A stretch of DNA of 64,000 bases from contig NZ_CP080544.1 of the NCBI RefSeq assembly GCF_019551435.1, positions 1,116,001-1,180,000 on the forward strand. The letters run 5' to 3'. Position 1 is the first letter of the stretch. The number at the start of each line of letters is the position of its first letter. The stretch is from Lysobacter soyae. Its GTDB lineage: Bacteria; Pseudomonadota; Gammaproteobacteria; Xanthomonadales; Xanthomonadaceae. Below are positions 1 to 64,000 of the stretch, piece by piece. Under the pieces are notes generated by a model. The model ran no database searches and had not been told where the DNA came from. It worked only from the letters and a program-made list of their open reading frames with translations. A program made the position numbers and the translations under genes.

Positions 1-138
1 TGGGATCCATGGAAATTCCGCGAATGAAAAAATTCATTCTAGCGGTACTCGTGTCAAATGAACGGGCGTGTCAACCTTGCCCTTGCGCGCCGGAAAGACT
101 AGGCTCGGGTTTCAGCTTCAAGTGACTGGATCGGACAA

Positions 139-1716
139 GTGCGGATTGCAAAAAAGTGTGTGTTGGCGGCGTCGCCGCTGGTAATGGCAATGCTGGTGTC
201 GCCTTCCGCGGCCGCCCGGAACAGCAAGGAAACCGCATTGCGCGCAGAAATGACGCGTTTGGAAAATGTGGCAAAGGCGGCCAAATCGGCCGATGAGCGT
301 GATCGCGCCATCTCACAGATGGATGACGCACTCCAGCAATGCGGGAAATTGAAGGGTTGCCAAATCGTCCCGTTGCTCGAAATCTACAAGCGTTCACTCG
401 CGATCGAAGATTCGTTGGATGATGCGGACTTGGATGACATCGATGCGGAAGACCGGATCAATGTGACCGGGCTCAACGTGCCGGACGGTGCGAACGCCGA
501 TGCACTGTTGGATGATCGCAGTCGCAATTTCCTGGCGCGCGTGCAAATGAATCCGGCGGTTCAGGCCGGCATCCGCCGCTGGTTGACGGACATGCGTCCG
601 TCCTTGATGACCAGCTATGAGAATTTCCAGTACCTGAAACCGCAAATGGCGCCGGCGTTTCACAAGTACGGCCTGTCAGAGGCCTTGCTGTTCGGCATCG
701 TTGCCAAGGAATCGAACGGAAAAGTCCATGTCGGGTCGCGTGTCGGTGCGGTCGGACCTCTGCAATTCATGCCCGCCACCGGACGCAGATTCGGATTGGG
801 GAACGATGGGACCGGATTCGACACCCGTTACGACCCGGCCATGTCGGCTGAAGCGGCCGCCAGCTATATCGTGGAGCGTTTTGCCGAATTGAATGGCAGC
901 ATCGAAATGGCGTTGGCTGCCTATAACGGCGGTGAAGGTCGTGCGCTGCGCATCTTCAACGCGACGGGCAGCAAGAATTTCTGGGATTCGACCGTTTACA
1001 ACCAATTTCCTGCGGAAACACGCGATTACGTGCCGATGGTGATTGCCGCTGCTTGGCTGTACTTGCATGCACGCGACTACGGTCTGCGGTTCCCGCGCAT
1101 TTCCAACAAGCAGGTGTCGCTGCGACTGCAGAAGCCCACCACCTTGAATGAGATGACGATTTGCATGGGCAATCAGCGCGGCACCGACGGTTTCCAGCGC
1201 GCGTTGCGCAACATGAATCCGCGCTTGGATGCGAATCAATGGCTGCCAGCGGGAACCACGCTGACGGTCAACTCAACGATGTCGCGTGCCTACAGTTGGA
1301 ATTGCGTCAACGGCAAGCGTGCCGACATCGCGCGGCAAGTGATCAGCGCGGATCCCTCGACCGCCATCGTGCGGGTGGGGGCGTTGGTCAATCGCACGGA
1401 CGCGTCGGCAGACAACTCGGATGTCGTCGCCAGCAATCGTCCGGGTGATGACGCGACGTCTAACAACGATCCGGCCATGGTCGTGCAAAAGCCGGCGACA
1501 GCCAAATCACGGGCCTTGATAACCCCCGCCAAATCCGCGGCGGTCACCAATTCGGTACCGTCCACGCATCGCGTGCGCGACGGCGAAACGCTCTACAGCA
1601 TTGCGCGCGATTACCAATGCAATGTCGGTGGGCTGATCAGTGGCAACGCACTGAAAGCGCCGCGGTATAACATCCGGCCCGGTCAGGTCTTGAGCTTGGC
1701 CAACTGCAAGCGTTGA
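139..1716 (+). CDS. mltD: Membrane-bound lytic murein transglycosylase D-like protein with C-terminal LysM
   Basis: The 525-residue protein would cleave the glycan strands of peptidoglycan in the periplasm to give 1,6-anhydromuropeptides. Residues 1-26 look like a signal peptide ending at SAAA. A goose-lysozyme-type SLT domain spans about residues 165-320, with the catalytic Glu at E191 in AKESNG, then GPLQFMP and AAYNGGEGRA. A LysM peptidoglycan-binding repeat lies at about 480-523 (VRDGETLYSIARDY), after an Ala/Thr-rich linker. The start is GTG at 139 without a good ribosome site. The gene converges on psd, leaving only 6 bases between stops. E. coli MltD has two LysM repeats, and only one is clear here, so MltD is a family-level name. 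Confidence 0.85.
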   Translation: MRIAKKCVLAASPLVMAMLVSPSAAARNSKETALRAEMTRLENVAKAAKSADERDRAISQMDDALQQCGKLKGCQIVPLLEIYKRSLAIEDSLDDADLDDIDAEDRINVTGLNVPDGANADALLDDRSRNFLARVQMNPAVQAGIRRWLTDMRPSLMTSYENFQYLKPQMAPAFHKYGLSEALLFGIVAKESNGKVHVGSRVGAVGPLQFMPATGRRFGLGNDGTGFDTRYDPAMSAEAAASYIVERFAELNGSIEMALAAYNGGEGRALRIFNATGSKNFWDSTVYNQFPAETRDYVPMVIAAAWLYLHARDYGLRFPRISNKQVSLRLQKPTTLNEMTICMGNQRGTDGFQRALRNMNPRLDANQWLPAGTTLTVNSTMSRAYSWNCVNGKRADIARQVISADPSTAIVRVGALVNRTDASADNSDVVASNRPGDDATSNNDPAMVVQKPATAKSRALITPAKSAAVTNSVPSTHRVRDGETLYSIARDYQCNVGGLISGNALKAPRYNIRPGQVLSLANCKR

Positions 1717-1732
1717 GGTTACTCAACGCTTG
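1707..1732. terminator. 11-bp hairpin spanning the stop codons of two convergent genes
   Basis: Arms CAAGCGTTGAG (1707-1717) and CTCAACGCTTG (1722-1732) are perfectly complementary around a GTTA loop. They contain both stop codons, because both proteins end in Lys-Arg-stop using the same codons. There is no clear T-tract on either side, so termination is an inference from position and symmetry. Confidence 0.5.
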
Positions 1733-2568
1733 TATTCGAACATCGGATCGCCCAATTTCACGGGCGTTTCCGCTGTGAGGCCCGATGCCCAGTTTCCGAC
1801 GTTTGCCGGAATCAAAACAATCACGGTTGAGCCGTAATTGAATCGGGCCATCTCTTCGAATCGTTTCAATGAGATGCCCTTGCCGCGCCAATCCTTGCGT
1901 TGGATGCGGTCGCCATACGCGGGGATTTCAATGCCGCTCCAGACGGTTTCGACGCCAGACACGAGCAATGCACCGACCATGACCATCATCATCGGGCCGA
2001 ACTCGGTCTCGAAGTGGCACACCAAGCGCTCGTTGCGAGCGAAAAGGCGGGGCACATTGCGCACGGCATCCGGACCGACGGAAAACAATCGTCCCGGCAC
2101 ATGCAAGGTTTCCACCAGTGTGCCGTCGCATGGCATATGGACCCGGTGGTAATCGCGCGGGGAAAGATAAATCGTGGCGAATTGGCCGTCATGAAACAGC
2201 GAGCCCAAATTCTCGTCACCCAACAATTCGGCGGTCGTGAACGATTGACCCTTGGCTTGGAAAATGCGCCCGTCCTCAATCGTTCCACATTGACTGATGC
2301 GACCGTCTGCCGGCATCGCCATGATGCGGTCATCCGTCGGGGGATTGCGCACGCCTTCTTTTAGCGCACGCGTGAAGAAGGCATTGAAGGTCGGGTAGCG
2401 GGACGCATCGGGTTCGGCTGCTTCGGCGAGATTCACGCCGAATTTGCGTACAACCGTATCGATCAACCATTGTTTGACACGGGGCTGTTGGGAGTAAGCC
2501 AAGCTACGCGCAGCGCTGGAGAGCGCGCGATGCGGCAGTACGTAGGTCAACCAAGTCAGCGGGCTCAC
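1723..2568 (-). CDS. psd: Phosphatidylserine decarboxylase proenzyme
   Basis: This enzyme makes phosphatidylethanolamine by decarboxylating phosphatidylserine at the inner membrane. The proenzyme self-cleaves to form a pyruvoyl group. The predicted site is G246-S247 in FNYGSTVI. D88 (ADGRI) and H144 (YHRVHMP) match the autoproteolytic triad of the E. coli enzyme. At 281 residues it is close to the usual length. The start is GTG at 2568, overlapping by four bases the TGA of the upstream Sco-like gene, so the two are probably co-transcribed and translationally coupled. Its partner pssA lies about 40 kb away in this window. Confidence 0.95.
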
Positions 2569-3209
2569 GGCGTCGGTGCCTTTGCCAAGACATCGAAATC
2601 GCGTTGGATGGCGGCCGCGTCGAACGGCGCCTTCAGAAATCCTGCCAATTCACCGCGGGGATTGATCACCGCCATCGCCGCGGAGTGGTCCACGCTGTAT
2701 TGGTCGGGTTTCGAGGCGTCCTCGGGTGCGTTGCGCATGAAAACCATCGACAGCGACTGGGTGAATTCCAGCAGGTGCGCCTCATCCGTGGTCGCGGCGA
2801 GCGTATCGGCACTGAAGGCGCTGGCATAACGCTGCGCAACTTCGGGTGTGTCGCGGTTCGGATCCACACTGACGAAAACCAAGCGAGGGCGCTGATCGGC
2901 GGCATAGGTCTGATTCCAGTGCGCCTGCACCGGCTTCATGGTGGCGAGCGTCGTCGGGCAGATGTCCGGGCAATGCGTGAAGCCAAGAAAAATCAGGGTC
3001 CAATGCCCCTTCAAATCCGCGGGCGTGAAGCGCTGGCCGCCTGCGCGTTGCAATTCGAATGCCGGTAACGCACGCGGTGCGTCCATGAGCTGGACCGCGG
3101 TCAATTTCGGTGGGGCTGCGGCGGGCCGTTCGAAATACAGCCATCCGGAGACCAAGCCGGCCAAGCCGAATGCCACTACAAGGATCCACAAAGTCGAACG
3201 ATTGAACAT
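2565..3209 (-). CDS. SCO1/SenC family copper chaperone, membrane-anchored thioredoxin fold
   Basis: SCO proteins deliver copper to cytochrome c oxidase or act as periplasmic thiol-disulfide proteins. One N-terminal membrane segment (about residues 7-26) is followed by a thioredoxin-like domain. That domain has the CxxxC copper motif at C80 and C84 (HCPDICP) and the distal His ligand H175 (VDHSA). The 214-residue length fits the family. ATG at 3209 is the natural start. The gene is divergent from prmB and overlaps psd by four bases. No oxidase genes lie nearby, so the client cannot be read from context. Confidence 0.9.
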
Positions 3210-3251
3210 GGAAAATCGGCATCAGAAGAGTGCCCCAATGATACCGTCTGC

Positions 3252-4229
3252 ATGACGTGTCGCCTCTATACTGTGGGATTCATCCATCGAGCCTCGCCCG
3301 TGCTTCCCGCCAACGTCCCCGAACTGCGCACTCTCATCGACCACATCCGTTACGGCGGAAGCCGCTTCAATGAGGCCGGCCTGACGTTTGGTCACAGTTT
3401 CGACAACGCCATGGATGAGGCCACACAGTTGGTGCTTCACGCCTTGCACATGCCGCATGACCTCTCGCCGGTCTATGGCGCTGCGGCTGTGACGGCGGAA
3501 GAGCAGGCCAAGATCCTGGCGCTGTTCAACCGCCGTATCAATGAACGGATTCCGGCCGCGTACCTCACCGGCGAGGCATGGTTTGCGGGCCTGTCGTTCA
3601 AGTCCGATCCGCGGGCGCTGGTGCCGCGCTCCCCGATTGCCGAATTGATCGAATCCGGCTTTGAGCCGTGGTTGGGCGGTCGCGAAGTATCGCGGGCCTT
3701 GGATCTGTGCACCGGATCGGGCTGTATTGCGATCGCAATGGCCCATTACCAGCCTGACTGGCAAGTCGATGCTGTCGATTTGTCAGATGACGCGCTGGCA
3801 CTGGCGGCGGAAAACAAGGCGCGACTTCTGACCGAAAACGTCGAGTTGGTGAAGTCGGATCTGTTCTCGCAATTGTCGGGCCGCGTCTACGATTTGATCG
3901 TGACGAACCCGCCCTACGTCACCAATGACGAAACGGATGCGCTTCCCGCGGAATACGCTTTTGAACCCGAGATGGGTTTGCGCGCCGGTGATGACGGACT
4001 CGACCTTGCATTGAAAATCATGCGGGACGCGCCGGCGCATTTGAGTGAGGACGGTTTGTTGATTTGCGAAGTCGGCGAAGCGGAACATGCTTTGGCGGCT
4101 TTGTTGCCGGAAGTGCCGATGGTTTGGGTCGAATTCAAAGTCGGACAAATGGGAATTTTCGTGATCGAACGCGAGGACTTGGTGCAGCATCACGACCGCA
4201 TTCGCAGTTTGGCGGACGCACGCGGTTGA
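3252..4229 (+). CDS. prmB: Ribosomal protein L3 glutamine N5-methyltransferase
   Basis: PrmB methylates a glutamine of ribosomal protein L3 using S-adenosylmethionine. The helical N-terminal domain is followed by a Rossmann methyltransferase core with the SAM motif [14 protein letters not shown] and the catalytic NPPY (VTNPPYVT). The listed start is ATG at 3252 (325 residues). In-frame GTG at 3300 gives 309 residues, closer to the usual 310 of PrmB. A TATACT sequence at 3267-3272 resembles a -10 box, which also favours the later start. The gene heads a forward run and overlaps the TTG start of aroC. Confidence 0.9.
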
Positions 4230-5326
4230 ATAGCTTCGGCAGGCTCTTGCGTGTCACTACGTTCGGCGAGTCGCACGGACCGGCGATCGGCTGCGTGGTG
4301 GATGGCTGCCCGCCGGACATCCCTCTGAAGGCCGCTGACTTCAGCGAAGATCTGGCACGCCGCGCCACCGGAAAATCGCGTCATGTATCGCAGCGCCATG
4401 AGCCGGATGAGGTTGAGATCCTGTCAGGCGTCTACGAAGGCGTCACAACGGGCACCCCGATTGCGCTGTTGATCAAGAATGTCGATGCGCGCAGCAAGGA
4501 CTACGCAACCATTGCCCAAAGCTTCAGGCCCGGGCACGCCGACTACACCTACCTGCGCAAGTACGGCATTCGTGATCCGCGTGGCGGGGGACGCAGCAGT
4601 GCGCGTGAAACCGCGGTCCGCGTCGCGGCGGGCGTCATCGCCAAGAAATGGCTGCGGCATCGTCACGGCATCGAGATTCGTGCCTGCGTCACACAGGTCG
4701 GCACGTTCAAAGCGGACCGTTTGGACTGGACGCACGTCGAAGACAACGGATTGTTTTGGCCGGACGCGGCGCAAGTGCCGCAATTGGAAGCCTATTTGGA
4801 TGCATTGCGGAAGTCGGGCGACTCCTGCGGAGCGCGCTTGTTGGTGGAGGCCACTGGTGTCCCTGCCGGATGGGGCGAACCGGTTTACGGAAAGCTCGAT
4901 GCGGAAATTGCCGCTGCCATGATGTCGATCAACGCGGCTAAGGGCGTCGAGATCGGGGCTGGGTTCGACAGTGTCGCGCAATCAGGCACGCAGCATCGGG
5001 ATGCCCTCACGCAGGAGGGGTTCCTCTCCAATCACGCCGGCGGAATTCTGGGTGGCATCAGTACCGGCCAGATGATTCGCGTCGGTGTCGCGTTCAAGCC
5101 AACCTCCAGTTTGCGTATCCCCGTGCAAAGCTTGGATGAGCGCGGAGAAGTGGTGGAGGTGGTCACGACTGGCCGGCACGATCCCTGTGTGGGCTTGCGC
5201 GCCGCACCGATTTGCGAGGCGATGTTGGCCCTCGTGTTAATGGATCAGGCCATGCGCCATCAGGCCCAATGCGGTGAAGTCGTGCACGATATGCCCGCCA
5301 TCCCGCCGGGTCGTGAAGAATTTTGA
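4226..5326 (+). CDS. aroC: Chorismate synthase
   Basis: AroC makes chorismate from 5-enolpyruvylshikimate-3-phosphate using reduced FMN, the last step of the shikimate pathway. The start is TTG at 4226, overlapping the prmB stop, and gives 366 residues, near the 361 of E. coli. It begins [17 protein letters not shown], the chorismate synthase signature. The second signature region around [12 protein letters not shown] and the [13 protein letters not shown] segment are present. It is retained although the tryptophan genes downstream look lost, as expected if chorismate is still needed for other aromatics or folate. Confidence 0.95.
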
Positions 5327-5357
5327 TCGTTTCAGTACAAAAGCACAGAGAACGGAT

Positions 5358-6362
5358 ATGAAAGTTGCAGTTGTGGGCGCCACGGGCGCGGTCGGTGAAG
5401 TGATGCTTTCCATTCTGGCGGAGCGCAAATTCCCGGCCGATGAAGTTGTGGCCTTGGCCAGTGAACGGTCGGCGGGCAGTGAAGTTGAGTACGGAAATCG
5501 AAAACTGACCGTGCGCGATTTGGCCAGCTTTGACCCGGTCGGCGTGGACATCGCCTTGTTCTCTGCAGGCGGCGAAACGTCCAAAGCCTATGCGCCGAAA
5601 TTTGCGGCGGCCGGGGCCATCGTGATCGACAATTCTTCCGCTTTCCGCCAGGACCCGGATGTGCCCTTGGTCGTCTCGGAAGTGAATCCTGAGGCATTGA
5701 ATGACATTCCCAAAGGCATCGTCGCCAATCCGAATTGCTCGACGATGCAGTTGATGGTTGCCATTGCCCCCATCCACCGCAAGGTCGGCATCGAGCGACT
5801 GAATATTGCCACTTACCAATCCGTTTCCGGCACGGGAAAACGGGCGATGGAAGAGTTGGGTAAGCAGACCGCCGACTTGCTGAATTTCAATGCCGCCGAG
5901 CCTTCGGTTTATCCCGTGCAAATCGCATTCAACGTGATTCCCCATGGTGGCGATTTTCTCGACAACGGCTATACCTCTGAAGAAATGAAGTTGGTATGGG
6001 AAACCCGCAAGATTCTTGGCGATCCTTCCATTCAGATCAACGCCACCGTGGTCCGCGTTCCCGTGTTTTTCGGGCATTCCGAAGCGGTTGCCATCGAGAC
6101 ACGCGAAAAGATTTCGGCGGCGGAAGTGCGTCAGCTGATCGATCAAGCGCCGGGTGCCGAGTTGGTGGACATGCGTGAACCCGGTGGATATCCGACACCG
6201 GTCACCCATGCCTCCGGCAACGACGCCGTTTTCGTCGGACGGATTCGTGAAGACATCTCGCATCCGCGCGGCATCAACATGTGGGTGGTCTCGGACAATA
6301 TTCGCAAAGGGGCGGCTTTGAACGCGGTCCAGATTGCCGAATTGATTGCAAACAAGCCTTGA
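5358..6362 (+). CDS. asd: Aspartate-semialdehyde dehydrogenase
   Basis: Asd reduces aspartyl phosphate to aspartate semialdehyde, the branch point for lysine/diaminopimelate, threonine and methionine. The N-terminal NADP-binding motif is GATGAVGE, and the catalytic Cys is C127 in NPNCSTMQ. I chose ATG at 5358 (334 residues), since the protein then begins MKVAVVGATG; an upstream in-frame ATG at 5274 would add residues foreign to the family and overlap aroC. The gap to aroC is 31 bases, and fimV follows after 37 bases. Confidence 0.95.
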   Translation: MKVAVVGATGAVGEVMLSILAERKFPADEVVALASERSAGSEVEYGNRKLTVRDLASFDPVGVDIALFSAGGETSKAYAPKFAAAGAIVIDNSSAFRQDPDVPLVVSEVNPEALNDIPKGIVANPNCSTMQLMVAIAPIHRKVGIERLNIATYQSVSGTGKRAMEELGKQTADLLNFNAAEPSVYPVQIAFNVIPHGGDFLDNGYTSEEMKLVWETRKILGDPSIQINATVVRVPVFFGHSEAVAIETREKISAAEVRQLIDQAPGAELVDMREPGGYPTPVTHASGNDAVFVGRIREDISHPRGINMWVVSDNIRKGAALNAVQIAELIANKP

Positions 6363-6399
6363 TTCCCTCTACAGTGCCAAGAGGATATTGGGGCTTGAC

Positions 6400-8070
6400 A
6401 TGAAGAAGTTCTTGCAAGTCATTGTGATTGCACTGGCTTTCGCGGTGGCCAGCGTGCCTGCATGGGCATTGGGATTGGGACAAATCCAGGTCAAGTCGCG
6501 TCTCAACGAGCCGTTTCTGGCCCATATTCCGATCATTTCAAATGATCCTGCCGAGCTGCAGGAGCTGAGCGCCAAACTCGCCGATCCCGAGACCTTCGTC
6601 CGCATCGGTTTGCCTTTGCCTGATCGACTGGTTTCCGATTTACATTTCTCGATTGAGACCGGCGATGACGGCAAGCCGTTCGTCAAGGTCACCAGTGTGA
6701 CGCCGGTGACCTTGCCCGAGCTGGATTTCCTCGTTGAAGTGCAATGGTCCGACGGCCGGCTGGTACGCGAATATTCGGCACTCATGGCGGCGCCCAATAC
6801 GATTGCCGGTGCGCCACCGGTTATCGAAGCGCCAACCGTCGCCGCCGCCAATACCGTCGAGCGAATGGATACGGCCGCGACGGAAAGCCTGCCCGATGCC
6901 ATCGCGCCAACGCCTTCATCCACAACGACCGTCGACGAGACGCGGGTTGCTGACAGCAATCTCGCCAATACGCCTTCGGTGGTCCGCGATTCGGGTATTG
7001 CCGCATCAGGCAAGACCTACGGCCCGATCCGATATGGCGAGACGCTCGGCGACATCGCGCGTGAAATGGCGGGCTCCAACGGCGATGCCGTGGCCACCAT
7101 GCAGCAGTTGTTGGCACTCAATCGCGATGCCTTCATCGGCGGTAACATCAATCGGCTCAAGGCCGGCGCGGTGCTTCGAACACCGGAAGGCAGCCGCGAT
7201 GTGAAGCCGGCGGACGCCGAAGAGCGTGCCGCAGTGACCGCTGCCGCGCCGTCAATGACCAATCGCGCTGCACGCGCGGAAGACACTTCTACCGTGGCGA
7301 ATACCGTGTCGGGTGCGAGTCGCGCCAGCACAGCAACGGCGCCGAAGGCGTCCCGTGAAGCCAGGCTCAAGATCGTGGCACCCACAGCCAACAACGATGC
7401 ACCCACCACGCGTAGCGGCGGTGGTACCCAAGGGGATGGCGACATGCTTCAACAACAACTCCAACAAGCCAACGAATCCATTGCCAGCAAAGACGCCGAA
7501 ATCAATGAACTGAAATCGCGTGTCGCCGAGCTTGAGCAGCTCAAGAACAAGCAGGCACAGTTGATTGCCATCAAAGACACGCAGTTGGCAAGCGCCGAGA
7601 AGAATCTCGAAACCCGGCAGGCATCCCCGCGCAACGACGCGTCGTCGAGCGCTGCGTTCCCTTGGATGGGTCTCACTTTGGGCTTGTTGGGCGCGCTGGC
7701 GTTGGCCGGATTGGCTTGGTTCTTCCTGCGCCGCAAGGCGCCCAAGACCGCGCAGTCGGCGACACCGCGCTGGTTGCAAGAAGGTGAGGGCGCACGCACT
7801 GCACCGTCGTTTGCCGCAGAAATGCCCCGAGATGCATCAGTTCCGTCGGCGCAAGATACCGGTACGCCCGTCGATGACGTCGTGTCGGCTGATGAAAGCG
7901 AGAAGGCTGACAGCGACCACGATGCGTTGTCGAAAATTGCCAAGGCGCGGGCGTGCATCGTCGTCGGTGACAAATCCACCGCACGTGAAATTCTCGAAGA
8001 ATTGCTCGCAGGAACGCTGCTGCCGGAGACTCGTCTCGCTGCCGAACAACTCATGCAAAACCTCCGCTGA
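6400..8070 (+). CDS. fimV: FimV-like pilus assembly / polar hub protein
   Basis: FimV organises type IV pilus assembly and polar signalling in pseudomonads and relatives. At 556 residues this copy is shorter than Pseudomonas FimV (about 900). Order: signal peptide ending AWA at about residue 24, the FimV N-terminal domain (GQIQVKSRLNEPF), an Ala/Thr-rich linker, a LysM-like segment around YGETLGDIAREM, a Gln-rich coiled coil, one membrane helix (WMGLTLGLLGALALAGLAW) followed by RRK, and a short C-terminal TPR-like FimV domain (KIAKARACIVVGD). ATG at 6400 places the signal peptide first. The asd-fimV-truA order is typical of Xanthomonas relatives. No pil structural genes lie nearby. Confidence 0.88.
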   Translation: MKKFLQVIVIALAFAVASVPAWALGLGQIQVKSRLNEPFLAHIPIISNDPAELQELSAKLADPETFVRIGLPLPDRLVSDLHFSIETGDDGKPFVKVTSVTPVTLPELDFLVEVQWSDGRLVREYSALMAAPNTIAGAPPVIEAPTVAAANTVERMDTAATESLPDAIAPTPSSTTTVDETRVADSNLANTPSVVRDSGIAASGKTYGPIRYGETLGDIAREMAGSNGDAVATMQQLLALNRDAFIGGNINRLKAGAVLRTPEGSRDVKPADAEERAAVTAAAPSMTNRAARAEDTSTVANTVSGASRASTATAPKASREARLKIVAPTANNDAPTTRSGGGTQGDGDMLQQQLQQANESIASKDAEINELKSRVAELEQLKNKQAQLIAIKDTQLASAEKNLETRQASPRNDASSSAAFPWMGLTLGLLGALALAGLAWFFLRRKAPKTAQSATPRWLQEGEGARTAPSFAAEMPRDASVPSAQDTGTPVDDVVSADESEKADSDHDALSKIAKARACIVVGDKSTAREILEELLAGTLLPETRLAAEQLMQNLR

Positions 8071-8084
8071 GCGCGCTTTAAGCC

Positions 8085-8888
8085 ATGCGTTTCGCCTTGG
8101 GCATCGAATATGATGGCGGCCCGTTCCACGGTTGGCAGCGTTCATCCGCTGAGGTTCCGTCTGTACAAGGGGCGTTGGAGTCCGCGTTGTCCAAAGTGGC
8201 AAATGCGCCGATCAGCGTGACCTGTTCGGGACGTACCGACGCCGGTGTGCATGCCCGCTGCCAAGTGGTTCATTTCGATTCCGAGGTGGCGCGGGATACG
8301 CGTGCATGGTTGCTTGGCGCGACGACGCATTTGCCGCGGGAGATCGCAGTGGCATGGTGCCGACTTGTTCATCCGGAATTCAATGCCCGCTTTTCTGCGG
8401 TGCGTCGGGCCTATCGCTATACGCTACTCAACCGGCAAACCCGCCCGGGCTTCATGGCTCAGTATTTGGCGTGGGAGCTGCACTCCTTGGATGCGCAGGC
8501 CATGCACATCGCCGCACAATCGTTGGTGGGCGAGCACGATTTCAGCAGTTTTCGCAGTTCCCAATGCGAAGCACCGCATGCCAACCGTCTGTTGACATCG
8601 ATCGCTGTCCAGCGGAGAGGCGACCTGATTCATATTGACGTTGAGGGCAATGCGTTCCTGCACCACATGGTGAGAAACATCGTCGGCGCACTGATTGAGG
8701 TCGGGAAGGGGCGGCAACACGTGTCCTGGATTGGCGAACTGTTGGCGATGCGCGACAGAACCCAAGGCGGCGTCACCGCGGCGGCGTGTGGATTGGTGTT
8801 CATCGGGCCACGCTATCCTGAAAAATGGAATCTGCCCGAAGAGGTCACCACGCGTGAGATCGCTGTTTCGAACTCGAACCCTGTTTGA
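8085..8888 (+). CDS. truA: tRNA pseudouridine(38-40) synthase
   Basis: TruA converts uridines 38, 39 and 40 of the tRNA anticodon arm to pseudouridine. The catalytic Asp is D52 in [10 protein letters not shown]. The protein begins [13 protein letters not shown] and has 267 residues, matching the family. ATG at 8085 follows fimV by 14 bases. Its last 35 bases overlap the start of the TrpF-like gene if that gene uses GTG at 8854. Confidence 0.95.
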
Positions 8889-9540
8889 CGGATTCATGCG
8901 GCCGGGCGATGTGCGCTTAGCGGGTGAGCTCGGTGCCGATGCGGTGGCTTTTCAATTCGGGCGCGAATCGACCCATAGCGTTCGGGTGGAGGCGGCGCGC
9001 AGCATGCGTCAGGCCATCACGCCGTTGGTGGGTTCCGTCGCCTCCTTTGCCAACAACACCCAGCAGGAGGTGCGGGAGGCCATCAAGCAACTGCGGCCGA
9101 ATCTGGCGATCTTCGCTGGTGAAGAAGAGGACGCGTTTTGCCGTGCTTTCGGCATCCCCTTCCTGAAGACTTTCAAGCAGGAGGCGCTTGTGCCCGGAAT
9201 GGATGGCAAGCAGTTGCACGCCAAGTTTCCAAGCGCTGCCGGATTCGTATTCCGGGCGGCGCAAGCTTCGAGTACCACGTCACAGTCCGACTGGAAATGG
9301 TTGCCCAGCGAGCTCACCAAGCCCTTTCTGCTCTCGGGCGGGTTTAGAATCGATGAGATATTCGAGATCATCACGACCGTCGAGCCTTGGGGCATCGTCG
9401 TCTGCGATGAGATCGAGGCCCGACACGGCCTCAAAGACGGTGAGCTGATGCGTCAAGTGGTTTTCGAATCCAGACGCGCCGATTGCCATGAGGTCCAAAA
9501 CGCCTGTGAAGGCACGCTCCCGGATACACGACATGACTGA
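8854..9540 (+). CDS. trpF: Degenerate phosphoribosylanthranilate isomerase (TrpF-fold pseudoenzyme)
   Basis: The 228-residue reading frame keeps the TrpF (beta/alpha)8 layout and sits where trpF lies in Xanthomonas relatives, but its active site is gone. Where TrpF has KxCGxTR this protein has LFDGFMR, so the catalytic Cys is Asp. The QxHGEE site reads IFAGEE (His lost). The strand carrying the catalytic Asp reads GFVFRA, with Arg in its place. The GGxG phosphate loop is SSTT, and VDVSSGVE is VVCDEIE. The scaffold stretches [23 protein letters not shown] and the tail RRADCHE remain. GTG at 8854 aligns with the family N-terminus; ATG at 8896 would remove strand 1. Isomerase activity is very unlikely. 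The intact frame suggests recent decay or a new role. Confidence 0.8.
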
Positions 9541-9859
9541 CGATAACGCAACCAACACCCAGGCAAACGAAACTGAAGGCGTCGCACTCGACCCGCAATT
9601 TTTCACCGCAACGAATGCCTATCTGGAATTGGCCAATCAACAAGGCCAAACTTTCGGCATGAAGCGCGTCAGTGCAGCGATCTTGTATGCCGCTGCGCGT
9701 TATAACTCTCATGCTTTCATCGGTTACGAAACCAACCCGGCGGCCAACAAGGAAGCCTTCGTCGAATACATGCTCGACTTGTATCGCCGCATGTTGGAAG
9801 AAAACGTCGACAATTTGATCGAGAACAATCAAGCCGTCGCCAACGCGGGTCAGGCCTGA
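9533..9859 (+). CDS. DUF3144 family protein, unknown function
   Basis: This is a 108-residue acidic, soluble, mostly helical protein of the DUF3144 family, found in proteobacteria without known function. Recognisable family stretches are FFTATNAYLELANQQ, MKRVSAAILYAAARYN and EAFVEYMLDLYRRMLEENVDN. ATG at 9533 overlaps the last 8 bases of the TrpF-like gene, so the two are probably translated together. In related genomes, as I remember them, trpB and trpA lie just downstream; here accD follows after 62 bases. Nothing in the sequence indicates a catalytic site. Confidence 0.75.
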   Translation: MTDDNATNTQANETEGVALDPQFFTATNAYLELANQQGQTFGMKRVSAAILYAAARYNSHAFIGYETNPAANKEAFVEYMLDLYRRMLEENVDNLIENNQAVANAGQA

Positions 9860-9864
9860 CCCGC
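9845..9864. repeat. Perfect 20-base palindrome over the DUF3144 stop codon
   Basis: GCGGGTCAGG (9845-9854) is followed directly by its exact reverse complement CCTGACCCGC (9855-9864), covering the TGA at 9857-9859. In RNA this would form an 8-bp stem with a GGCC loop. It is followed by ATTGGGTTT rather than a clean T-tract. It may be a terminator ahead of the accD promoter or a scar of the missing trpBA segment. Confidence 0.5.
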
Positions 9865-9865
9865 A

Positions 9866-9894
9866 TTGGGTTTGCCCGACCGGTCGGATAGACT
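9866..9894 (+). promoter_or_regulatory. Candidate accD promoter containing a 12-base palindrome
   Basis: TTGGGT (9866-9871) and TAGACT (9889-9894), 17 bases apart, resemble -35 and -10 boxes, each matching only part of the consensus. The spacer holds the perfect palindrome CCGACCGGTCGG (9876-9887), placed like an operator. A second inverted repeat, CCCGAC (9875-9880) with GTCGGG (9895-9900), encloses the -10 box. Confidence 0.4.
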
Positions 9895-9921
9895 GTCGGG
9901 CTCTTTGGATCGAAACATTCC

Positions 9922-10815
9922 ATGTCCTGGCTGAAACGAATTACAACCACACGTGCCCGTACGGACGCGGGCAGTGAAACCCGCAAACGCAACGTCCCGG
10001 AAGGCTTGTGGGAAAAGTGCGACGAGTGCGGGTCTGTCCTGTATGCGCGTGAACTTGAGGAAAACCTTCAGGTTTGTCCGAAGTGTGCGCATCACATGCC
10101 TATTCGGGCACGTGCGCGGCTCCACGCTTTTCTCGACAACGGCAAGTTGCGGGAGATTGGCGGAGATTTGCTGCCTGTCGATGTCCTCAAGTTCAAAGAT
10201 CAAAAGAAATACGCTGATCGCATCAAAGCGGCACAAAAGAGCTCCGGCGAATCTGAAGGTCTGATTGCGTACGCCGGTCAGCTGAAACGCATGCCGATCG
10301 TGGCCAGCGCATTTGACTTCGGCTACATGGCCGGTTCAATGGGTTCGGTGGTCGGCGAGCGTTTTGCTTTGGGGGTGGAAGAAGCGATCCGCCTGGATGC
10401 GCCGTTCGTCAATTTCGCCGCGAGCGGCGGCGCCCGCATGCAGGAGAGTCTTTTTTCCTTGATGCAAATGGCCAAGACCTCGGCGGGCTTGGCGCGACTG
10501 CGTGATCGCGGGTTGCCTTACATCTCCGTACTGACCCATCCGACCACGGGCGGCGTTTCCGCCTCGTTGGCGATGCTCGGCGATATCAATATCGGTGAAC
10601 CCAAAGCACTGATCGGTTTTGCCGGTCCTCGCGTCATCGAGCAAACCATCCGCGAAAAACTTCCTGAAGGCTTCCAGCGCTCGGAATTTTTGTTGGAGCA
10701 CGGGGCGATCGATCAAATTTGCGATCGAAGCGAATTGCGTGACCGGATTGCTACTTTACTCGCAATGTTGGGCAAGAAGCCGGCGCCGGCGGATGACGAG
10801 GAGACGGTGGCTTGA
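9922..10815 (+). CDS. accD: Acetyl-CoA carboxylase carboxyltransferase subunit beta
   Basis: AccD with AccA transfers the carboxyl group from biotin to acetyl-CoA to make malonyl-CoA, the first step of fatty acid synthesis. The four-Cys zinc finger is C33, C36, C52 and C55 (CDECG and CPKCAHH). The crotonase-like core has ASGGARMQE and [11 protein letters not shown]. At 297 residues it is normal in length. The stop overlaps the TTG start of glmM by three bases. In relatives, as I recall, folC follows accD; here it does not. Confidence 0.95.
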
Positions 10816-12170
10816 GCGGACGCAAATGGTTCGGCACGGACGGCATCCGCGGCCGGGTTGGCTCGCATCCGATTTCGGCCGATTTCGTGCTTCAGCTCGG
10901 CAATGCCTATGGGCGTGTGTTGAGCCATGCGCATCAGGCGCGCGGCAATTGGCGCAAGCCGGTCGTGGTGATCGGCAAAGACACGCGCATATCCAACTAC
11001 ATGTTCGAGGCTGCGCTCGAGGCCGGGCTGGTGTCCGCCGGTGTGGATGTGCAGCTGATGGGTCCGATGCCAACGCCTGCCGTCTCGCATTTGACGCGCT
11101 CATTGCGTGCCGATGGCGGGATCGTGATTTCGGCATCGCACAATCCGCACCATGACAACGGCATCAAATTCTTCAATGCCGACGGCGAAAAAATCGACGA
11201 TGAAACGGAGCGTGCGATCGAAGCGGCTATCGATGCGCCTTTTGAAACCGTGGCTTCAGAAAAACTGGGCAAGGCCGTGCGCACACGCGATGCCGTGGGG
11301 CGTTACGTCGAGGCTTGCAAGAACTCGATCGCCAAAGGTGTCGATTTGTCGGGCATGCACTTGGTGATCGATTGCGCCAATGGCGCGAATTATCAAATCG
11401 GACCCATGGTGTTCCGCGAAATGGGGGCCAAAGTGGATGTGTTGGGTGTGGATCCCGACGGCACCAACATCAACGACGGTGTGGGTTCCACCCATCCGGC
11501 CGCCTTGGCGGAAAAAGTCGTGGCGCTGGGCGCTGAACTCGGCATCGCATTCGATGGGGACGGTGATCGCGTGGTCCTCGTGGACGGCGCCGGAAACGTC
11601 CGCGACGGCGATGACATCCTGTTCGTATTGGCCAAACATTGGAAAGCACAAGGACGTTTGAAAGGGCCGGTCGTCGGCACCTTGATGACGAACTTCGGCT
11701 TCGAAAAGTCGCTTGCCGATCTCGGTATTCCTTTCATGCGCTCCAATGTCGGCGATCGCTACGTCTTGCGCATGCTGCTGGATAACGCCGGCATTTTGGG
11801 TGGCGAAGCTTCAGGGCACGTGTTGTGCCTGGATCGCAGTGCCACCGGTGATGGCATCATCGCGGCCCTGCAAGTTCTGGAAGCCTTGCGTGAGTCGGGC
11901 GAGTCTTTGGACGAGGCGTTGCGTGGTTTGAAGAAAGTCCCGCAAAAGACCCGGAATGTAAAGATCGCCAATGCCAAGCAAGTGGTCGAACGTGACGACG
12001 TCAAAGCCGCTCTTGATGCTGCAAAACGACTCGTTGAGGGCAGGGGGCGCGCGTTCCTCCGGCCGTCCGGCACTGAGCCCGTTGTCCGGGTGACCGTCGA
12101 AGCGGACGATATGATTCTGGTGGACCAAGCGCTCGACGCGCTGGCTGCCGTGGTTGAACAAGCACATTGA
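10812..12170 (+). CDS. glmM: Phosphoglucosamine mutase
   Basis: GlmM interconverts glucosamine-6-phosphate and glucosamine-1-phosphate for UDP-GlcNAc, peptidoglycan and LPS synthesis. The phosphorylated Ser is S109 in ISASHNP. The metal loop is FDGDGDRV, and the C-terminal phosphate-binding loop is [11 protein letters not shown]. At 452 residues it is close to the usual 445. The start is TTG at 10812, overlapping the accD TGA (10813-10815), which implies translational coupling; the first residues [13 protein letters not shown] match the family start. Confidence 0.95.
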
Positions 12171-12177
12171 GTCCGAA

Positions 12178-13134
12178 ATGAGCCAAGGTCCGATTCCAAC
12201 CTTTGATATTGGTGAATACACGCATGCGGAGAGTGCGGCCTCACGCGCCGCGTTCGTCAAGAAATTGGGCGACGCCTACCGCGAGTGGGGATTTGCCGGC
12301 ATTCGCAATCACGGTATTTCCGCAGAAACCATTGACGCGGCGTACGACGTGTTCAAAGCATTTTTTGCCCTGCCTGACGAGGTCAAGAAGGCCTATCACT
12401 TGCCCGGTTCCGGCGGCGCACGCGGCTATACCCCGTTCGGCATCGAAACAGCGAAAGGCGCGACGCATTTCGATTTGAAGGAGTTCTATCACATCGGTCG
12501 CGAAATCCCGCGCGATTCCAAGTACGCCGATGTCATGCAGGCCAACGTCTGGCCGGCGGAATTGCCGGAATTCAAGACCATCGGATACGCGCTTTTCGAG
12601 TCGTTGGATGCGTTGGGTAACGTGATTCTCGAAGTGCTTGCGACTGACCTCGGTCTGGCGCCCGACTTTTTCGTCGAACGCACCTCGTCCGGAAACTCCA
12701 TCTTGCGCCCGATCCACTATCCGCCGATCCCTGAAGGCGACGTCCCAAATGTTCGGGCGGGGGAACACGAAGACATCAACTTGATCACGCTGTTGGTCGG
12801 TGCCAGCGCCGAAGGGCTGGAAGTGAAGTCGCGCAAGGGCGAGTGGGTGCCCTTTACCGCAGACGCCGACACCATCGTTGTGAATATCGGCGACATGCTG
12901 CAACGCCTGACCAATCACGTTTATCCCTCCACCACGCATCGTGTGGTCAATCCGAAGGGCGATAGTGCGCGGGCGCCGAGATATTCAACCCCCTTCTTTT
13001 TGCACCTGAATCCGGATGCATCGGTCGGCGTTTTGCCTTCGACGATCACCCCGGACAACCCGAGTCGCTATCCCGAAGCCATCACCGCGAATGAGTATTT
13101 GATGGAACGGTTGCGCGAAATCAAACTCGTTTGA
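12178..13134 (+). CDS. 2-oxoglutarate/Fe(II)-dependent oxygenase, isopenicillin N synthase-like family
   Basis: The 318-residue protein has the full non-haem iron site of the family: H197 and D199 (GEHEDIN), H254 (TTHRVV) and the RxS co-substrate motif at R268-S270 (RYSTPFF). The N-terminal domain (GFAGIRNHGIS) matches the DIOX_N domain. Residue numbers assume ATG at 12178; an ATG at 12154 would overlap glmM by 17 bases. The substrate is unknown. It lies between glmM and tpiA on the same strand and is probably co-transcribed with them. Related proteins of this type are often labelled isopenicillin N synthase without evidence for beta-lactam synthesis. Confidence 0.82.
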   Translation: MSQGPIPTFDIGEYTHAESAASRAAFVKKLGDAYREWGFAGIRNHGISAETIDAAYDVFKAFFALPDEVKKAYHLPGSGGARGYTPFGIETAKGATHFDLKEFYHIGREIPRDSKYADVMQANVWPAELPEFKTIGYALFESLDALGNVILEVLATDLGLAPDFFVERTSSGNSILRPIHYPPIPEGDVPNVRAGEHEDINLITLLVGASAEGLEVKSRKGEWVPFTADADTIVVNIGDMLQRLTNHVYPSTTHRVVNPKGDSARAPRYSTPFFLHLNPDASVGVLPSTITPDNPSRYPEAITANEYLMERLREIKLV

Positions 13135-13145
13135 GGATTTTTCAC

Positions 13146-13895
13146 ATGCGTCAAAAAATTGTTGCCGGAAATTGGAAAATGAACGGCGATACGGCGTCAG
13201 CGCATGCGCTGGTGCAGGGCATTTCCAACATGCCCGCGAATGTCCAGTGCTTGGTTTTTCCGCCCGCGGTCTATTTGGCGGCGCTGATTCAGGCATTTCC
13301 GGAAAGCGGCCTGTCCTTTGGCGCGCAAGATGTCAGCGCCCACGATAAAGGGGCTTACACCGGTGAAATCGCCCCGGCGATGTTGAAGGATATCGGTGCA
13401 ACCCACGTGCTTGTCGGGCACTCGGAGCGTCGTGAATATCACCGGGAATCGAATGAGAATGTCGCTGCCAAGTTCGTCGCTGCGAAGTCTGCGGGTCTGG
13501 TGCCCGTACTTTGCGTGGGTGAGACCTTGGCACAACGTGAAGCGAATGAAACCGAGGCGGTGATCCGCGCTCAGCTTGCCGCACTCACCGCGACGGCGGG
13601 CGTCAGCGCGTTGGATGGCGCTATCGTCGCCTATGAGCCTGTTTGGGCGATCGGCACCGGCAAAACCGCCTCCCCGGAGCAAGCGCAGGCCGTTCATGCA
13701 TTCATTCGTGGCGAGATTGCCGCCTTGGATGCTAGAATCGCCGCCTCGCTCCCCATCCTGTACGGTGGAAGCGTCAAGGCCGACAACGCCGCCTCGCTGT
13801 TCACGCAGCCGGATGTCGACGGCGGCCTGGTCGGAGGCGCCTCTTTGGTGGCGCAAGATTTCCTGGGCATCGCGGCCGCAGCTGCCGCGCTGTAA
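13146..13895 (+). CDS. tpiA: Triosephosphate isomerase
   Basis: TpiA interconverts dihydroxyacetone phosphate and glyceraldehyde 3-phosphate in glycolysis. The catalytic residues are all visible: K11 (GNWKMNG), H92 (GHSERR) and E164 (YEPVWAIGTG). The phosphate loop YGGSVK is near the C-terminus. ATG at 13146 gives 249 residues; an upstream in-frame start at 13131 would overlap the oxygenase-like gene. secG follows after 18 bases. Confidence 0.96.
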   Translation: MRQKIVAGNWKMNGDTASAHALVQGISNMPANVQCLVFPPAVYLAALIQAFPESGLSFGAQDVSAHDKGAYTGEIAPAMLKDIGATHVLVGHSERREYHRESNENVAAKFVAAKSAGLVPVLCVGETLAQREANETEAVIRAQLAALTATAGVSALDGAIVAYEPVWAIGTGKTASPEQAQAVHAFIRGEIAALDARIAASLPILYGGSVKADNAASLFTQPDVDGGLVGGASLVAQDFLGIAAAAAAL

Positions 13896-13913
13896 CGTTT
13901 GGATGATTGTTAA

Positions 13914-14366
13914 ATGTTGATTCTTGTTCTGAATATCTTCTACGTGCTCATCGCGATCTCGATGACCGTGCTGATCCTTCTTCAACGCGGCGCCGGAGCG
14001 CAAGCCGGATCCGGTTTCGGTGCGGGCGCATCGGGAACGGTGTTTGGCGCGCAAGGTTCCGCGAGCTTTTTGTCCAAGAGCACGAAATGGCTCGCTGTCG
14101 CGTTTTTTGTCATCACCTTGTTGATGGCATGGATGCACGTGAAGCGTCCGGTCGACGCCGCCAACGGCGCGCAAGGCAGTGTGATGGCGGGTGCGCCGGC
14201 CGCCGCACCGGCGACGGTTTCACCGGCAAAAACCGAAAGTGCGGTGCCGCAAGCACCGGCTTCTGTCGTAACGCCGGTTCCGCAAGCGCCGGCTTCGACG
14301 GCGCCCGCAGAAAATGCAGCGCCTGCCGCGCAAAATACGCAGCAAACGCCTTCGCAAAAACCTTAA
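13914..14366 (+). CDS. secG: Preprotein translocase subunit SecG with Ala/Pro-rich tail
   Basis: SecG is the small third subunit of the SecYEG channel. Two membrane helices (about residues 2-22 and 55-75) flank the conserved cytoplasmic loop QRGAGAQAGSGFGAGASGTVF. The family is usually 75-115 residues. This one has 150 because of a low-complexity Ala/Pro/Thr tail from about residue 85, containing the heptad VPQAPAS twice. It lies upstream of tRNA-Leu and the nuo operon, as in Xanthomonas relatives. Confidence 0.92.
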   Translation: MLILVLNIFYVLIAISMTVLILLQRGAGAQAGSGFGAGASGTVFGAQGSASFLSKSTKWLAVAFFVITLLMAWMHVKRPVDAANGAQGSVMAGAPAAAPATVSPAKTESAVPQAPASVVTPVPQAPASTAPAENAAPAAQNTQQTPSQKP

Positions 14367-14423
14367 TACGGTTTACACTAATGCGCTCGCATGGCGCATA
14401 AAAAACTTCATGCGGAAATCATT

Positions 14424-14508
14424 GCCCAGGTGGCGGAATTGGTAGACGCACTACCTTGAGGTGGTAGCGGCTTAGGTCGTGGGGGTTCGAGTCCCCCCTT
14501 GGGCACCA
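14424..14508 (+). tRNA. tRNA-Leu (anticodon GAG)
   Basis: The 85-base gene includes an encoded CCA end. The acceptor stem pairs GCCCAGG with CTTGGGC, with one G-U pair. The anticodon stem CTACC/GGTAG encloses loop TTGAGGT, giving anticodon GAG. The long variable arm of a class II tRNA is present, and the T arm has GGTTCGAGTC. It reads CUC/CUU leucine codons. It is followed by a 10-bp hairpin and nuoA, so it may be cut out of a longer transcript. Confidence 0.95.
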
Positions 14509-14516
14509 CATCACGG

Positions 14517-14541
14517 CGCTCCGGACGAAAAGTCCGGAGCG
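14517..14541 (+). other. Perfect 10-bp stem-loop between tRNA-Leu and nuoA
   Basis: CGCTCCGGAC (14517-14526) and GTCCGGAGCG (14532-14541) pair perfectly around GAAAA, starting 9 bases after the tRNA CCA. There is no T-tract (ACCGATCAAA follows), so it does not look like a simple terminator. Possible roles are tRNA 3-prime processing or stabilising the nuo mRNA 5-prime end. Confidence 0.6.
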
Positions 14542-14571
14542 ACCGATCAAAACAGAAGGGACCGACGAAAC

Positions 14572-14928
14572 GTGCTCGCCGAATACCTGCCTACGCTGTT
14601 GTTCCTGCTGGTTGCACTTGGAATCGGCATTGCCTTGATTGTCATCGGCAATCTTCTCGGGCCCAAGACGCCCACCGTCGAGAAACTCTCTCCCTACGAA
14701 TGTGGCTTCCTGCCTTTTGAGGACGCACGTCTCAAGTTCGACGTTCGCTACTACCTGTTAGCGATCCTCTTCATCGTTTTCGATCTCGAAATCGCCTTTG
14801 TTTTTCCGTGGGCCCTTGTGTTCCGCGAACTCGGCGTTTTCGGCTTGATTGAAATGGGCGTCTTTCTGGCGCTGCTGTTCATCGGTTTCATCTATGTCTG
14901 GAAGCGGGGAGCCCTGGAATGGGAGTGA
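14572..14928 (+). CDS. nuoA: NADH-quinone oxidoreductase subunit A
   Basis: NuoA is a small membrane-arm subunit of respiratory complex I. It has three membrane helices and the family loop [24 protein letters not shown], which lies near the quinone site. I chose GTG at 14572 (118 residues), preceded by AGAAGGG; an earlier in-frame start would run into the tRNA. The stop overlaps the nuoB start. This is the first of 14 nuo genes in standard order. Confidence 0.93.
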
Positions 14929-15503
14929 GTCACACGCCGTTCTTCAATCCGTTGCCCGAAGGGCGCCTGGACGATTTGCTCCGTCCTGAAGGCGACAACC
15001 CGGTGATGCAACAAGGATTCGTCACCACCAGCATGGACGCGCTGTGGAATTGGGCGCGCACGGGTTCGATGTGGCCCATGAGCTTCGGTTTGGCCTGCTG
15101 CGCCGTCGAAATGATGCATGCGGGCGCGTCGCGACTCGATCTTGATCGTTTCGGTGTCGTGTTCCGCCCGAGTCCGCGCCAATCCGACGTGATGATCGTC
15201 GCCGGTACCTTGGTGAACAAGATGGCGCCGGCACTGCGCAAGGTGTACGACCAAATGCCGGATCCCAAGTGGGTCATTTCAATGGGTAGTTGCGCCAATG
15301 GCGGCGGCTATTACCACTATTCCTATTCTGTCGTGCGCGGCTGCGATCGCGTGGTACCCGTGGATATCTATGTGCCGGGCTGCCCACCGACGGCTGAAGC
15401 TTTGATTTACGGCATTTTGCAACTTCAAAAGAAGATTCGTCGCGACACCGTCTGGGGCGAACGCAAGAACGTCGCAGATACTCGCGTCATTACTGCGCGC
15501 TGA
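14919..15503 (+). CDS. nuoB: NADH-quinone oxidoreductase subunit B
   Basis: NuoB carries cluster N2, the terminal 4Fe-4S centre next to the quinone site of complex I. The ligand cysteines are in [21 protein letters not shown] and [11 protein letters not shown]. At 194 residues it is within the family range. ATG at 14919 overlaps the end of nuoA by 10 bases. Confidence 0.96.
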
Positions 15504-15508
15504 TCCTC

Positions 15509-16291
15509 ATGACCCAGACCGTTGAACAATTTTCAGAAGCACTGCGCTCGGCGTTTCCCAATGCCGCTGTCCATGTGGCATTGCCGCGCGGCGAAGTCAC
15601 CCTGACGGTAGCGGCGACGGATTGGTTTCAAACCAACGACGCGCTCCGCAAAAATTTCGGCTTCGAGCAAGCGGTCGATATTTGCGGTGTCGATCATCTC
15701 GGCTACGGCGAAGACGAGTGGGAAACCGATGTTTCTTCGCAAGGATTCAGTCGCGGCGTGGACGCGTTGGGACCGGGTCGCTTCAAGTGGGGTGAGTTTC
15801 CGACTCATACCGATGCCGCGACCGGTAACGAACGTCCCGACTCCGTGCCCGGCAATCGTTTCCAAGTAGTGTTGCAACTGCTTTCATTGTCGAACAACCA
15901 AAGACTCACTGTGCAGTGCTTCTGCGAAGACGCGCGCATGCCGGTGGTTGATTCGCTCACGGCCATTTGGCCGGGGTTGAACTGGTTCGAACGTGAAGCC
16001 TTCGACATGTTCGGCATCATCTTCACCGGTCATCCGGATTTGCGCCGGATTCTCACCGACTATGGTTTTGTCGGCCATCCGTTCCGCAAGGATTTCCCGT
16101 TGATAGGCAACGTGGAAGTGCGTTACGACGCTGAGAAAGAGCGCGTGATTTACGAACCCGTCACTTCGGTGGAGCCGAGGGTGGGCGTGCCGCGCGTGAT
16201 TCGCGAAGACGCACGTATCGTGACCGCCATTGGCGAAAGCGCAGACCTGAAAGTCGCTTCGCGTATCGGGCCTGCAGGAGCGAAGCAATGA
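15509..16291 (+). CDS. nuoC: NADH-quinone oxidoreductase subunit C
   Basis: NuoC is the 30-kDa peripheral-arm subunit that supports the quinone module. The family motifs ERExFDMFGI and [17 protein letters not shown] are clear. The gene is separate from nuoD (not fused as in E. coli) and overlaps it by four bases. A segment at about residues 75-115 ([24 protein letters not shown]) lies between the two conserved halves; how usual it is cannot be judged here. Confidence 0.95.
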
Positions 16292-17607
16292 CCGCCTCTT
16301 CCATTCAATCCGCGCCGGCCAGTGTTGCACTCGCCAGCGATGCGAAAGAGAAAATGCAAGAAATCCGCAACTACACGATGAACTTCGGTCCGCAGCATCC
16401 CGCGGCTCACGGTGTGTTGCGTTTGATCTTGGAAATGGACGGTGAAATCGTCCAGCGCGCCGATCCGCATGTCGGTCTGTTGCATCGTGGCACCGAGAAA
16501 TTGGCCGAATCCAAGCCGTTCAATCAGTCCATCGGCTATATGGACCGGCTCGACTACGTGTCGATGATGTGCAACGAGCATGCCTACGTCGGTGCCATTG
16601 AAAACCTCATGGGCATTACGCCGCCGGACCGTGCGTTGTATATCCGCACGATGTTCGACGAGATCACGCGCATCCTGAACCACTTGATGTGGATCGGTTC
16701 CAACGCGCTCGATCTGGGTGCGATGGCAGTCTTCCTGTATGCCTTCCGCGAACGCGAAGAGTTGATGGACGCGTATGAGGCGGTCAGTGGCGCGCGTATG
16801 CACGCGACCTACTACCGTCCGGGCGGTGTGGCACGCGATTTGCCCGACACGATGCCGAAGTACCACGAATCGCCGTGGCGCAAGGGCAGCAAATTGAAAT
16901 CCTTCAACAAGGCGCGCGAAGGCAGCCTGTTGGATTTCCTTGAGGACTTCACCCAAACCTTCCCGGGTCGCGTGGACGAGTACGAAACACTGCTCACTGA
17001 TAACCGCATCTGGAAGCAACGTACAGTCGATATCGGCATCGTCTCCCCTGAGCTCGCCTACCAATGGGGCATGACCGGGGTGATGTTGCGCGGCAGTGGC
17101 GTTGCTTGGGATTTGCGCAAGAAACAGCCGTACGCCAAGTACGCCGAGGTCGACTTCGATGTCCCGGTCGGCACCAATGGCGATTGCTACGACCGCTATC
17201 TGGTCCGCGTCGCAGAAATGCGCCAGGCCAATCGCATCATCGCGCAATGCGTGAAGTGGCTGAAGGCCAACCCGGGTCCGGTGTTCGTCGACAACTTCAA
17301 AGTGGCGCCGCCGCGCCGCGAAGAAATGAAAGACGACATGGAAGCCCTGATCCACCACTTCAAGTTGTTCTCTGAAGGCTATTCGGTGCCGGCTGGCGCA
17401 ACCTACTGCGCCGTCGAAGCACCGAAGGGCGAGTTCGGCGTTTACATGGTGTCTGACGGTGCGAACAAGCCGTTCCGCGTCAAGCTGCGCGCCCCGGGTT
17501 TTGCGCATCTGTCGTCGATGGACGCAGTCGTACGTGGCCATATGTTGGCGGACGTCGTGGCAATGATTGGTACCTATGATTTGGTGTTTGGTGAGGTGGA
17601 CCGATGA
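16288..17607 (+). CDS. nuoD: NADH-quinone oxidoreductase subunit D
   Basis: NuoD is the 49-kDa subunit that forms the quinone-binding cavity with NuoB and descends from the NiFe hydrogenase large subunit. It begins near [15 protein letters not shown], the family signature, with the quinone-site His and Tyr in reach ([11 protein letters not shown]). The end has [33 protein letters not shown], the usual C-terminus ending in DR. The length is 439 residues, with four-base overlaps on both sides. Confidence 0.96.
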
Positions 17608-18131
17608 AGGCCACAGGTAATTTCGAAAATGCGCGTCACGTCGACCCCATGGTCGTCCTCAGCGACGCAACCCGTGCGCATATTGATCATTGGCTGACCA
17701 AGTTCCCGGCAGACCGCAAGCGTTCTGCGCTGTTGCAAGGCATCTTTGCCGCGCAGGAGCAGAACAACGGCTGGCTTACGGATGAATTGATTGCTGCTGT
17801 GGCGCGCTATCTCGGTCTGCCCCCCGTGTGGGCCTATGAGGTTGCGACCTTCTACTCGATGTTTGAAACGCAGCCGGTGGGACGAAACAACGTCGCTTTC
17901 TGCACCAACATCAGCTGCTGGTTGAACGGTGCTGAAGATCTGGTCGCGCACGCCGAGAAGGTATTGGGCTGCAAATTGGGCGAATCGACCGCCGATGGTC
18001 GCGTCTATTTGAAGCGTGAAGAAGAATGCGTGGCTGCCTGTTGCGGCGCGCCGGTTGTGGTGATCAATGGTCACTACCACGAGAAGTTGACGCCGGAGAA
18101 GGTCACGGCGTTGCTGGAAGGGTTGGCATAA
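17604..18131 (+). CDS. nuoE: NADH-quinone oxidoreductase subunit E
   Basis: NuoE is the 24-kDa thioredoxin-fold subunit that binds the 2Fe-2S cluster N1a. The four ligands are in CTNISC and CVAACC, 36-40 residues apart. The helix [12 protein letters not shown] is typical of the family. At 175 residues it has normal length. ATG at 17604 overlaps the nuoD stop, and nuoF starts 2 bases after the stop. Confidence 0.95.
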
Positions 18132-18133
18132 GC

Positions 18134-19498
18134 ATGGCGCACGCAAGTCACTATTCGGAAGGTTACGGTCCCGTCGGTCCCGCGCCCGAGGAACACAACG
18201 TCGTTCGAACCACCTTGCATTTCGACAAGCCGTGGTCCTACGAGAACTACCTGAAAACGGGCGGCTACAGCGCGCTTCGCAAAGTGCTGGAAGAGAAAAT
18301 CGCGCCCGGCGACGTGGTCGAAATGGTCAAGCAATCCGGATTGCGCGGTCGCGGCGGCGCCGGCTTCCCGACCGGCTTGAAGTGGAGCTTCATGCCCAAG
18401 GGTGAAGGCCAAAAGTACATGTTGTGCAACTCGGACGAATCCGAGCCTGGCACGGCCAAAGATCGTGACATCTTGCGGTACAACCCGCATTCCGTCATTG
18501 AAGGCATGGCGATCGCGTGCTACGCGACCGGCTGCACCGTCGGTTACAACTACTTGCGCGGTGAATTCCACCACGAACCGTTCGAACATTTCGAAGAGGC
18601 CTTGGCCGAAGCCTATAAGAATGGCTGGCTGGGCAAGAACGTCCTCGGCAGTGGCGTCGACATCGACTTGTACGGGGTGTTGGGCGCGGGTGCTTACATT
18701 TGCGGTGAAGAAACCGCATTGATGGAATCGCTCGAAGGCAAGAAGGGCCAGCCGCGCTTCAAGCCGCCGTTCCCGGCGGGCTTCGGTCTGTATGGCAAAC
18801 CCACCACGATCAACAACACCGAAACCTATGCATCGGTTCCCGCGATCATTCGCAACGGCGCGGAATGGTTTGCGAACCTCGGCAAGCCGAACAACGGCGG
18901 CCCGAAGATTTTCTCGGTTTCCGGTCATGTGAACACGCCGGGCAATTTCGAAATCCGCTTGGGCACAAGTTTTGCAGACCTGTTAGCAATGGCCGGCGGT
19001 GTGCGCAACGGTCATAAATTGAAGGGCGTGATTCCGGGTGGTTCGTCCATGCCGGTGCTGCCTGCCGACACCATGATGTCGTTGACCATGGATTACGACG
19101 CATTGCAAAAGGCCGGTTCCGGCTTGGGTTCGGGTGCGGTGATCGTGATGGACGAAACGACCTGCATGGTTCGTGCCTGCCATCGGATCGCGCGTTTCTA
19201 TTTCAAGGAAAGTTGCGGTCAATGCACCCCGTGTCGTGAAGGCACGGGTTGGATGTACCGCTTGCTCAGCCGCATGGTCAACCATGAAGCGACGATGGAC
19301 GACTTGCAAATGTTGAAGGCCTCCGCCGGACAAATTGAAGGACACACAATCTGTGCATTCGGTGAAGCGGCCGCATGGCCCGTGCAAGGCTTCCTGCGCC
19401 ACTTCTGGCACGAGTTCGAGTACGCGATTGTGAACAAGCGTTTCTACGTGGACGATGAACGCGCCGGCACACTGATCCGCTCGGAGGTGGCCGCATGA
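18134..19498 (+). CDS. nuoF: NADH-quinone oxidoreductase subunit F
   Basis: NuoF is the 51-kDa NADH-oxidising subunit with FMN and cluster N3. Visible are the nucleotide loop [14 protein letters not shown], the FMN segment [13 protein letters not shown], the [13 protein letters not shown] motif and the 4Fe-4S ligands in [18 protein letters not shown] at 18134 (454 residues) is preferred, because a longer in-frame extension back to 18026 would lie inside nuoE. It overlaps nuoG by four bases. Confidence 0.96.
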
Positions 19499-21735
19499 GC
19501 ACGCCGCCGTCAGCTGTGAACCCGAATCTGCCGCCCGATCACGTCACGGTTTTTATTGACGGTCAGGAGCTTGCGGCACCCAAGGGCTCGATGATCATCC
19601 ACGCCGCCGACAGGGCAGGTATTCCGGTTCCGCGCTTCTGCTATCACGAGAAGCTGCCCATCGCAGCGAACTGTCGCATGTGCATGGTCGACACCGAGCT
19701 GGGTGGCCGGATGGCTCCGAAGCCGTCGCCGGCCTGTGCCACGCCGGTTGCGGACGGCATGAAAATCTTTACCCGAAGCGACCGTGCACTGAAGTTCCAG
19801 CGCGACGTGATGGAATTCCTGCTCATCAACCATCCGCTGGATTGCCCGATCTGCGATCAGGGCGGCGAATGCGAATTGCAAGACGTGTCCGTCGGCTACG
19901 GTCGTTCTGTGAGCCGCTACTCGGAGCGCAAGCGTGTGGTGCCCGACGAAGACATGGGGCCGCTGGTTGCGACGGAAATGACGCGCTGCATCCAGTGCAC
20001 ACGCTGCGTGCGTTTCACCGCGGATATCGCCGGCACCTATGAGCTCGGCGGGATGCAACGGGGCGAGAATCTCCAAATCGGCACCTACGACGGCAAGCCG
20101 CTGACGACCGAATTGTCGGGCAACGTCATCGACGTTTGTCCGGTCGGCGCGCTCACCAACAAGGTTTTCCAATTCCGCGCACGCCCGTGGGAATTGGTGG
20201 CGCGCGAATCGATCGGCTATCACGACGCGATGGGAAGCAATCTCTTCCTGCATGCGAAGCGCGGTGAAGTGCTGCGCGCCGTACCGCGTGACAACGAGAC
20301 CGTCAACGAATGTTGGTTGTCGGATCGTGACCGCTATTCACATCAAGGCCTGTACGCGCAAGACCGGGCGACTTCGCCTATGGTCAAGGATGCCGATGGT
20401 GAATGGCGTGATGTGAGCTGGGACGAGGCCTTTGAAGCCGCGGCCGCGATTTTTGAGAAACATGCGGGTGACGAACTGGGCATCTTGGCCCATCCGGCCA
20501 CCAGCAATGAAGAAGGCGAGTTGCTTGCCCGCATGGCGAAGGCGTTGGGTACCGGACATTTGGATCATCGCATCCAGGCGACGGACCTCTCTGACGGTGC
20601 GCAGGCGGAAGTCTTCGGTATGCGTATTGCCGACTTCGAGCAGGCCGATCACATTGTTTTGGTCGGCACGCACATCCGTCACGAGTTGCCGTTGCTGCAC
20701 CAACGTATTCGCAAAGCGGTGGCGCGCGGTGCCAAAGTGCATGTGGTCAATCCGGTCGACTTCGAATTCACTTTCGACGTGGCCGGAAAAACCATCGTCG
20801 CGCCCTCGCAAATGGCGGCGGCCCTGGCAGCGCTGGATATCGGGCAAGCCAACATGCCGGTCGTGGTGTTGGGCCATGTCGCGGAAAGCAGTGCCTACGC
20901 CAGTGAGTTGCGTGCGGCTGCCCGTGCGTTGGCCGCGCGTTTGAATGCGAAGTTCTGTCGCGTTCCGCAAGGCGCAAACGCCATCGGTTTGGCGCGCGCA
21001 GGCGTTTTGCCATCGGGCAAAGATGCGCTGCAAATGCTTCAAGATCCGCGCAAAGCCTACGTCATCTACGGGATCGAACCGGGCCTCGACTTCGCCGATC
21101 CGGGATTGGCCGGTCGTGCGTTGGGTCCCGCAAGCGTGGTGGCCTTCAGTCACTTCGCCTGCCAATCGACGCGCGCTGTCGCAGACGTGATTCTGCCGAT
21201 CGCCCTCCTGCCGGAATTGGAGGCCACGCTGACCAATTTGCAAGGTGATGTTCAAGGCACGGAGCCGTCCGGGAAGTTGCCGGGTCTCGCGCGTGAAGGT
21301 TGGCGCGTTCTGCGTGCGTTGGGTGGCGGTCTCGGCTGGCAGGGCTTCGGCTTCAACGACCTGGCCGGGCTGCGCGCTGGTAGCGAACCCCGCACGGTGT
21401 CGCTCACGCAAGGTGGCGCAATTACCAAAGGGCAGGGCGATCTCGAAGTGACGGCAACCGATGCGATTTATCGCGTCGATGCGGTCACGCGCCGCGCCGA
21501 AGCGCTCCAAGCACATCCGCTAACGCGTGATGCGTCCTTGAGTTTGCATCCGGCAACGGCGTCAAAGCTCGGTCTGGCCAATGGCGCCATCGCCAAGCTC
21601 AAGACCGGTGCGGGTACGGCGGCTTTGCCGGTGCGCACTGATAGCGCAGTCGCAGAAGGCGTGGTCTGGGTGGAACGCGGATTTGGTGCGACCGCACCGT
21701 TGGCGACGTCGCATGCGGAGGCAAGTGCAGCATGA
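19495..21735 (+). CDS. nuoG: NADH-quinone oxidoreductase subunit G
   Basis: NuoG is the 75-kDa subunit carrying clusters N1b, N4 and N5. N-terminal ligands: a 2Fe-2S site (CYHEKLP, CRMCMVD, CATP), the His/Cys N5 site ([18 protein letters not shown]) and a 4Fe-4S site ([17 protein letters not shown]). A molybdopterin-oxidoreductase-like domain follows without an obvious cofactor site, as in other NuoG. At 746 residues it is shorter than the E. coli protein (about 900) but typical for this group. It overlaps nuoH by four bases. Confidence 0.95.
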
Positions 21736-22811
21736 TGCAGTACATCGACCCCATTCGAGACTTCTTCCTGAGCTTTGGCACCGTCGGTTTGCTGGCTTGG
21801 ATCGTCCTCAAGATTCTGTTGATTGCGGTGCCGGTGATCATCACCGTTGCTTTTTACGTGGTTTGGGAACGCAAACTGATCGGTTGGATGCATACCCGTC
21901 ATGGTCCGATGTACGTCGGCATGGGGATCTTCCAGGCCTTTGCGGACGTGTTCAAACTGCTCTTCAAGGAAGTGCTGAGTCCGGCCAAAGCCAATCGGTT
22001 CCTGTTCGTGCTAGCGCCCTTGATCGGGCTCGCCCCGGCATTCGCCGCATGGGCCGTTGTGCCGTTTGATACCCAACTCGTCTTGGCGAATGTCAATGCC
22101 GGCTTGATGTACCTCCTGGCCATGACCTCGCTCGGCGTGTACGGCACCATTCTTGCCGGTTGGGCTTCCAACTCCAAGTACGCCTTCCTCGGCGCCATGC
22201 GGTCCGCGGCACAAGTGGTCAGCTACGAAATCGCCATGGGCTTTGCGCTCGTGGGCGTGTTGATTGCCGCGGGCAGCCTCAATCTGACCGACATCGTCAT
22301 GGCACAGTCCGGCTCGAAAGGTCCGTTCGACTGGTTCTGGCTGCCGCTGCTGCCGCTGTTTATTGTCTACTTCGTGTCAGGTGTTGCGGAAACCAACCGC
22401 GCGCCGTTCGACGTGGTCGAAGGCGAATCGGAAATCGTCGCCGGGCACATGGTCGAGTATTCCGGCGCCCAGTTCGCACTGTTCTTCCTGGCGGAATACG
22501 CGAACATGATTCTGGTCAGCATTCTGACCGCGCTCTTCTTCACGGGCGGCTGGCTGAGCCCGTTCCAAGGTCTGTACGACGGCCACGTGCATTGGTTGGT
22601 CGACTGGATCTGGAAGGGCGGCGCACTTTGGCTGTTCCTGAAAGCATTTTTCTTCATGAGCTGTTTCATTTGGTTCCGCGCGTCGTTCCCGCGCTACCGC
22701 TATGACCAGATCATGCGCCTGGGTTGGAAGGTATTTATCCCGCTGGCCCTGGTTTGGATCTTCGTGACGGCGCTCATGGCGTATTTCAACGTCTTCGTGC
22801 CGTTCAAGTGA
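21732..22811 (+). CDS. nuoH: NADH-quinone oxidoreductase subunit H
   Basis: NuoH is the membrane subunit that forms most of the quinone entry chamber. About eight membrane helices are visible. The acidic loop [27 protein letters not shown], cited here only by its first residues AETNRAPFD and by VEGESE, is the family hallmark linking quinone and proton sites. The family signature [15 protein letters not shown] near residue 45 is present. The length is 359 residues. ATG at 21732 overlaps the nuoG stop. Confidence 0.96.
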
Positions 22812-22818
22812 GACAGAG

Positions 22819-23307
22819 ATGAGCCGAATTGTTCCTTTTTTCAAAAGTCTTCTCCTCATTGAGCTCATCAAGGGCTTGGGGCTGACGCTGAAATACGTGT
22901 TCCGTCCGAAGTACACGCTGATGTACCCGATGGAAAAGACGCCGCAGTCGCCGCGCTTCCGCGGCATTCATGCCTTACGTCGTTATCCGAACGGCGAAGA
23001 GCGCTGCATCGCTTGCAAACTTTGCGAGGCGGTGTGTCCGGCACTGGCCATCACGATCGATTCGGCACCGCGTGAAGACGGCACCCGCCGCACGACGCGC
23101 TATGACATCGATTTGTTCAAATGCATTTTCTGTGGCTTTTGTGAAGAGAGCTGCCCGGTCGATTCGATTGTCGAAACGCATGTGTTTGAGTATCACTTCG
23201 ACAAGCGCGGTCAAAACATCCTGACCAAGCCGACGTTGCTTGCCATCGGTGACCGCTTGGAAGCGGAAATCGCAGAACGCCGCGCCATCGACGCGCCTTA
23301 CCGCTGA
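22819..23307 (+). CDS. nuoI: NADH-quinone oxidoreductase subunit I
   Basis: NuoI is a ferredoxin-like subunit carrying clusters N6a and N6b that pass electrons to N2 in NuoB. Two canonical 4Fe-4S motifs are visible: [12 protein letters not shown] and [12 protein letters not shown]. The N-terminal amphipathic helix (residues 5-22) sits against the membrane arm. The length is 162 residues. There is a 7-base gap after nuoH and a further 7 bases before nuoJ. Confidence 0.96.
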
Positions 23308-23314
23308 GGATCGC

Positions 23315-23947
23315 ATGGACTTTACGTTGATCGCTTTTTACGCATTCGCCGTACTGGCCGCCGCCGCGGGTATCGGCGTCATTTCGGTACGCAATCCGGT
23401 CGTCGCTGCGTTGCTGCTGGTGCTCACCTTCTTCTCCGTGGCCTGCACTTGGATCATTGCCGGTGCCGAGTTTCTCGGTGTTGCCCTCATCGTGGTTTAC
23501 GTGGGCGCGGTGATGGTGCTGTTCCTGTTCGTGGTGATGATGTTGGATCTCGACGTCGAGCCGTTGCGAGAGGGCTTTGTCAAATTCATGCCGGTCGGTC
23601 TCGTGGTCGCGGTCATCATGCTGGTGGAAATGCTCACGTTGATCGGCGTGCGCGCCAAGCTTGCGCCGTTCCGCGAAATCACCGATGAAGCGCCCAACGC
23701 GGTGTGGCTTGCGCGAAACCTTTTCACGGACTTCCTGTTGCCGTTTGAAGTGGCCGCGATCATTTTGACCATGGCCGTGGTCGCCGCGGTGATGCTGACC
23801 TTGCGTCGCCGCCCGGGCATCAAGCATCAGATTCCGTCGGAACAAGTCCGAGTGAAATCTGCTGACCGCTTGCGTCTTGTGAAAATGCCAGTCAGTGAAA
23901 AACGCGTGGCCGCACAGGCGGCGCCGGACGAGGAGGGTGCGCAATGA
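23315..23947 (+). CDS. nuoJ: NADH-quinone oxidoreductase subunit J
   Basis: NuoJ is a membrane-arm subunit with five helices, including the helix with a pi-bulge that gates proton transfer (around [18 protein letters not shown], with YVGAV conserved). I chose ATG at 23315 (210 residues), since the protein then starts in the first helix; the frame remains open upstream into nuoI. The C-terminal 45 residues are charged and soluble. It overlaps nuoK by four bases. Confidence 0.93.
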
Positions 23948-24255
23948 CCGCGCTGGGTTTGGGACACTATTTGACTTTGGCTGCCGTGCTGTTCTGCATC
24001 AGCGTCGCCGGCATCATCCTCAACCGCAAGAACGTCATCATTCTGTTGATGTCGATTGAATTGATGCTGCTGTCGGTCAACATCAATTTCGTCGCGTTTT
24101 CACGCTACATGAATGATGCGGCCGGACAAGTCTTCGTCTTCTTCATTCTCACCGTTGCCGCTGCCGAAACCGCCATCGGACTGGCCATTCTGGTGACTCT
24201 GTTCCGTAATCGCCGCACGATCAACGTGGCCGAACTCGATACCTTGAAGGGCTGA
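23944..24255 (+). CDS. nuoK: NADH-quinone oxidoreductase subunit K
   Basis: NuoK is a three-helix subunit of the proton path. Conserved glutamates are visible in helix 2 ([13 protein letters not shown]) and helix 3 ([12 protein letters not shown]). The length is 103 residues, as in the family. ATG at 23944 overlaps the nuoJ stop by four bases. Confidence 0.96.
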
Positions 24256-24257
24256 AC

Positions 24258-26321
24258 ATGACGGGTACTGAACTCACGTTGTCGCAACCGGTTCTGGTCG
24301 CGATTGTCCTGGCACCGCTACTGGGCTCGATCATTGCCGGCCTGTTCGGCAAATTCGTCGGCCGCACGGGTGCGCACATCGCAACCATCGCCGGTGTGGC
24401 CATCAGCTGTGCGTTGTCGATCTCCGTGCTGTGGCAATTGCAACACGGCGCCGCGAGCTTCAATCAAAATCTCTACACGTGGTTCGACATCGGTGGCATC
24501 AGTGCCCACGTCGGATTCATGGTGGACAACCTCACGGCCATGATGATGGTGGTGGTGACCTTCGTGTCGCTGCTGGTCCACCTCTACACCATCGGCTACA
24601 TGCACGAAGATCCGGGTTACCAACGCTTCTTCAGCTACATCTCGTTGTTTACCTTCTCGATGTTGATGCTCGTCATGAGCAACAACTTCCTGCAGCTGTT
24701 CTTCGGCTGGGAAGCGGTGGGCTTGGTTTCCTACTTGTTGATCGGTTTCTGGTTCAAAAAGCCCACGGCGGTGTTCGCCAACCTCAAAGCGTTTTTGGTC
24801 AATCGCGTGGGGGATTTCGGATTCCTGCTCGGGATCGCTGGTGTGCTGTATTGGTTGGGCACGCTCGACTACGCACAGGCCTTTGCCGGTGCGAGCAAGC
24901 TGAACAGCCAAGTCGAAATTTTTGCCGGACATCCCTGGACGATGGCCACGGTCGTGTGCATCTGTCTGTTCATCGGCGCGATGGGCAAGTCCGCCCAGGT
25001 ACCGTTGCACGTTTGGCTGCCTGACTCGATGGAAGGTCCGACGCCGATTTCTGCGTTGATCCACGCCGCGACCATGGTGACCGCGGGTATTTTCATGGTC
25101 GCGCGGATGTCGCCGCTGTTCGAACTGTCGCAGACAGCACTGAACTTCGTCTTGTTCATTGGTGCAACAACGGCCTTCTGGACCGGCTTGATTGGCATGG
25201 TGCAAAACGACATCAAGCGCGTTGTTGCCTATTCCACACTGTCGCAGCTCGGCTATATGACGGTCGCGCTGGGTGTCAGTGCCTATTCCGCAGCAGTCTT
25301 CCACTTGATGACGCACGCTTTCTTCAAGGCCTTGCTGTTCTTGGCAGCGGGTAGCGTGATCATCGGCATGCACCATGAACAGGACATGCGAAAGATGGGT
25401 GGCCTGCGCAAATACATGCCGATCACCTATTGGACGTCCTTGATCGGCACGCTGGCATTGGTTGGCACGCCGTTCTTCAGCGGTTTCTATTCCAAAGACA
25501 CGATCATCGAAGCGGCGGCAGAGCATGCGCACGAACACGGCGGTGCCATTGCGCAATACGCCTACTGGGCGGTGTTGTTGGGTGCTTTCGTGACGTCTTT
25601 CTACAGCTTCCGTTTGCTGTACATGACCTTCTTCGGCATAGAGCGCTTCCGCGATGCGCACGATGACCATCACGCCCATGACGACCATGGCCACAATGAT
25701 GCGCATCACGGCGCACATGAGCCGCATGAGTCTCCGTGGGTGGTGACGGTGCCGCTGGTGCTGTTGGCGATTCCGTCGATCGTGGTGGGTTTCTTCACCA
25801 TCGGTCCGATGCTGCACGGCAAGGGCACCGACGGTCATGCACTGGGCAAGGGCTTCTTCGACGGCGTCATCCAGATGCCGGCCGATGGCGCGATGGCAAA
25901 GCTCGGCGAAGAATTCCACGGCGCTTTGGCCATGGCATTGCACGGCTTCACCGCCATGCCGTTCTTCCTCGCGCTGGCCGGCTTCCTGCTTGCCACCGTG
26001 ATGTATGTTTGGCGCCCGGAGCTTCCCGCGAAGGCGGCCAAGGTGTTTGCGCTGCCGATCCGCATCCTGGAAGAAAAATACGGCTTCGACAAGCTGTGGA
26101 TCAACGGCTTCGCCGGCGGCAGCGTTCTGCTCGGCCGTCTGTCGCGCTGGTTCGACAGCAAGGTCATTGACGAGCACGGCGTCAACGGTGCCGCACGTGA
26201 TGTCAACGATCTCGCGACTTTGATTCGTCGCGGTTCGACCGGTTATCTCTATCAATACGCCTTTGCCATGATCATCGGCCTCATTCTTTTGCTCGCTTGG
26301 CTGATCAAGGTGGCCGCATGA
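24258..26321 (+). CDS. nuoL: NADH-quinone oxidoreductase subunit L, with His-rich loop
   Basis: NuoL is the distal antiporter-like subunit that pumps protons and carries the long lateral helix. About 16 membrane helices are visible. Conserved segments include LQLFFGWEAVGLVSYLLIGFW (Glu of the ion path, cited here by FFGWEAVG), PLHVWLPDSMEGPTPISALIHAATMV (Lys/His region, cited by WLPDSMEGPTP) and HAFFKALLFLAAG. The length is 687 residues. Residues 466-491 form a hydrophilic loop with 10 His among many Asp and Ala. It overlaps nuoM by four bases. Confidence 0.96.
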   Translation: MTGTELTLSQPVLVAIVLAPLLGSIIAGLFGKFVGRTGAHIATIAGVAISCALSISVLWQLQHGAASFNQNLYTWFDIGGISAHVGFMVDNLTAMMMVVVTFVSLLVHLYTIGYMHEDPGYQRFFSYISLFTFSMLMLVMSNNFLQLFFGWEAVGLVSYLLIGFWFKKPTAVFANLKAFLVNRVGDFGFLLGIAGVLYWLGTLDYAQAFAGASKLNSQVEIFAGHPWTMATVVCICLFIGAMGKSAQVPLHVWLPDSMEGPTPISALIHAATMVTAGIFMVARMSPLFELSQTALNFVLFIGATTAFWTGLIGMVQNDIKRVVAYSTLSQLGYMTVALGVSAYSAAVFHLMTHAFFKALLFLAAGSVIIGMHHEQDMRKMGGLRKYMPITYWTSLIGTLALVGTPFFSGFYSKDTIIEAAAEHAHEHGGAIAQYAYWAVLLGAFVTSFYSFRLLYMTFFGIERFRDAHDDHHAHDDHGHNDAHHGAHEPHESPWVVTVPLVLLAIPSIVVGFFTIGPMLHGKGTDGHALGKGFFDGVIQMPADGAMAKLGEEFHGALAMALHGFTAMPFFLALAGFLLATVMYVWRPELPAKAAKVFALPIRILEEKYGFDKLWINGFAGGSVLLGRLSRWFDSKVIDEHGVNGAARDVNDLATLIRRGSTGYLYQYAFAMIIGLILLLAWLIKVAA

Positions 26322-27835
26322 TGCCTATGCCTCTTCTCAGTATTTTGATTTGGTTGCCGATCCTCGGCGGTCTGGCTGTTTTTGCCTTCGGCGAACGTGC
26401 CAATGCCGCGCGTTGGTGTTCGATTCTCATCGCTGCCGTCACCCTTGCACTCAGTATTCCGTTGTATACGGGCTTTGCGCAGGGCGAGGGCGGCATGCAG
26501 TTCGTCGAGCAGCTGGCATGGATTGATGCATGGAAGATCCAATACCATCTGGGCGTTGACGGCATCTCGATCGCGCTCATCATCCTCACCACCATCACCT
26601 CGCTGCTGGTCTTGATTGGTGCTTGGGGTTCGGTCGACAAGAAGGTCAATCAGTATTACGGCCTGTTCTTGATTCTTGAAGGCCTGATGATCGGCGTGTT
26701 CAGTGCGCTCGATGCCATCCTCTTCTATGTCTTCTTCGAAGGCATGCTGATTCCGATGTTCGTCATCATCGGTATCTGGGGCGGTCCGCGCCGTGTGTAC
26801 GCGTCGATCAAGTTCTTCTTGTACACCTTCCTCGGTTCCCTGTTCATGCTCTTGGCGCTGATCTACCTGTACTTGAAGGGTGGCAGCTGGCAGTTGCAAG
26901 ACATGTATGCGTTGCCGCTGACCGCGACCGAGCAGATGTGGCTGTTCTTCGGCTTCCTCGCAGCGTTCGCGGTGAAAGTGCCGATGTTCCCGGTGCATAC
27001 CTGGCTTCCGGATGCCCACGTCGAGGCGCCGACAGGTGGCTCCGTGGTGCTTGCGGCAATCATGTTGAAGATCGGTGGCTACGGCTTCCTTCGTTTCAGC
27101 TTGCCGATCACCCCGGACGCCAGCCATGAGTGGGCCTGGTTGGTGATCGCCTTGTCGCTGATTGCAGTGGTTTATGTCGGACTTGTGGCCCTTGTCCAAG
27201 ACGACATGAAAAAGCTCATCGCGTATTCGTCGATCTCGCACATGGGCTTTGTCACCTTGGGTACCTTCATCGCTTTGGGCATGATTCGCGATCAGGGCAA
27301 CACCGCCGGTGCGCAGTTGGCCTTGCAGGGCGCCATGGTGCAAATGATTTCTCACGGTTTTGTGTCCGGTGCCATGTTCTCCTGTGTCGGCGTGTTGTAT
27401 GACCGCGTCCACAGCCGGATGATTCGCGACTACGGCGGCGTGGCCAACACCATGCCGTGGTTTGCCGGACTCGTCGTCTTGTTTGCCATGGCGAACTCGG
27501 GATTGCCGGGTACCAGTGGTTTCGTCGGCGAGTTCATGGTCATTGTGGCGAGCTTCCAACACAATCCGTTGATCGCTTTTGCCGCTGCACTCACCCTCAT
27601 CATCGGTGCGGGTTACACCCTTTGGCTCGTCAAGCGTGTCATTTGGGGAGAGGTCGGCAATGCCAATGTCGCCGCGCTGAAAGACATCAATCCGCGTGAA
27701 GTCACGGTGCTTCTGGCCTTCGCCGCCGGCGTCTTGGTGCTGGGCGTCTGGCCGAAACCGCTGACTGATCTCATGCAACCCGCCATCGAACATCTCGTGA
27801 CCTTGATCGCGAGCAGCAAGATTCCCGGACCGTAA
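26318..27835 (+). CDS. nuoM: NADH-quinone oxidoreductase subunit M
   Basis: NuoM is an antiporter-like proton-pumping subunit of complex I. Key residues: Glu in FFEGMLIPMF, and Lys/His in FAVKVPMFPVHTWLPDAHVEAPT (cited by VKVPMFPVHTWLPDAH). About 14 helices and 505 residues are seen from ATG at 26318, which overlaps the nuoL TGA as ATGA. An ATG three bases later is also possible. A TTG further upstream would lie inside nuoL and is not needed. Confidence 0.95.
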   Translation: MMPMPLLSILIWLPILGGLAVFAFGERANAARWCSILIAAVTLALSIPLYTGFAQGEGGMQFVEQLAWIDAWKIQYHLGVDGISIALIILTTITSLLVLIGAWGSVDKKVNQYYGLFLILEGLMIGVFSALDAILFYVFFEGMLIPMFVIIGIWGGPRRVYASIKFFLYTFLGSLFMLLALIYLYLKGGSWQLQDMYALPLTATEQMWLFFGFLAAFAVKVPMFPVHTWLPDAHVEAPTGGSVVLAAIMLKIGGYGFLRFSLPITPDASHEWAWLVIALSLIAVVYVGLVALVQDDMKKLIAYSSISHMGFVTLGTFIALGMIRDQGNTAGAQLALQGAMVQMISHGFVSGAMFSCVGVLYDRVHSRMIRDYGGVANTMPWFAGLVVLFAMANSGLPGTSGFVGEFMVIVASFQHNPLIAFAAALTLIIGAGYTLWLVKRVIWGEVGNANVAALKDINPREVTVLLAFAAGVLVLGVWPKPLTDLMQPAIEHLVTLIASSKIPGP

Positions 27836-27837
27836 TA

Positions 27838-29289
27838 ATGCAGACGACGCTTACACAAATGAATCCGGCCGAGTTGTGGCCACTGCTGCCGGAATTGGTT
27901 TTGGCGGGCGCGGCGTTTGCCTTGCTCATGTTGGATATCTTCCTGGCGCCCAAGCGCCAAGGCCATGCGCATTGGTTGGGCTTGATCGTCCTGCTGGTGG
28001 TCGCGGGCCTGACCCTCGGTGGCTTTGGCGGCCACGGCGTGGTCTTGAATGAAATGTTCATTCGTGACAATGCTGCGGATGTCATGAAGACCGTGATCTG
28101 CGTGGTCAGTGCATTGGCGTTCGTTTACGCCTGGCCGTACTTGCGCGCGCGCGGGCTGTATCAAGGCGAAATTTCGATTTTGATGCTCCTCGCAACCCTC
28201 GGCATGATGCTGATGGTGTCGGCGAACAGCCTGGTGATGATCTATCTCGGCTTGGAAATGTTGGCGCTGAGCTCCTACGCATTGGTGGCGTCTGATCGCG
28301 ACAATGCCGTGGCTTCGGAAGGGGCGATGAAATATTTCGTTCTGGGGGCGTTGGCCTCGGGCATGTTGTTGTTCGGCATGTCACTGATTTATGGCGCGGC
28401 GCACTCGCTCAACCTGGCTGAAATCTATGCGGTGGCCGGCAACAACAGCCAGCCGGGTCTGCTATTGGCTGGTTCGGCATTGGCGATCGCGGGTATTGCC
28501 TTCAAATTGGGGGCAGCGCCTTTCCACATGTGGTTGCCTGACGTGTACGAGTCGGCACCGACTCCCATCACATTGTTCATCGGCTCGGCCCCGAAAATTG
28601 CCGCGTTGGCGATGTTGTGGCGCTTGCTTGAAACCGGACTTGGTTCGATGGGCAACGAATGGCACTCGATGATTGCCGTGTTGGCTGCGCTGTCGTTGGT
28701 CATCGGTAATTTGTTCGCCATCATGCAAACCAATCTGCGACGCATGTTGGCCTACTCGACGATTTCGCACATGGGCTATGTGCTGACCGCCGTGGCCGGC
28801 GGTGGGCAGGATGGCTACAGCGCCGCATTGATCTACACCATTTTCTACGCCCTGATGACGACGGCTTCGTTCGGTTTGATTGCGTTGCTGGCCCGCGACG
28901 GCTTCGAAGCGGACAAAATTGACGACTATCGCGGCCTGTTGCAGCGCTCGCCTTTCACTGCGTTCATGATGTTGTGCGTCATGGCCTCGCTCGCGGGGAT
29001 TCCGCCATTCGTCGGCTTCTTCATCAAGCTGTCGGTACTGCAAGCGGCAATCCAAGGCGGCTTCCTGTGGTTGGCGCTGGTGGGTGTGGTGATGGCCGTG
29101 GTCGGTGCGTTCTATTACCTGCGCGTCATCAAGGTCATGATGTTTGATAGCGCCGAAGGCGCACCGGAACTGAAAATCACGCCGACCCCGGGTTACGGAT
29201 TGATCATCGGCATCAATTGCTTGTTGCTCTTGGTGGCCAGCGTGTTTTACCAGCCGATCATGGCCTGGTGTGTCGGGGCATTTGCTTGA
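27838..29289 (+). CDS. nuoN: NADH-quinone oxidoreductase subunit N
   Basis: NuoN is the third antiporter-like subunit and the last gene of the operon. About 14 membrane helices are visible, with the conserved Glu in YLGLEMLALSSYAL and Lys region in FKLGAAPFHMWLPDVYESAPTP (cited by GAAPFHMWLPD). The length is 483 residues. ATG at 27838 follows the nuoM stop after two bases. No terminator-like hairpin was seen directly after it; the tRNA-fMet promoter begins 22 bases downstream. Confidence 0.95.
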   Translation: MQTTLTQMNPAELWPLLPELVLAGAAFALLMLDIFLAPKRQGHAHWLGLIVLLVVAGLTLGGFGGHGVVLNEMFIRDNAADVMKTVICVVSALAFVYAWPYLRARGLYQGEISILMLLATLGMMLMVSANSLVMIYLGLEMLALSSYALVASDRDNAVASEGAMKYFVLGALASGMLLFGMSLIYGAAHSLNLAEIYAVAGNNSQPGLLLAGSALAIAGIAFKLGAAPFHMWLPDVYESAPTPITLFIGSAPKIAALAMLWRLLETGLGSMGNEWHSMIAVLAALSLVIGNLFAIMQTNLRRMLAYSTISHMGYVLTAVAGGGQDGYSAALIYTIFYALMTTASFGLIALLARDGFEADKIDDYRGLLQRSPFTAFMMLCVMASLAGIPPFVGFFIKLSVLQAAIQGGFLWLALVGVVMAVVGAFYYLRVIKVMMFDSAEGAPELKITPTPGYGLIIGINCLLLLVASVFYQPIMAWCVGAFA

Positions 29290-29310
29290 GTGAATGTCGC
29301 GTAATCGCTA

Positions 29311-29339
29311 TTGCATGATGAACGATTGGGTGTTACAGT
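29311..29339 (+). promoter_or_regulatory. Candidate promoter of tRNA-fMet
   Basis: TTGCAT (29311-29316) and TACAGT (29334-29339), 17 bases apart, with TG upstream of the -10 box as in extended -10 promoters. Transcription would start near 29346, a few bases before the mature tRNA. Box matches are partial, so support comes mainly from spacing. Confidence 0.42.
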
Positions 29340-29350
29340 TTCCAACTTGC

Positions 29351-29427
<77 letters not shown>

Positions 29428-29444
29428 AACATGCAGCATATGGC

Positions 29445-29472
29445 ACGGCAACCTCAGGGTTGCCGTTGCTTT
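29445..29472 (+). terminator. Terminator after tRNA-fMet
   Basis: ACGGCAACC (29445-29453) and GGTTGCCGT (29458-29466) form a 9-bp stem with loop TCAG, followed by TGCTTT. The tail is only moderately T-rich. The position, 18 bases after the tRNA, supports its role. Confidence 0.7.
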
Positions 29473-29494
29473 ATGAGCGACGCGTTGGGTGCGC

Positions 29495-29523
29495 TTGCCC
29501 GGGATTTTGGCGTTTGTTACAAT
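29495..29523 (+). promoter_or_regulatory. Promoter of the rimP-nusA-infB operon
   Basis: TTGCCC (29495-29500), a 17-base spacer and TACAAT (29518-29523), with TG two bases upstream of the -10 box. Transcription would start near 29530 and give a leader of about 96 bases before rimP. Confidence 0.62.
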
Positions 29524-29541
29524 CCTCGGGTGAATCCGGAA

Positions 29542-29611
29542 TGCCTGTGCTAGGCAAACCACCGAAATCCAGTTTCTTGGAGCGGGCCCATCGGGGCCTT
29601 TTTTGTTTTTT
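29542..29611 (+). promoter_or_regulatory. rimP leader with two hairpins, the second terminator-like
   Basis: A short hairpin, TGCCT/AGGCA with a 5-base loop (29542-29556), is followed by GGCCC/GGGCC around ATCG (29585-29598) and then T6-G-T6. This looks like an intrinsic terminator placed between promoter and gene, hence a possible attenuator. The ribosome site TGAGGA follows directly at 29611. NusA, encoded downstream, affects termination, so feedback control is plausible but unproven. Confidence 0.6.
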
Positions 29612-29625
29612 GAGGATTCGAAACC

Positions 29626-30195
29626 ATGACACGATCGGATCAGTTGCAGACCTTGCTCGCGCCTACGGTCGAAGCGTTGGGGCTGGAGCTGTTGGGCATT
29701 GAATACTTGCCGCAACCCGGTGGCGCATTGGTGCGCCTGTATATCGATGCCAATGCTGCCGATGCCGCCGAGGGCAAAGGCGTCGGCATCGAAGAGTGTG
29801 AATCCGTGAGCCGCGAAGTGTCGGCACAATTGGATGTTGAAGATCCGATCACAGGCAACTACACCTTGGAAGTCTCCTCACCCGGTGTGGAGCGCCCGCT
29901 GTTCACCCCGGCGCATTTCGCCAGATTCCTCGGTGAAAACGCCAAAGTCGGTTTGAAGCTGCCGCAGGATGGACGCCGTCGATTCACCGGCCGGATTATT
30001 TCGGTGGACGGCGATACGCTCGTTTTCGAGGTTGAAGGTGCCGGAGATTTCGAAGTGCGACACGAAAACATAGACAAAGCAAAGCTGGCGCCTGATTGGG
30101 CGGCACTCGGTTACGCACCGAAAGCACCCAAGGGCGCCGGTCATTCCAAACAACCCAAACAACATGGCGGCAAGAAGCCGTCGAAGTCGGAGTAA
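29626..30195 (+). CDS. rimP: Ribosome maturation factor RimP
   Basis: RimP assists assembly of the 30S subunit. The family N-terminal domain is seen in LLAPTVEALGLELLGIEYLPQ and SREVSAQLDVEDPITGNYTLEVSSPGVERPL, cited here by LELLGIEYL and SSPGVERPL. The length is 189 residues, with a Lys/Gly/His-rich tail of about 25 residues beyond the Sm-like domain. ATG at 29626 follows a GAGGA ribosome site by 9 bases. nusA begins three bases after the stop. Confidence 0.93.
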   Translation: MTRSDQLQTLLAPTVEALGLELLGIEYLPQPGGALVRLYIDANAADAAEGKGVGIEECESVSREVSAQLDVEDPITGNYTLEVSSPGVERPLFTPAHFARFLGENAKVGLKLPQDGRRRFTGRIISVDGDTLVFEVEGAGDFEVRHENIDKAKLAPDWAALGYAPKAPKGAGHSKQPKQHGGKKPSKSE

Positions 30196-30198
30196 TAG

Positions 30199-31686
30199 AT
30201 GAGCAAGGAACTTTTGCTGGTCGTCGAGGCGGTCGCAAACGAAAAAGGCGTGCCCGAACGCGTGATTCTGGAAGCCATCGAAGCCGCGCTCGCTTCGGCG
30301 GCGAAGAAGCGTTACGTCGATCAAGACGTTGCCGTGCGCGTGTCCATCAATCCGAAGGACGGCAGCTATGAAACCTTCCGTCGTTGGGAAGTGGTCGCCG
30401 ACGACGTGGTGATGGAATCGCCCGATCGCCAACTGCGATTGATGGATGCCGTTGACGAAAGCGAAGGCGTCGAAGTCGGCGATTTCATCGAAGAGCCGAT
30501 CGACAATGCCGAATTCGGCCGCATCGCCGCGCAAGCTGCCAAACAGGTGATTGTCCAGCGCGTCCGCGAAGCCGAACGCATGCAAGTGGTCGAGGCCTGG
30601 CAAGACCGCGTCGGTGAACTCGTCACCGGTACGGTCAAGCGTGTTGAACGCGGCAACATTTACGTGGATCTCGGTGGCAACGCCGAAGGTTTCATCGCCA
30701 AAGACAAAGGCATTCCGCGCGACGCGTTGCGCACCGGCGACCGTGTGCGCGGTTACTTGTATGACGTGCGCAGCGAGCCGCGCGGTCCGCAGTTGTTCGT
30801 CAGCCGCGCCGCGCCGGAATTCATGATGGAACTGTTCCGTCTTGAAGTGCCGGAAGTGGGCCAGGGCTTGGTGGAAATCAAAGCCTGCGCACGTGATCCG
30901 GGTGACCGCGCGAAAATCGCCGTGCTGGCGCATGACACGCGTACGGATCCCATCGGCGCCTGTATCGGCATGCGCGGCTCGCGTGTGCAAGCGGTGACCA
31001 ACGAGCTCAATGGCGAGCGCGTCGACATCGTCCTATGGAGCGACAACGTCGCCCAGTTCGTGATCAACGCCATGGCGCCGGCAGAAGTGCAGTCGATCAT
31101 CGTGGATGAAGACAAGCACGCCATGGATTTGGCGGTCTCCGAAGAAAAGCTCGCGCAAGCCATCGGTCGCGGCGGTCAAAACGTGCGTCTCGCCAGCCGC
31201 CTTACCGGTTGGCAGCTGAACGTCATGACCGCCGACCAAGTGCAGGCCAAGTCGGAAGCAGAGCAAGCCGTTGCGCGTCAGTTGTTTATGGAGAAGCTCG
31301 AAGTCGACGAAGAAATCGCCGGCATCCTGGTCAGCGAAGGCTTCAGCACGGTTGAAGAAATCGCCTATGTCCCGGTGGGCGAGCTGTTGGCCGTCGAGGG
31401 CTTTGATGAAGACATCGTTGAAGAGTTGCGTGCGCGTGCGCGCGACGCGCTCTTGAACGAAGCATTGGCTGCCGAAGAAGGTCTGGAAGACGGTCAGCCG
31501 GCCGAAGATTTGTTGACGCTGGACGGCATGGATGAAGCCACTGCTTATGTGTTGGCATCGCGTGGTGTCCGCACCCGCGACGATCTGGCCGAATTGGCCG
31601 TCGACGAAATCACGGACATCGAAGACATGGACGAAGCACGTGCTGCGGCCTTGATCATGGAAGCCCGCAAGCATTGGTTCGAATGA
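30199..31686 (+). CDS. nusA: Transcription termination/antitermination factor NusA
   Basis: NusA binds RNA polymerase and nascent RNA and modulates pausing, termination and antitermination. Order: N-terminal polymerase-binding domain (about 1-125), S1 domain (about 135-200, TGTVKRVERGNIYVDLGG), two KH domains (about 230-345, with GACIGMRGSRVQAV and AIGRGGQNVRLASR), and two acidic C-terminal helix-hairpin repeats (about 360-490). The 495-residue length matches the E. coli protein. Confidence 0.96.
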   Translation: MSKELLLVVEAVANEKGVPERVILEAIEAALASAAKKRYVDQDVAVRVSINPKDGSYETFRRWEVVADDVVMESPDRQLRLMDAVDESEGVEVGDFIEEPIDNAEFGRIAAQAAKQVIVQRVREAERMQVVEAWQDRVGELVTGTVKRVERGNIYVDLGGNAEGFIAKDKGIPRDALRTGDRVRGYLYDVRSEPRGPQLFVSRAAPEFMMELFRLEVPEVGQGLVEIKACARDPGDRAKIAVLAHDTRTDPIGACIGMRGSRVQAVTNELNGERVDIVLWSDNVAQFVINAMAPAEVQSIIVDEDKHAMDLAVSEEKLAQAIGRGGQNVRLASRLTGWQLNVMTADQVQAKSEAEQAVARQLFMEKLEVDEEIAGILVSEGFSTVEEIAYVPVGELLAVEGFDEDIVEELRARARDALLNEALAAEEGLEDGQPAEDLLTLDGMDEATAYVLASRGVRTRDDLAELAVDEITDIEDMDEARAAALIMEARKHWFE

Positions 31687-31701
31687 ACATGACAGTCATG
31701 T
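31687..31701. repeat. 15-base inverted repeat directly after the nusA stop
   Basis: ACATGAC (31687-31693) and GTCATGT (31695-31701) flank a single central A. The odd centre and short loop favour a DNA-binding site over an RNA hairpin. It begins on the base after the nusA TGA, in the 67-base gap before infB. Confidence 0.45.
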
Positions 31702-31753
31702 CTTGACTACTCATTTACGGCTGCCGCAAGGCGCCTCATAAAACGGAATACGC

Positions 31754-34372
31754 ATGTCGCAAAACACCACCATCCGCAAACTCGCCGAACTGGTCAACAC
31801 GCCGGTTGAGAAGTTGCTTGTGCAGCTTGCTGAAGCGGGCATGCCTTTTGACAACGCCGATCAGGAAGTCACCAGCGCACAGAAAGTGAAGCTGTTGGGC
31901 TTCTTGCGCCGCACGCACGGACGCGCTGAAGCCGCTGGCGAGACCGAACAGGCGCCGAAAAAGATCACGCTGTCGCGTCGCAAGGTCGAAGAGATCACGG
32001 TCGGCGGGGGCAAGAACAAGTCGACGGTCGATGTCGTGGTTCGCAAGAAGGTCTTAGTGCGTCCGACCGAAGCCAAGGCTGCGGCTCCCGTGACCGACGA
32101 ACAGGCTGAAATCCAGCGCAAGCTGGAAGAGTCGCGTCAACGCAATCGGGAAGAGCAAGAGCGTTTGGCCGAACAAGATCGACTCCTGCGCGAAAAAATC
32201 GAGGCGGACAAGCTGGCGCTGGAAGAAGCCAAGCGCGCTGCCGAAGCGGCAGCGGCGCAAGCGGCCTTGGACGTCTCGACGGGTCGTGGCACGCGCAACG
32301 ACGATGATGCCCAAGGTTCGTCGCGCCAGAAGCCGGCAGCGGCAAAGCCGTCGCCGGCCAAGAAACCGACCCGCGACGATCGTTCGACCGGTGCGCAGAA
32401 CAAAAAGGGCACCAGTCGTGGTGACAACGGCATGGGCGCCACGCCGGAAGACGACGACAATGCCGCGCGTTTCGCCGGCAAGATGCATCTGTCGGCGCAG
32501 GATCGTGCCCGTCGCGGACCCGCGGTCCGCGGCAAAGCGAAACCGCATCGCCCGGAACAGGTCCGTACCGGTTCGGGTGACCACGGGTTCCAACGTCCGA
32601 CTGCGCCGATCATCCGCGAAATTCAGATCGGTGACGCGATCACGGTGTCCGACTTGGCGCAAAAGCTTGCGCTCAAGGGCGGTGACGTGGTCAAGGCGCT
32701 GTTCAAGATGGGCGTGATGGCCACCGTCAATCAGTCCATTGATCACGACACGGCGGCATTGGTGACGGAAGAGCTCGGCCACAAGGCCATGCGCGCCACC
32801 GATAACGATGCCGAAAGCGATTTGTTGGCCCACGTCGAAGACGACAACGGTGAAGCGCAAACCCCGCGTCCGCCGGTCGTGACGATCATGGGTCACGTTG
32901 ACCACGGCAAGACGTCTTTGCTTGATTACATCCGTCGCACCAAGGTTGCCAACGGCGAAGCCGGTGGCATTACGCAGCACATCGGTGCCTACCATGTTGA
33001 AACGCCGAAAGGCGTCATCAGCTTCCTGGATACGCCGGGCCACGCTGCGTTCACATCGATGCGTGCACGAGGCGCGAAGCTGACCGATATCGTGGTGTTG
33101 GTTGTCGCAGCAGATGACGGTGTGATGCCGCAAACGCAAGAAGCGATCCAGCACGCACGTGCAGCCAAGGTGCCGCTGATCGTCGCCATCAACAAGATCG
33201 ACAAGAGCGATGCCAACCCGATGAACGTCAAGAATGAACTCTTGACGCATGAAGTCGTGTCCGAAGATTTCGGTGGCGACACGCAGATGGTTGAAATCTC
33301 GGCCAAGACCGGTCAAGGCATCGACGACTTGTTGGATGCCATCTCGTTGCAATCCGAAGTCTTGGAGCTCAAAGCCGTGGCAACAGGCCGCGCGCAAGGC
33401 ATCGTGATCGAATCCACGCTCGACAAGGGCAGGGGTCCCGTGGCAACCGTGCTTGTTCAGCGCGGCGTGCTGGAGAAGGGCGATTACTTGGTCTGCGGCG
33501 TGCAATATGGCCGCGTCCGCGCGCTGTTCGACGAAACGGGCACCAATGTGACCAGCGCCGGTCCTTCGATCCCCGTGCAGTTGCTGGGCTTGTCCGGTGT
33601 GCCGGATGCGGGTGACGACTTCGTGGTGGTTGCCGATGAACGCTTGGCGAAGGACGTCGCGCAACAGCGCGACGCGAAACGTCGCGAAACGCGTTTGGTC
33701 GCACAAGGCGGCAACCGCATGGAAGACATCATGGCGCAAATGGGCGAAGGTGCTTCCCAGCAGACCCTCAACCTTGTGGTCAAGGCGGATGTCCATGGCA
33801 CCTTCCAGGCGCTGCGTGAAGCGCTGACCGGTCTGTCCAACAACCAGATCCGGATCAATGTGATCGGTGGCGGCGTCGGCGGCATCACCGATTCCGATGC
33901 GCAATTGGCGGCCACGTCGAAAGCGGCAATCATCGGTTTCAACGTCCGTGCGGATGCAACGGCCAAGCGCACGATCGACACACATGGTTTGGATGTGCGT
34001 TATTTCTCGATCATCTACGACGTCATCGATCAGGTGAAGCAAATTGCTTCTGGCGTACTGGGCAAGGAAATCCGCGAGGAGATCATCGGTACTGCGGCGG
34101 TGCAGCAAGTCTTCCGTCATTCGAAGTTCGGCTCGATCGCCGGCAGTGTCGTCATCGAAGGTGTCATCCGTCGCGGCAAGCCGGTTCGCGTGCTGCGCGA
34201 CAGCACCGTGATCTTCGAAGGCGACCTCGATTCCTTGCGTCGCTTCCAAGAAAATGTCGATGAAGTGAAGCAGGGCACCGAGTGCGGTATCGGCGTGAAG
34301 GGTTACGATCAGGTGCGCCCGGGCGACCAGATCGAATGCTTCGAGCGCATTGAAGTTCAGCGCACTCTCTGA
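31754..34372 (+). CDS. infB: Translation initiation factor IF-2
   Basis: IF-2 is the GTPase that brings initiator tRNA to the 30S subunit and promotes subunit joining. The N-terminal IF2_N domain ([21 protein letters not shown]) is followed by a charged helical and Lys/Arg/Asp-rich linker. The G domain follows: GHVDHGKTS near residue 380, [13 protein letters not shown] and SAKTG. C-terminal domains with the fMet-tRNA-binding region end the 872-residue protein. The stop overlaps the rbfA ATG by one base. Confidence 0.96.
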
Positions 34373-34776
34373 TGGCAGGCCGCAAGTCCTTCCATCGCAG
34401 TGACCGCGTCGCGGCGCAATTGCGTCGCGACGTGGGTACGCTCGTTCACAATGCGATGCGCGAGTACGGCTTGCCTTCCGTCAGCGTGTCTGACGTAGAG
34501 GTGACGCGCGACCTCGCGCATGCCAAGGTGTTCGTCACCGCGTTCGAAAAAGCCTCGGCATTGGAAACGCTGAAGGCCTTGCAGCAACTGTCGAAAGAGC
34601 TGCGCAAAGCGCTGGCGCACATGATGAAGCTCCGTCATGTGCCCGAGCTGCATTTTTTCTACGACGAATCGCTCGATCGCGGCGAGCATATCGAAACCTT
34701 GTTGCGGCAATTGCCCGCTTCCGACATCGCAGATGCCGATGACGAAGCGGATGAAGTCGACGACTCAGAACACTGA
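34372..34776 (+). CDS. rbfA: 30S ribosome-binding factor A
   Basis: RbfA is a KH-fold protein needed for 16S rRNA 5-prime end maturation and cold growth. Typical stretches: [34 protein letters not shown] and [16 protein letters not shown]. The length is 134 residues, with an acidic tail. ATG at 34372 shares its A with the infB stop. Confidence 0.94.
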
Positions 34777-34823
34777 CGCATGATGCCGGCGGGTTTCCGC
34801 CGCATTGCGTCTACAATCGCCGA

Positions 34824-35801
34824 ATGACGCAAACGTCGCGCCGCATCCGTTATCGACCCTTGCACGGCATATTGCTGTTGGACAAGGCGCGCGGCCCCAG
34901 TTCAAATCAGGCGTTGCAGCGCGTGCGGCGCTTATTTCAGGCCGAGAAAGCCGGTCATACGGGCTCGTTGGATCCCTTGGCCACCGGGTTGCTGCCCGTG
35001 TGTTTCGGCGAAGCCACCAAGATCGCCGGGGGATTGCTGGGCGCCAGGAAGGCCTACGAAACCGTGGCCCGTTTGGGCGTGGTCACCGACACAGATGACG
35101 CCGAAGGGGAGATCCTGCGCAGCTGTGACGTGCCGGATTTGACGCTGGACCAAATACAAACCGCACTTGCCGAGTTGACCGGGCACTTGCAGCAAGTTCC
35201 GCCGATCTACTCGGCACTCAAGCGCGGCGGCGAACCCTTGTATGCGAAGGCGCGTCGCGGCGAAGCAATCGACATCGCGCCTCGTGCGGTCGACGTACAT
35301 GCGTTCGAGCTCGTCGGTGCGGGCGATTTGCTGGAGAACGTCCCGCTGTTGAGATTGCACGTCGAGTGCGGTTCCGGCACCTACGTTCGAAGCCTTGTGC
35401 GGGATCTGGGCGAAAAATTGGGCTGCGGTGCGCATGTCGCCGAATTGCGACGTCTGTGGGTGGATCCCTTCCGCGAGCCGCGGATGTGGACCTACGAAGC
35501 GCTGCAAGACATGGTGGAGCGCGGCGGGCTGCAGACCTTGGATGCGTGTCTCCTGCCCATTGAGACGGGTTTGACGGCGTGGCCCGAAGTGACGGTTACC
35601 GCCAATCAAGCCTTGGCGTTGGCTCGAGGCCAGCGGGTGGAGGCGGCCTTCCCGCATGAGGGCGAAGTCGCCATTTTCGACAAGACGGGGAAAGCTCTGG
35701 GTCTTGGTTGGGTCGACGAAACAGGCACGCTCAAGCCGAAACGCCTGTTTGTGTGGACTGCACATCTGGCCAAGACCGAGACCGCGCAACCCGGCGTGTG
35801 A
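34824..35801 (+). CDS. truB: tRNA pseudouridine(55) synthase
   Basis: TruB makes pseudouridine 55 in the T loop of all tRNAs. The catalytic Asp is D50 in [11 protein letters not shown]. The N-terminus [17 protein letters not shown] is typical (usual KP replaced by KA). A PUA-like C-terminal domain completes the 325 residues. A -10-like TACAAT at 34812-34817 lies 6 bases before the ATG, and a 5-bp hairpin (GGCGG/CCGCC, 34788-34801) precedes it, so a separate leaderless transcript is possible beside read-through from rimP. Confidence 0.95.
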
Positions 35802-35827
35802 CACAGGTCCGCCGCTTGACGTACAAT
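35798..35827 (+). promoter_or_regulatory. Candidate rpsO promoter
   Basis: GTGACA (35798-35803, 5 of 6 matches to the -35 consensus) and TACAAT (35822-35827), separated by 18 bases. Transcription would start near 35834, leaving a leader of about 100 bases. That leader contains the hairpins CCCATG/CATGGG (35835-35851) and TCCGG/CCGGA (35879-35896). Confidence 0.6.
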
Positions 35828-35936
35828 ATGTGCGCCCATGTATCGCATGGGCATTTCTTTCACGGCGATATACACGGTGTCCGGCCGCCGAACCGGATTC
35901 CTGTGATATGCGCATCTGATAAAGGTACTCAAGGCA

Positions 35937-36197
35937 ATGTCCATCGACACCAGCAAGATCATTGAAGAAAACAAGCGTGGCGCCAACGACACCGGCTCGC
36001 CGGAAGTCCAAGTCGCGCTGCTTACCGCACGCATCGAAATGCTGACCGGTCACTTCAAGACGCACAAACAAGATCACCATAGCCGCCGCGGTTTGTTGAA
36101 ACTTGTCAACACCCGTCGCAGCTTGCTCGACTATCTGCACCGTAAGGACGCAGAAAGGTACAAGGCTTTGATCCAGAAGTTGGGTCTGCGCCGCTAA
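35937..36197 (+). CDS. rpsO: 30S ribosomal protein S15
   Basis: S15 is a primary 16S rRNA-binding protein of the platform. The family pattern is clear: [18 protein letters not shown]-type start (here [18 protein letters not shown]), [16 protein letters not shown] and [12 protein letters not shown]. The length is 86 residues with the initiator Met, near the usual 89. Many bacteria let S15 repress its own mRNA through a leader structure, and a structured leader is present here. A strong terminator separates it from pnp. Confidence 0.96.
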
Positions 36198-36208
36198 GGC
36201 AACACACA

Positions 36209-36236
36209 CCGCGGCCTCATGGCCGCGGTTTTATTT
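36209..36236 (+). terminator. Rho-independent terminator between rpsO and pnp
   Basis: CCGCGGCC (36209-36216) and GGCCGCGG (36221-36228) form a perfect 8-bp stem with loop TCAT, followed by TTTTATTT. It starts 12 bases after the rpsO stop, like the rpsO terminator of E. coli, which is partly read through into pnp. Confidence 0.88.
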
Positions 36237-36301
36237 GTGCAACATCAAATTCGCTCGGGCAGGGGCCCGGCGAAAACCATGAAACCAAGGATCAAACCAT
36301 C

Positions 36302-38416
36302 GTGGCAAAAATCACCAAGAGCTTCCAGTACGGCGGTCGCACCGTCACCCTTGAAACCGGCGAAGTCGCACGCCAAGCCGGCGGCGCCGTCATGGTTTCG
36401 GTTGATGGCACCGTCGTGCTCGCAACCGCCGTTTGTGCAAAGTCGGCTCGTGAAGGGCAAGACTTCTTCCCGCTGACGGTCGATTACCAAGAGAAGTTCT
36501 ATGCCGGTGGCCGCATCCCGGGCGGTTTCTTCAAGCGCGAAGGTCGCCCCACTGAAAAGGAAACTTTGATTTCGCGTTTGATCGATCGTCCGATCCGTCC
36601 TTTGTTCCCCGAGGAATACAAGAACGAAGTCCAAATCATTGTCACGTTGATGTCGTTGAACCCGGAAGTCGAAGGTGACATTCCGGCGCTCATCGGCGCC
36701 TCGGCCGCGTTGTCGCTGTGCGGTTCGCCGTTCCAAGGTCCGATCGCCGCCGCCAAGGTGGGTTATGCAAACGGCCAATACATCTTGAATCCGAGTGTCG
36801 AGCAACTGAAGACCTCGGAACTCGAGTTGGTGGTTGCGGGCACGCAAGACGCCGTTTTGATGGTTGAATCCGAAGCCAAAGAATTGTCGGAAGACGTCAT
36901 GTTGGGCGCGGTGATGTTCGGTCATCGCGAGTCGCAAGTCGTGATCAATGCCATCAAGGAAATGGTTGCGGAAGCCGGCGTCAAAGCCTCCGATTGGGAA
37001 GCACCGGCCAAGAACGAATCCTTGATCAGCGAATTGGCGCACGCCATCGGCGACCGCATGAAGCAAGCCTACTCGATCATCGAAAAGGCCGATCGTCGCG
37101 TCACCTTGGGCAACCTGCGAAAGGAAATCTCCGAGCTGCTGAATCCCAAGGGCGAAACCGCCGGCTGGACCCCGGGCGATGTCGGCAAGGAATTCGGTGA
37201 GCAGGAATACAGCACCATGCGTAATTCGGTGCTGCAAACCAAAAAGCGCATCGACGGTCGCGGTCTGACCGACGTCCGCCCGATTTCCGTCAAGGTCGGT
37301 GTGTTGCCGCGCGTGCACGGCTCCGCGCTGTTCACCCGTGGCGAAACCCAAGCCCTGGTGGTGACCACGCTCGGTACCGCACGTGATGGCCAGATCATCG
37401 ACGACGTCGCCGGTGAGTGGAAAGAAAACTTCATGTTCCACTACAACTTCCCGCCTTACTCCGTCGGTGAAACGGGTCGCTTCGGTGCGCCGAAGCGTCG
37501 TGAGATCGGCCATGGCCGCCTTGCCAAGCGCGGCGTGTTGGCCATGATGCCGTCGCTGGAAGAGTTCCCGTACACGGTTCGCGTGGTCTCGGAAATCACC
37601 GAATCCAATGGATCTTCGTCGATGGCCTCGGTCTGTGGTTCGTCCTTGGCTTTGATGGACGCCGGTGTGCCGGTGAAGCGTCCGGTGGCGGGTATCGCCA
37701 TGGGTCTGGTCAAGGAAGGCAACGACTACGTCGTGTTGTCCGACATCCTGGGTGATGAAGATCACCTCGGCGACATGGACTTCAAGGTGGCCGGTTCCGA
37801 AGCAGGCGTCACCGCTTTGCAAATGGACATCAAAATCCAAGGCATCACCGAAGAAATCATGAAGGTTGCCTTGGCTCAAGCCAAAGAAGGCCGTCTGCAT
37901 ATCCTCGGTGAAATGTCCAAAGCCCTGACGAGCGCACGTTCGGAACTCTCCGAATTCGCCCCGCGTCTGTTGACCATCAAGATCCACCCGGACAAGATCC
38001 GCGAAGTGATCGGCAAAGGCGGCGCCACGATTCAAGGCATCACCAAGGAAACGGGCACGCAGATCGACATCCAAGACGATGGCACGATCACCATCGCCTC
38101 GGTCAACAACGCGGCCGCCATGGCTGCGAAGACCCGCATCGAACAAATCACCAGCGATGTCGAACCGGGCCGCGTTTACGAAGGCAAGGTTGCCAAGATC
38201 ATGGACTTCGGTGCATTTGTCACCATCCTGCCGGGCAAAGACGGCTTGGTTCACGTGTCGCAAATTTCCAACGAACGTGTGGAAAAAGTCAGCGACAAGT
38301 TGAAGGAAGGCGATCTGGTCAAGGTCAAAGTGTTGGAAGTCGACAAGCAAGGTCGTATCCGCTTGTCCATGAAGGCATTGGATGAAGAAGCTGGTGAGGC
38401 TGCTGCAGCCGAATAA
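36302..38416 (+). CDS. pnp: Polyribonucleotide nucleotidyltransferase (PNPase)
   Basis: PNPase degrades RNA 3-prime to 5-prime by phosphorolysis and works in the degradosome. Order: two RNase PH-like domains (about 10-145 and 320-470, with [12 protein letters not shown] and [13 protein letters not shown]), a helical linker, KH (about 555-610, [12 protein letters not shown]) and S1 (about 620-690, [18 protein letters not shown]). The length is 704 residues. The start is GTG at 36302 with AAGGA ten bases upstream. A small hairpin, CGGGC/GCCCG (36256-36269), lies in the leader. Confidence 0.96.
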
Positions 38417-38438
38417 GCCGCTGCGCATCGGCACACGA

Positions 38439-38468
38439 AAAAAACGGGCCTTTGGGCCCGTTTTTTTT
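38439..38468. terminator. Bidirectional terminator between pnp and the DegV gene
   Basis: CGGGCC (38445-38450) and GGCCCG (38455-38460) pair around TTTG, with an A-tract before and a run of eight T after. It can therefore terminate on both strands between the convergent genes. Confidence 0.9.
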
Positions 38469-38534
38469 ATCCCTCAACGTTGCTTTCGAGCCGGACGAAA
38501 TGCCGCGCGCGCCCTCGTACAGAATCTGACGGAC

Positions 38535-39479
38535 TTAGTCGAAGCTACTCATGTTTTCCTGCGCGAACGACACTGTCAACGTGCCCGCACCGATGTTGAT
38601 CAGACCGGTCAAGCTCATCATCGCCTCGAGCAAGGTCACGCCGTTGTTCGCACAAGCCTGCTTGAGGCTGGCATAGCCCGGCAGCTTGCGCATCTCATCC
38701 AGATGGCCGCCGTAGCTGATCGACACAACCGGCGCCAAGAGTCCCTGGCCGACAGCACGCGTGACGTGGTTGAACATCTTTTCACAGGCCGGTTCGAACC
38801 CGCGGATTTTGGCAATCGGCTTGGTCACACCGCGATTGGCGTACAGCAGGGGTTTGATATCCAGCGTGGTGCCGAGTGCCGCACTGAATAGACTGACGCT
38901 GCGATCACCCTTGGCGCGACCGCGGTTGCGCACGTAGTAAAGGTCCGGGGTCACGAGCATGGCATGCGTATTCGCGGTGACTCGATCGATGCGAGTGCGA
39001 ATGGATTGCATGGAGGTGCCGTTATGTCGCAAATTGACGGCTTCCCATGCGGCAATGGCTTGGCCGGAAAACAGACTGCCGGTGTCGACGACGCGCATGT
39101 TGAAAGGCGTGGTATGACCGGCGGCCTCACGGACCGCGTGATAGTCACTCAAAATCTTGAAACTGGCTTGGACGCAGCGTTCGTAAATCGGACTTCTTGA
39201 AGCGGCAATGGTCTGAACCATCACATAGTCGTAATCCACAACGAGTTGATTCAGGAACAACTCGGAAATCTGCTCGACCGTGTAAGGAATGGTTTCAGCT
39301 TCGGCGGCATCCTTGGCGATGCCGCTTTCAAGAAATTGCTCAATCACCGCATCTTGGCGGTTGTCATTGATCAGTTGATCGCCGATGCGGACCGCAATCG
39401 GCAAAACGACGATGTTTTCCTGCTCGATGATCGACTGCGGCAAATCGCAACCGGCGTCGACAACATATCCAATGCGCAT
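38535..39479 (-). CDS. DegV family (fatty-acid-binding) protein
   Basis: DegV proteins bind fatty acids; in Firmicutes the FakB members present them to a kinase for phosphorylation. Recognisable are the N-terminal VDAGCDLPQ and VLPIAVRIGDQ, and the lipid-site region VVDTGSLFSGQA. At 314 residues it is somewhat longer than the usual 280-290. ATG at 39479 is a good start. No FakA-like kinase is nearby, so the partner is unknown. It lies downstream of dinB on the same strand, with a 102-base gap holding no clear signal. Confidence 0.85.
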   Translation of the reverse strand: MRIGYVVDAGCDLPQSIIEQENIVVLPIAVRIGDQLINDNRQDAVIEQFLESGIAKDAAEAETIPYTVEQISELFLNQLVVDYDYVMVQTIAASRSPIYERCVQASFKILSDYHAVREAAGHTTPFNMRVVDTGSLFSGQAIAAWEAVNLRHNGTSMQSIRTRIDRVTANTHAMLVTPDLYYVRNRGRAKGDRSVSLFSAALGTTLDIKPLLYANRGVTKPIAKIRGFEPACEKMFNHVTRAVGQGLLAPVVSISYGGHLDEMRKLPGYASLKQACANNGVTLLEAMMSLTGLINIGAGTLTVSFAQENMSSFD

Positions 39480-39581
39480 GGCGTGGCAACCTCGGTGAAA
39501 GCACTTAACAAGCGTAACCTGAATTCGACAGGCTTTCCGTATCGAAACCGGCGTTGGTCTGCGAATTTTTCCGTAGGGTTG

Positions 39582-40706
39582 TCAGCCTTGCGCGGCATCC
39601 GTGTCGAAAAGCTGTCCAGCCAGGGAATCGTCGAATCGGGCGCCGTCGTGAAATCCCGATACCCCGATGCCGACCAAGCGGTAGCGCGTGTCCTCGGGCA
39701 GATCGATCCGTCGGCACAAGGCTTGGGCACGAAGAAAAAGTTCTGCTGCGTTGGTGGGGAAGGGGGTCTCGGTGATGGAGCGCGTCAGGGTGCGAAATCC
39801 GGCGGTTTTCAGCTTCAGCACCACGGTTCGTGCGTGCCGGTCGGGGTGGCGCGCAAGCTCCCGTTCATACGCCTGCCAGGTTTTGCCTGAAAGGGCTTCG
39901 AGCGTCTCGTCGAACTGCCCCATGGGAAGGTCTACGGCAAACGTGTCCTCACTGGAGATCTGCAAAGTTGCGCGCTCCGGCAGGACCGCGCGCTCATCGT
40001 GACCGTGTGCGAGCTCGTGCAGGCGTTTGCCCCACTTTCCAAAATGTTGCTCCATCACTCGCAAGTCGGCGCCCCGCACGTCGCCACAAGTCTTGAAGCC
40101 CAAAAGGGACAGGCGACCTTCTGTGACTTTGCCAACGCCCGGCAGCCGCGCCAGCGGCAGATCGAGCAAGAACGCGTCCACCTGCTGCGGCTTGACCACA
40201 AACAAACCGTCGGGCTTGTTGACGTCGCTAGCGATCTTGGCAATGAACTTGTTGGGGGCGACGCCGGCAGAGGCGGTCAGGCCGGTTTCGAGGAATATTT
40301 CGCGCCGGATGCGTTCGGCAATGGCGGTGGCGCTACCCAAATCGAGGTGCGGATGCGTGACATCGAGATACGCCTCATCCAACGAGAGCGGTTCCACCAA
40401 GGCTGTGTAGCGGGAGAATATCTCCCGAATCTGAGCGGACACTGCCTTATAGCGGCTGAAATCCGGCGGCACGAATACCGCCTCCGGACACAAGCGTTCG
40501 GCGCGTACGGCCGGCATCGCGGAACGCACGCCGAACGTGCGTGCCTCGTAACTGGCCGCGCAAACCACCGAGCGTGCGCCACGCCAAGCGACCACCACGG
40601 GACGCCCCCTCAGTTCCGGGGCGTCTCGTTGCTCGACGGAGGCATAAAACGCATCCATATCCACATGGATGATTTTTCGAGCGGTGGTTGTTGCGGACGA
40701 CGGCAT
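39582..40706 (-). CDS. dinB: DNA polymerase IV
   Basis: DinB is the Y-family translesion polymerase. The metal-binding residues are D16 (HVDMDAFYASVE) and D110/E111 (SLDEAYLDVT). HhH motifs (LPGVGKVTEGRL) and a little-finger domain follow. ATG at 40706 gives 374 residues and begins just before the catalytic palm; an upstream in-frame start at 40763 would overlap the neighbouring membrane-protein gene. I saw no convincing LexA box upstream. Confidence 0.94.
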   Translation of the reverse strand: MPSSATTTARKIIHVDMDAFYASVEQRDAPELRGRPVVVAWRGARSVVCAASYEARTFGVRSAMPAVRAERLCPEAVFVPPDFSRYKAVSAQIREIFSRYTALVEPLSLDEAYLDVTHPHLDLGSATAIAERIRREIFLETGLTASAGVAPNKFIAKIASDVNKPDGLFVVKPQQVDAFLLDLPLARLPGVGKVTEGRLSLLGFKTCGDVRGADLRVMEQHFGKWGKRLHELAHGHDERAVLPERATLQISSEDTFAVDLPMGQFDETLEALSGKTWQAYERELARHPDRHARTVVLKLKTAGFRTLTRSITETPFPTNAAELFLRAQALCRRIDLPEDTRYRLVGIGVSGFHDGARFDDSLAGQLFDTDAAQG

Positions 40707-40749
40707 ACGCAGATTTTCGCAGGTGCCGACGCACAGGGCGAGACGCCGT

Positions 40750-41433
40750 TCAAACTTCCTCAAATGCTTTCAATGCGTCCAAATTCTTTTGCGCTTTGAC
40801 CAAGGTGCCGCCGGTCACGGCATCTTCCATGGCGCGCTTGAGTCCGGGCCTTGACGGCTGCCGCGACCAGCGATGAAACCAGGCGGTGGCACACAGTCCG
40901 GCAACCCCGACGGCGATGCAAATCCAAATTGACGCGCCCATCCGTGACAGGAAATCGACCTTGCCGTGCGTCAGCACATCAATGCCTGTTGCCATGAACG
41001 GGATCCAGAACAACCACCAGCACAAGCCGACGACCATGCCGCCGATCACATAGGTTTTTCGTGCCATCGCGAGTTTGTGTTGCAGGTCCGTGACTGCCTG
41101 AGTGGGATCCAGACTGGAAAGACGTCCAAGTAGCATGCCCGCCGCAATGATGCAGGCGACACCATAGGCATGGACGATGATGCCCGACCACAGCAGCCAG
41201 CCACCATCGCGATGTTGTGTCCATCCTGCGACGCCCAGCAAGATCATCAGGATGCCGAAAACGATTTGAACCAGTTGACCCAAGTACAAGGGCCAAAGCG
41301 AGCGGCGGAAATGCTTGGCTTTGCGTACGCGTTGAAGCGCATGCTTTTCCCGCGCGTCGCTCGACAATCGCTCTGTGACGGCATTGAGGGCCCGCTTGAG
41401 CTCATCGAATTGCAGATCTTGGTTTGCGTCCAT
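40750..41433 (-). CDS. Four-helix membrane protein paired with an ECF sigma factor; unknown function
   Basis: The 227-residue protein has a soluble charged N-terminus (about 1-45, coiled-coil-like), two membrane helices (about 50-70 and 80-105), a charged loop (110-125), two more helices (about 128-150 and 165-185) and a basic, soluble C-terminal tail. It starts 3 bases after the sigma factor stop, so the two are almost surely co-expressed. A regulator of the sigma factor is a reasonable inference. However, it lacks the HxxxCxxC zinc motif of classical anti-sigma factors and I do not recognise the family. Confidence 0.7.
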   Translation of the reverse strand: MDANQDLQFDELKRALNAVTERLSSDAREKHALQRVRKAKHFRRSLWPLYLGQLVQIVFGILMILLGVAGWTQHRDGGWLLWSGIIVHAYGVACIIAAGMLLGRLSSLDPTQAVTDLQHKLAMARKTYVIGGMVVGLCWWLFWIPFMATGIDVLTHGKVDFLSRMGASIWICIAVGVAGLCATAWFHRWSRQPSRPGLKRAMEDAVTGGTLVKAQKNLDALKAFEEV

Positions 41434-41436
41434 GGT

Positions 41437-41973
41437 TCAGGACTCCCGTGAATTGGCGAAAAGGGTTTTCAATCGCTGTTTGATGCGATTGAGCTTGGTG
41501 GCGACATTGCTTTCTGAAATGCCGAGGACCTCGCCGATGTCACGATGGCTCAGATCATCCAAATGCATGACCAGCAAGGCGCGGTTGTACACGTCAAGGG
41601 CGTTCAACGCTTGATTGAGCCGCTGCACCGGATCTGCTGAAGCGTCGTTAACACCGGTTACAGCAAGGTCGTGCACGGCAGGGTCGAATGCCACGTGATG
41701 TTGATTGATTCGCGTCTTCCGCCGGACTTCCGATATCGCCACATTCAACGCAACGCGATACATCCACGTGGAGAACGGCCGGTTCCCGTCGTACTTCGGC
41801 CAACTTTCCCAAAGCGACGCGCGAATGTCCTGAGCCAAGTCCGAACGATCTTCCGGTGTCCAGGCATATGTGGCCGTCACTTTATGCAGGATGCCGATGT
41901 GCGCATCCAACAGGCGCAGAAAGTCATTCGCTTGCGCGTTGTCAGTGGCAGGGTGGGGGTGAGCGATGGACAT
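41437..41973 (-). CDS. ECF-type sigma-70 family RNA polymerase sigma factor
   Basis: The 178-residue protein has region 2 (AWTPEDRSDLAQDIRASLWESWPKYDG, cited by DRSDLAQDI; then FSTWMYRVALNVA) and region 4 (LVMHLDDLSHRDIGEVLGISESNVATKLNRIK, cited by LSHRDIGEVLGISES), the usual two-domain ECF form. I chose ATG at 41973, since an extension to 42027 adds residues outside the family. It overlaps nothing upstream and is divergent from pssA across 119 bases. Its signal and targets are unknown. The downstream membrane protein is its likely partner. Confidence 0.9.
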   Translation of the reverse strand: MSIAHPHPATDNAQANDFLRLLDAHIGILHKVTATYAWTPEDRSDLAQDIRASLWESWPKYDGNRPFSTWMYRVALNVAISEVRRKTRINQHHVAFDPAVHDLAVTGVNDASADPVQRLNQALNALDVYNRALLVMHLDDLSHRDIGEVLGISESNVATKLNRIKQRLKTLFANSRES

Positions 41974-42092
41974 CCATGAAATCCGAATGGTTTGAACAGT
42001 GATTCGCACGGCAGCCCGAAATATCACACTGCCACGACCGGGCGTAGATACAAAACTGGCTATGCTTTGACGACAGGCGTCCGGAGTTCATC

Positions 42093-42725
42093 ATGCAGGA
42101 ATCCCCAAACAAGCCCCGCCACTTCTCGATGTTCCGCGATTTTCACTTGGCGGACTGGTTCACCCTCGGCAATGCGTTCTGCGGGACAGGCGCGGTTTTC
42201 GCCGCCATGCGCTTCCTGCAGGAAGGCAACATGCGGGATTTGATGGTCGGCATGGCATTGATTCCGCTGGCCTTCGTTTTGGACGCACTGGACGGTCGCA
42301 TCGCGCGGTGGCGCAATGTGTCGTCCGTGTTGGGTCGGGAACTGGATTCCCTGGCCGATGTCATTTCCTTCGGGGTGGCCCCTGCGGCGCTGGCCTACGC
42401 ATGCGGCCTCCAGGGGGGTTGGGATTGGATAGTTCTGAGTTATTTCGTTTGTTGCGGCGTCAGTCGTCTGGCGCGTTACAACGTCACTGCGGAGTCGTTG
42501 TCGGGCGCCGAGGGCAAGGTCAAATACTTCGAAGGCACGCCGATTCCCAGCAGTTTGCTGCTTGTCGTGATATTGGCAATCGCCGCTTGGCGCGGATCGA
42601 TCGGCCAGAACATTTGGTTCGGTGCCGTCCAACTCGGACCTTGGCAATTGCATCCGCTGGTGCTGGTATTCGCACTGTCCGGATCACTCATGGTCAGCAA
42701 AACATTGCGTATTCCGAAACCCTGA
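42093..42725 (+). CDS. pssA: CDP-diacylglycerol--serine O-phosphatidyltransferase
   Basis: PssA makes phosphatidylserine, the substrate of Psd, from CDP-diacylglycerol and serine. The CDP-alcohol phosphotransferase motif DGxxAR-x8-GxxxDxxxD is present (DGRIAR ... GRELDSLAD). About six to seven membrane helices are visible, and the length is 210 residues. This is the membrane-type (type II) enzyme, not the phospholipase-D-like E. coli type. phaE follows after 60 bases. Confidence 0.92.
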   Translation: MQESPNKPRHFSMFRDFHLADWFTLGNAFCGTGAVFAAMRFLQEGNMRDLMVGMALIPLAFVLDALDGRIARWRNVSSVLGRELDSLADVISFGVAPAALAYACGLQGGWDWIVLSYFVCCGVSRLARYNVTAESLSGAEGKVKYFEGTPIPSSLLLVVILAIAAWRGSIGQNIWFGAVQLGPWQLHPLVLVFALSGSLMVSKTLRIPKP

Positions 42726-42785
42726 GATCGCCCGTGTCATGAAACCGATGTCATCATTGCAGGCAAATCCAAGGAGTTCCGATCA

Positions 42786-43841
42786 ATGAATCCGCAATGG
42801 CCCAACGATTTTGAAAGCCTCGGGCGTCAATACATGGAGGCTTGGCAGAACATGATGCGCGGCGCGATGGCCGGGCAGGGGCCCGCGCCTTCGGGCTTTG
42901 CCGGCATGGGCGGATGGCAAGATCCTTCGCAAGCGTGGGCACGCACGGCTTCCCAGTTCGCCAATCCTGAAGCGATGGCGGCCATGCATCGTTTCAACGC
43001 CCAGTCGAACGGTTGGTTCGCGCAGATGCATGAGTTGGCGGCCAAGTTCACCGATCAAGGGGCAACCGCCAAGAACATTGCCGACGAATGGCGGCGCATG
43101 TTGGAAAGCTCCTCCGGCAATGTCATGGCGGATGCATTGAAAAACATGCAAAGCGGCGGCAGCCAAGGCTTCGATGCTTGGTACGCGAACGTGGAGCCGA
43201 TGTTGAATGGCTGGAAACGCGAGTTTTCGTCTTGGTTAAGCGTCCCCGCATTCGGCTTGGCGCGTGAACATCAGGAGCGCTTGCAAAAGTTGTTGCAGTC
43301 TCAATTGGACTATCAGGAGGCGTTGGCCGCGCACAACGCCTTGCTCGGAAATTCGGCCGATTCCGCCATGAAGTATTTCGAGGCCTTGCTCGACAAAGCG
43401 GGGAAGGCGGGCAAGCCCATCACTAGCGCGCGCGGATTGTTTGACACCTGGGTGGATGCGGCCGAACAGGCCTATGCCCAAGTCGCACTGTCGCGCGAGT
43501 ACCGCAAGGCCTATGCGGACATGGTCAATGCACAGATGCGATTGCGATCGGGCGTTCAACGCGAAATCGAACAGGCCTGCGACATGCTCGGTATTCCCAC
43601 GCGCACGGAAATGGATGCCGCACACCGCAAGATCGCGGAGTTGGAGCGTGCGTTGCGACGTGCGCGCAGCACGCCTCCCGATGCTGGCGCCAAACCGCAA
43701 GCGGCGACGCCAAGGGCTGCCCCTGCGGCCAAGCGTGCGACCCCCGCCGCACGCAAGCAGGCGGCCCGCAAAGCGCCTGTGAAAAAGTCAGCGAGTGCAA
43801 AGTCCACTGCCGCCCGTACGACGAATAGGAAGCGCTCATGA
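42786..43841 (+). CDS. phaE: Class III poly(R)-hydroxyalkanoate synthase subunit PhaE
   Basis: PhaE is the non-catalytic partner of PhaC in class III PHA synthases. The 351-residue protein is mostly helical. Residues 1-45 are Gly/Met-rich, the middle matches the PhaE family (FGLAREHQERLQKLLQSQLDYQEALAAHN, cited by REHQERLQ), and a C-terminal Ala/Lys-rich tail of about 60 residues (AAKRATPAARKQAARK) is likely disordered and may bind DNA or granules. AAGGAG lies just upstream of the ATG. It overlaps phaC by four bases, as expected for a two-subunit enzyme. Confidence 0.88.
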   Translation: MNPQWPNDFESLGRQYMEAWQNMMRGAMAGQGPAPSGFAGMGGWQDPSQAWARTASQFANPEAMAAMHRFNAQSNGWFAQMHELAAKFTDQGATAKNIADEWRRMLESSSGNVMADALKNMQSGGSQGFDAWYANVEPMLNGWKREFSSWLSVPAFGLAREHQERLQKLLQSQLDYQEALAAHNALLGNSADSAMKYFEALLDKAGKAGKPITSARGLFDTWVDAAEQAYAQVALSREYRKAYADMVNAQMRLRSGVQREIEQACDMLGIPTRTEMDAAHRKIAELERALRRARSTPPDAGAKPQAATPRAAPAAKRATPAARKQAARKAPVKKSASAKSTAARTTNRKRS

Positions 43842-44914
43842 AGAGCAAGTCGCCCATCGATATCACCGTTGAAGGGATCGCGGATGAAGTCGCGAAGGTG
43901 CAGGCCAAGTTGGGTGCCAGCCTCGGCACCTTGAGAAACGTCGATAATTTCGACTACGGTGCCTCGGAGAAACAAGAAGTCTGGCGCGACGGAAAAGTCG
44001 TCCTGTATCGCTATACGCCGGTAAGGAAAACCCTGTCGCGCGTTCCGATCCTGGTGAGCTACGCCTTGGTCAATCGGCCTTACATGATTGACCTCCAAGA
44101 CAACCGCTCTTTGGTGAAAGGTTTGCTTGACCGCGGCGAAGACGTCTACCTCATTGACTGGGGCTATACAGATCGTTCGGACAAATTCCTGACCCTCGAG
44201 GATTACATCCAACGATTCCTGGACGGTGCCGTCGATTTCCTGCGTGCTCGCCACAAAGTGGACGCGGTCAACGTGTTGGGTATTTGCCAAGGTGGCGTTT
44301 TCTCCTTGTGCTATGCCGCGCTCAATCCGTCAAAGGTGAAGAATCTGATCACCATGGTGACCCCGGTGGATTTCCAAACGCCGGACAACATGTTGTCGAA
44401 CTGGACACGCGAACTCGACGTCGATCTTTTCGTCGACACCATGGGCAACATTCCTGCCGATGTCATGAACTACTCGTACCTGATGCTGAAACCCTTCCGA
44501 CTCAACATGCAAAAGTATGTCGGCATGGTGGACATCATGGACAACCCCGAGGCGATGACGGATTTTCTGCGGATGGAGAAATGGATTTTCGATTCCCCGG
44601 ACCAAGCCGGCGAAGCGTTCAGGCAATTCGTGAAGTTCTTCTACCAAGGGAACGGATTCGTCAACAAAGATGTCGACATCGGTGACCGTCCGGTAGACCT
44701 CGACGATGTGACCATGCCTGTTCTCAACATTTACGCGGAACAGGACCATCTGGTGCCTCCGGATGCGTCAAGGCGGATGAAAGAACTGGTGGGAACGCGT
44801 GATTACACCGAGCTGAGTTTCAAGGGGGGGCATATCGGTATCTACGTTTCCAGCCGCGCGCAAAAAGAAGTGCCCGACACGATTCACCATTGGCTTTCCC
44901 AGCGATCGGTCTAA
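43838..44914 (+). CDS. phaC: Class III poly(R)-hydroxyalkanoate synthase subunit PhaC
   Basis: PhaC polymerises (R)-3-hydroxyacyl-CoA into polyester granules. The alpha/beta-hydrolase triad is C150 (GICQGG lipase-like box), D303 (AEQDHLVPP) and H332 (GGHIGIY), matching class III enzymes. At 358 residues it is the usual length for this class (class I is about 590). No phaA, phaB or phasin gene lies nearby, so the monomer supply must be encoded elsewhere. Confidence 0.95.
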   Translation: MKSKSPIDITVEGIADEVAKVQAKLGASLGTLRNVDNFDYGASEKQEVWRDGKVVLYRYTPVRKTLSRVPILVSYALVNRPYMIDLQDNRSLVKGLLDRGEDVYLIDWGYTDRSDKFLTLEDYIQRFLDGAVDFLRARHKVDAVNVLGICQGGVFSLCYAALNPSKVKNLITMVTPVDFQTPDNMLSNWTRELDVDLFVDTMGNIPADVMNYSYLMLKPFRLNMQKYVGMVDIMDNPEAMTDFLRMEKWIFDSPDQAGEAFRQFVKFFYQGNGFVNKDVDIGDRPVDLDDVTMPVLNIYAEQDHLVPPDASRRMKELVGTRDYTELSFKGGHIGIYVSSRAQKEVPDTIHHWLSQRSV

Positions 44915-44919
44915 TCCGC

Positions 44920-45363
44920 ATGGGCAAGGCGCTGCGATGTGTCGCCGGGGTGCTTGGAGTCATCTGGACTCTGCCCAACAGCCTGGTCGGTGCAATCTTG
45001 GGCTGTGCCGGTCTGCCATTCGGTGCGCATGCGCATTTGCGTAAGGATGATTGGGCGTTGGTGTTTCATCGATGGCCGTGGGGGCCGGGCGGGGCGATTA
45101 CCTTTGGCAATGTCATCGTCCATACCGGTGACGACTTGGATACGCCGTGCCTGACCTATGCGACGCGTGCCGGGCGCGCCCAAGATGCGCACATCCGCTT
45201 GAACGACCACGAACGTGCGCACGTTTTCCAATACATGGTGTTCGGTGTCCTTTTTTTGCCCCTCTATCTAGCCTGCGGCGGCGTCAGCGTGCGCAATCCG
45301 TTTGAGCGCGCGGCCGATCGTTACGCCCTCTCAGGTCGGGGTTGGTGGCCGTTCCAACGCTAG
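44920..45363 (+). CDS. Small membrane protein with HExxH motif; putative metalloprotease-like, unknown family
   Basis: I do not recognise this 147-residue protein by family. Residues 5-32 form one or two membrane segments, and another hydrophobic stretch is at about 103-120. H97-E98-R99-A100-H101 is an HExxH motif, and E129-R-A-A-D lies 28 residues on, placed like the third zinc ligand of gluzincin-type peptidases. The start at 44920 comes 5 bases after the phaC stop, so it is probably in the pha operon. Proteolysis is an inference from motif spacing only. Confidence 0.6.
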   Translation: MGKALRCVAGVLGVIWTLPNSLVGAILGCAGLPFGAHAHLRKDDWALVFHRWPWGPGGAITFGNVIVHTGDDLDTPCLTYATRAGRAQDAHIRLNDHERAHVFQYMVFGVLFLPLYLACGGVSVRNPFERAADRYALSGRGWWPFQR

Positions 45364-45384
45364 GCCACTGACGAGCCCCGGTTT

Positions 45385-45738
45385 TTAAGTCGCGGCAGGC
45401 AAGATTTCTTCCACGCGCTCGGGCGGACGACAAAGACGGGTCCCCATGTCGGTACGCACAAAGGGGCGGTTCAACAGACGTGGGTGGCTGGCCATGGCTT
45501 GGATCAGGGTTTCCGAATCGGCATCACCAAGCCCCAGTGCCTCAAATTCCGGTTCTTTGGCGCGGATGGCGTCGATAGGTGCAAGGCCGGCATCGGCAAT
45601 CAGTGCGCGCAACGTCTCTGCGTCGGGTGGCGTCGACAGGTAATCAATGATCTCGAGGTCGACGTTGCGTGCTTGGAGTCGCTCCAAAGCGCCCCGGGAG
45701 TTACTGCACTGCGGGTTGTGATAGATCGTCGCCTTCAT
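45385..45738 (-). CDS. ArsC family protein (glutaredoxin-type arsenate reductase-like)
   Basis: The 117-residue protein matches the ArsC family: IYHNPQCSNSRGAL with Cys C11 and Arg R15, DYLSTPP, and LNRPFVRT near the end. True arsenate reductases use this Cys with glutathione and glutaredoxin. The pattern fits ArsC rather than Spx/YffB. ATG at 45738 has AAAGGA upstream; a longer frame to 45795 exists but lacks support. No arsB or arsR is nearby, so arsenate as the natural substrate is uncertain. It is divergent from smc. Confidence 0.85.
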   Translation of the reverse strand: MKATIYHNPQCSNSRGALERLQARNVDLEIIDYLSTPPDAETLRALIADAGLAPIDAIRAKEPEFEALGLGDADSETLIQAMASHPRLLNRPFVRTDMGTRLCRPPERVEEILPAAT

Positions 45739-45863
45739 ACCAGTCCTTTTCCACGTGTTCGGCGACAGTTTGCGAAGGAAACACAAGCAGGACAAGGGAA
45801 TCCATCGCTATACTTCAAGATCAACTAATTCCAGTGAGCGAAATCGCCAGTTGTTTCAATAGC

Positions 45864-45892
45864 TTGCGATCGTTTGTTCATTTAATTTATTA
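45864..45892 (+). promoter_or_regulatory. Candidate smc promoter
   Basis: TTGCGA (45864-45869) and TTTATT (45887-45892), 17 bases apart, in an AT-rich patch unusual for the window. A 20-base inverted repeat begins at the end of the -10 box. Confidence 0.4.
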
Positions 45893-45911
45893 CGTTTCGC
45901 GGGCGAAACGT
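45892..45911. repeat. 20-base inverted repeat upstream of smc
   Basis: ACGTTTCGC (45892-45900) and GCGAAACGT (45903-45911) flank GG. It lies between the -10-like box and the smc ATG at 45926, in the 187-base divergent gap with the ArsC-like gene. It could be an operator or a hairpin in the leader. Confidence 0.6.
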
Positions 45912-45925
45912 TGACTGAGTGCTGC

Positions 45926-48900
45926 ATGCGTCTTTCTACAATCAAGCTTGCCGGTTTCAAATCGTTTGTTGATCCCACGACATTGCACCTGCCGGGCAAC
46001 ATGACCGGTGTGGTCGGGCCCAATGGCTGCGGCAAGTCCAACATCATTGATGCTGTGCGGTGGGTGATGGGCGAATCCTCGGCCAGCCGCTTGCGCGGTG
46101 ACAATGCCACCGACGTGATCTTCTCCGGTTCAACGGCACGCAAGCCTGTCTCGCAGGCCACGGTCGAACTGATTTTCGACAATTCGGATCATGCCATCAC
46201 CGGTGAGTATGCGAGCTTCAACGAAATCTCCGTGAAGCGCACCGTCGGTCGCGACGGCCAAAGCAGCTACTTCTTGAACGGCACACGGTGCCGCCGTCGG
46301 GATATTACCGACCTCTTCTTGGGCACGGGGCTCGGACCGCGGAGTTACTCGATCATCGAGCAGGGAATGATCTCCCAAATCATCGAGGCAAAGCCCGAAG
46401 AGTTGCGTGTTTATCTCGAAGAAGCCGCCGGCATTTCCAAATACAAGGAACGCCGGCGCGAGACCGAAAACCGGATCCGCCATACGCGGGAAAATCTCGA
46501 CCGACTCAATGACCTTCGCGAAGAAGTCGGCAAACAATTGAACCATTTGGCAAGGCAAGCCAAGCAGGCGGAACAATACACGGCGATTCAATCCGAGAAG
46601 AAGATCAAGGAAGCGCAGTGGAAGGCGCTTCAATTCAAAACATTGGATCAACAGCTTTCAGCACAGCGTAGTGCGCTATTGGCGGATGAGACCCGTCTCG
46701 AACAACTGATCGCAGAACAGCGGGAAGCGGAACGACAAATCGAAACCGGGCGCATCCGTCACCAGGAATCGGTCGACGCACACGCGGCGGCGCAGGCGGA
46801 GGTCTATCGCGTCGGTGGACAACTGGCACGGCTTGAACAGCAGATCCAGCATCAGGCTGAAATGCAGCAGCGATTGCATTCAGCACATGAAGAGGCGCAA
46901 GGCGCCTTGGGCGAATTGATCGCCCATATCACTCAGGACGCTTCGGCGCTGGAGGGCTTGGAAGCCGAACTCAGCGCCAACGAGCCCGCGCTCGAAGAAT
47001 TGCGTCTGTTGGATGAGAGCAAACAAACCGAGTTGCGCGAGATTGAGTCGCGCCTTTCGGAACTGCAATTGCGCTGGGATACGCATCATCGCGAGCAAGC
47101 GGAGGCCGCACGCGCGGGCGATGTCGAACGCACCCGTGTCGATTATTTGGATCGTCAGGTCCTGGAGAGCGAGCGTCGGCGGGAACGTCTGCAGGAAGAG
47201 CGTGACAGTCTCGATCTTGACGCGCTAGCCGCGGTGTTTGCCGAACACCAGATGCGCCATGACTCGGAAAAAGCGTCACTGGAAGTCATGCAGGCGGAAT
47301 TGGACGCGCGCAAGGAAGCGGTCGTCCTCTTGCAAGACCAGCAGCGCGAGCATCAAAACACGTTGTCAGAGCTGCGCAAGGAAATTCAACAATCGCGCGG
47401 ACGCCTCGCATCGTTGGAAGCGCTGCAGCAATCCGCGCTGGGTCAAGAACAAGGCGCCGCGCTGGCATGGTTGCAGGCCAATGGTTTGGGTGGCGCGGCG
47501 CGTGTGGGTGAACGACTGGACGTTGACCCGGGTTGGGAAGGTGCCGTCGAGAGCGCATTGGGTCGCATGCTTGAGGCGGTTCTGGTCGAGCAGCCCACGA
47601 CCTATGTCGATGCATTGGCCGCCTTGACCGAGGGGCGTGTGGCTCTGGTCGATGCCGCAGACGGCCTCGCGGAATCCGCGGCCACTTCGCTGGCGCGCAA
47701 ATTGCGCGGGCCGAAGGTCGTGCTAGAGCTCCTTTCAAGTATTCATGCGGTTGAGTCGCTGGATGAAGCCAACCGGCTTCTGCCGACACTGCCGAAAGCC
47801 GCCATCTGCATCACGCGTTCGGGTGAGCGTGTCGGTCATGGTTGGCTGCGGATCGAACGACAGTCGGCATCCCAACAGGGTGCGCTGTTGCGGGAACGCG
47901 AAATCCAGAACTTGCGCACTGCCTTGGAGCAAGCGCTTGCGCGTGAAGCTGAATTGGATCAGTCGATTGCCAAAGCCAAGCAGCAGGCGCTCGAAGCGGA
48001 CCAGGCTCGCGAAGAAACGCAGCGCGGTTTGTACGTGGCCCATCGTGGCGTCTCCGAACTTGCCGGTACTTTGCAAGGCCAAAAGAGTCGGGTCGAGAAC
48101 GCGCGCCTGCGCTTGGATGCCATTGACGCCGAACTCGCGCAGCTGTTGAACAGTCGTACCGAGAGCGAGCAGCAGAGCAAGGCGTCGCGTGCCGAGCTCG
48201 AATTGGCTGTCGAACGCATGGCGCAATTGGAAGAAACGCGTCGGACGCTCGAAGACGCTCGTCGCGCATTGGGTGCTGAACGCGAAGCGGCGCGCGATGC
48301 GGCGCGCACGGCGCGCGAAACTGCACATGCGCTGGCATTGAAAGTTGAGACGCAGCGCACGCGCCTCAGTGCACTGCGTCAAGCCCTCGAGCGGATGAGT
48401 CAACAGCGCGGGCAACTCGATGCGCGCGTCGGCGAGTTGTCGCAGCAACTCAAGGTGGATGACGATCCGGGCAAGGCATTGGAGTCAGAGCGTCAAACGA
48501 TCTTGCAAGAGCGCGTCCGTGTCGAACAGGCGTTGGCTGAGGCCCGATCGGTCATGAACGGTATCGAGCACGAGTTGCGCGAATTCGAACAAACGCGACA
48601 ACAACGTGAAGCGCAATCCATCAGCCAACGCGAAGCGATCAGTCAGCGCAAGTTGGAGCAACAGGCCTTGTCTTTGGCGAGCGATCAGCTGAAGGCATTC
48701 GTCGCCGATGCCGGATTCGTGCTCGAAGATGTGGTCAATGAATTGGATGATTCCGCGGACACCGACGTCTGGGGTAGCCAGGTCGCTGATCTGGAAGGGC
48801 GCATGCGACGCCTTGAGCCGGTCAATTTGGCCGCCATTGCCGAGCATGCGGAAGCCGCGCAACGCAAGGAATATCTCGACGCCCAGGATGCGGATCTCAG

Positions 48901-49426
48901 CACGGCGCTCAATACGCTGGAAGAGGCGATCCGCAAAATTGATCGCGAAACCCGAGGTCGCTTCAAGGACACCTTTGATCGCGTCAATGCAGGCGTGCAA
49001 GAACTCTATCCGCGCCTCTTCGGCGGTGGCCATGCCTATCTCGAATTGACGGGTGAAGACCTGTTGGATACCGGTGTCGCCATCATGGCGCGCCCGCCCG
49101 GTAAGCGTGTCTCCAACATTTCGCTGTTGTCAGGGGGTGAAAAAGCGATGACCGCGGTCGCGCTGGTCTTCGCCATTTTCCGGTTGAATCCCGCGCCTTT
49201 CTGCTTGTTGGACGAAGTGGATGCACCACTTGATGAAGCCAACGTCGGCCGCTTCACGGCGATGGTCAGTGAAATGAGTGAACAGGTACAGTTCTTGTTT
49301 GTGACCCATAACAAGGCCACGATGGAAGCCGCGCGTCAATTGGCCGGTGTCACCATGCGGGAACCGGGTGTCAGTCGATTGGTATCGGTGGATCTGGCGG
49401 AAGCAACGCGTCTCGTCGGCGCCTAA
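45926..49426 (+). CDS. smc: Chromosome partition protein Smc
   Basis: Smc is the ATPase that organises and segregates the chromosome with ScpA and ScpB. Walker A (GPNGCGKSN) is near residue 32. Long coiled coils (Gln/Glu/Arg-rich) flank a hinge at about 505-650. The ABC signature LLSGGEKAM and Walker B FCLLDEVDAPLDEAN are near the C-terminus. It has 1166 residues from ATG at 45926; a TTG at 45911 would add five residues foreign to the family. It heads smc-zipA-ligA-epmA. The gene encodes Smc rather than MukB, which fits Xanthomonas relatives. Confidence 0.95.
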   Translation: MRLSTIKLAGFKSFVDPTTLHLPGNMTGVVGPNGCGKSNIIDAVRWVMGESSASRLRGDNATDVIFSGSTARKPVSQATVELIFDNSDHAITGEYASFNEISVKRTVGRDGQSSYFLNGTRCRRRDITDLFLGTGLGPRSYSIIEQGMISQIIEAKPEELRVYLEEAAGISKYKERRRETENRIRHTRENLDRLNDLREEVGKQLNHLARQAKQAEQYTAIQSEKKIKEAQWKALQFKTLDQQLSAQRSALLADETRLEQLIAEQREAERQIETGRIRHQESVDAHAAAQAEVYRVGGQLARLEQQIQHQAEMQQRLHSAHEEAQGALGELIAHITQDASALEGLEAELSANEPALEELRLLDESKQTELREIESRLSELQLRWDTHHREQAEAARAGDVERTRVDYLDRQVLESERRRERLQEERDSLDLDALAAVFAEHQMRHDSEKASLEVMQAELDARKEAVVLLQDQQREHQNTLSELRKEIQQSRGRLASLEALQQSALGQEQGAALAWLQANGLGGAARVGERLDVDPGWEGAVESALGRMLEAVLVEQPTTYVDALAALTEGRVALVDAADGLAESAATSLARKLRGPKVVLELLSSIHAVESLDEANRLLPTLPKAAICITRSGERVGHGWLRIERQSASQQGALLREREIQNLRTALEQALAREAELDQSIAKAKQQALEADQAREETQRGLYVAHRGVSELAGTLQGQKSRVENARLRLDAIDAELAQLLNSRTESEQQSKASRAELELAVERMAQLEETRRTLEDARRALGAEREAARDAARTARETAHALALKVETQRTRLSALRQALERMSQQRGQLDARVGELSQQLKVDDDPGKALESERQTILQERVRVEQALAEARSVMNGIEHELREFEQTRQQREAQSISQREAISQRKLEQQALSLASDQLKAFVADAGFVLEDVVNELDDSADTDVWGSQVADLEGRMRRLEPVNLAAIAEHAEAAQRKEYLDAQDADLSTALNTLEEAIRKIDRETRGRFKDTFDRVNAGVQELYPRLFGGGHAYLELTGEDLLDTGVAIMARPPGKRVSNISLLSGGEKAMTAVALVFAIFRLNPAPFCLLDEVDAPLDEANVGRFTAMVSEMSEQVQFLFVTHNKATMEAARQLAGVTMREPGVSRLVSVDLAEATRLVGA

Positions 49427-49438
49427 GAGGAAATTTGA

Positions 49439-50140
49439 ATGTCAGAAGCATGGTTGATCAGAATCGGAATCCTCGTTGCCAGCGCAATTTTGGTTATTGC
49501 GATCATTTGGCAGGGCCGCCCCAAAAAAACGCCGCAGGGCAAACGCATCGGTGAGCGCGGCGCGGATCGCAGCGAGCCGGGCATGGGCGACGATGCGCTG
49601 AATGGTGAATCCGATGACTTGTCACAGGGCGGCCAATCCGAATTGCCACTGTCTTCGGCAGACAGCGAGCTCGGAAAGCGCGCCGATGAGAGCTTCGACA
49701 AAATTGTCGCCATTTATGTCGCCGCAAAGGCCGGACAAACCTTCCATGGTCCGGACATCGTAGTTGCGGCGGAAAAGACCGGACTGACCTTCGGTCACAT
49801 GAGCGTGTTTCATCGATTGGTCGAACGTCAGCCCGAGCGCGGTCCGGTGTTCAGTGTTGCGAACATTGTGAAACCCGGAAATTTCGATATGGCCGACATC
49901 CATGCGGTCGAGACGCCGGCACTGGCCTTCTTTTTGACCTTGCCGGCACCAGTCACGGCGCTGGAAGGCTGGGAAATGATGTTGCCGACTGCCACGCGCA
50001 TCGCCGAGTTGTTGGATGGCGTTGTCTTGGACGAGGACCGCAACGCGCTTGGACGTCAACGCATTCAACACATTCGCGAAGAGCTTCGTACCTACGACCG
50101 TCAGCGGGAAGCGCCATTGCTGCGCCCGAACAAGTGGTAA
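49439..50140 (+). CDS. zipA: Cell division protein ZipA
   Basis: ZipA tethers FtsZ to the inner membrane. It has one N-terminal helix (about residues 5-25, outside-in anchor), a charged flexible linker, and the C-terminal FtsZ-binding domain (about 95-230, IVAIYVAAKAGQTFHGPDI and AEKTGLTFGHMSVFHRL). At 233 residues it has a shorter linker than E. coli ZipA (328). It lies between smc and ligA, the usual place in Xanthomonas relatives. Confidence 0.92.
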   Translation: MSEAWLIRIGILVASAILVIAIIWQGRPKKTPQGKRIGERGADRSEPGMGDDALNGESDDLSQGGQSELPLSSADSELGKRADESFDKIVAIYVAAKAGQTFHGPDIVVAAEKTGLTFGHMSVFHRLVERQPERGPVFSVANIVKPGNFDMADIHAVETPALAFFLTLPAPVTALEGWEMMLPTATRIAELLDGVVLDEDRNALGRQRIQHIREELRTYDRQREAPLLRPNKW

Positions 50141-53198
<3,058 letters not shown>

Positions 53199-53246
53199 AA
53201 CGCCTGAATTGTCATCGCATTCATGAATGTGCGATAGATTGAAGCC

Positions 53247-54200
53247 ATGAAACGCGATTTTGCCGCCACGATGAATCCCGTCAATTGCCTGCTGCTTGCG
53301 GTGGCGTTGCCGACGACGGCGTTCGCCGCTGACATCCGGAATCTGTTTCGAAAAGCCGAGGACGGAAAAGTCATCCGCTGCGAATCGCGGGCCATGGAGA
53401 CCAATGTCTGCAAGGCCGATGTCAGTGGTGGCGTTCACCTCTTGCGCCAACTTTCCAAGACCCAATGTGTGGAGAATCGGAACTGGCGGGGTACCCGCGA
53501 TGGCATCCAAGTCAGCGGCGGATGTCGCGCAGACTTCAATTTGGGCCCGCCGAAAAAGGTCTACGGCAATCAGGTCTTGATTTGTGAATCGGTCGGACAC
53601 CGTTGGAAGCTCTGTAGCGCAGATACACGCGACGGAGTTCGACTGGCACGTCAGCTCTCCGACACCTCGGCGTGTATCCGCAATCAAACCTGGGGTGTGC
53701 GTAACGAAGGCGTCTGGGTTGCGTCCGGCTGCCGCGCGGAATTTCGCATCGGCGCGGCAGAGGAACCGGTTGCCAGCGGCGTGCCGGCGCGCATCACGCG
53801 CTGTGATTCGGAAAACGGCATGCGTAAGCGCTGTCGCATCGACACGGGCAAAGGGGTGCGCTTGGTGCAAAAGATTTCCTCTTCACCTTGTACTTACGGC
53901 AGCACCTGGGGCTTCGACGACGATGAAATTTGGGTTCGTCGGGGTTGCCGCGCAGAGTTCCAGATAGATATCGAACCGCGCGATATCGTCGCAAAACCGC
54001 AGATTCCTGCCAATGCGGCGCTCGTTCGCTGTGAGTCCGAAGACAATCAGCCCCGACGTTGTCCCATCCCGGCGGTGGAGCACATCCAGGTCAAAGAACA
54101 GTTGTCGAACAAGTCGTGTGTGGAAGGCAAATCGTGGCGCACGGAGCAACGTGCGATTGTCGTGAAGTCAGGTTGCCGCGCTGTATTCGCGGTTTGGTAG
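53247..54200 (+). CDS. Secreted protein with four DUF3011 repeats
   Basis: The 317-residue protein has a signal peptide (about 1-28, ending AFAA) and four tandem DUF3011 repeats of about 55-60 residues, starting near residues 46, 109, 176 and 246. Each repeat has paired Cys near its start (RCES, VC/LC/RC), a RQLS or similar turn with Cys, then W and a GCRAxF ending; four Cys per repeat suggest disulfides. Function is unknown. A TAGATT box at 53235-53240 lies 6 bases before the ATG, and the palindrome CATTCATGAATG (53218-53229) is just upstream. A related gene follows. Confidence 0.82.
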   Translation: MKRDFAATMNPVNCLLLAVALPTTAFAADIRNLFRKAEDGKVIRCESRAMETNVCKADVSGGVHLLRQLSKTQCVENRNWRGTRDGIQVSGGCRADFNLGPPKKVYGNQVLICESVGHRWKLCSADTRDGVRLARQLSDTSACIRNQTWGVRNEGVWVASGCRAEFRIGAAEEPVASGVPARITRCDSENGMRKRCRIDTGKGVRLVQKISSSPCTYGSTWGFDDDEIWVRRGCRAEFQIDIEPRDIVAKPQIPANAALVRCESEDNQPRRCPIPAVEHIQVKEQLSNKSCVEGKSWRTEQRAIVVKSGCRAVFAVW

Positions 54201-54222
54201 TCGTCTCCAAGGAGAATTGAAG

Positions 54223-54768
54223 ATGCGAATTCAAAACCCTGTTGTCGTTGCACTTGGACTTTGTGCGTTGGCGAGCACGGCGTACGCCCAGCAATATGGC
54301 AACTACCGCGGCGGCTATGATCGCGGCGGGAACGGTCAGGTCTTCGAGTGCGCTTCAGTACGTAACGACTATCGCGAATGTGCTGTGCCAGGTCGCGGCA
54401 ACGCCGTCATCATCCGTCAAATTTCCAAGAACGCTTGCGTGGAAGGCAGAACCTGGGGTCAGCGCAACGGTACGGTTTGGGTTCAAAAAGGTTGCCGCGC
54501 ACAATTCCAAGCACGGTCCGGTTGGGGTAACGGGCGCGGTGGACGTTGGGACAACAACAATGGTCGCTACGGCAATACCAGCTCCTTCCTTTGTGAGTCC
54601 ATTGACGGGCGGCAAAATTATTGCGGTACGAATACCCGTGGCGAGGTCCGCTTCCGTCGGCAAATTTCCAAATCGGCTTGTATTGAAGGTCGTACCTGGG
54701 GGATCGATCGCCGTGGTGTGTGGGTGGCCGGCGGGTGCCGTGCGGAGTTTGAAGTCCGCGGTTATTGA
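54223..54768 (+). CDS. Secreted protein with two DUF3011 repeats
   Basis: The 181-residue protein has a signal peptide (about 1-23, ending AYA), a Gly/Tyr-rich segment, then two DUF3011 repeats at about 40-95 and 122-179. They are separated by a Gly/Asn/Arg-rich linker. Each carries the four-Cys pattern and the GCRAxF end (GCRAQF, GCRAEF). ATG at 54223 has AAGGAG 8 bases upstream and is preferred over TTG at 54217. It lies 22 bases after the four-repeat paralogue, so the two are probably one unit that arose by duplication. Confidence 0.82.
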   Translation: MRIQNPVVVALGLCALASTAYAQQYGNYRGGYDRGGNGQVFECASVRNDYRECAVPGRGNAVIIRQISKNACVEGRTWGQRNGTVWVQKGCRAQFQARSGWGNGRGGRWDNNNGRYGNTSSFLCESIDGRQNYCGTNTRGEVRFRRQISKSACIEGRTWGIDRRGVWVAGGCRAEFEVRGY

Positions 54769-54807
54769 GTCGCGGTACAAACAGGACGGCTCCACTAGAA
54801 TGTCGAT

Positions 54808-55866
54808 ATGAATACTGTCGACTTCGATCGCTATGACCACGTCCGTCCAATTCGTTGGACGGGCGAGGTACTCGAATTGCTGGACCAACGCGTGCTGCCG
54901 TTTGAGACGTTTTACCGGCGTCTCCATACGTTCGACGAAGTGGCGGCAGCCATTCGTGACCTCGTTGTGCGCGGTGCGCCGGCGATCGGCATTTCGGCGG
55001 CATGGGGTGTGGTGCTCGCTGCCAAACAAGTCAGTGCAGGCGACGGCCAAGCGGCCTTGAAGCAATTGCAACCGGCATTCGATGTTTTGAATGCATCACG
55101 GCCTACCGCCGTGAATCTGGCATGGGCGCTGGGCCGAATGCGTGCTGTGCTCGCGAAGTCGGGAAGTGACTGGCTTTCGGCGCTGGAGCAAGAGGCGCTG
55201 GCCATTGCGACGGAAGATCTTGCAGCCAACCGTTTGATGGGACGTGCGGGTGCCGAATTGATCGACGTCGGCAGCGGTGTCTTAACCCATTGCAATACGG
55301 GTTCACTCGCGACGGCCGGTTTCGGCACGGCTTTGGGCGTCATTCGTGCAGGCGTGGCCGAAGGGCGCATCGACAAGGTTTTTGCCGGTGAGACACGCCC
55401 TTGGAACCAGGGTGCGCGGTTAACCGTTTGGGAGCTGCAAGAAGATGGCATTCCTGCCACCTTGATCGCCGATGCCGCAGCCGCGCACTTGATGAAAACC
55501 GGTCAAGTGCAATGGGTGGTCGTCGGCGCCGACCGGATTTGTGCGAACGGCGACACCGCCAACAAAATCGGCACGTATCAATTGGCCATCGCCGCGCGAC
55601 ACCATGGCGTCAAAGTGATGGTGGTGGCACCGTCTTCCACCGTTGATATGGATACGGCAAGTGGCGAACATATCGAGATCGAAGAACGTGATCCCGGTGA
55701 GTTGCTCACGGCATTGGGAAAACGCACCGTCGCTGAGGGAATCGTCGCGTGGAACCCCGTGTTCGACGTCACACCCCATGACTTGATCGATGCCATTGTC
55801 ACTGAGCGCGGCGTCATTCTGTCGCCGGATGAAACCGGCATGCGGGCTGTTTTCGGTACGCCCTGA
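54808..55866 (+). CDS. mtnA: S-methyl-5-thioribose-1-phosphate isomerase
   Basis: MtnA isomerises methylthioribose-1-phosphate to methylthioribulose-1-phosphate in methionine salvage. The catalytic residues are C162 (THCNTG) and D242 ([16 protein letters not shown]). RGAPAIG near residue 56 is the family phosphate-site motif. The length is 352 residues. A TAGAAT box at 54796-54801 sits 6 bases before the ATG. The other mtn genes are not in the window. Confidence 0.95.
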
Positions 55867-55938
55867 TCGCGTTCTGAAATAACCGCCGAAAAAGGGAGTG
55901 AAGGCGGCTATAAGTTATTGATTTCCGAGTGGATTCGG

Positions 55939-55968
55939 TTGGAATTCAAAGTCTGTTTATGTTAAAAT
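55939..55968 (+). promoter_or_regulatory. Candidate gyrA promoter
   Basis: TTGGAA (55939-55944) and TAAAAT (55963-55968), 18 bases apart, in the AT-rich part of the 157-base mtnA-gyrA gap. The leader would be about 50 bases long. GGAAGA near 56015 is the likely ribosome site. Confidence 0.55.
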
Positions 55969-56023
55969 TTCAGGCTGTTCTGGGGCGCTTTCAGCCCTGA
56001 TCCCGCCTGATTCGGAAGACTTG

Positions 56024-58594
56024 ATGTCACAACAACCGATGGACCCGGCACCGGAAATCATCCCGGTCAATCTCGAAGACGAAATGCGCCGCAGCTACCT
56101 CGATTACGCCATGAGCGTGATCGTCGGACGTGCGCTCCCTGATGTTCGCGACGGTTTGAAGCCTGTCCACCGACGCGTTCTGTTCGCCATGGACGAGCTC
56201 GGTGCGCATAGCAATCGCCCGTATTACAAGTCGGCGCGTATCGTCGGTGACGTCATCGGTAAATACCATCCGCACGGCGACGCGTCCGTTTACGACACGC
56301 TCGTGCGCATGGCGCAACCGTTTTCCCTGCGCTACATGCTGGTAGACGGGCAAGGTAACTTCGGTTCGGTGGATGGCGACTCTGCCGCCGCCATGCGTTA
56401 TACCGAAGCGCGCATGGCCAAGCTGACGCACGAGCTCATGGCGGATATCGACAAAGAAACCGTCGATTTCCAACCGAACTACGACGAAAAGGAAATGGAA
56501 CCGACGGTGATGCCGACGCGTTTCCCGAACCTGCTGGTCAACGGTTCCGCCGGTATTGCCGTGGGGATGGCGACCAACATCCCGCCCCACAACTTGACCG
56601 AAATCATCAACGGGCTTTTGGCCTTGATCGACAATCCAGAACTGGATGTCGAAGGGTTGATGGAGCATATCCCCGGACCCGATTTCCCGACCGCCGCGAT
56701 CATCAACGGCGTCGGTGGCATTCATCTCGCCTATAAGACGGGTCGCGGTCGCGTCCGTATGCGTTCGCGCGCCACGATTGAAGTGGCCGACAACGGTCGG
56801 GAAGCCATCGTTGTCACCGAGATCCCTTATCAGGTCAACAAGGCGCGATTGATTGAGAAGATCGCTGAACTTGTGAAGGAAAAGAAACTCGAAGGCATCA
56901 GCGAATTGCGCGACGAGTCCGACAAGGACGGCATGCGCATCTACATCGAAGTCAAACGCGGCGAATCGGCGGACGTTGTCTTGAACAACTTGTACGCGCA
57001 GACGCAGATGGAATCCGTCTTCAGCATCAACATGGTGGCCTTGGTCGACGGACGTCCGAAGACCTTGGGATTGAAGGAAATTCTGGAAGCCTTCTTGCGC
57101 CATCGCCGCGAAGTGGTGACGCGCCGTACGATTTTCGAGTTGCGCAAGGCCCGCGCCCGCGCGCACATCTTGGAAGGTTTGACCGTTGCGCTGGCCAACA
57201 TCGACGAAATGATCGAGCTGATCAAAACGTCGGCGAATCCGGATGAAGCAAAACAACGCATGTTGGCCAAAGTCTGGCAGGCCGGCATGGTGGGTGCGCT
57301 CCTGCAATCGGCAGGTGCTGATGCCTCACGTCCGGAGGATTTGCCGAGTGGTGTGGGATTGCTGGCCTCCGGTTATCAATTGACCGAGATCCAGGCGCAA
57401 CAGATCCTGGATATGCGTTTGCATCGCCTGACCGGTCTTGAGCAAGAAAAACTGACCGACGAATATCGTGAGTTGTTGGAGGCCATCCGCGGCTTGATCG
57501 AAATTCTCGAGCAGCCCGGTGTCCTCATGCAGGTGATCCGCGGCGAACTTGAGAAGACGAGGGCAGAGTTCGGCGACGAACGTCGCAGTGAGATTCGCGC
57601 CAGCGAAGAAGACCTCGATATTCTCGACCTGATCGCACCTGAAGACGTGGTAGTCACCCTGTCGCATGCGGGCTATGCGAAGCGCCAGCCGGCGACGACC
57701 TACCGCGCCCAGCGCCGTGGGGGCAAAGGTCGTAACGCCGCTGCGACGAAGGACGAGGATTTCATCGATCAACTGTGGTTGGTCAACACGCATGACACGC
57801 TCCTGACGTTTACCAGCAACGGTCGTGTCTTCTGGTTGCCGGTTCACCAATTGCCCGACGCAGGACCGCAGGCGCGCGGTCGCCCGATCGTCAATTGGAT
57901 TTCTTTGGAGCCGGAAGAACGCGTGCAAGCGGTGCTGCCGGTGCGTGAATACGAAGAAGGCAAGTATGTTTTCTTTGCCACGCGCAACGGCACCGTAAAG
58001 AAAACGGCGTTGACCGAGTTCGCTTACAAATTGGCACGCGGAAAAATTGCCATCAATTTGGCCGAGGGTGATGCCTTGGTCAATGCCGAGCTGTCAGACG
58101 GCAGCCGCGACATCATGTTGTTCGCATCGAATGGCAAGGCGGTCCGTTTCGCGGGTGAGTCGGTGCGTCCGATGGGTCGTACCGCCACCGGGGTCCGTGG
58201 CATGAAGCTGGCCGAAGGTGAGCATGTGTGCAGTCTGATCGTCATTGACGGCGATGGCGACATTCTGACCGCGAGTGAAAACGGTTTCGGCAAACGCACC
58301 GAAGAAACGGCTTTCCCCCGCAAGGGTCGCGGTACGCAAGGCGTCATAGCATTGAAGACCACAGACCGCAACGGCGCACTCGTCGGTGCAATCCAACTCA
58401 GTGATCATCACGATGTGCTGTTGATTTCGGATGGCGGCACTTTGGTGCGCACGCCGGCGGCGGATATCGCGCAAGTCGGTCGCAACACGCAAGGCGTCAC
58501 GCTGATGCGCATGCAAGAAGGCGAAAAACTCCAGGCAATCGAGCGTTTGGACGTGTCGCTGGATGAGGCTGACGGCGACACAGACGCCGAATAA
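56024..58594 (+). CDS. gyrA: DNA gyrase subunit A
   Basis: GyrA forms the DNA break-and-reseal core of gyrase. The active Tyr is Y126 in [10 protein letters not shown]. The quinolone-determining segment reads [11 protein letters not shown], so the position equal to E. coli Ser83 is Ala (A87 here), while Asp87 is kept (D91). The GyrA box QRRGGKG opens a C-terminal pinwheel of six blades. It has 856 residues from ATG at 56024; a TTG three bases earlier is also open. A long hairpin follows. Confidence 0.96.
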
Positions 58595-58599
58595 AACCG

Positions 58600-58635
58600 A
58601 CGCCTCACCCACGCCAAAACGTGTGGGTGAGGCGT
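58600..58635. terminator. 13-bp hairpin between gyrA and the ferritin-like gene
   Basis: ACGCCTCACCCAC (58600-58612) pairs perfectly with GTGGGTGAGGCGT (58623-58635) around a 10-base loop. It lies between convergent genes and can act on both strands. The T-tract after it is weak (TCTAG). Confidence 0.75.
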
Positions 58636-58650
58636 TCTAGAGGTTTAGGT

Positions 58651-59322
58651 TTAGCTGCCGATCCAGCCGTTCAACAGGTCTGCGAATTCGTCGGCATGCT
58701 CTTCTTCTTGGGCCAGGATGGCCATGAGCATACGTTTTGTCGTCGTATCCCGGTCGCCGATGTAGTTGATCATTTCACGATAGCTATCGATCGCGATGCG
58801 CTCGGCAATCAAATTTTCCTTGACCATGTCTTTGAGATTTGCGCCTTCCTTGTACTCGGCGTGCGAGCGTTCGGTCAGCGTTGCCGGATTGAGGTCGGGC
58901 TCACCGCCCAACTGCACAATGCGCTCGGCAATCTTGTCCGCATGGGCTTGCTCTTGCTTGGCATGCTCCAGGAACTCAGCTTTGACCGCATCGGCCAGCA
59001 TGCCCGAGGCCGTGAAGTAATGGCGCATGTAGCGCAACACGCAAACCCATTCCGTGGCCAACGCTTCGTTGAGCAGTTCGATCACCAACTTCCGGTCGGC
59101 ACCGTAGCTGTCGGTGACCGCACCTTTGTCGACATTTTTGCGCGCGTTGGCGCGTAAGGTCGCCACATCTGTGAAAGCCTCACGCTCATAGGAGACGCTG
59201 ACTTTGCGCTCAGCCGTGGGCTTGGGTTCCTGCACAGCGCGGGCGGACGCTTTGACCGCCGCTGTCTTCTTGGCAACGACTTTCTTGGTTGCGGATTTCT
59301 TGGTCGCTTTTTTGGTAGCCAT
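58651..59322 (-). CDS. Ferritin-like (bacterioferritin family) protein with histone-H1-like Lys-rich tail
   Basis: The 223-residue protein has residues 1-40 rich in Lys, Ala and Thr (KKATKKSATKKVVAKK), like histone H1 or AlgP tails. A four-helix ferritin-like domain follows at about 70-220. Its metal-site pattern is Glu (NEALATEW), ExxH (EHAKQEQAHADK), Glu (LIAERIA) and ExxH (EEEHADEF), as for di-iron carboxylate ferritins. Iron storage or oxidation is likely, and DNA binding through the tail is inferred. AGGAAG precedes the ATG. It lies 18 bases downstream of a peroxiredoxin gene, pointing to an oxidative-stress role. Confidence 0.82.
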   Translation of the reverse strand: MATKKATKKSATKKVVAKKTAAVKASARAVQEPKPTAERKVSVSYEREAFTDVATLRANARKNVDKGAVTDSYGADRKLVIELLNEALATEWVCVLRYMRHYFTASGMLADAVKAEFLEHAKQEQAHADKIAERIVQLGGEPDLNPATLTERSHAEYKEGANLKDMVKENLIAERIAIDSYREMINYIGDRDTTTKRMLMAILAQEEEHADEFADLLNGWIGS

Positions 59323-59340
59323 GGGATTCTTCCTGGGAGA

Positions 59341-59832
59341 TCAAGAGATATGGGTCAACATGTTTTCGGCACTGGATACACGCATTTCACCCGGTGCTTC
59401 GATTTCGACGGATTTCACGACGCCGTTGTCTGCCAGCAAGGCGAAGCGCTGACCGCGCGTACCCATGCCGTAGGCACTGAAGTCCGAATCCAAGCCGAGG
59501 GCTTTCACCAGATCGCCATTACCGTCCGCGATCATCAACATGCCCTCTGGCACGTTGCGCGACTGGGCCCACGCCTGCATGACAAACTTGTCATTAACCG
59601 AGACGCAGGCAACGTCGACGCCCTTGTCTTTGAATTCGCGGTAGTGCTCGACGAATCCGGGCAGATGCTGTTCGGAGCAGGTCGGCGTGAATGCACCGGG
59701 AACCGAGAACAGCACGAGTTTGCGATTTGCAGCGAAGGTCGCGAGGTCAACTTGTTCGGTCGCTGCACCGAGGGTGTTTCCAACAATTTCAATTCGGGTG
59801 GAGGGCAGGGAGTCGCCCACTGCAATAGTCAT
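59341..59832 (-). CDS. Peroxiredoxin (Prx5/type II, redoxin domain)
   Basis: This thiol peroxidase reduces hydrogen peroxide and organic peroxides. The peroxidatic Cys is C52 in PGAFTPTCSEQHLPGF. A second Cys, C76 (VDVACVSVN), is at the position common in this family. The 163-residue length is typical. AAGGA lies 8 bases before the ATG. TAGACT on the minus strand further upstream resembles a -10 box. It is divergent from cbpA and probably shares a transcript with the ferritin-like gene. Confidence 0.92.
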   Translation of the reverse strand: MTIAVGDSLPSTRIEIVGNTLGAATEQVDLATFAANRKLVLFSVPGAFTPTCSEQHLPGFVEHYREFKDKGVDVACVSVNDKFVMQAWAQSRNVPEGMLMIADGNGDLVKALGLDSDFSAYGMGTRGQRFALLADNGVVKSVEIEAPGEMRVSSAENMLTHIS

Positions 59833-59880
59833 TACGGCATCCTTTAAGACCAGCTCAAAGTCTATTCACACCAGATGAAA

Positions 59881-59900
59881 GACGGCGTGTACGCGCCGTC
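59881..59900. repeat. Inverted repeat in the peroxiredoxin-cbpA divergent region
   Basis: GACGGCG (59881-59887) and CGCCGTC (59894-59900) pair around TGTACG. It lies between a peroxiredoxin on the minus strand and cbpA on the plus strand and overlaps the place where a cbpA -35 box would fall; GATAAT at 59913-59918 is the candidate -10. An operator is a reasonable guess. Confidence 0.45.
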
Positions 59901-59947
59901 GACCCGTCGTTGGATAATGAAGCTCTGGCAAGTGATGGGAATTACCG

Positions 59948-60823
59948 ATGCAGTTCAAAGACTATTACGCGATCTTGGGCGTTGAGCCCGGCGCCGGAGA
60001 AGCGGAAATCAAGACCGCCTACCGCCGGCTGGCGCGGAAATACCACCCGGACGTCAGCAAAGAGGCCGGGGCGGAAGAGCGCTTCAAGGAAGTCAATGAG
60101 GCGTATGAGGCACTTCGGGACCCGCAGAAGCGCGCCCATTACGACCAATTGCGCGCCGCGGGCTATCGACCCGGCCAAGATGTTCCGCCACCCGGCGGCG
60201 GTTTCCACCGGGGCGGCCAGGACGATTTCGACTTCGAAGAAATCTTTGCCGGCGGCGGTGCAGGTGGCGGTTTCAGTGATTTCTTCGAGCAAATGTTCGG
60301 GCGCGGTCGCGGACGCGCGGGCGGCGCACCGGGGGCTCGTGGCAATGGTGACAGCCGGGCGAAGTTGAGCGTGCCCTTGGAAGCTGTCTACAAAGGCGAG
60401 TCGATCCGCATTGGTGTCGGCGGCAAATCACTGGACATCAAGATTCCCAAAGGCATTCGACAAGGTCAGGTCATTCGCCTGCCCAACCAAGGCGCAAACG
60501 GCGGCAACCTGTTGTTGGAAGTCGAGTATGCGGCGCACCCCGATTTTGAAGTCGATGGCCGGAATATCCTGCACATCGTGCCGATCATGCCGTGGCAAGC
60601 CGCGTTGGGCGGGACAATCAGCGTCGCCACCTTGGGCGGACAGGTCGAACTCAAAATTCCAGCAGGTTCGGAAGCCGGCAAGAAACTTCGTTTGCGCGGT
60701 CGCGGCTTGCCCGGCGCATCGCCAGGCGATCAAATTGTCGAGTTGGAAATCGTCGCGCCGGTGCCGGTCTCAGATGCGCAAAGAGACGCTTACGCGTCTC
60801 TCAAGCAGGCCTTTGATGCGTGA
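59948..60823 (+). CDS. cbpA: Curved DNA-binding protein CbpA / DnaJ-type co-chaperone
   Basis: The 291-residue protein has an N-terminal J domain (residues 1-70) with HPD at H33-P34-D35, which stimulates the ATPase of DnaK. A Gly/Phe-rich linker (about 75-130) follows, then the DnaJ C-terminal substrate domains (KLSVPLEAVYKGE, VIRLPNQGANG). The CxxCxGxG zinc repeats of DnaJ are absent, so it is the CbpA type. CbpA of E. coli also binds curved DNA; that is not shown here. ATG at 59948 is clear. Confidence 0.9.
   Translation: MQFKDYYAILGVEPGAGEAEIKTAYRRLARKYHPDVSKEAGAEERFKEVNEAYEALRDPQKRAHYDQLRAAGYRPGQDVPPPGGGFHRGGQDDFDFEEIFAGGGAGGGFSDFFEQMFGRGRGRAGGAPGARGNGDSRAKLSVPLEAVYKGESIRIGVGGKSLDIKIPKGIRQGQVIRLPNQGANGGNLLLEVEYAAHPDFEVDGRNILHIVPIMPWQAALGGTISVATLGGQVELKIPAGSEAGKKLRLRGRGLPGASPGDQIVELEIVAPVPVSDAQRDAYASLKQAFDA
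60782..60801 (-). terminator. Hairpin inside the cbpA 3-prime end, possible terminator for the response regulator gene
   Basis: AGAGACGC (60782-60789) and GCGTCTCT (60794-60801) form an 8-bp stem with a 4-base loop. On the minus strand it is followed by TTTGC, 29 bases after the regulator stop. The T-tract is short, so this is a moderate guess. Confidence 0.4.
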
Positions 60824-60829
60824 GCAGGT

Positions 60830-61201
60830 TTAGGCTTCAGGCGACAGGAAGGCGTTGATGGAAGCTTGCAGTTCGGATTCGCTGAAAGGCTTGGTGACAT
60901 AAGCCTTGGCGCCTTGACGCATTCCCCAGACTTTGTCTGTTTCCTGGTCTTTGGTCGTGACCAGGATGACGGGAATGTGCGCAGTGGTGGGTTCGCGCGA
61001 GATCGCACGGGTGGCTTGGAAACCGTTCAAATTCGGCATCACCACATCCATCAGGATCAGATCCGGCAACAGATCTTTTGCCGCCTGAACACCGGCGGCA
61101 CCGTCTTCCGCGGCGCTGACCTGGTGGCCCATCTTTTCGAGAATGCGCTGCAAACCCAAGACTTGCGATGGTGAGTCGTCGACGATCAGGATGTGTGACA
61201 T
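60830..61201 (-). CDS. Single-domain response regulator, PilH-like
   Basis: The 123-residue receiver domain has the phospho-acceptor D52 (LMDVVMP), acidic pair D8/D9 (IVDDSPSQ), T82/T83 (VTTKDQETDKVWG) and K104 (YVTKPF). There is no output domain. The stretch VTTKDQETDKVWGMRQGA closely recalls PilH of the Pseudomonas twitching-motility Chp system. The usual neighbours pilG, pilI, pilJ and chpA are absent, so PilH function is suggested by sequence only. FimV, which acts in the same pathway elsewhere, is encoded at 6.4 kb. Confidence 0.88.
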   Translation of the reverse strand: MSHILIVDDSPSQVLGLQRILEKMGHQVSAAEDGAAGVQAAKDLLPDLILMDVVMPNLNGFQATRAISREPTTAHIPVILVTTKDQETDKVWGMRQGAKAYVTKPFSESELQASINAFLSPEA

Positions 61202-61228
61202 GCGGCTTTCCCAGAGGCTTGGCTAAGT

Positions 61229-62227
61229 TTACAACGCGGATGCGCCAATTCGCACTACGGTCCGGCCGAGCGAGCGCCCGGCCAGCATGCGCTCGAAAAT
61301 CGGGGCCATGCCATCGAGCGTGACTTCATCAGTGGCGATGGCATCCAGATTCTGAGGCTTCCAATCCGACGCGAGGTGTGCCCAAACGGCCTCACGGATG
61401 TCTCGGGCGGTGCCTGCCGATGCCACGCCGAGCAAGGAGACGCCGCGGATGATGAACGGCATCACGGTGGTCGGTAACTCGGAAGAGGCCGCAAGGCCTG
61501 CGGTGGCGACATTGCCGTAGGGCACCGTCTGCGCGAGGAGACTGTTCAACATCGCCCCTCCGACATTGTCCAAGGCGCCTCCGAAACGGGCCGACTCCAT
61601 CGGCCGGCGGGTATCCAAGGCGTCACGCCCCAAGATGTCACTCGCCCCCAAAGACTTGAGGTAGGGCGCTTGGTCGGCTTTGCCCGTGACCGCGTGGACC
61701 GTGTAACCCGCACGAGAAAAGATGGCGACAGCCAATGAGCCGACACCGCCCGTCGCGCCGGTGATGGCGATCGGCCCCATGTCGGGCGTCTGTCGGTTGT
61801 CTTGCATTCGAAACAGGGCCAGCGCGGCAGTGAAACCGGCGGTGCCCAAAATCATCGCTTGCCGTAGATCCAGCCCGGTTGGAAGGGGAATGACCCATTT
61901 CGCCGGGAGACGTGCGTATTCCGAATAGCCGCCATCGCGCGTCTCGCTCAATCCGCAGCCGGTCACCAACACCGCGTCGCCTTCCTTGAACGCGGAATCG
62001 CGTGAAGCAACGACCGTGCCGGCGACATCAATGCCGCCGTTCAGCGGGAAATTGCGCAGGATCTTTCCTTGTCCGGTGGCCGCCAACGCATCTTTGAAAT
62101 TGATTGAGGACCAAGCCACCTTGATGTCAACTTCGCCAGGCGTCAGATCGTCCAATGTGACTGCCTCGATACCGCTGCGATAACCCTGGGCATCGTCCCT
62201 GATCCGAAACGCATTGAATTTGCTCAT
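61229..62227 (-). CDS. Acryloyl-CoA reductase / YhdH-family quinone oxidoreductase
   Basis: The 332-residue protein belongs to the medium-chain dehydrogenase/reductase superfamily, YhdH/AcuI branch, which lacks catalytic zinc and uses NADPH. Family stretches: WSSINFKDALAATGQGKI, PLNGGIDVAGTV and the dinucleotide motif ITGATGGVGSLAV. AcuI reduces acryloyl-CoA to propionyl-CoA, and YhdH has broad quinone-type activity; substrate choice cannot be read here. Three bases separate its ATG from the stop of the LOG-family gene upstream. Confidence 0.88.
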   Translation of the reverse strand: MSKFNAFRIRDDAQGYRSGIEAVTLDDLTPGEVDIKVAWSSINFKDALAATGQGKILRNFPLNGGIDVAGTVVASRDSAFKEGDAVLVTGCGLSETRDGGYSEYARLPAKWVIPLPTGLDLRQAMILGTAGFTAALALFRMQDNRQTPDMGPIAITGATGGVGSLAVAIFSRAGYTVHAVTGKADQAPYLKSLGASDILGRDALDTRRPMESARFGGALDNVGGAMLNSLLAQTVPYGNVATAGLAASSELPTTVMPFIIRGVSLLGVASAGTARDIREAVWAHLASDWKPQNLDAIATDEVTLDGMAPIFERMLAGRSLGRTVVRIGASAL

Positions 62228-62230
62228 AAC

Positions 62231-62839
62231 TCAGGTGTCCTTCATGCCTTTAAGTTGGCTTCGCCGTTTTTCGTCGAGCCATTTGTCCGCGTTGGCGGGG
62301 GTGTAGTGCGTCATCCACTCGAAGAGTGCGTCGATATCTTCGCCATGCCAGAGATCGGCGCGTTGGTCTTCATGCAAGAAGCGTTCCGTCACCATCGTAT
62401 CGACCACAGACATCAGCGGCGACCAAAACCCTTCCACGCTTAAGAACGCGCAGGGCTTTTTGCCAAGACCCAATTGTCGCCAGGTCAACATCTCAAACAT
62501 TTCGTCCAAGGTGCCGAATCCACCCGGTAGCGCGATAAAGGCATCGGCCATTTCGAACATGCGCATTTTTCGCGTATGCATGTTATCGACCACGATCAAC
62601 TCGGTGAGGCCGCGATGCGCGACTTCCCATTCGACGAGCTGCTGCGGAATGACGCCGTAAACGTTGCCTCCGGCCGCGAGCGTGGCGTCGGCGACTTGTC
62701 CCATCAATCCAACATTGCCACCGCCGTACACGAGGGCATGCCCGTCACGCGCAATGCGTTCGCCCAAAGCGCGAGCGGCTGCGGTGTAAGCCGGCCGTGC
62801 GCCTGCGTTGGCGCCGCAATACACACAAATCTTCTTCAT
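62231..62839 (-). CDS. LOG family protein (TIGR00730, cytokinin riboside 5-phosphate phosphoribohydrolase-like)
   Basis: The 202-residue protein has the Rossmann fold and the LOG signature PGGFGTLDE (105-113), with MHTRKMRM just before it. LOG enzymes release a free base from a nucleoside 5-monophosphate; bacterial members often act on AMP or purine 5-monophosphates. I chose ATG at 62839, where the protein starts MKKICVYCGAN as in the family; the open frame to 62884 overlaps the antiporter gene. It lies between ChaA and the YhdH-like gene, all on the minus strand. Confidence 0.9.
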   Translation of the reverse strand: MKKICVYCGANAGARPAYTAAARALGERIARDGHALVYGGGNVGLMGQVADATLAAGGNVYGVIPQQLVEWEVAHRGLTELIVVDNMHTRKMRMFEMADAFIALPGGFGTLDEMFEMLTWRQLGLGKKPCAFLSVEGFWSPLMSVVDTMVTERFLHEDQRADLWHGEDIDALFEWMTHYTPANADKWLDEKRRSQLKGMKDT

Positions 62840-62873
62840 TGCTTCCAATTCATCGGGAAAGGGCGGGGCGCGT

Positions 62874-63977
62874 TCACGGCACAAAACTCAGGAACAGGTA
62901 GACGGCCAACAAAGTGATATGGACGGTACCGATCAATTTGTTGGTCTTGCCGGTGCGCAACGATATGGAGGTAATGAACAAGCTGATGAATAAAAGCACG
63001 GAGGACTTCTGGTCGAGGCCCAGTTCAAGCGGCCAACCCATCACCAAGGCGACGATGGCAACCGTGGGAATGGTCAATCCGATGCTGGCGATTGCAGAGC
63101 CCGCGGCGAGATTCAAACTTGTTTGCACACGATCGTTTAATGCCGCGCGCACAGCGGCGACGCCTTCCGGCAAAAGCACGATCATGGCGATGACGATCCC
63201 GACGACGGCGCGAGGCGCGCCGACCGCCTCAAGGCCGATTTCCAACGTCGGCGCCAATTTTTTTGCCGACAGCACAACCACCACCAAGCCGATGAACAGC
63301 AGTACCAAGCTCGCCCAAGTTTCTCCGTTGCTCGGTTTGTCGATGTCGCCAATGGACTCGTCCGCCGGCTTTCCGTCGATCAAAGGGAGGAAGTAATCGC
63401 GATAGTCTATGGTTTGGAAAACGGTAAAGGCGATGAACAAGACGAGGGTCACAATCGCGACGAAAATCAGTTGTGCGGTGGTGTAGGTCGGTCCGTGCGA
63501 GCTGCTGGTGAAGTTCGGAAGCACCAAGGTGAGCGAAACAATGGCCGTCAGTGTCACCAGGGCAGCGGTGATGCTATGAATTTGATATTTCTGTGTGCGA
63601 TGCCGGCGACTGCCTGCCAGCAAACTGAATCCAATGATGCCATTCAAGATGAGCATGACCGCCGCGAAGACGGTGTCCCGCGCCAAACCAAAAGTCCCAG
63701 GATGTTCACCCCCCGCAATCATCATCGACACGATCAAGGCCACTTCAATGGCCGTCACCGCCAATGCCAAGACGAGGGTGCCATAAGGTTCACCGACGCG
63801 ATGGGCAATCACTTCGGCATGGTGAACGGCCGAAACCACACTGATCGCCAGACCGATGACCAGCAAGATATCCACGATCGTAGACGGGGGCGCGGCAAAG
63901 CCGATGCCGAGACAGAACAAGCCGATGACCGGGGAGGTCGTGGCCCAAAGCGGATTGTGGATGCTCTTGAACTTCAT
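62874..63977 (-). CDS. chaA: Calcium/proton antiporter ChaA
   Basis: ChaA is a cation/proton antiporter of the CaCA superfamily, exporting calcium and, in E. coli, sodium or potassium at high pH. About 11 membrane helices are visible in two related halves, each with an acidic helix motif (AVTAIEVALIVSMM and IVLLPEGVAAVRAA). An acidic loop separates the halves (about 205-225, DGKPADESIGDID). The length is 367 residues from ATG at 63977, close to 366 in E. coli, with AGAGGA upstream. It is complete, ending at 62874. Confidence 0.92.
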   Translation of the reverse strand: MKFKSIHNPLWATTSPVIGLFCLGIGFAAPPSTIVDILLVIGLAISVVSAVHHAEVIAHRVGEPYGTLVLALAVTAIEVALIVSMMIAGGEHPGTFGLARDTVFAAVMLILNGIIGFSLLAGSRRHRTQKYQIHSITAALVTLTAIVSLTLVLPNFTSSSHGPTYTTAQLIFVAIVTLVLFIAFTVFQTIDYRDYFLPLIDGKPADESIGDIDKPSNGETWASLVLLFIGLVVVVLSAKKLAPTLEIGLEAVGAPRAVVGIVIAMIVLLPEGVAAVRAALNDRVQTSLNLAAGSAIASIGLTIPTVAIVALVMGWPLELGLDQKSSVLLFISLFITSISLRTGKTNKLIGTVHITLLAVYLFLSFVP

Positions 63978-64000
63978 CGATATGGTGGTCCTCTTCAACT

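Follow-up and report, generated by a model that had tools for sequence, protein, structure and literature searches.

The window analysed here is a stretch of 64,000 nucleotides from the genome of Lysobacter soyae, which comprises 2,135,137 bases in one contig. Between truA and a gene for a DUF3144 protein it contains an open reading frame designated trpF*, the product of which (TrpF*) resembles phosphoribosylanthranilate (PRA) isomerase, TrpF (Table 1). The overlap of this frame with both of its neighbours, already described in the initial annotation, is confirmed: its GTG start at 8854 lies within truA (stop at 8886-8888), and the ATG of the DUF3144 gene at 9533 precedes the TGA of trpF* at 9538-9540. 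Terminator-like sites are more frequent in the 2.1 kb scanned (seven) than expected (2.6).

Table 1. Features of the truA-accD region (positions refer to the window)
Feature	Position	Strand	Remarks
truA	8085..8888	+	Upstream neighbour; 35-nt overlap with trpF* in this genome
trpF* (TrpF*)	8854..9540	+	TrpF-derived (beta-alpha)8 protein, apparently catalytically dead; 228 aa; GTG start
Asp12 codon	8887..8889	+	Replaces the catalytic Cys; Asp in 8/8 TrpF*, Cys in 38/38 canonical TrpF; GA overlaps the truA stop
Beta-alpha loop 6, residues 134-146	9253..9291	+	Catalytic Asp and GGxG loop gone
VCDEIE, residues 183-188	9400..9417	+	At the place of the VSSGIE phosphate-binding loop
DUF3144 gene	9533..9859	+	Directly downstream of trpF* in 8/8 TrpF* genomes
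Terminator-like hairpin	9845..9864	+	Identified by consensus match only, where the DUF3144 gene ends
accD	9922..10815	+	Downstream neighbour; no trpB or trpA before it, unlike in the relatives read, where both separate trpF from accD

The frame is confirmed to be open over 228 codons, and its product matches the Pfam profile PRAI (PF00697; 1.3e-12, 48.3 bits) above the cut-off of 22.7. The best NCBIfam match is the TrpF equivalog PRK01222.1-2 (1.6e-63), with a score of 214.5 bits that falls below the curated equivalog cut-off of 270, and a phmmer search of solved structures (E<=1) returns TrpF chains only (6 sequences). An orthologue that is 82% identical is present in genome G007, and six more share 42-46% identity, so a chance reading frame is excluded; identity to the canonical TrpFs of the genus is 31-44%. 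Profile scores of 43-87 bits for TrpF*, against 133-153 for canonical TrpFs of the genus and 120-149 for those of 39 other genera, allow three states of the truA-side gene to be told apart. Annotation pipelines may label TrpF* as 'trpF', which would lead to misleading pathway models.

Among 17 genomes of the genus, the truA-side gene is TrpF* in eight (the window genome G000, G003, G007 and G009 to G013), a canonical TrpF in eight (G001, G002, G004, G005, G006, G008, G015 and G016) and a relic in one (G014). The trpF* orthologues are free of stops in all eight genomes, and each is preceded by truA (cut by a contig end in G012) and followed by the DUF3144 gene and then accD. The stretches read from canonical genomes (G001, G005, G015 and G016) have the gene order truA-trpF-trpB-trpA-accD, with the DUF3144 gene sitting between trpB and trpA in G016. 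Genome G014 has lost trp: it yielded neither a TrpA nor a PRAI match, and all that is left of its trpF is a shredded piece of 104 aa next to truA (L059:4551-4865, minus strand). It is probably a tryptophan auxotroph within the genus. The genus therefore displays side by side a canonical enzyme (eight genomes), a seemingly dead but guarded one (eight) and a shredded relic (one); a fourth stage is found in a related genus, one genome of which has a trp cluster and no native TrpF. This constitutes a natural experiment on what a barrel is selected for once another gene covers its reaction, carried out on a textbook barrel enzyme that is used in studies of enzyme evolution. Two further features of these loci were observed. 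An ORF of 183-185 aa lies between trpF and trpB in G005 (L050:5913-6464, minus strand) and 3' of the trpF relic in G014 (L059:4048-4605, minus strand), with a similar frame after trpF in G006, and five canonical TrpFs of the genus (L009, L012, L013, L014 and L015) continue past the barrel into an additional conserved C-terminal tail, ADC(E/N)NEHESGYR...CG.

In a TrpF tree (LG+G4, four outgroups, UFBoot support) the TrpF* sequences are monophyletic (UFBoot 99) and cluster with the TrpFs of Stenotrophomonas and Pseudoxanthomonas (support 83), apart from the canonical TrpFs of their own genus. Long branches or an ill-bounded genus may be the cause of this placement. As TrpF* falls outside the TrpFs of the genus in the tree, its direct descent from the genus's own TrpF rests mainly on synteny.

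Catalysis by TrpF depends on a cysteine and an aspartate that act as general base and general acid. TrpF* shares with TrpF (PF00697; 1v5x of T. thermophilus, 1nsj/1lbm of T. maritima) its fold, its sequence family and the native locus after truA, but all eight TrpF* proteins lack the catalytic cysteine, the catalytic aspartate and the GGxG loop, and their SSG loop is changed. This is seen in an alignment of the eight with 38 canonical TrpFs, eight from the genus and 30 from other genera (the subset of 39 canonical matches for which loci were available). The cysteine at the end of strand 1 is without exception replaced by Asp12 (LFDGF in the window), as stated in the initial annotation. The aspartate at the end of strand 6 and the first two glycines of the GGxG loop (loop 6), invariant in the canonical set (38/38), occur in none of the eight, in keeping with the loss of both catalytic residues and of this loop that had been described from the window. 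In loop 8 the serine is present in 38/38 canonical sequences and in 1/8 TrpF* (G011), the glycine in 37/38 and 5/8, respectively, and the SSG motif is altered throughout; its replacement by CDE in the window (VVCDEIE) and that of a histidine by Ala88 (FAGEE) were read correctly at the outset. The proposed change of the catalytic aspartate to arginine holds in part: the aspartate is lost, and the arginine stands opposite it on one alignment, with a two-residue deletion (FLFDGH to FVF--R) on another.

Some elements of the active face persist. The GG of loop 7 is retained in six of the eight proteins, its first glycine in all of them, and the glutamate after loop 8 is present in 8/8. Asp12 belongs to a stretch, D-G-x-x-R-P-G-D, in which every named position is the same in all eight TrpF*; the proline is also seen in canonical TrpF of Pseudoxanthomonas. 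The truA stop shares two bases with the Asp12 codon in the window genome and G007; in the other six genomes truA ends 159-174 bases upstream of this codon, and Asp12 is still invariant. When 395 genomes of the family were scanned loosely for the Asp motif (up to one mismatch), 109 matches were obtained, the eight TrpF* places included. Of 30 matches taken as loci, 29 are without TrpF similarity (E<=1e-4), and the remaining one (L076) shows weak TrpF similarity antisense to what is presumably an mnmG-like gene.

An aspartate at the first catalytic position is not foreign to this group of barrels, as HisA, a homologous isomerase, uses Asp. For PriA, a related isomerase, PMC13055916 lists Asp11 and Asp175 as catalytic, and hence the change from Cys to Asp alone is no proof of inactivity. 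The same paper describes the PriA subfamilies SubTrpF2 and AdeK of Actinomycetota, with HisA and TrpF activities that are altered after loss of trpF; TrpF* has, like these, an Asp at the first catalytic position, but unlike these enzymes with two catalytic Asp residues it has the first only. Position 137 is E in six TrpF* proteins and Q and G in the other two, so that no common replacement for the second acidic residue exists among the eight. The claim that TrpF* cannot isomerise PRA is well supported, as far as sequence can tell, since all eight proteins have lost the base, the acid and loop 6 together. It is very improbable that TrpF* still isomerises PRA by means of shifted residues: the fold is the same, the locus is homologous and the aspartate could serve as base, but there is neither a conserved acid nor a GGxG loop, the Arg of SPR and the His of QFHG are each missing in 3/8, and a second, Cys-bearing TrpF (TrpF_x, see below) is present. 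A role of TrpF* as a substitute for HisA was considered and rejected; such a substitute is not needed because HisA/HisF-type genes are present in 7/8 TrpF* genomes (none was found in G009, which is 86% complete).

Selection on the protein was evaluated with a codon likelihood program of our own (GY94/F3x4) on gap-free columns from which the truA-overlapping part had been removed. The dN/dS ratio (omega), proposed in the initial annotation as the means of separating a kept function from decay, is 0.114 for the eight TrpF* sequences (198 codons; 2dlnL against omega=1 of 449.6), well below 1, and 0.119 for the eight canonical TrpFs of the genus (206 codons). Within group B (G003 and G009 to G013) it is 0.139. 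Five TrpF* pairs have values of 0.067-0.202, each rejecting 1 (2dlnL 37.7-147.5), with the lowest for G000/G007; three canonical pairs have values of 0.050, 0.087 and 0.41, the last of which comes from a very close pair. A joint branch model yields 0.119 for TrpF* and 0.118 for canonical TrpF, and a model with more classes yields 0.057 within G000/G007, 0.142 within group B and 0.185 for the two subgroup stems. When the classes within TrpF* are fixed at an omega of 1, the log-likelihood falls from -6268.75 to -6486.15, a cost of 217 units. As controls, truA has an omega of 0.092 in the TrpF* genomes (7/8) and 0.108 in the eight canonical ones; accD (0.044, eight genomes) and the DUF3144 gene (0.043, eight genomes, 74 codons) give values for the TrpF* group only, as the canonical loci used did not contain these genes (0 genomes). 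The low omega indicates that the protein is kept, and about as strictly as a working enzyme.

Of the two fates originally suggested for TrpF*, retention for another role is favoured by the omega within its clade and by the uninterrupted frame in eight genomes, and recent decay is refuted. A pseudogene that is open by chance would fit the redundancy of TrpF* for the pathway by gene content and the slightly higher omega on the branches to the two subgroups; it has practically no likelihood given the overall and pairwise values, the cost of neutrality within the clade and the shredded trpF of G014, where true decay is visible. A decaying pseudogene was for these reasons discarded as a candidate.

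An AlphaFold2 model built on five sequences (the window protein and four related loci) has a mean pLDDT of 85.8 and a pTM of 0.83, with eight strands in place and with loop 6 (139-143) and both ends below 50. In a Foldseek search of the PDB the model retrieves TrpF structures as its first 12 matches, among them the bifunctional 1pii and 7ety; the modelling suggested in the initial annotation predicts an intact barrel. Evolutionary rates were compared between TrpF* and a matched set of eight canonical sequences in six uncorrected tests, of which the smallest p value (0.006) concerns residues 134-210, the C-terminal catalytic half: its relative rate is 1.26 in TrpF* and 1.07 in the canonical set, and it has 18 invariant positions versus 35. 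With the same matched set, no significant relaxation was seen for the catalytic-face loops as a class (p=0.135), nor a significant difference for the opposite face (p=0.074) or for strands and helices (p=0.9), nor extra constraint on residues 16-59 (helices 1-2; p=0.53), where 25 of 44 positions are invariant in TrpF* and 23 in the matched set. The idea that constraint had moved away from the catalytic face, towards helices 1-2 and the opposite face, was dropped on these figures; it went back to an earlier, less well matched set, in which the shift looked stronger (p=0.036 for the catalytic face) and on which we do not rely.

These patterns bear on the main rival explanation, a repurposed enzyme in which Asp12 would have taken on a new catalytic role and the barrel would bind another, possibly phosphorylated, substrate. 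The invariance of Asp12 and of the stretch around it, the two aspartates listed for PriA (PMC13055916) and the retained glycines of loop 7 would all agree with such an enzyme. It is still rather unlikely, since the second acidic residue is gone in 8/8 with no shared replacement, loops 6 and 8 vary from one TrpF* to another, and the relative rate of evolution of the C-terminal catalytic half is higher than that of its canonical counterpart.

The genome of the window contains a second PRAI match at 43 kb, within a cluster trpE-trpG-trpD-trpC-trpF-trpB-trpA, of which we take the genes trpE, trpG and trpD to be such from their sequences. All seven genes are found in the same order in 8/8 TrpF* genomes, each covering 92-100% of the query. 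The exceptions are two trpE matches, truncated by a contig end in G009 (61%) and by the limit of the stretch examined in G011 (81%). The aligned piece crosses a stop codon in five of the 56 matches to these genes (to trpB in four genomes and to trpC in one); the query frames extend 5' beyond the probable start codons, and for three of the four trpB matches an open frame of 394-401 aa is present. The TrpA of the cluster is 34-36% identical to native TrpA (five blastp comparisons, four within the genus and one with Stenotrophomonas). TrpA of this operon type (E<=1e-50) occurs in nine of 390 genomes of the family, namely the eight with TrpF* and G050, which belongs to another genus, and from its rarity the cluster may have arrived by horizontal transfer.

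The TrpF of the cluster, TrpF_x, retains the cysteine (KVCGLT) and a GGSG loop and has a glutamate at the acid position in 9/9 genomes, and it is divergent in all nine in that SSG has become ASR and the His motif is absent (L041:2665-3288, minus strand; L042-L048; L093). Judged by these residues, TrpF_x is probably a divergent but working class of TrpF. As the same eight genomes carry the cluster with its Cys-bearing TrpF_x, TrpF* is, as far as gene content shows, redundant in tryptophan synthesis, and the presence of this separate cluster left TrpF* free to change. G050 has the same cluster with the same kind of TrpF_x, the only PRAI match in that genome; a search with a TrpF* profile recovered from G050 only a piece of another protein (E 0.004) and no TrpF*, and no DUF3144 gene was found there. 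TrpF_x can thus stand alone and TrpF* can be absent. An accessory subunit, that is a TrpF* that aids TrpF_x or the trp pathway much as TSB-like aids tryptophan synthase alpha in plants, would be in line with the confinement of TrpF* to genomes with the trpEGDCFBA cluster (8/8) and with the divergence of TrpF_x itself (Glu for Asp, the altered loop 8 and the lost His motif), but in view of G050 it is improbable; a strict requirement of TrpF_x for TrpF*, also considered, is weakened by the same genome.

The DUF3144 gene is present in 8/8 TrpF* genomes and in two of the eight canonical genomes of the genus (G008 and G016), and it is absent from G014. In 40 further genomes (one per genus, G050 included) it was found in five, in each case within about 2.4 kb of trpF. 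All 15 DUF3144 genes found (10 in the 17 genus genomes and five in the 40 others) adjoin trpF or trpA or lie at most about 2.4 kb from trpF. The function of DUF3144 is likely tied to tryptophan synthesis, and as a lead it may be viewed as a trp-locus protein that remained with TrpF* when trpB and trpA went. The eight TrpF* genomes form one clade, and the link with DUF3144 may therefore be plain inheritance. A literature search in one open-access library found no paper naming DUF3144.

Taken together, TrpF* is probably a conserved pseudoenzyme that was freed when a full trp operon took over and has been kept for a role other than isomerisation. The attributes of a pseudoenzyme are there: catalytic residues are lost, the fold is kept according to prediction, and the protein is under purifying selection. 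The trpEGDCFBA cluster with TrpF_x would have taken over tryptophan synthesis in the ancestor of the eight species, native trpB and trpA would have been lost from between truA and accD while native trpF stayed, and trpF would then have lost its catalytic cysteine, catalytic aspartate and GGxG loop and come under strong purifying selection; we infer this order of events in the take-over. The protein may act without catalysis, by binding a protein or a ligand, with constraint presumably relaxed in its catalytic C-terminal half, and the product of the DUF3144 gene, encoded directly downstream in all eight genomes, would be the first candidate partner. The absence of TrpF* and DUF3144 from G050 implies that the cluster can occur without a need for TrpF*.

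Plants offer models for such a protein. PDX1.2 has a TIM-barrel fold. PMC6829848 describes it as a non-catalytic pseudoenzyme of eudicots with a regulatory role in vitamin B6 synthesis; TrpF* is likewise a putative pseudoenzyme of a biosynthetic pathway, although PDX1.2 belongs to a different family. TSB-like of core eudicots is described in PMC12727527 as a dead paralogue of the tryptophan synthase beta subunit that activates TSA. TrpF* would similarly be a non-catalytic relative of a tryptophan-pathway enzyme that has been kept in evolution; unlike this plant protein, whose role is shown, it is a bacterial TrpF descendant with a putative role. By analogy with TSB-like and PDX1.2, TrpF* can be read as a conserved pseudoenzyme that may act by binding. 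More tentatively, DUF3144, as a trp-locus protein, and the TrpF left orphaned by the take-over might form a new two-protein unit in which the dead barrel senses a ligand or holds a partner; if so, DUF3144 and a TrpF pseudoenzyme would each gain a first function, and among the titles searched in one open-access library no paper on a TrpF pseudoenzyme was found.

A GTG start is used for trpF* in the six group-B genomes without a clear Shine-Dalgarno sequence by eye, which counts against its reading as a kept gene. An Rfam search of L006:1200-2300, which spans the region upstream of trpF*, gave no match at E<=1. The same six genomes share a conserved stretch of about 130 nt between truA and trpF* (L006:1350-1500, plus strand, and likewise in L005, L007, L008, L010 and L011), with TCCAC...GTGG arms and an invariant TGACGTTWCGTGCTGAAGGATC immediately before the trpF* frame, and it is possible that this stretch provides trpF* with a regulation of its own.
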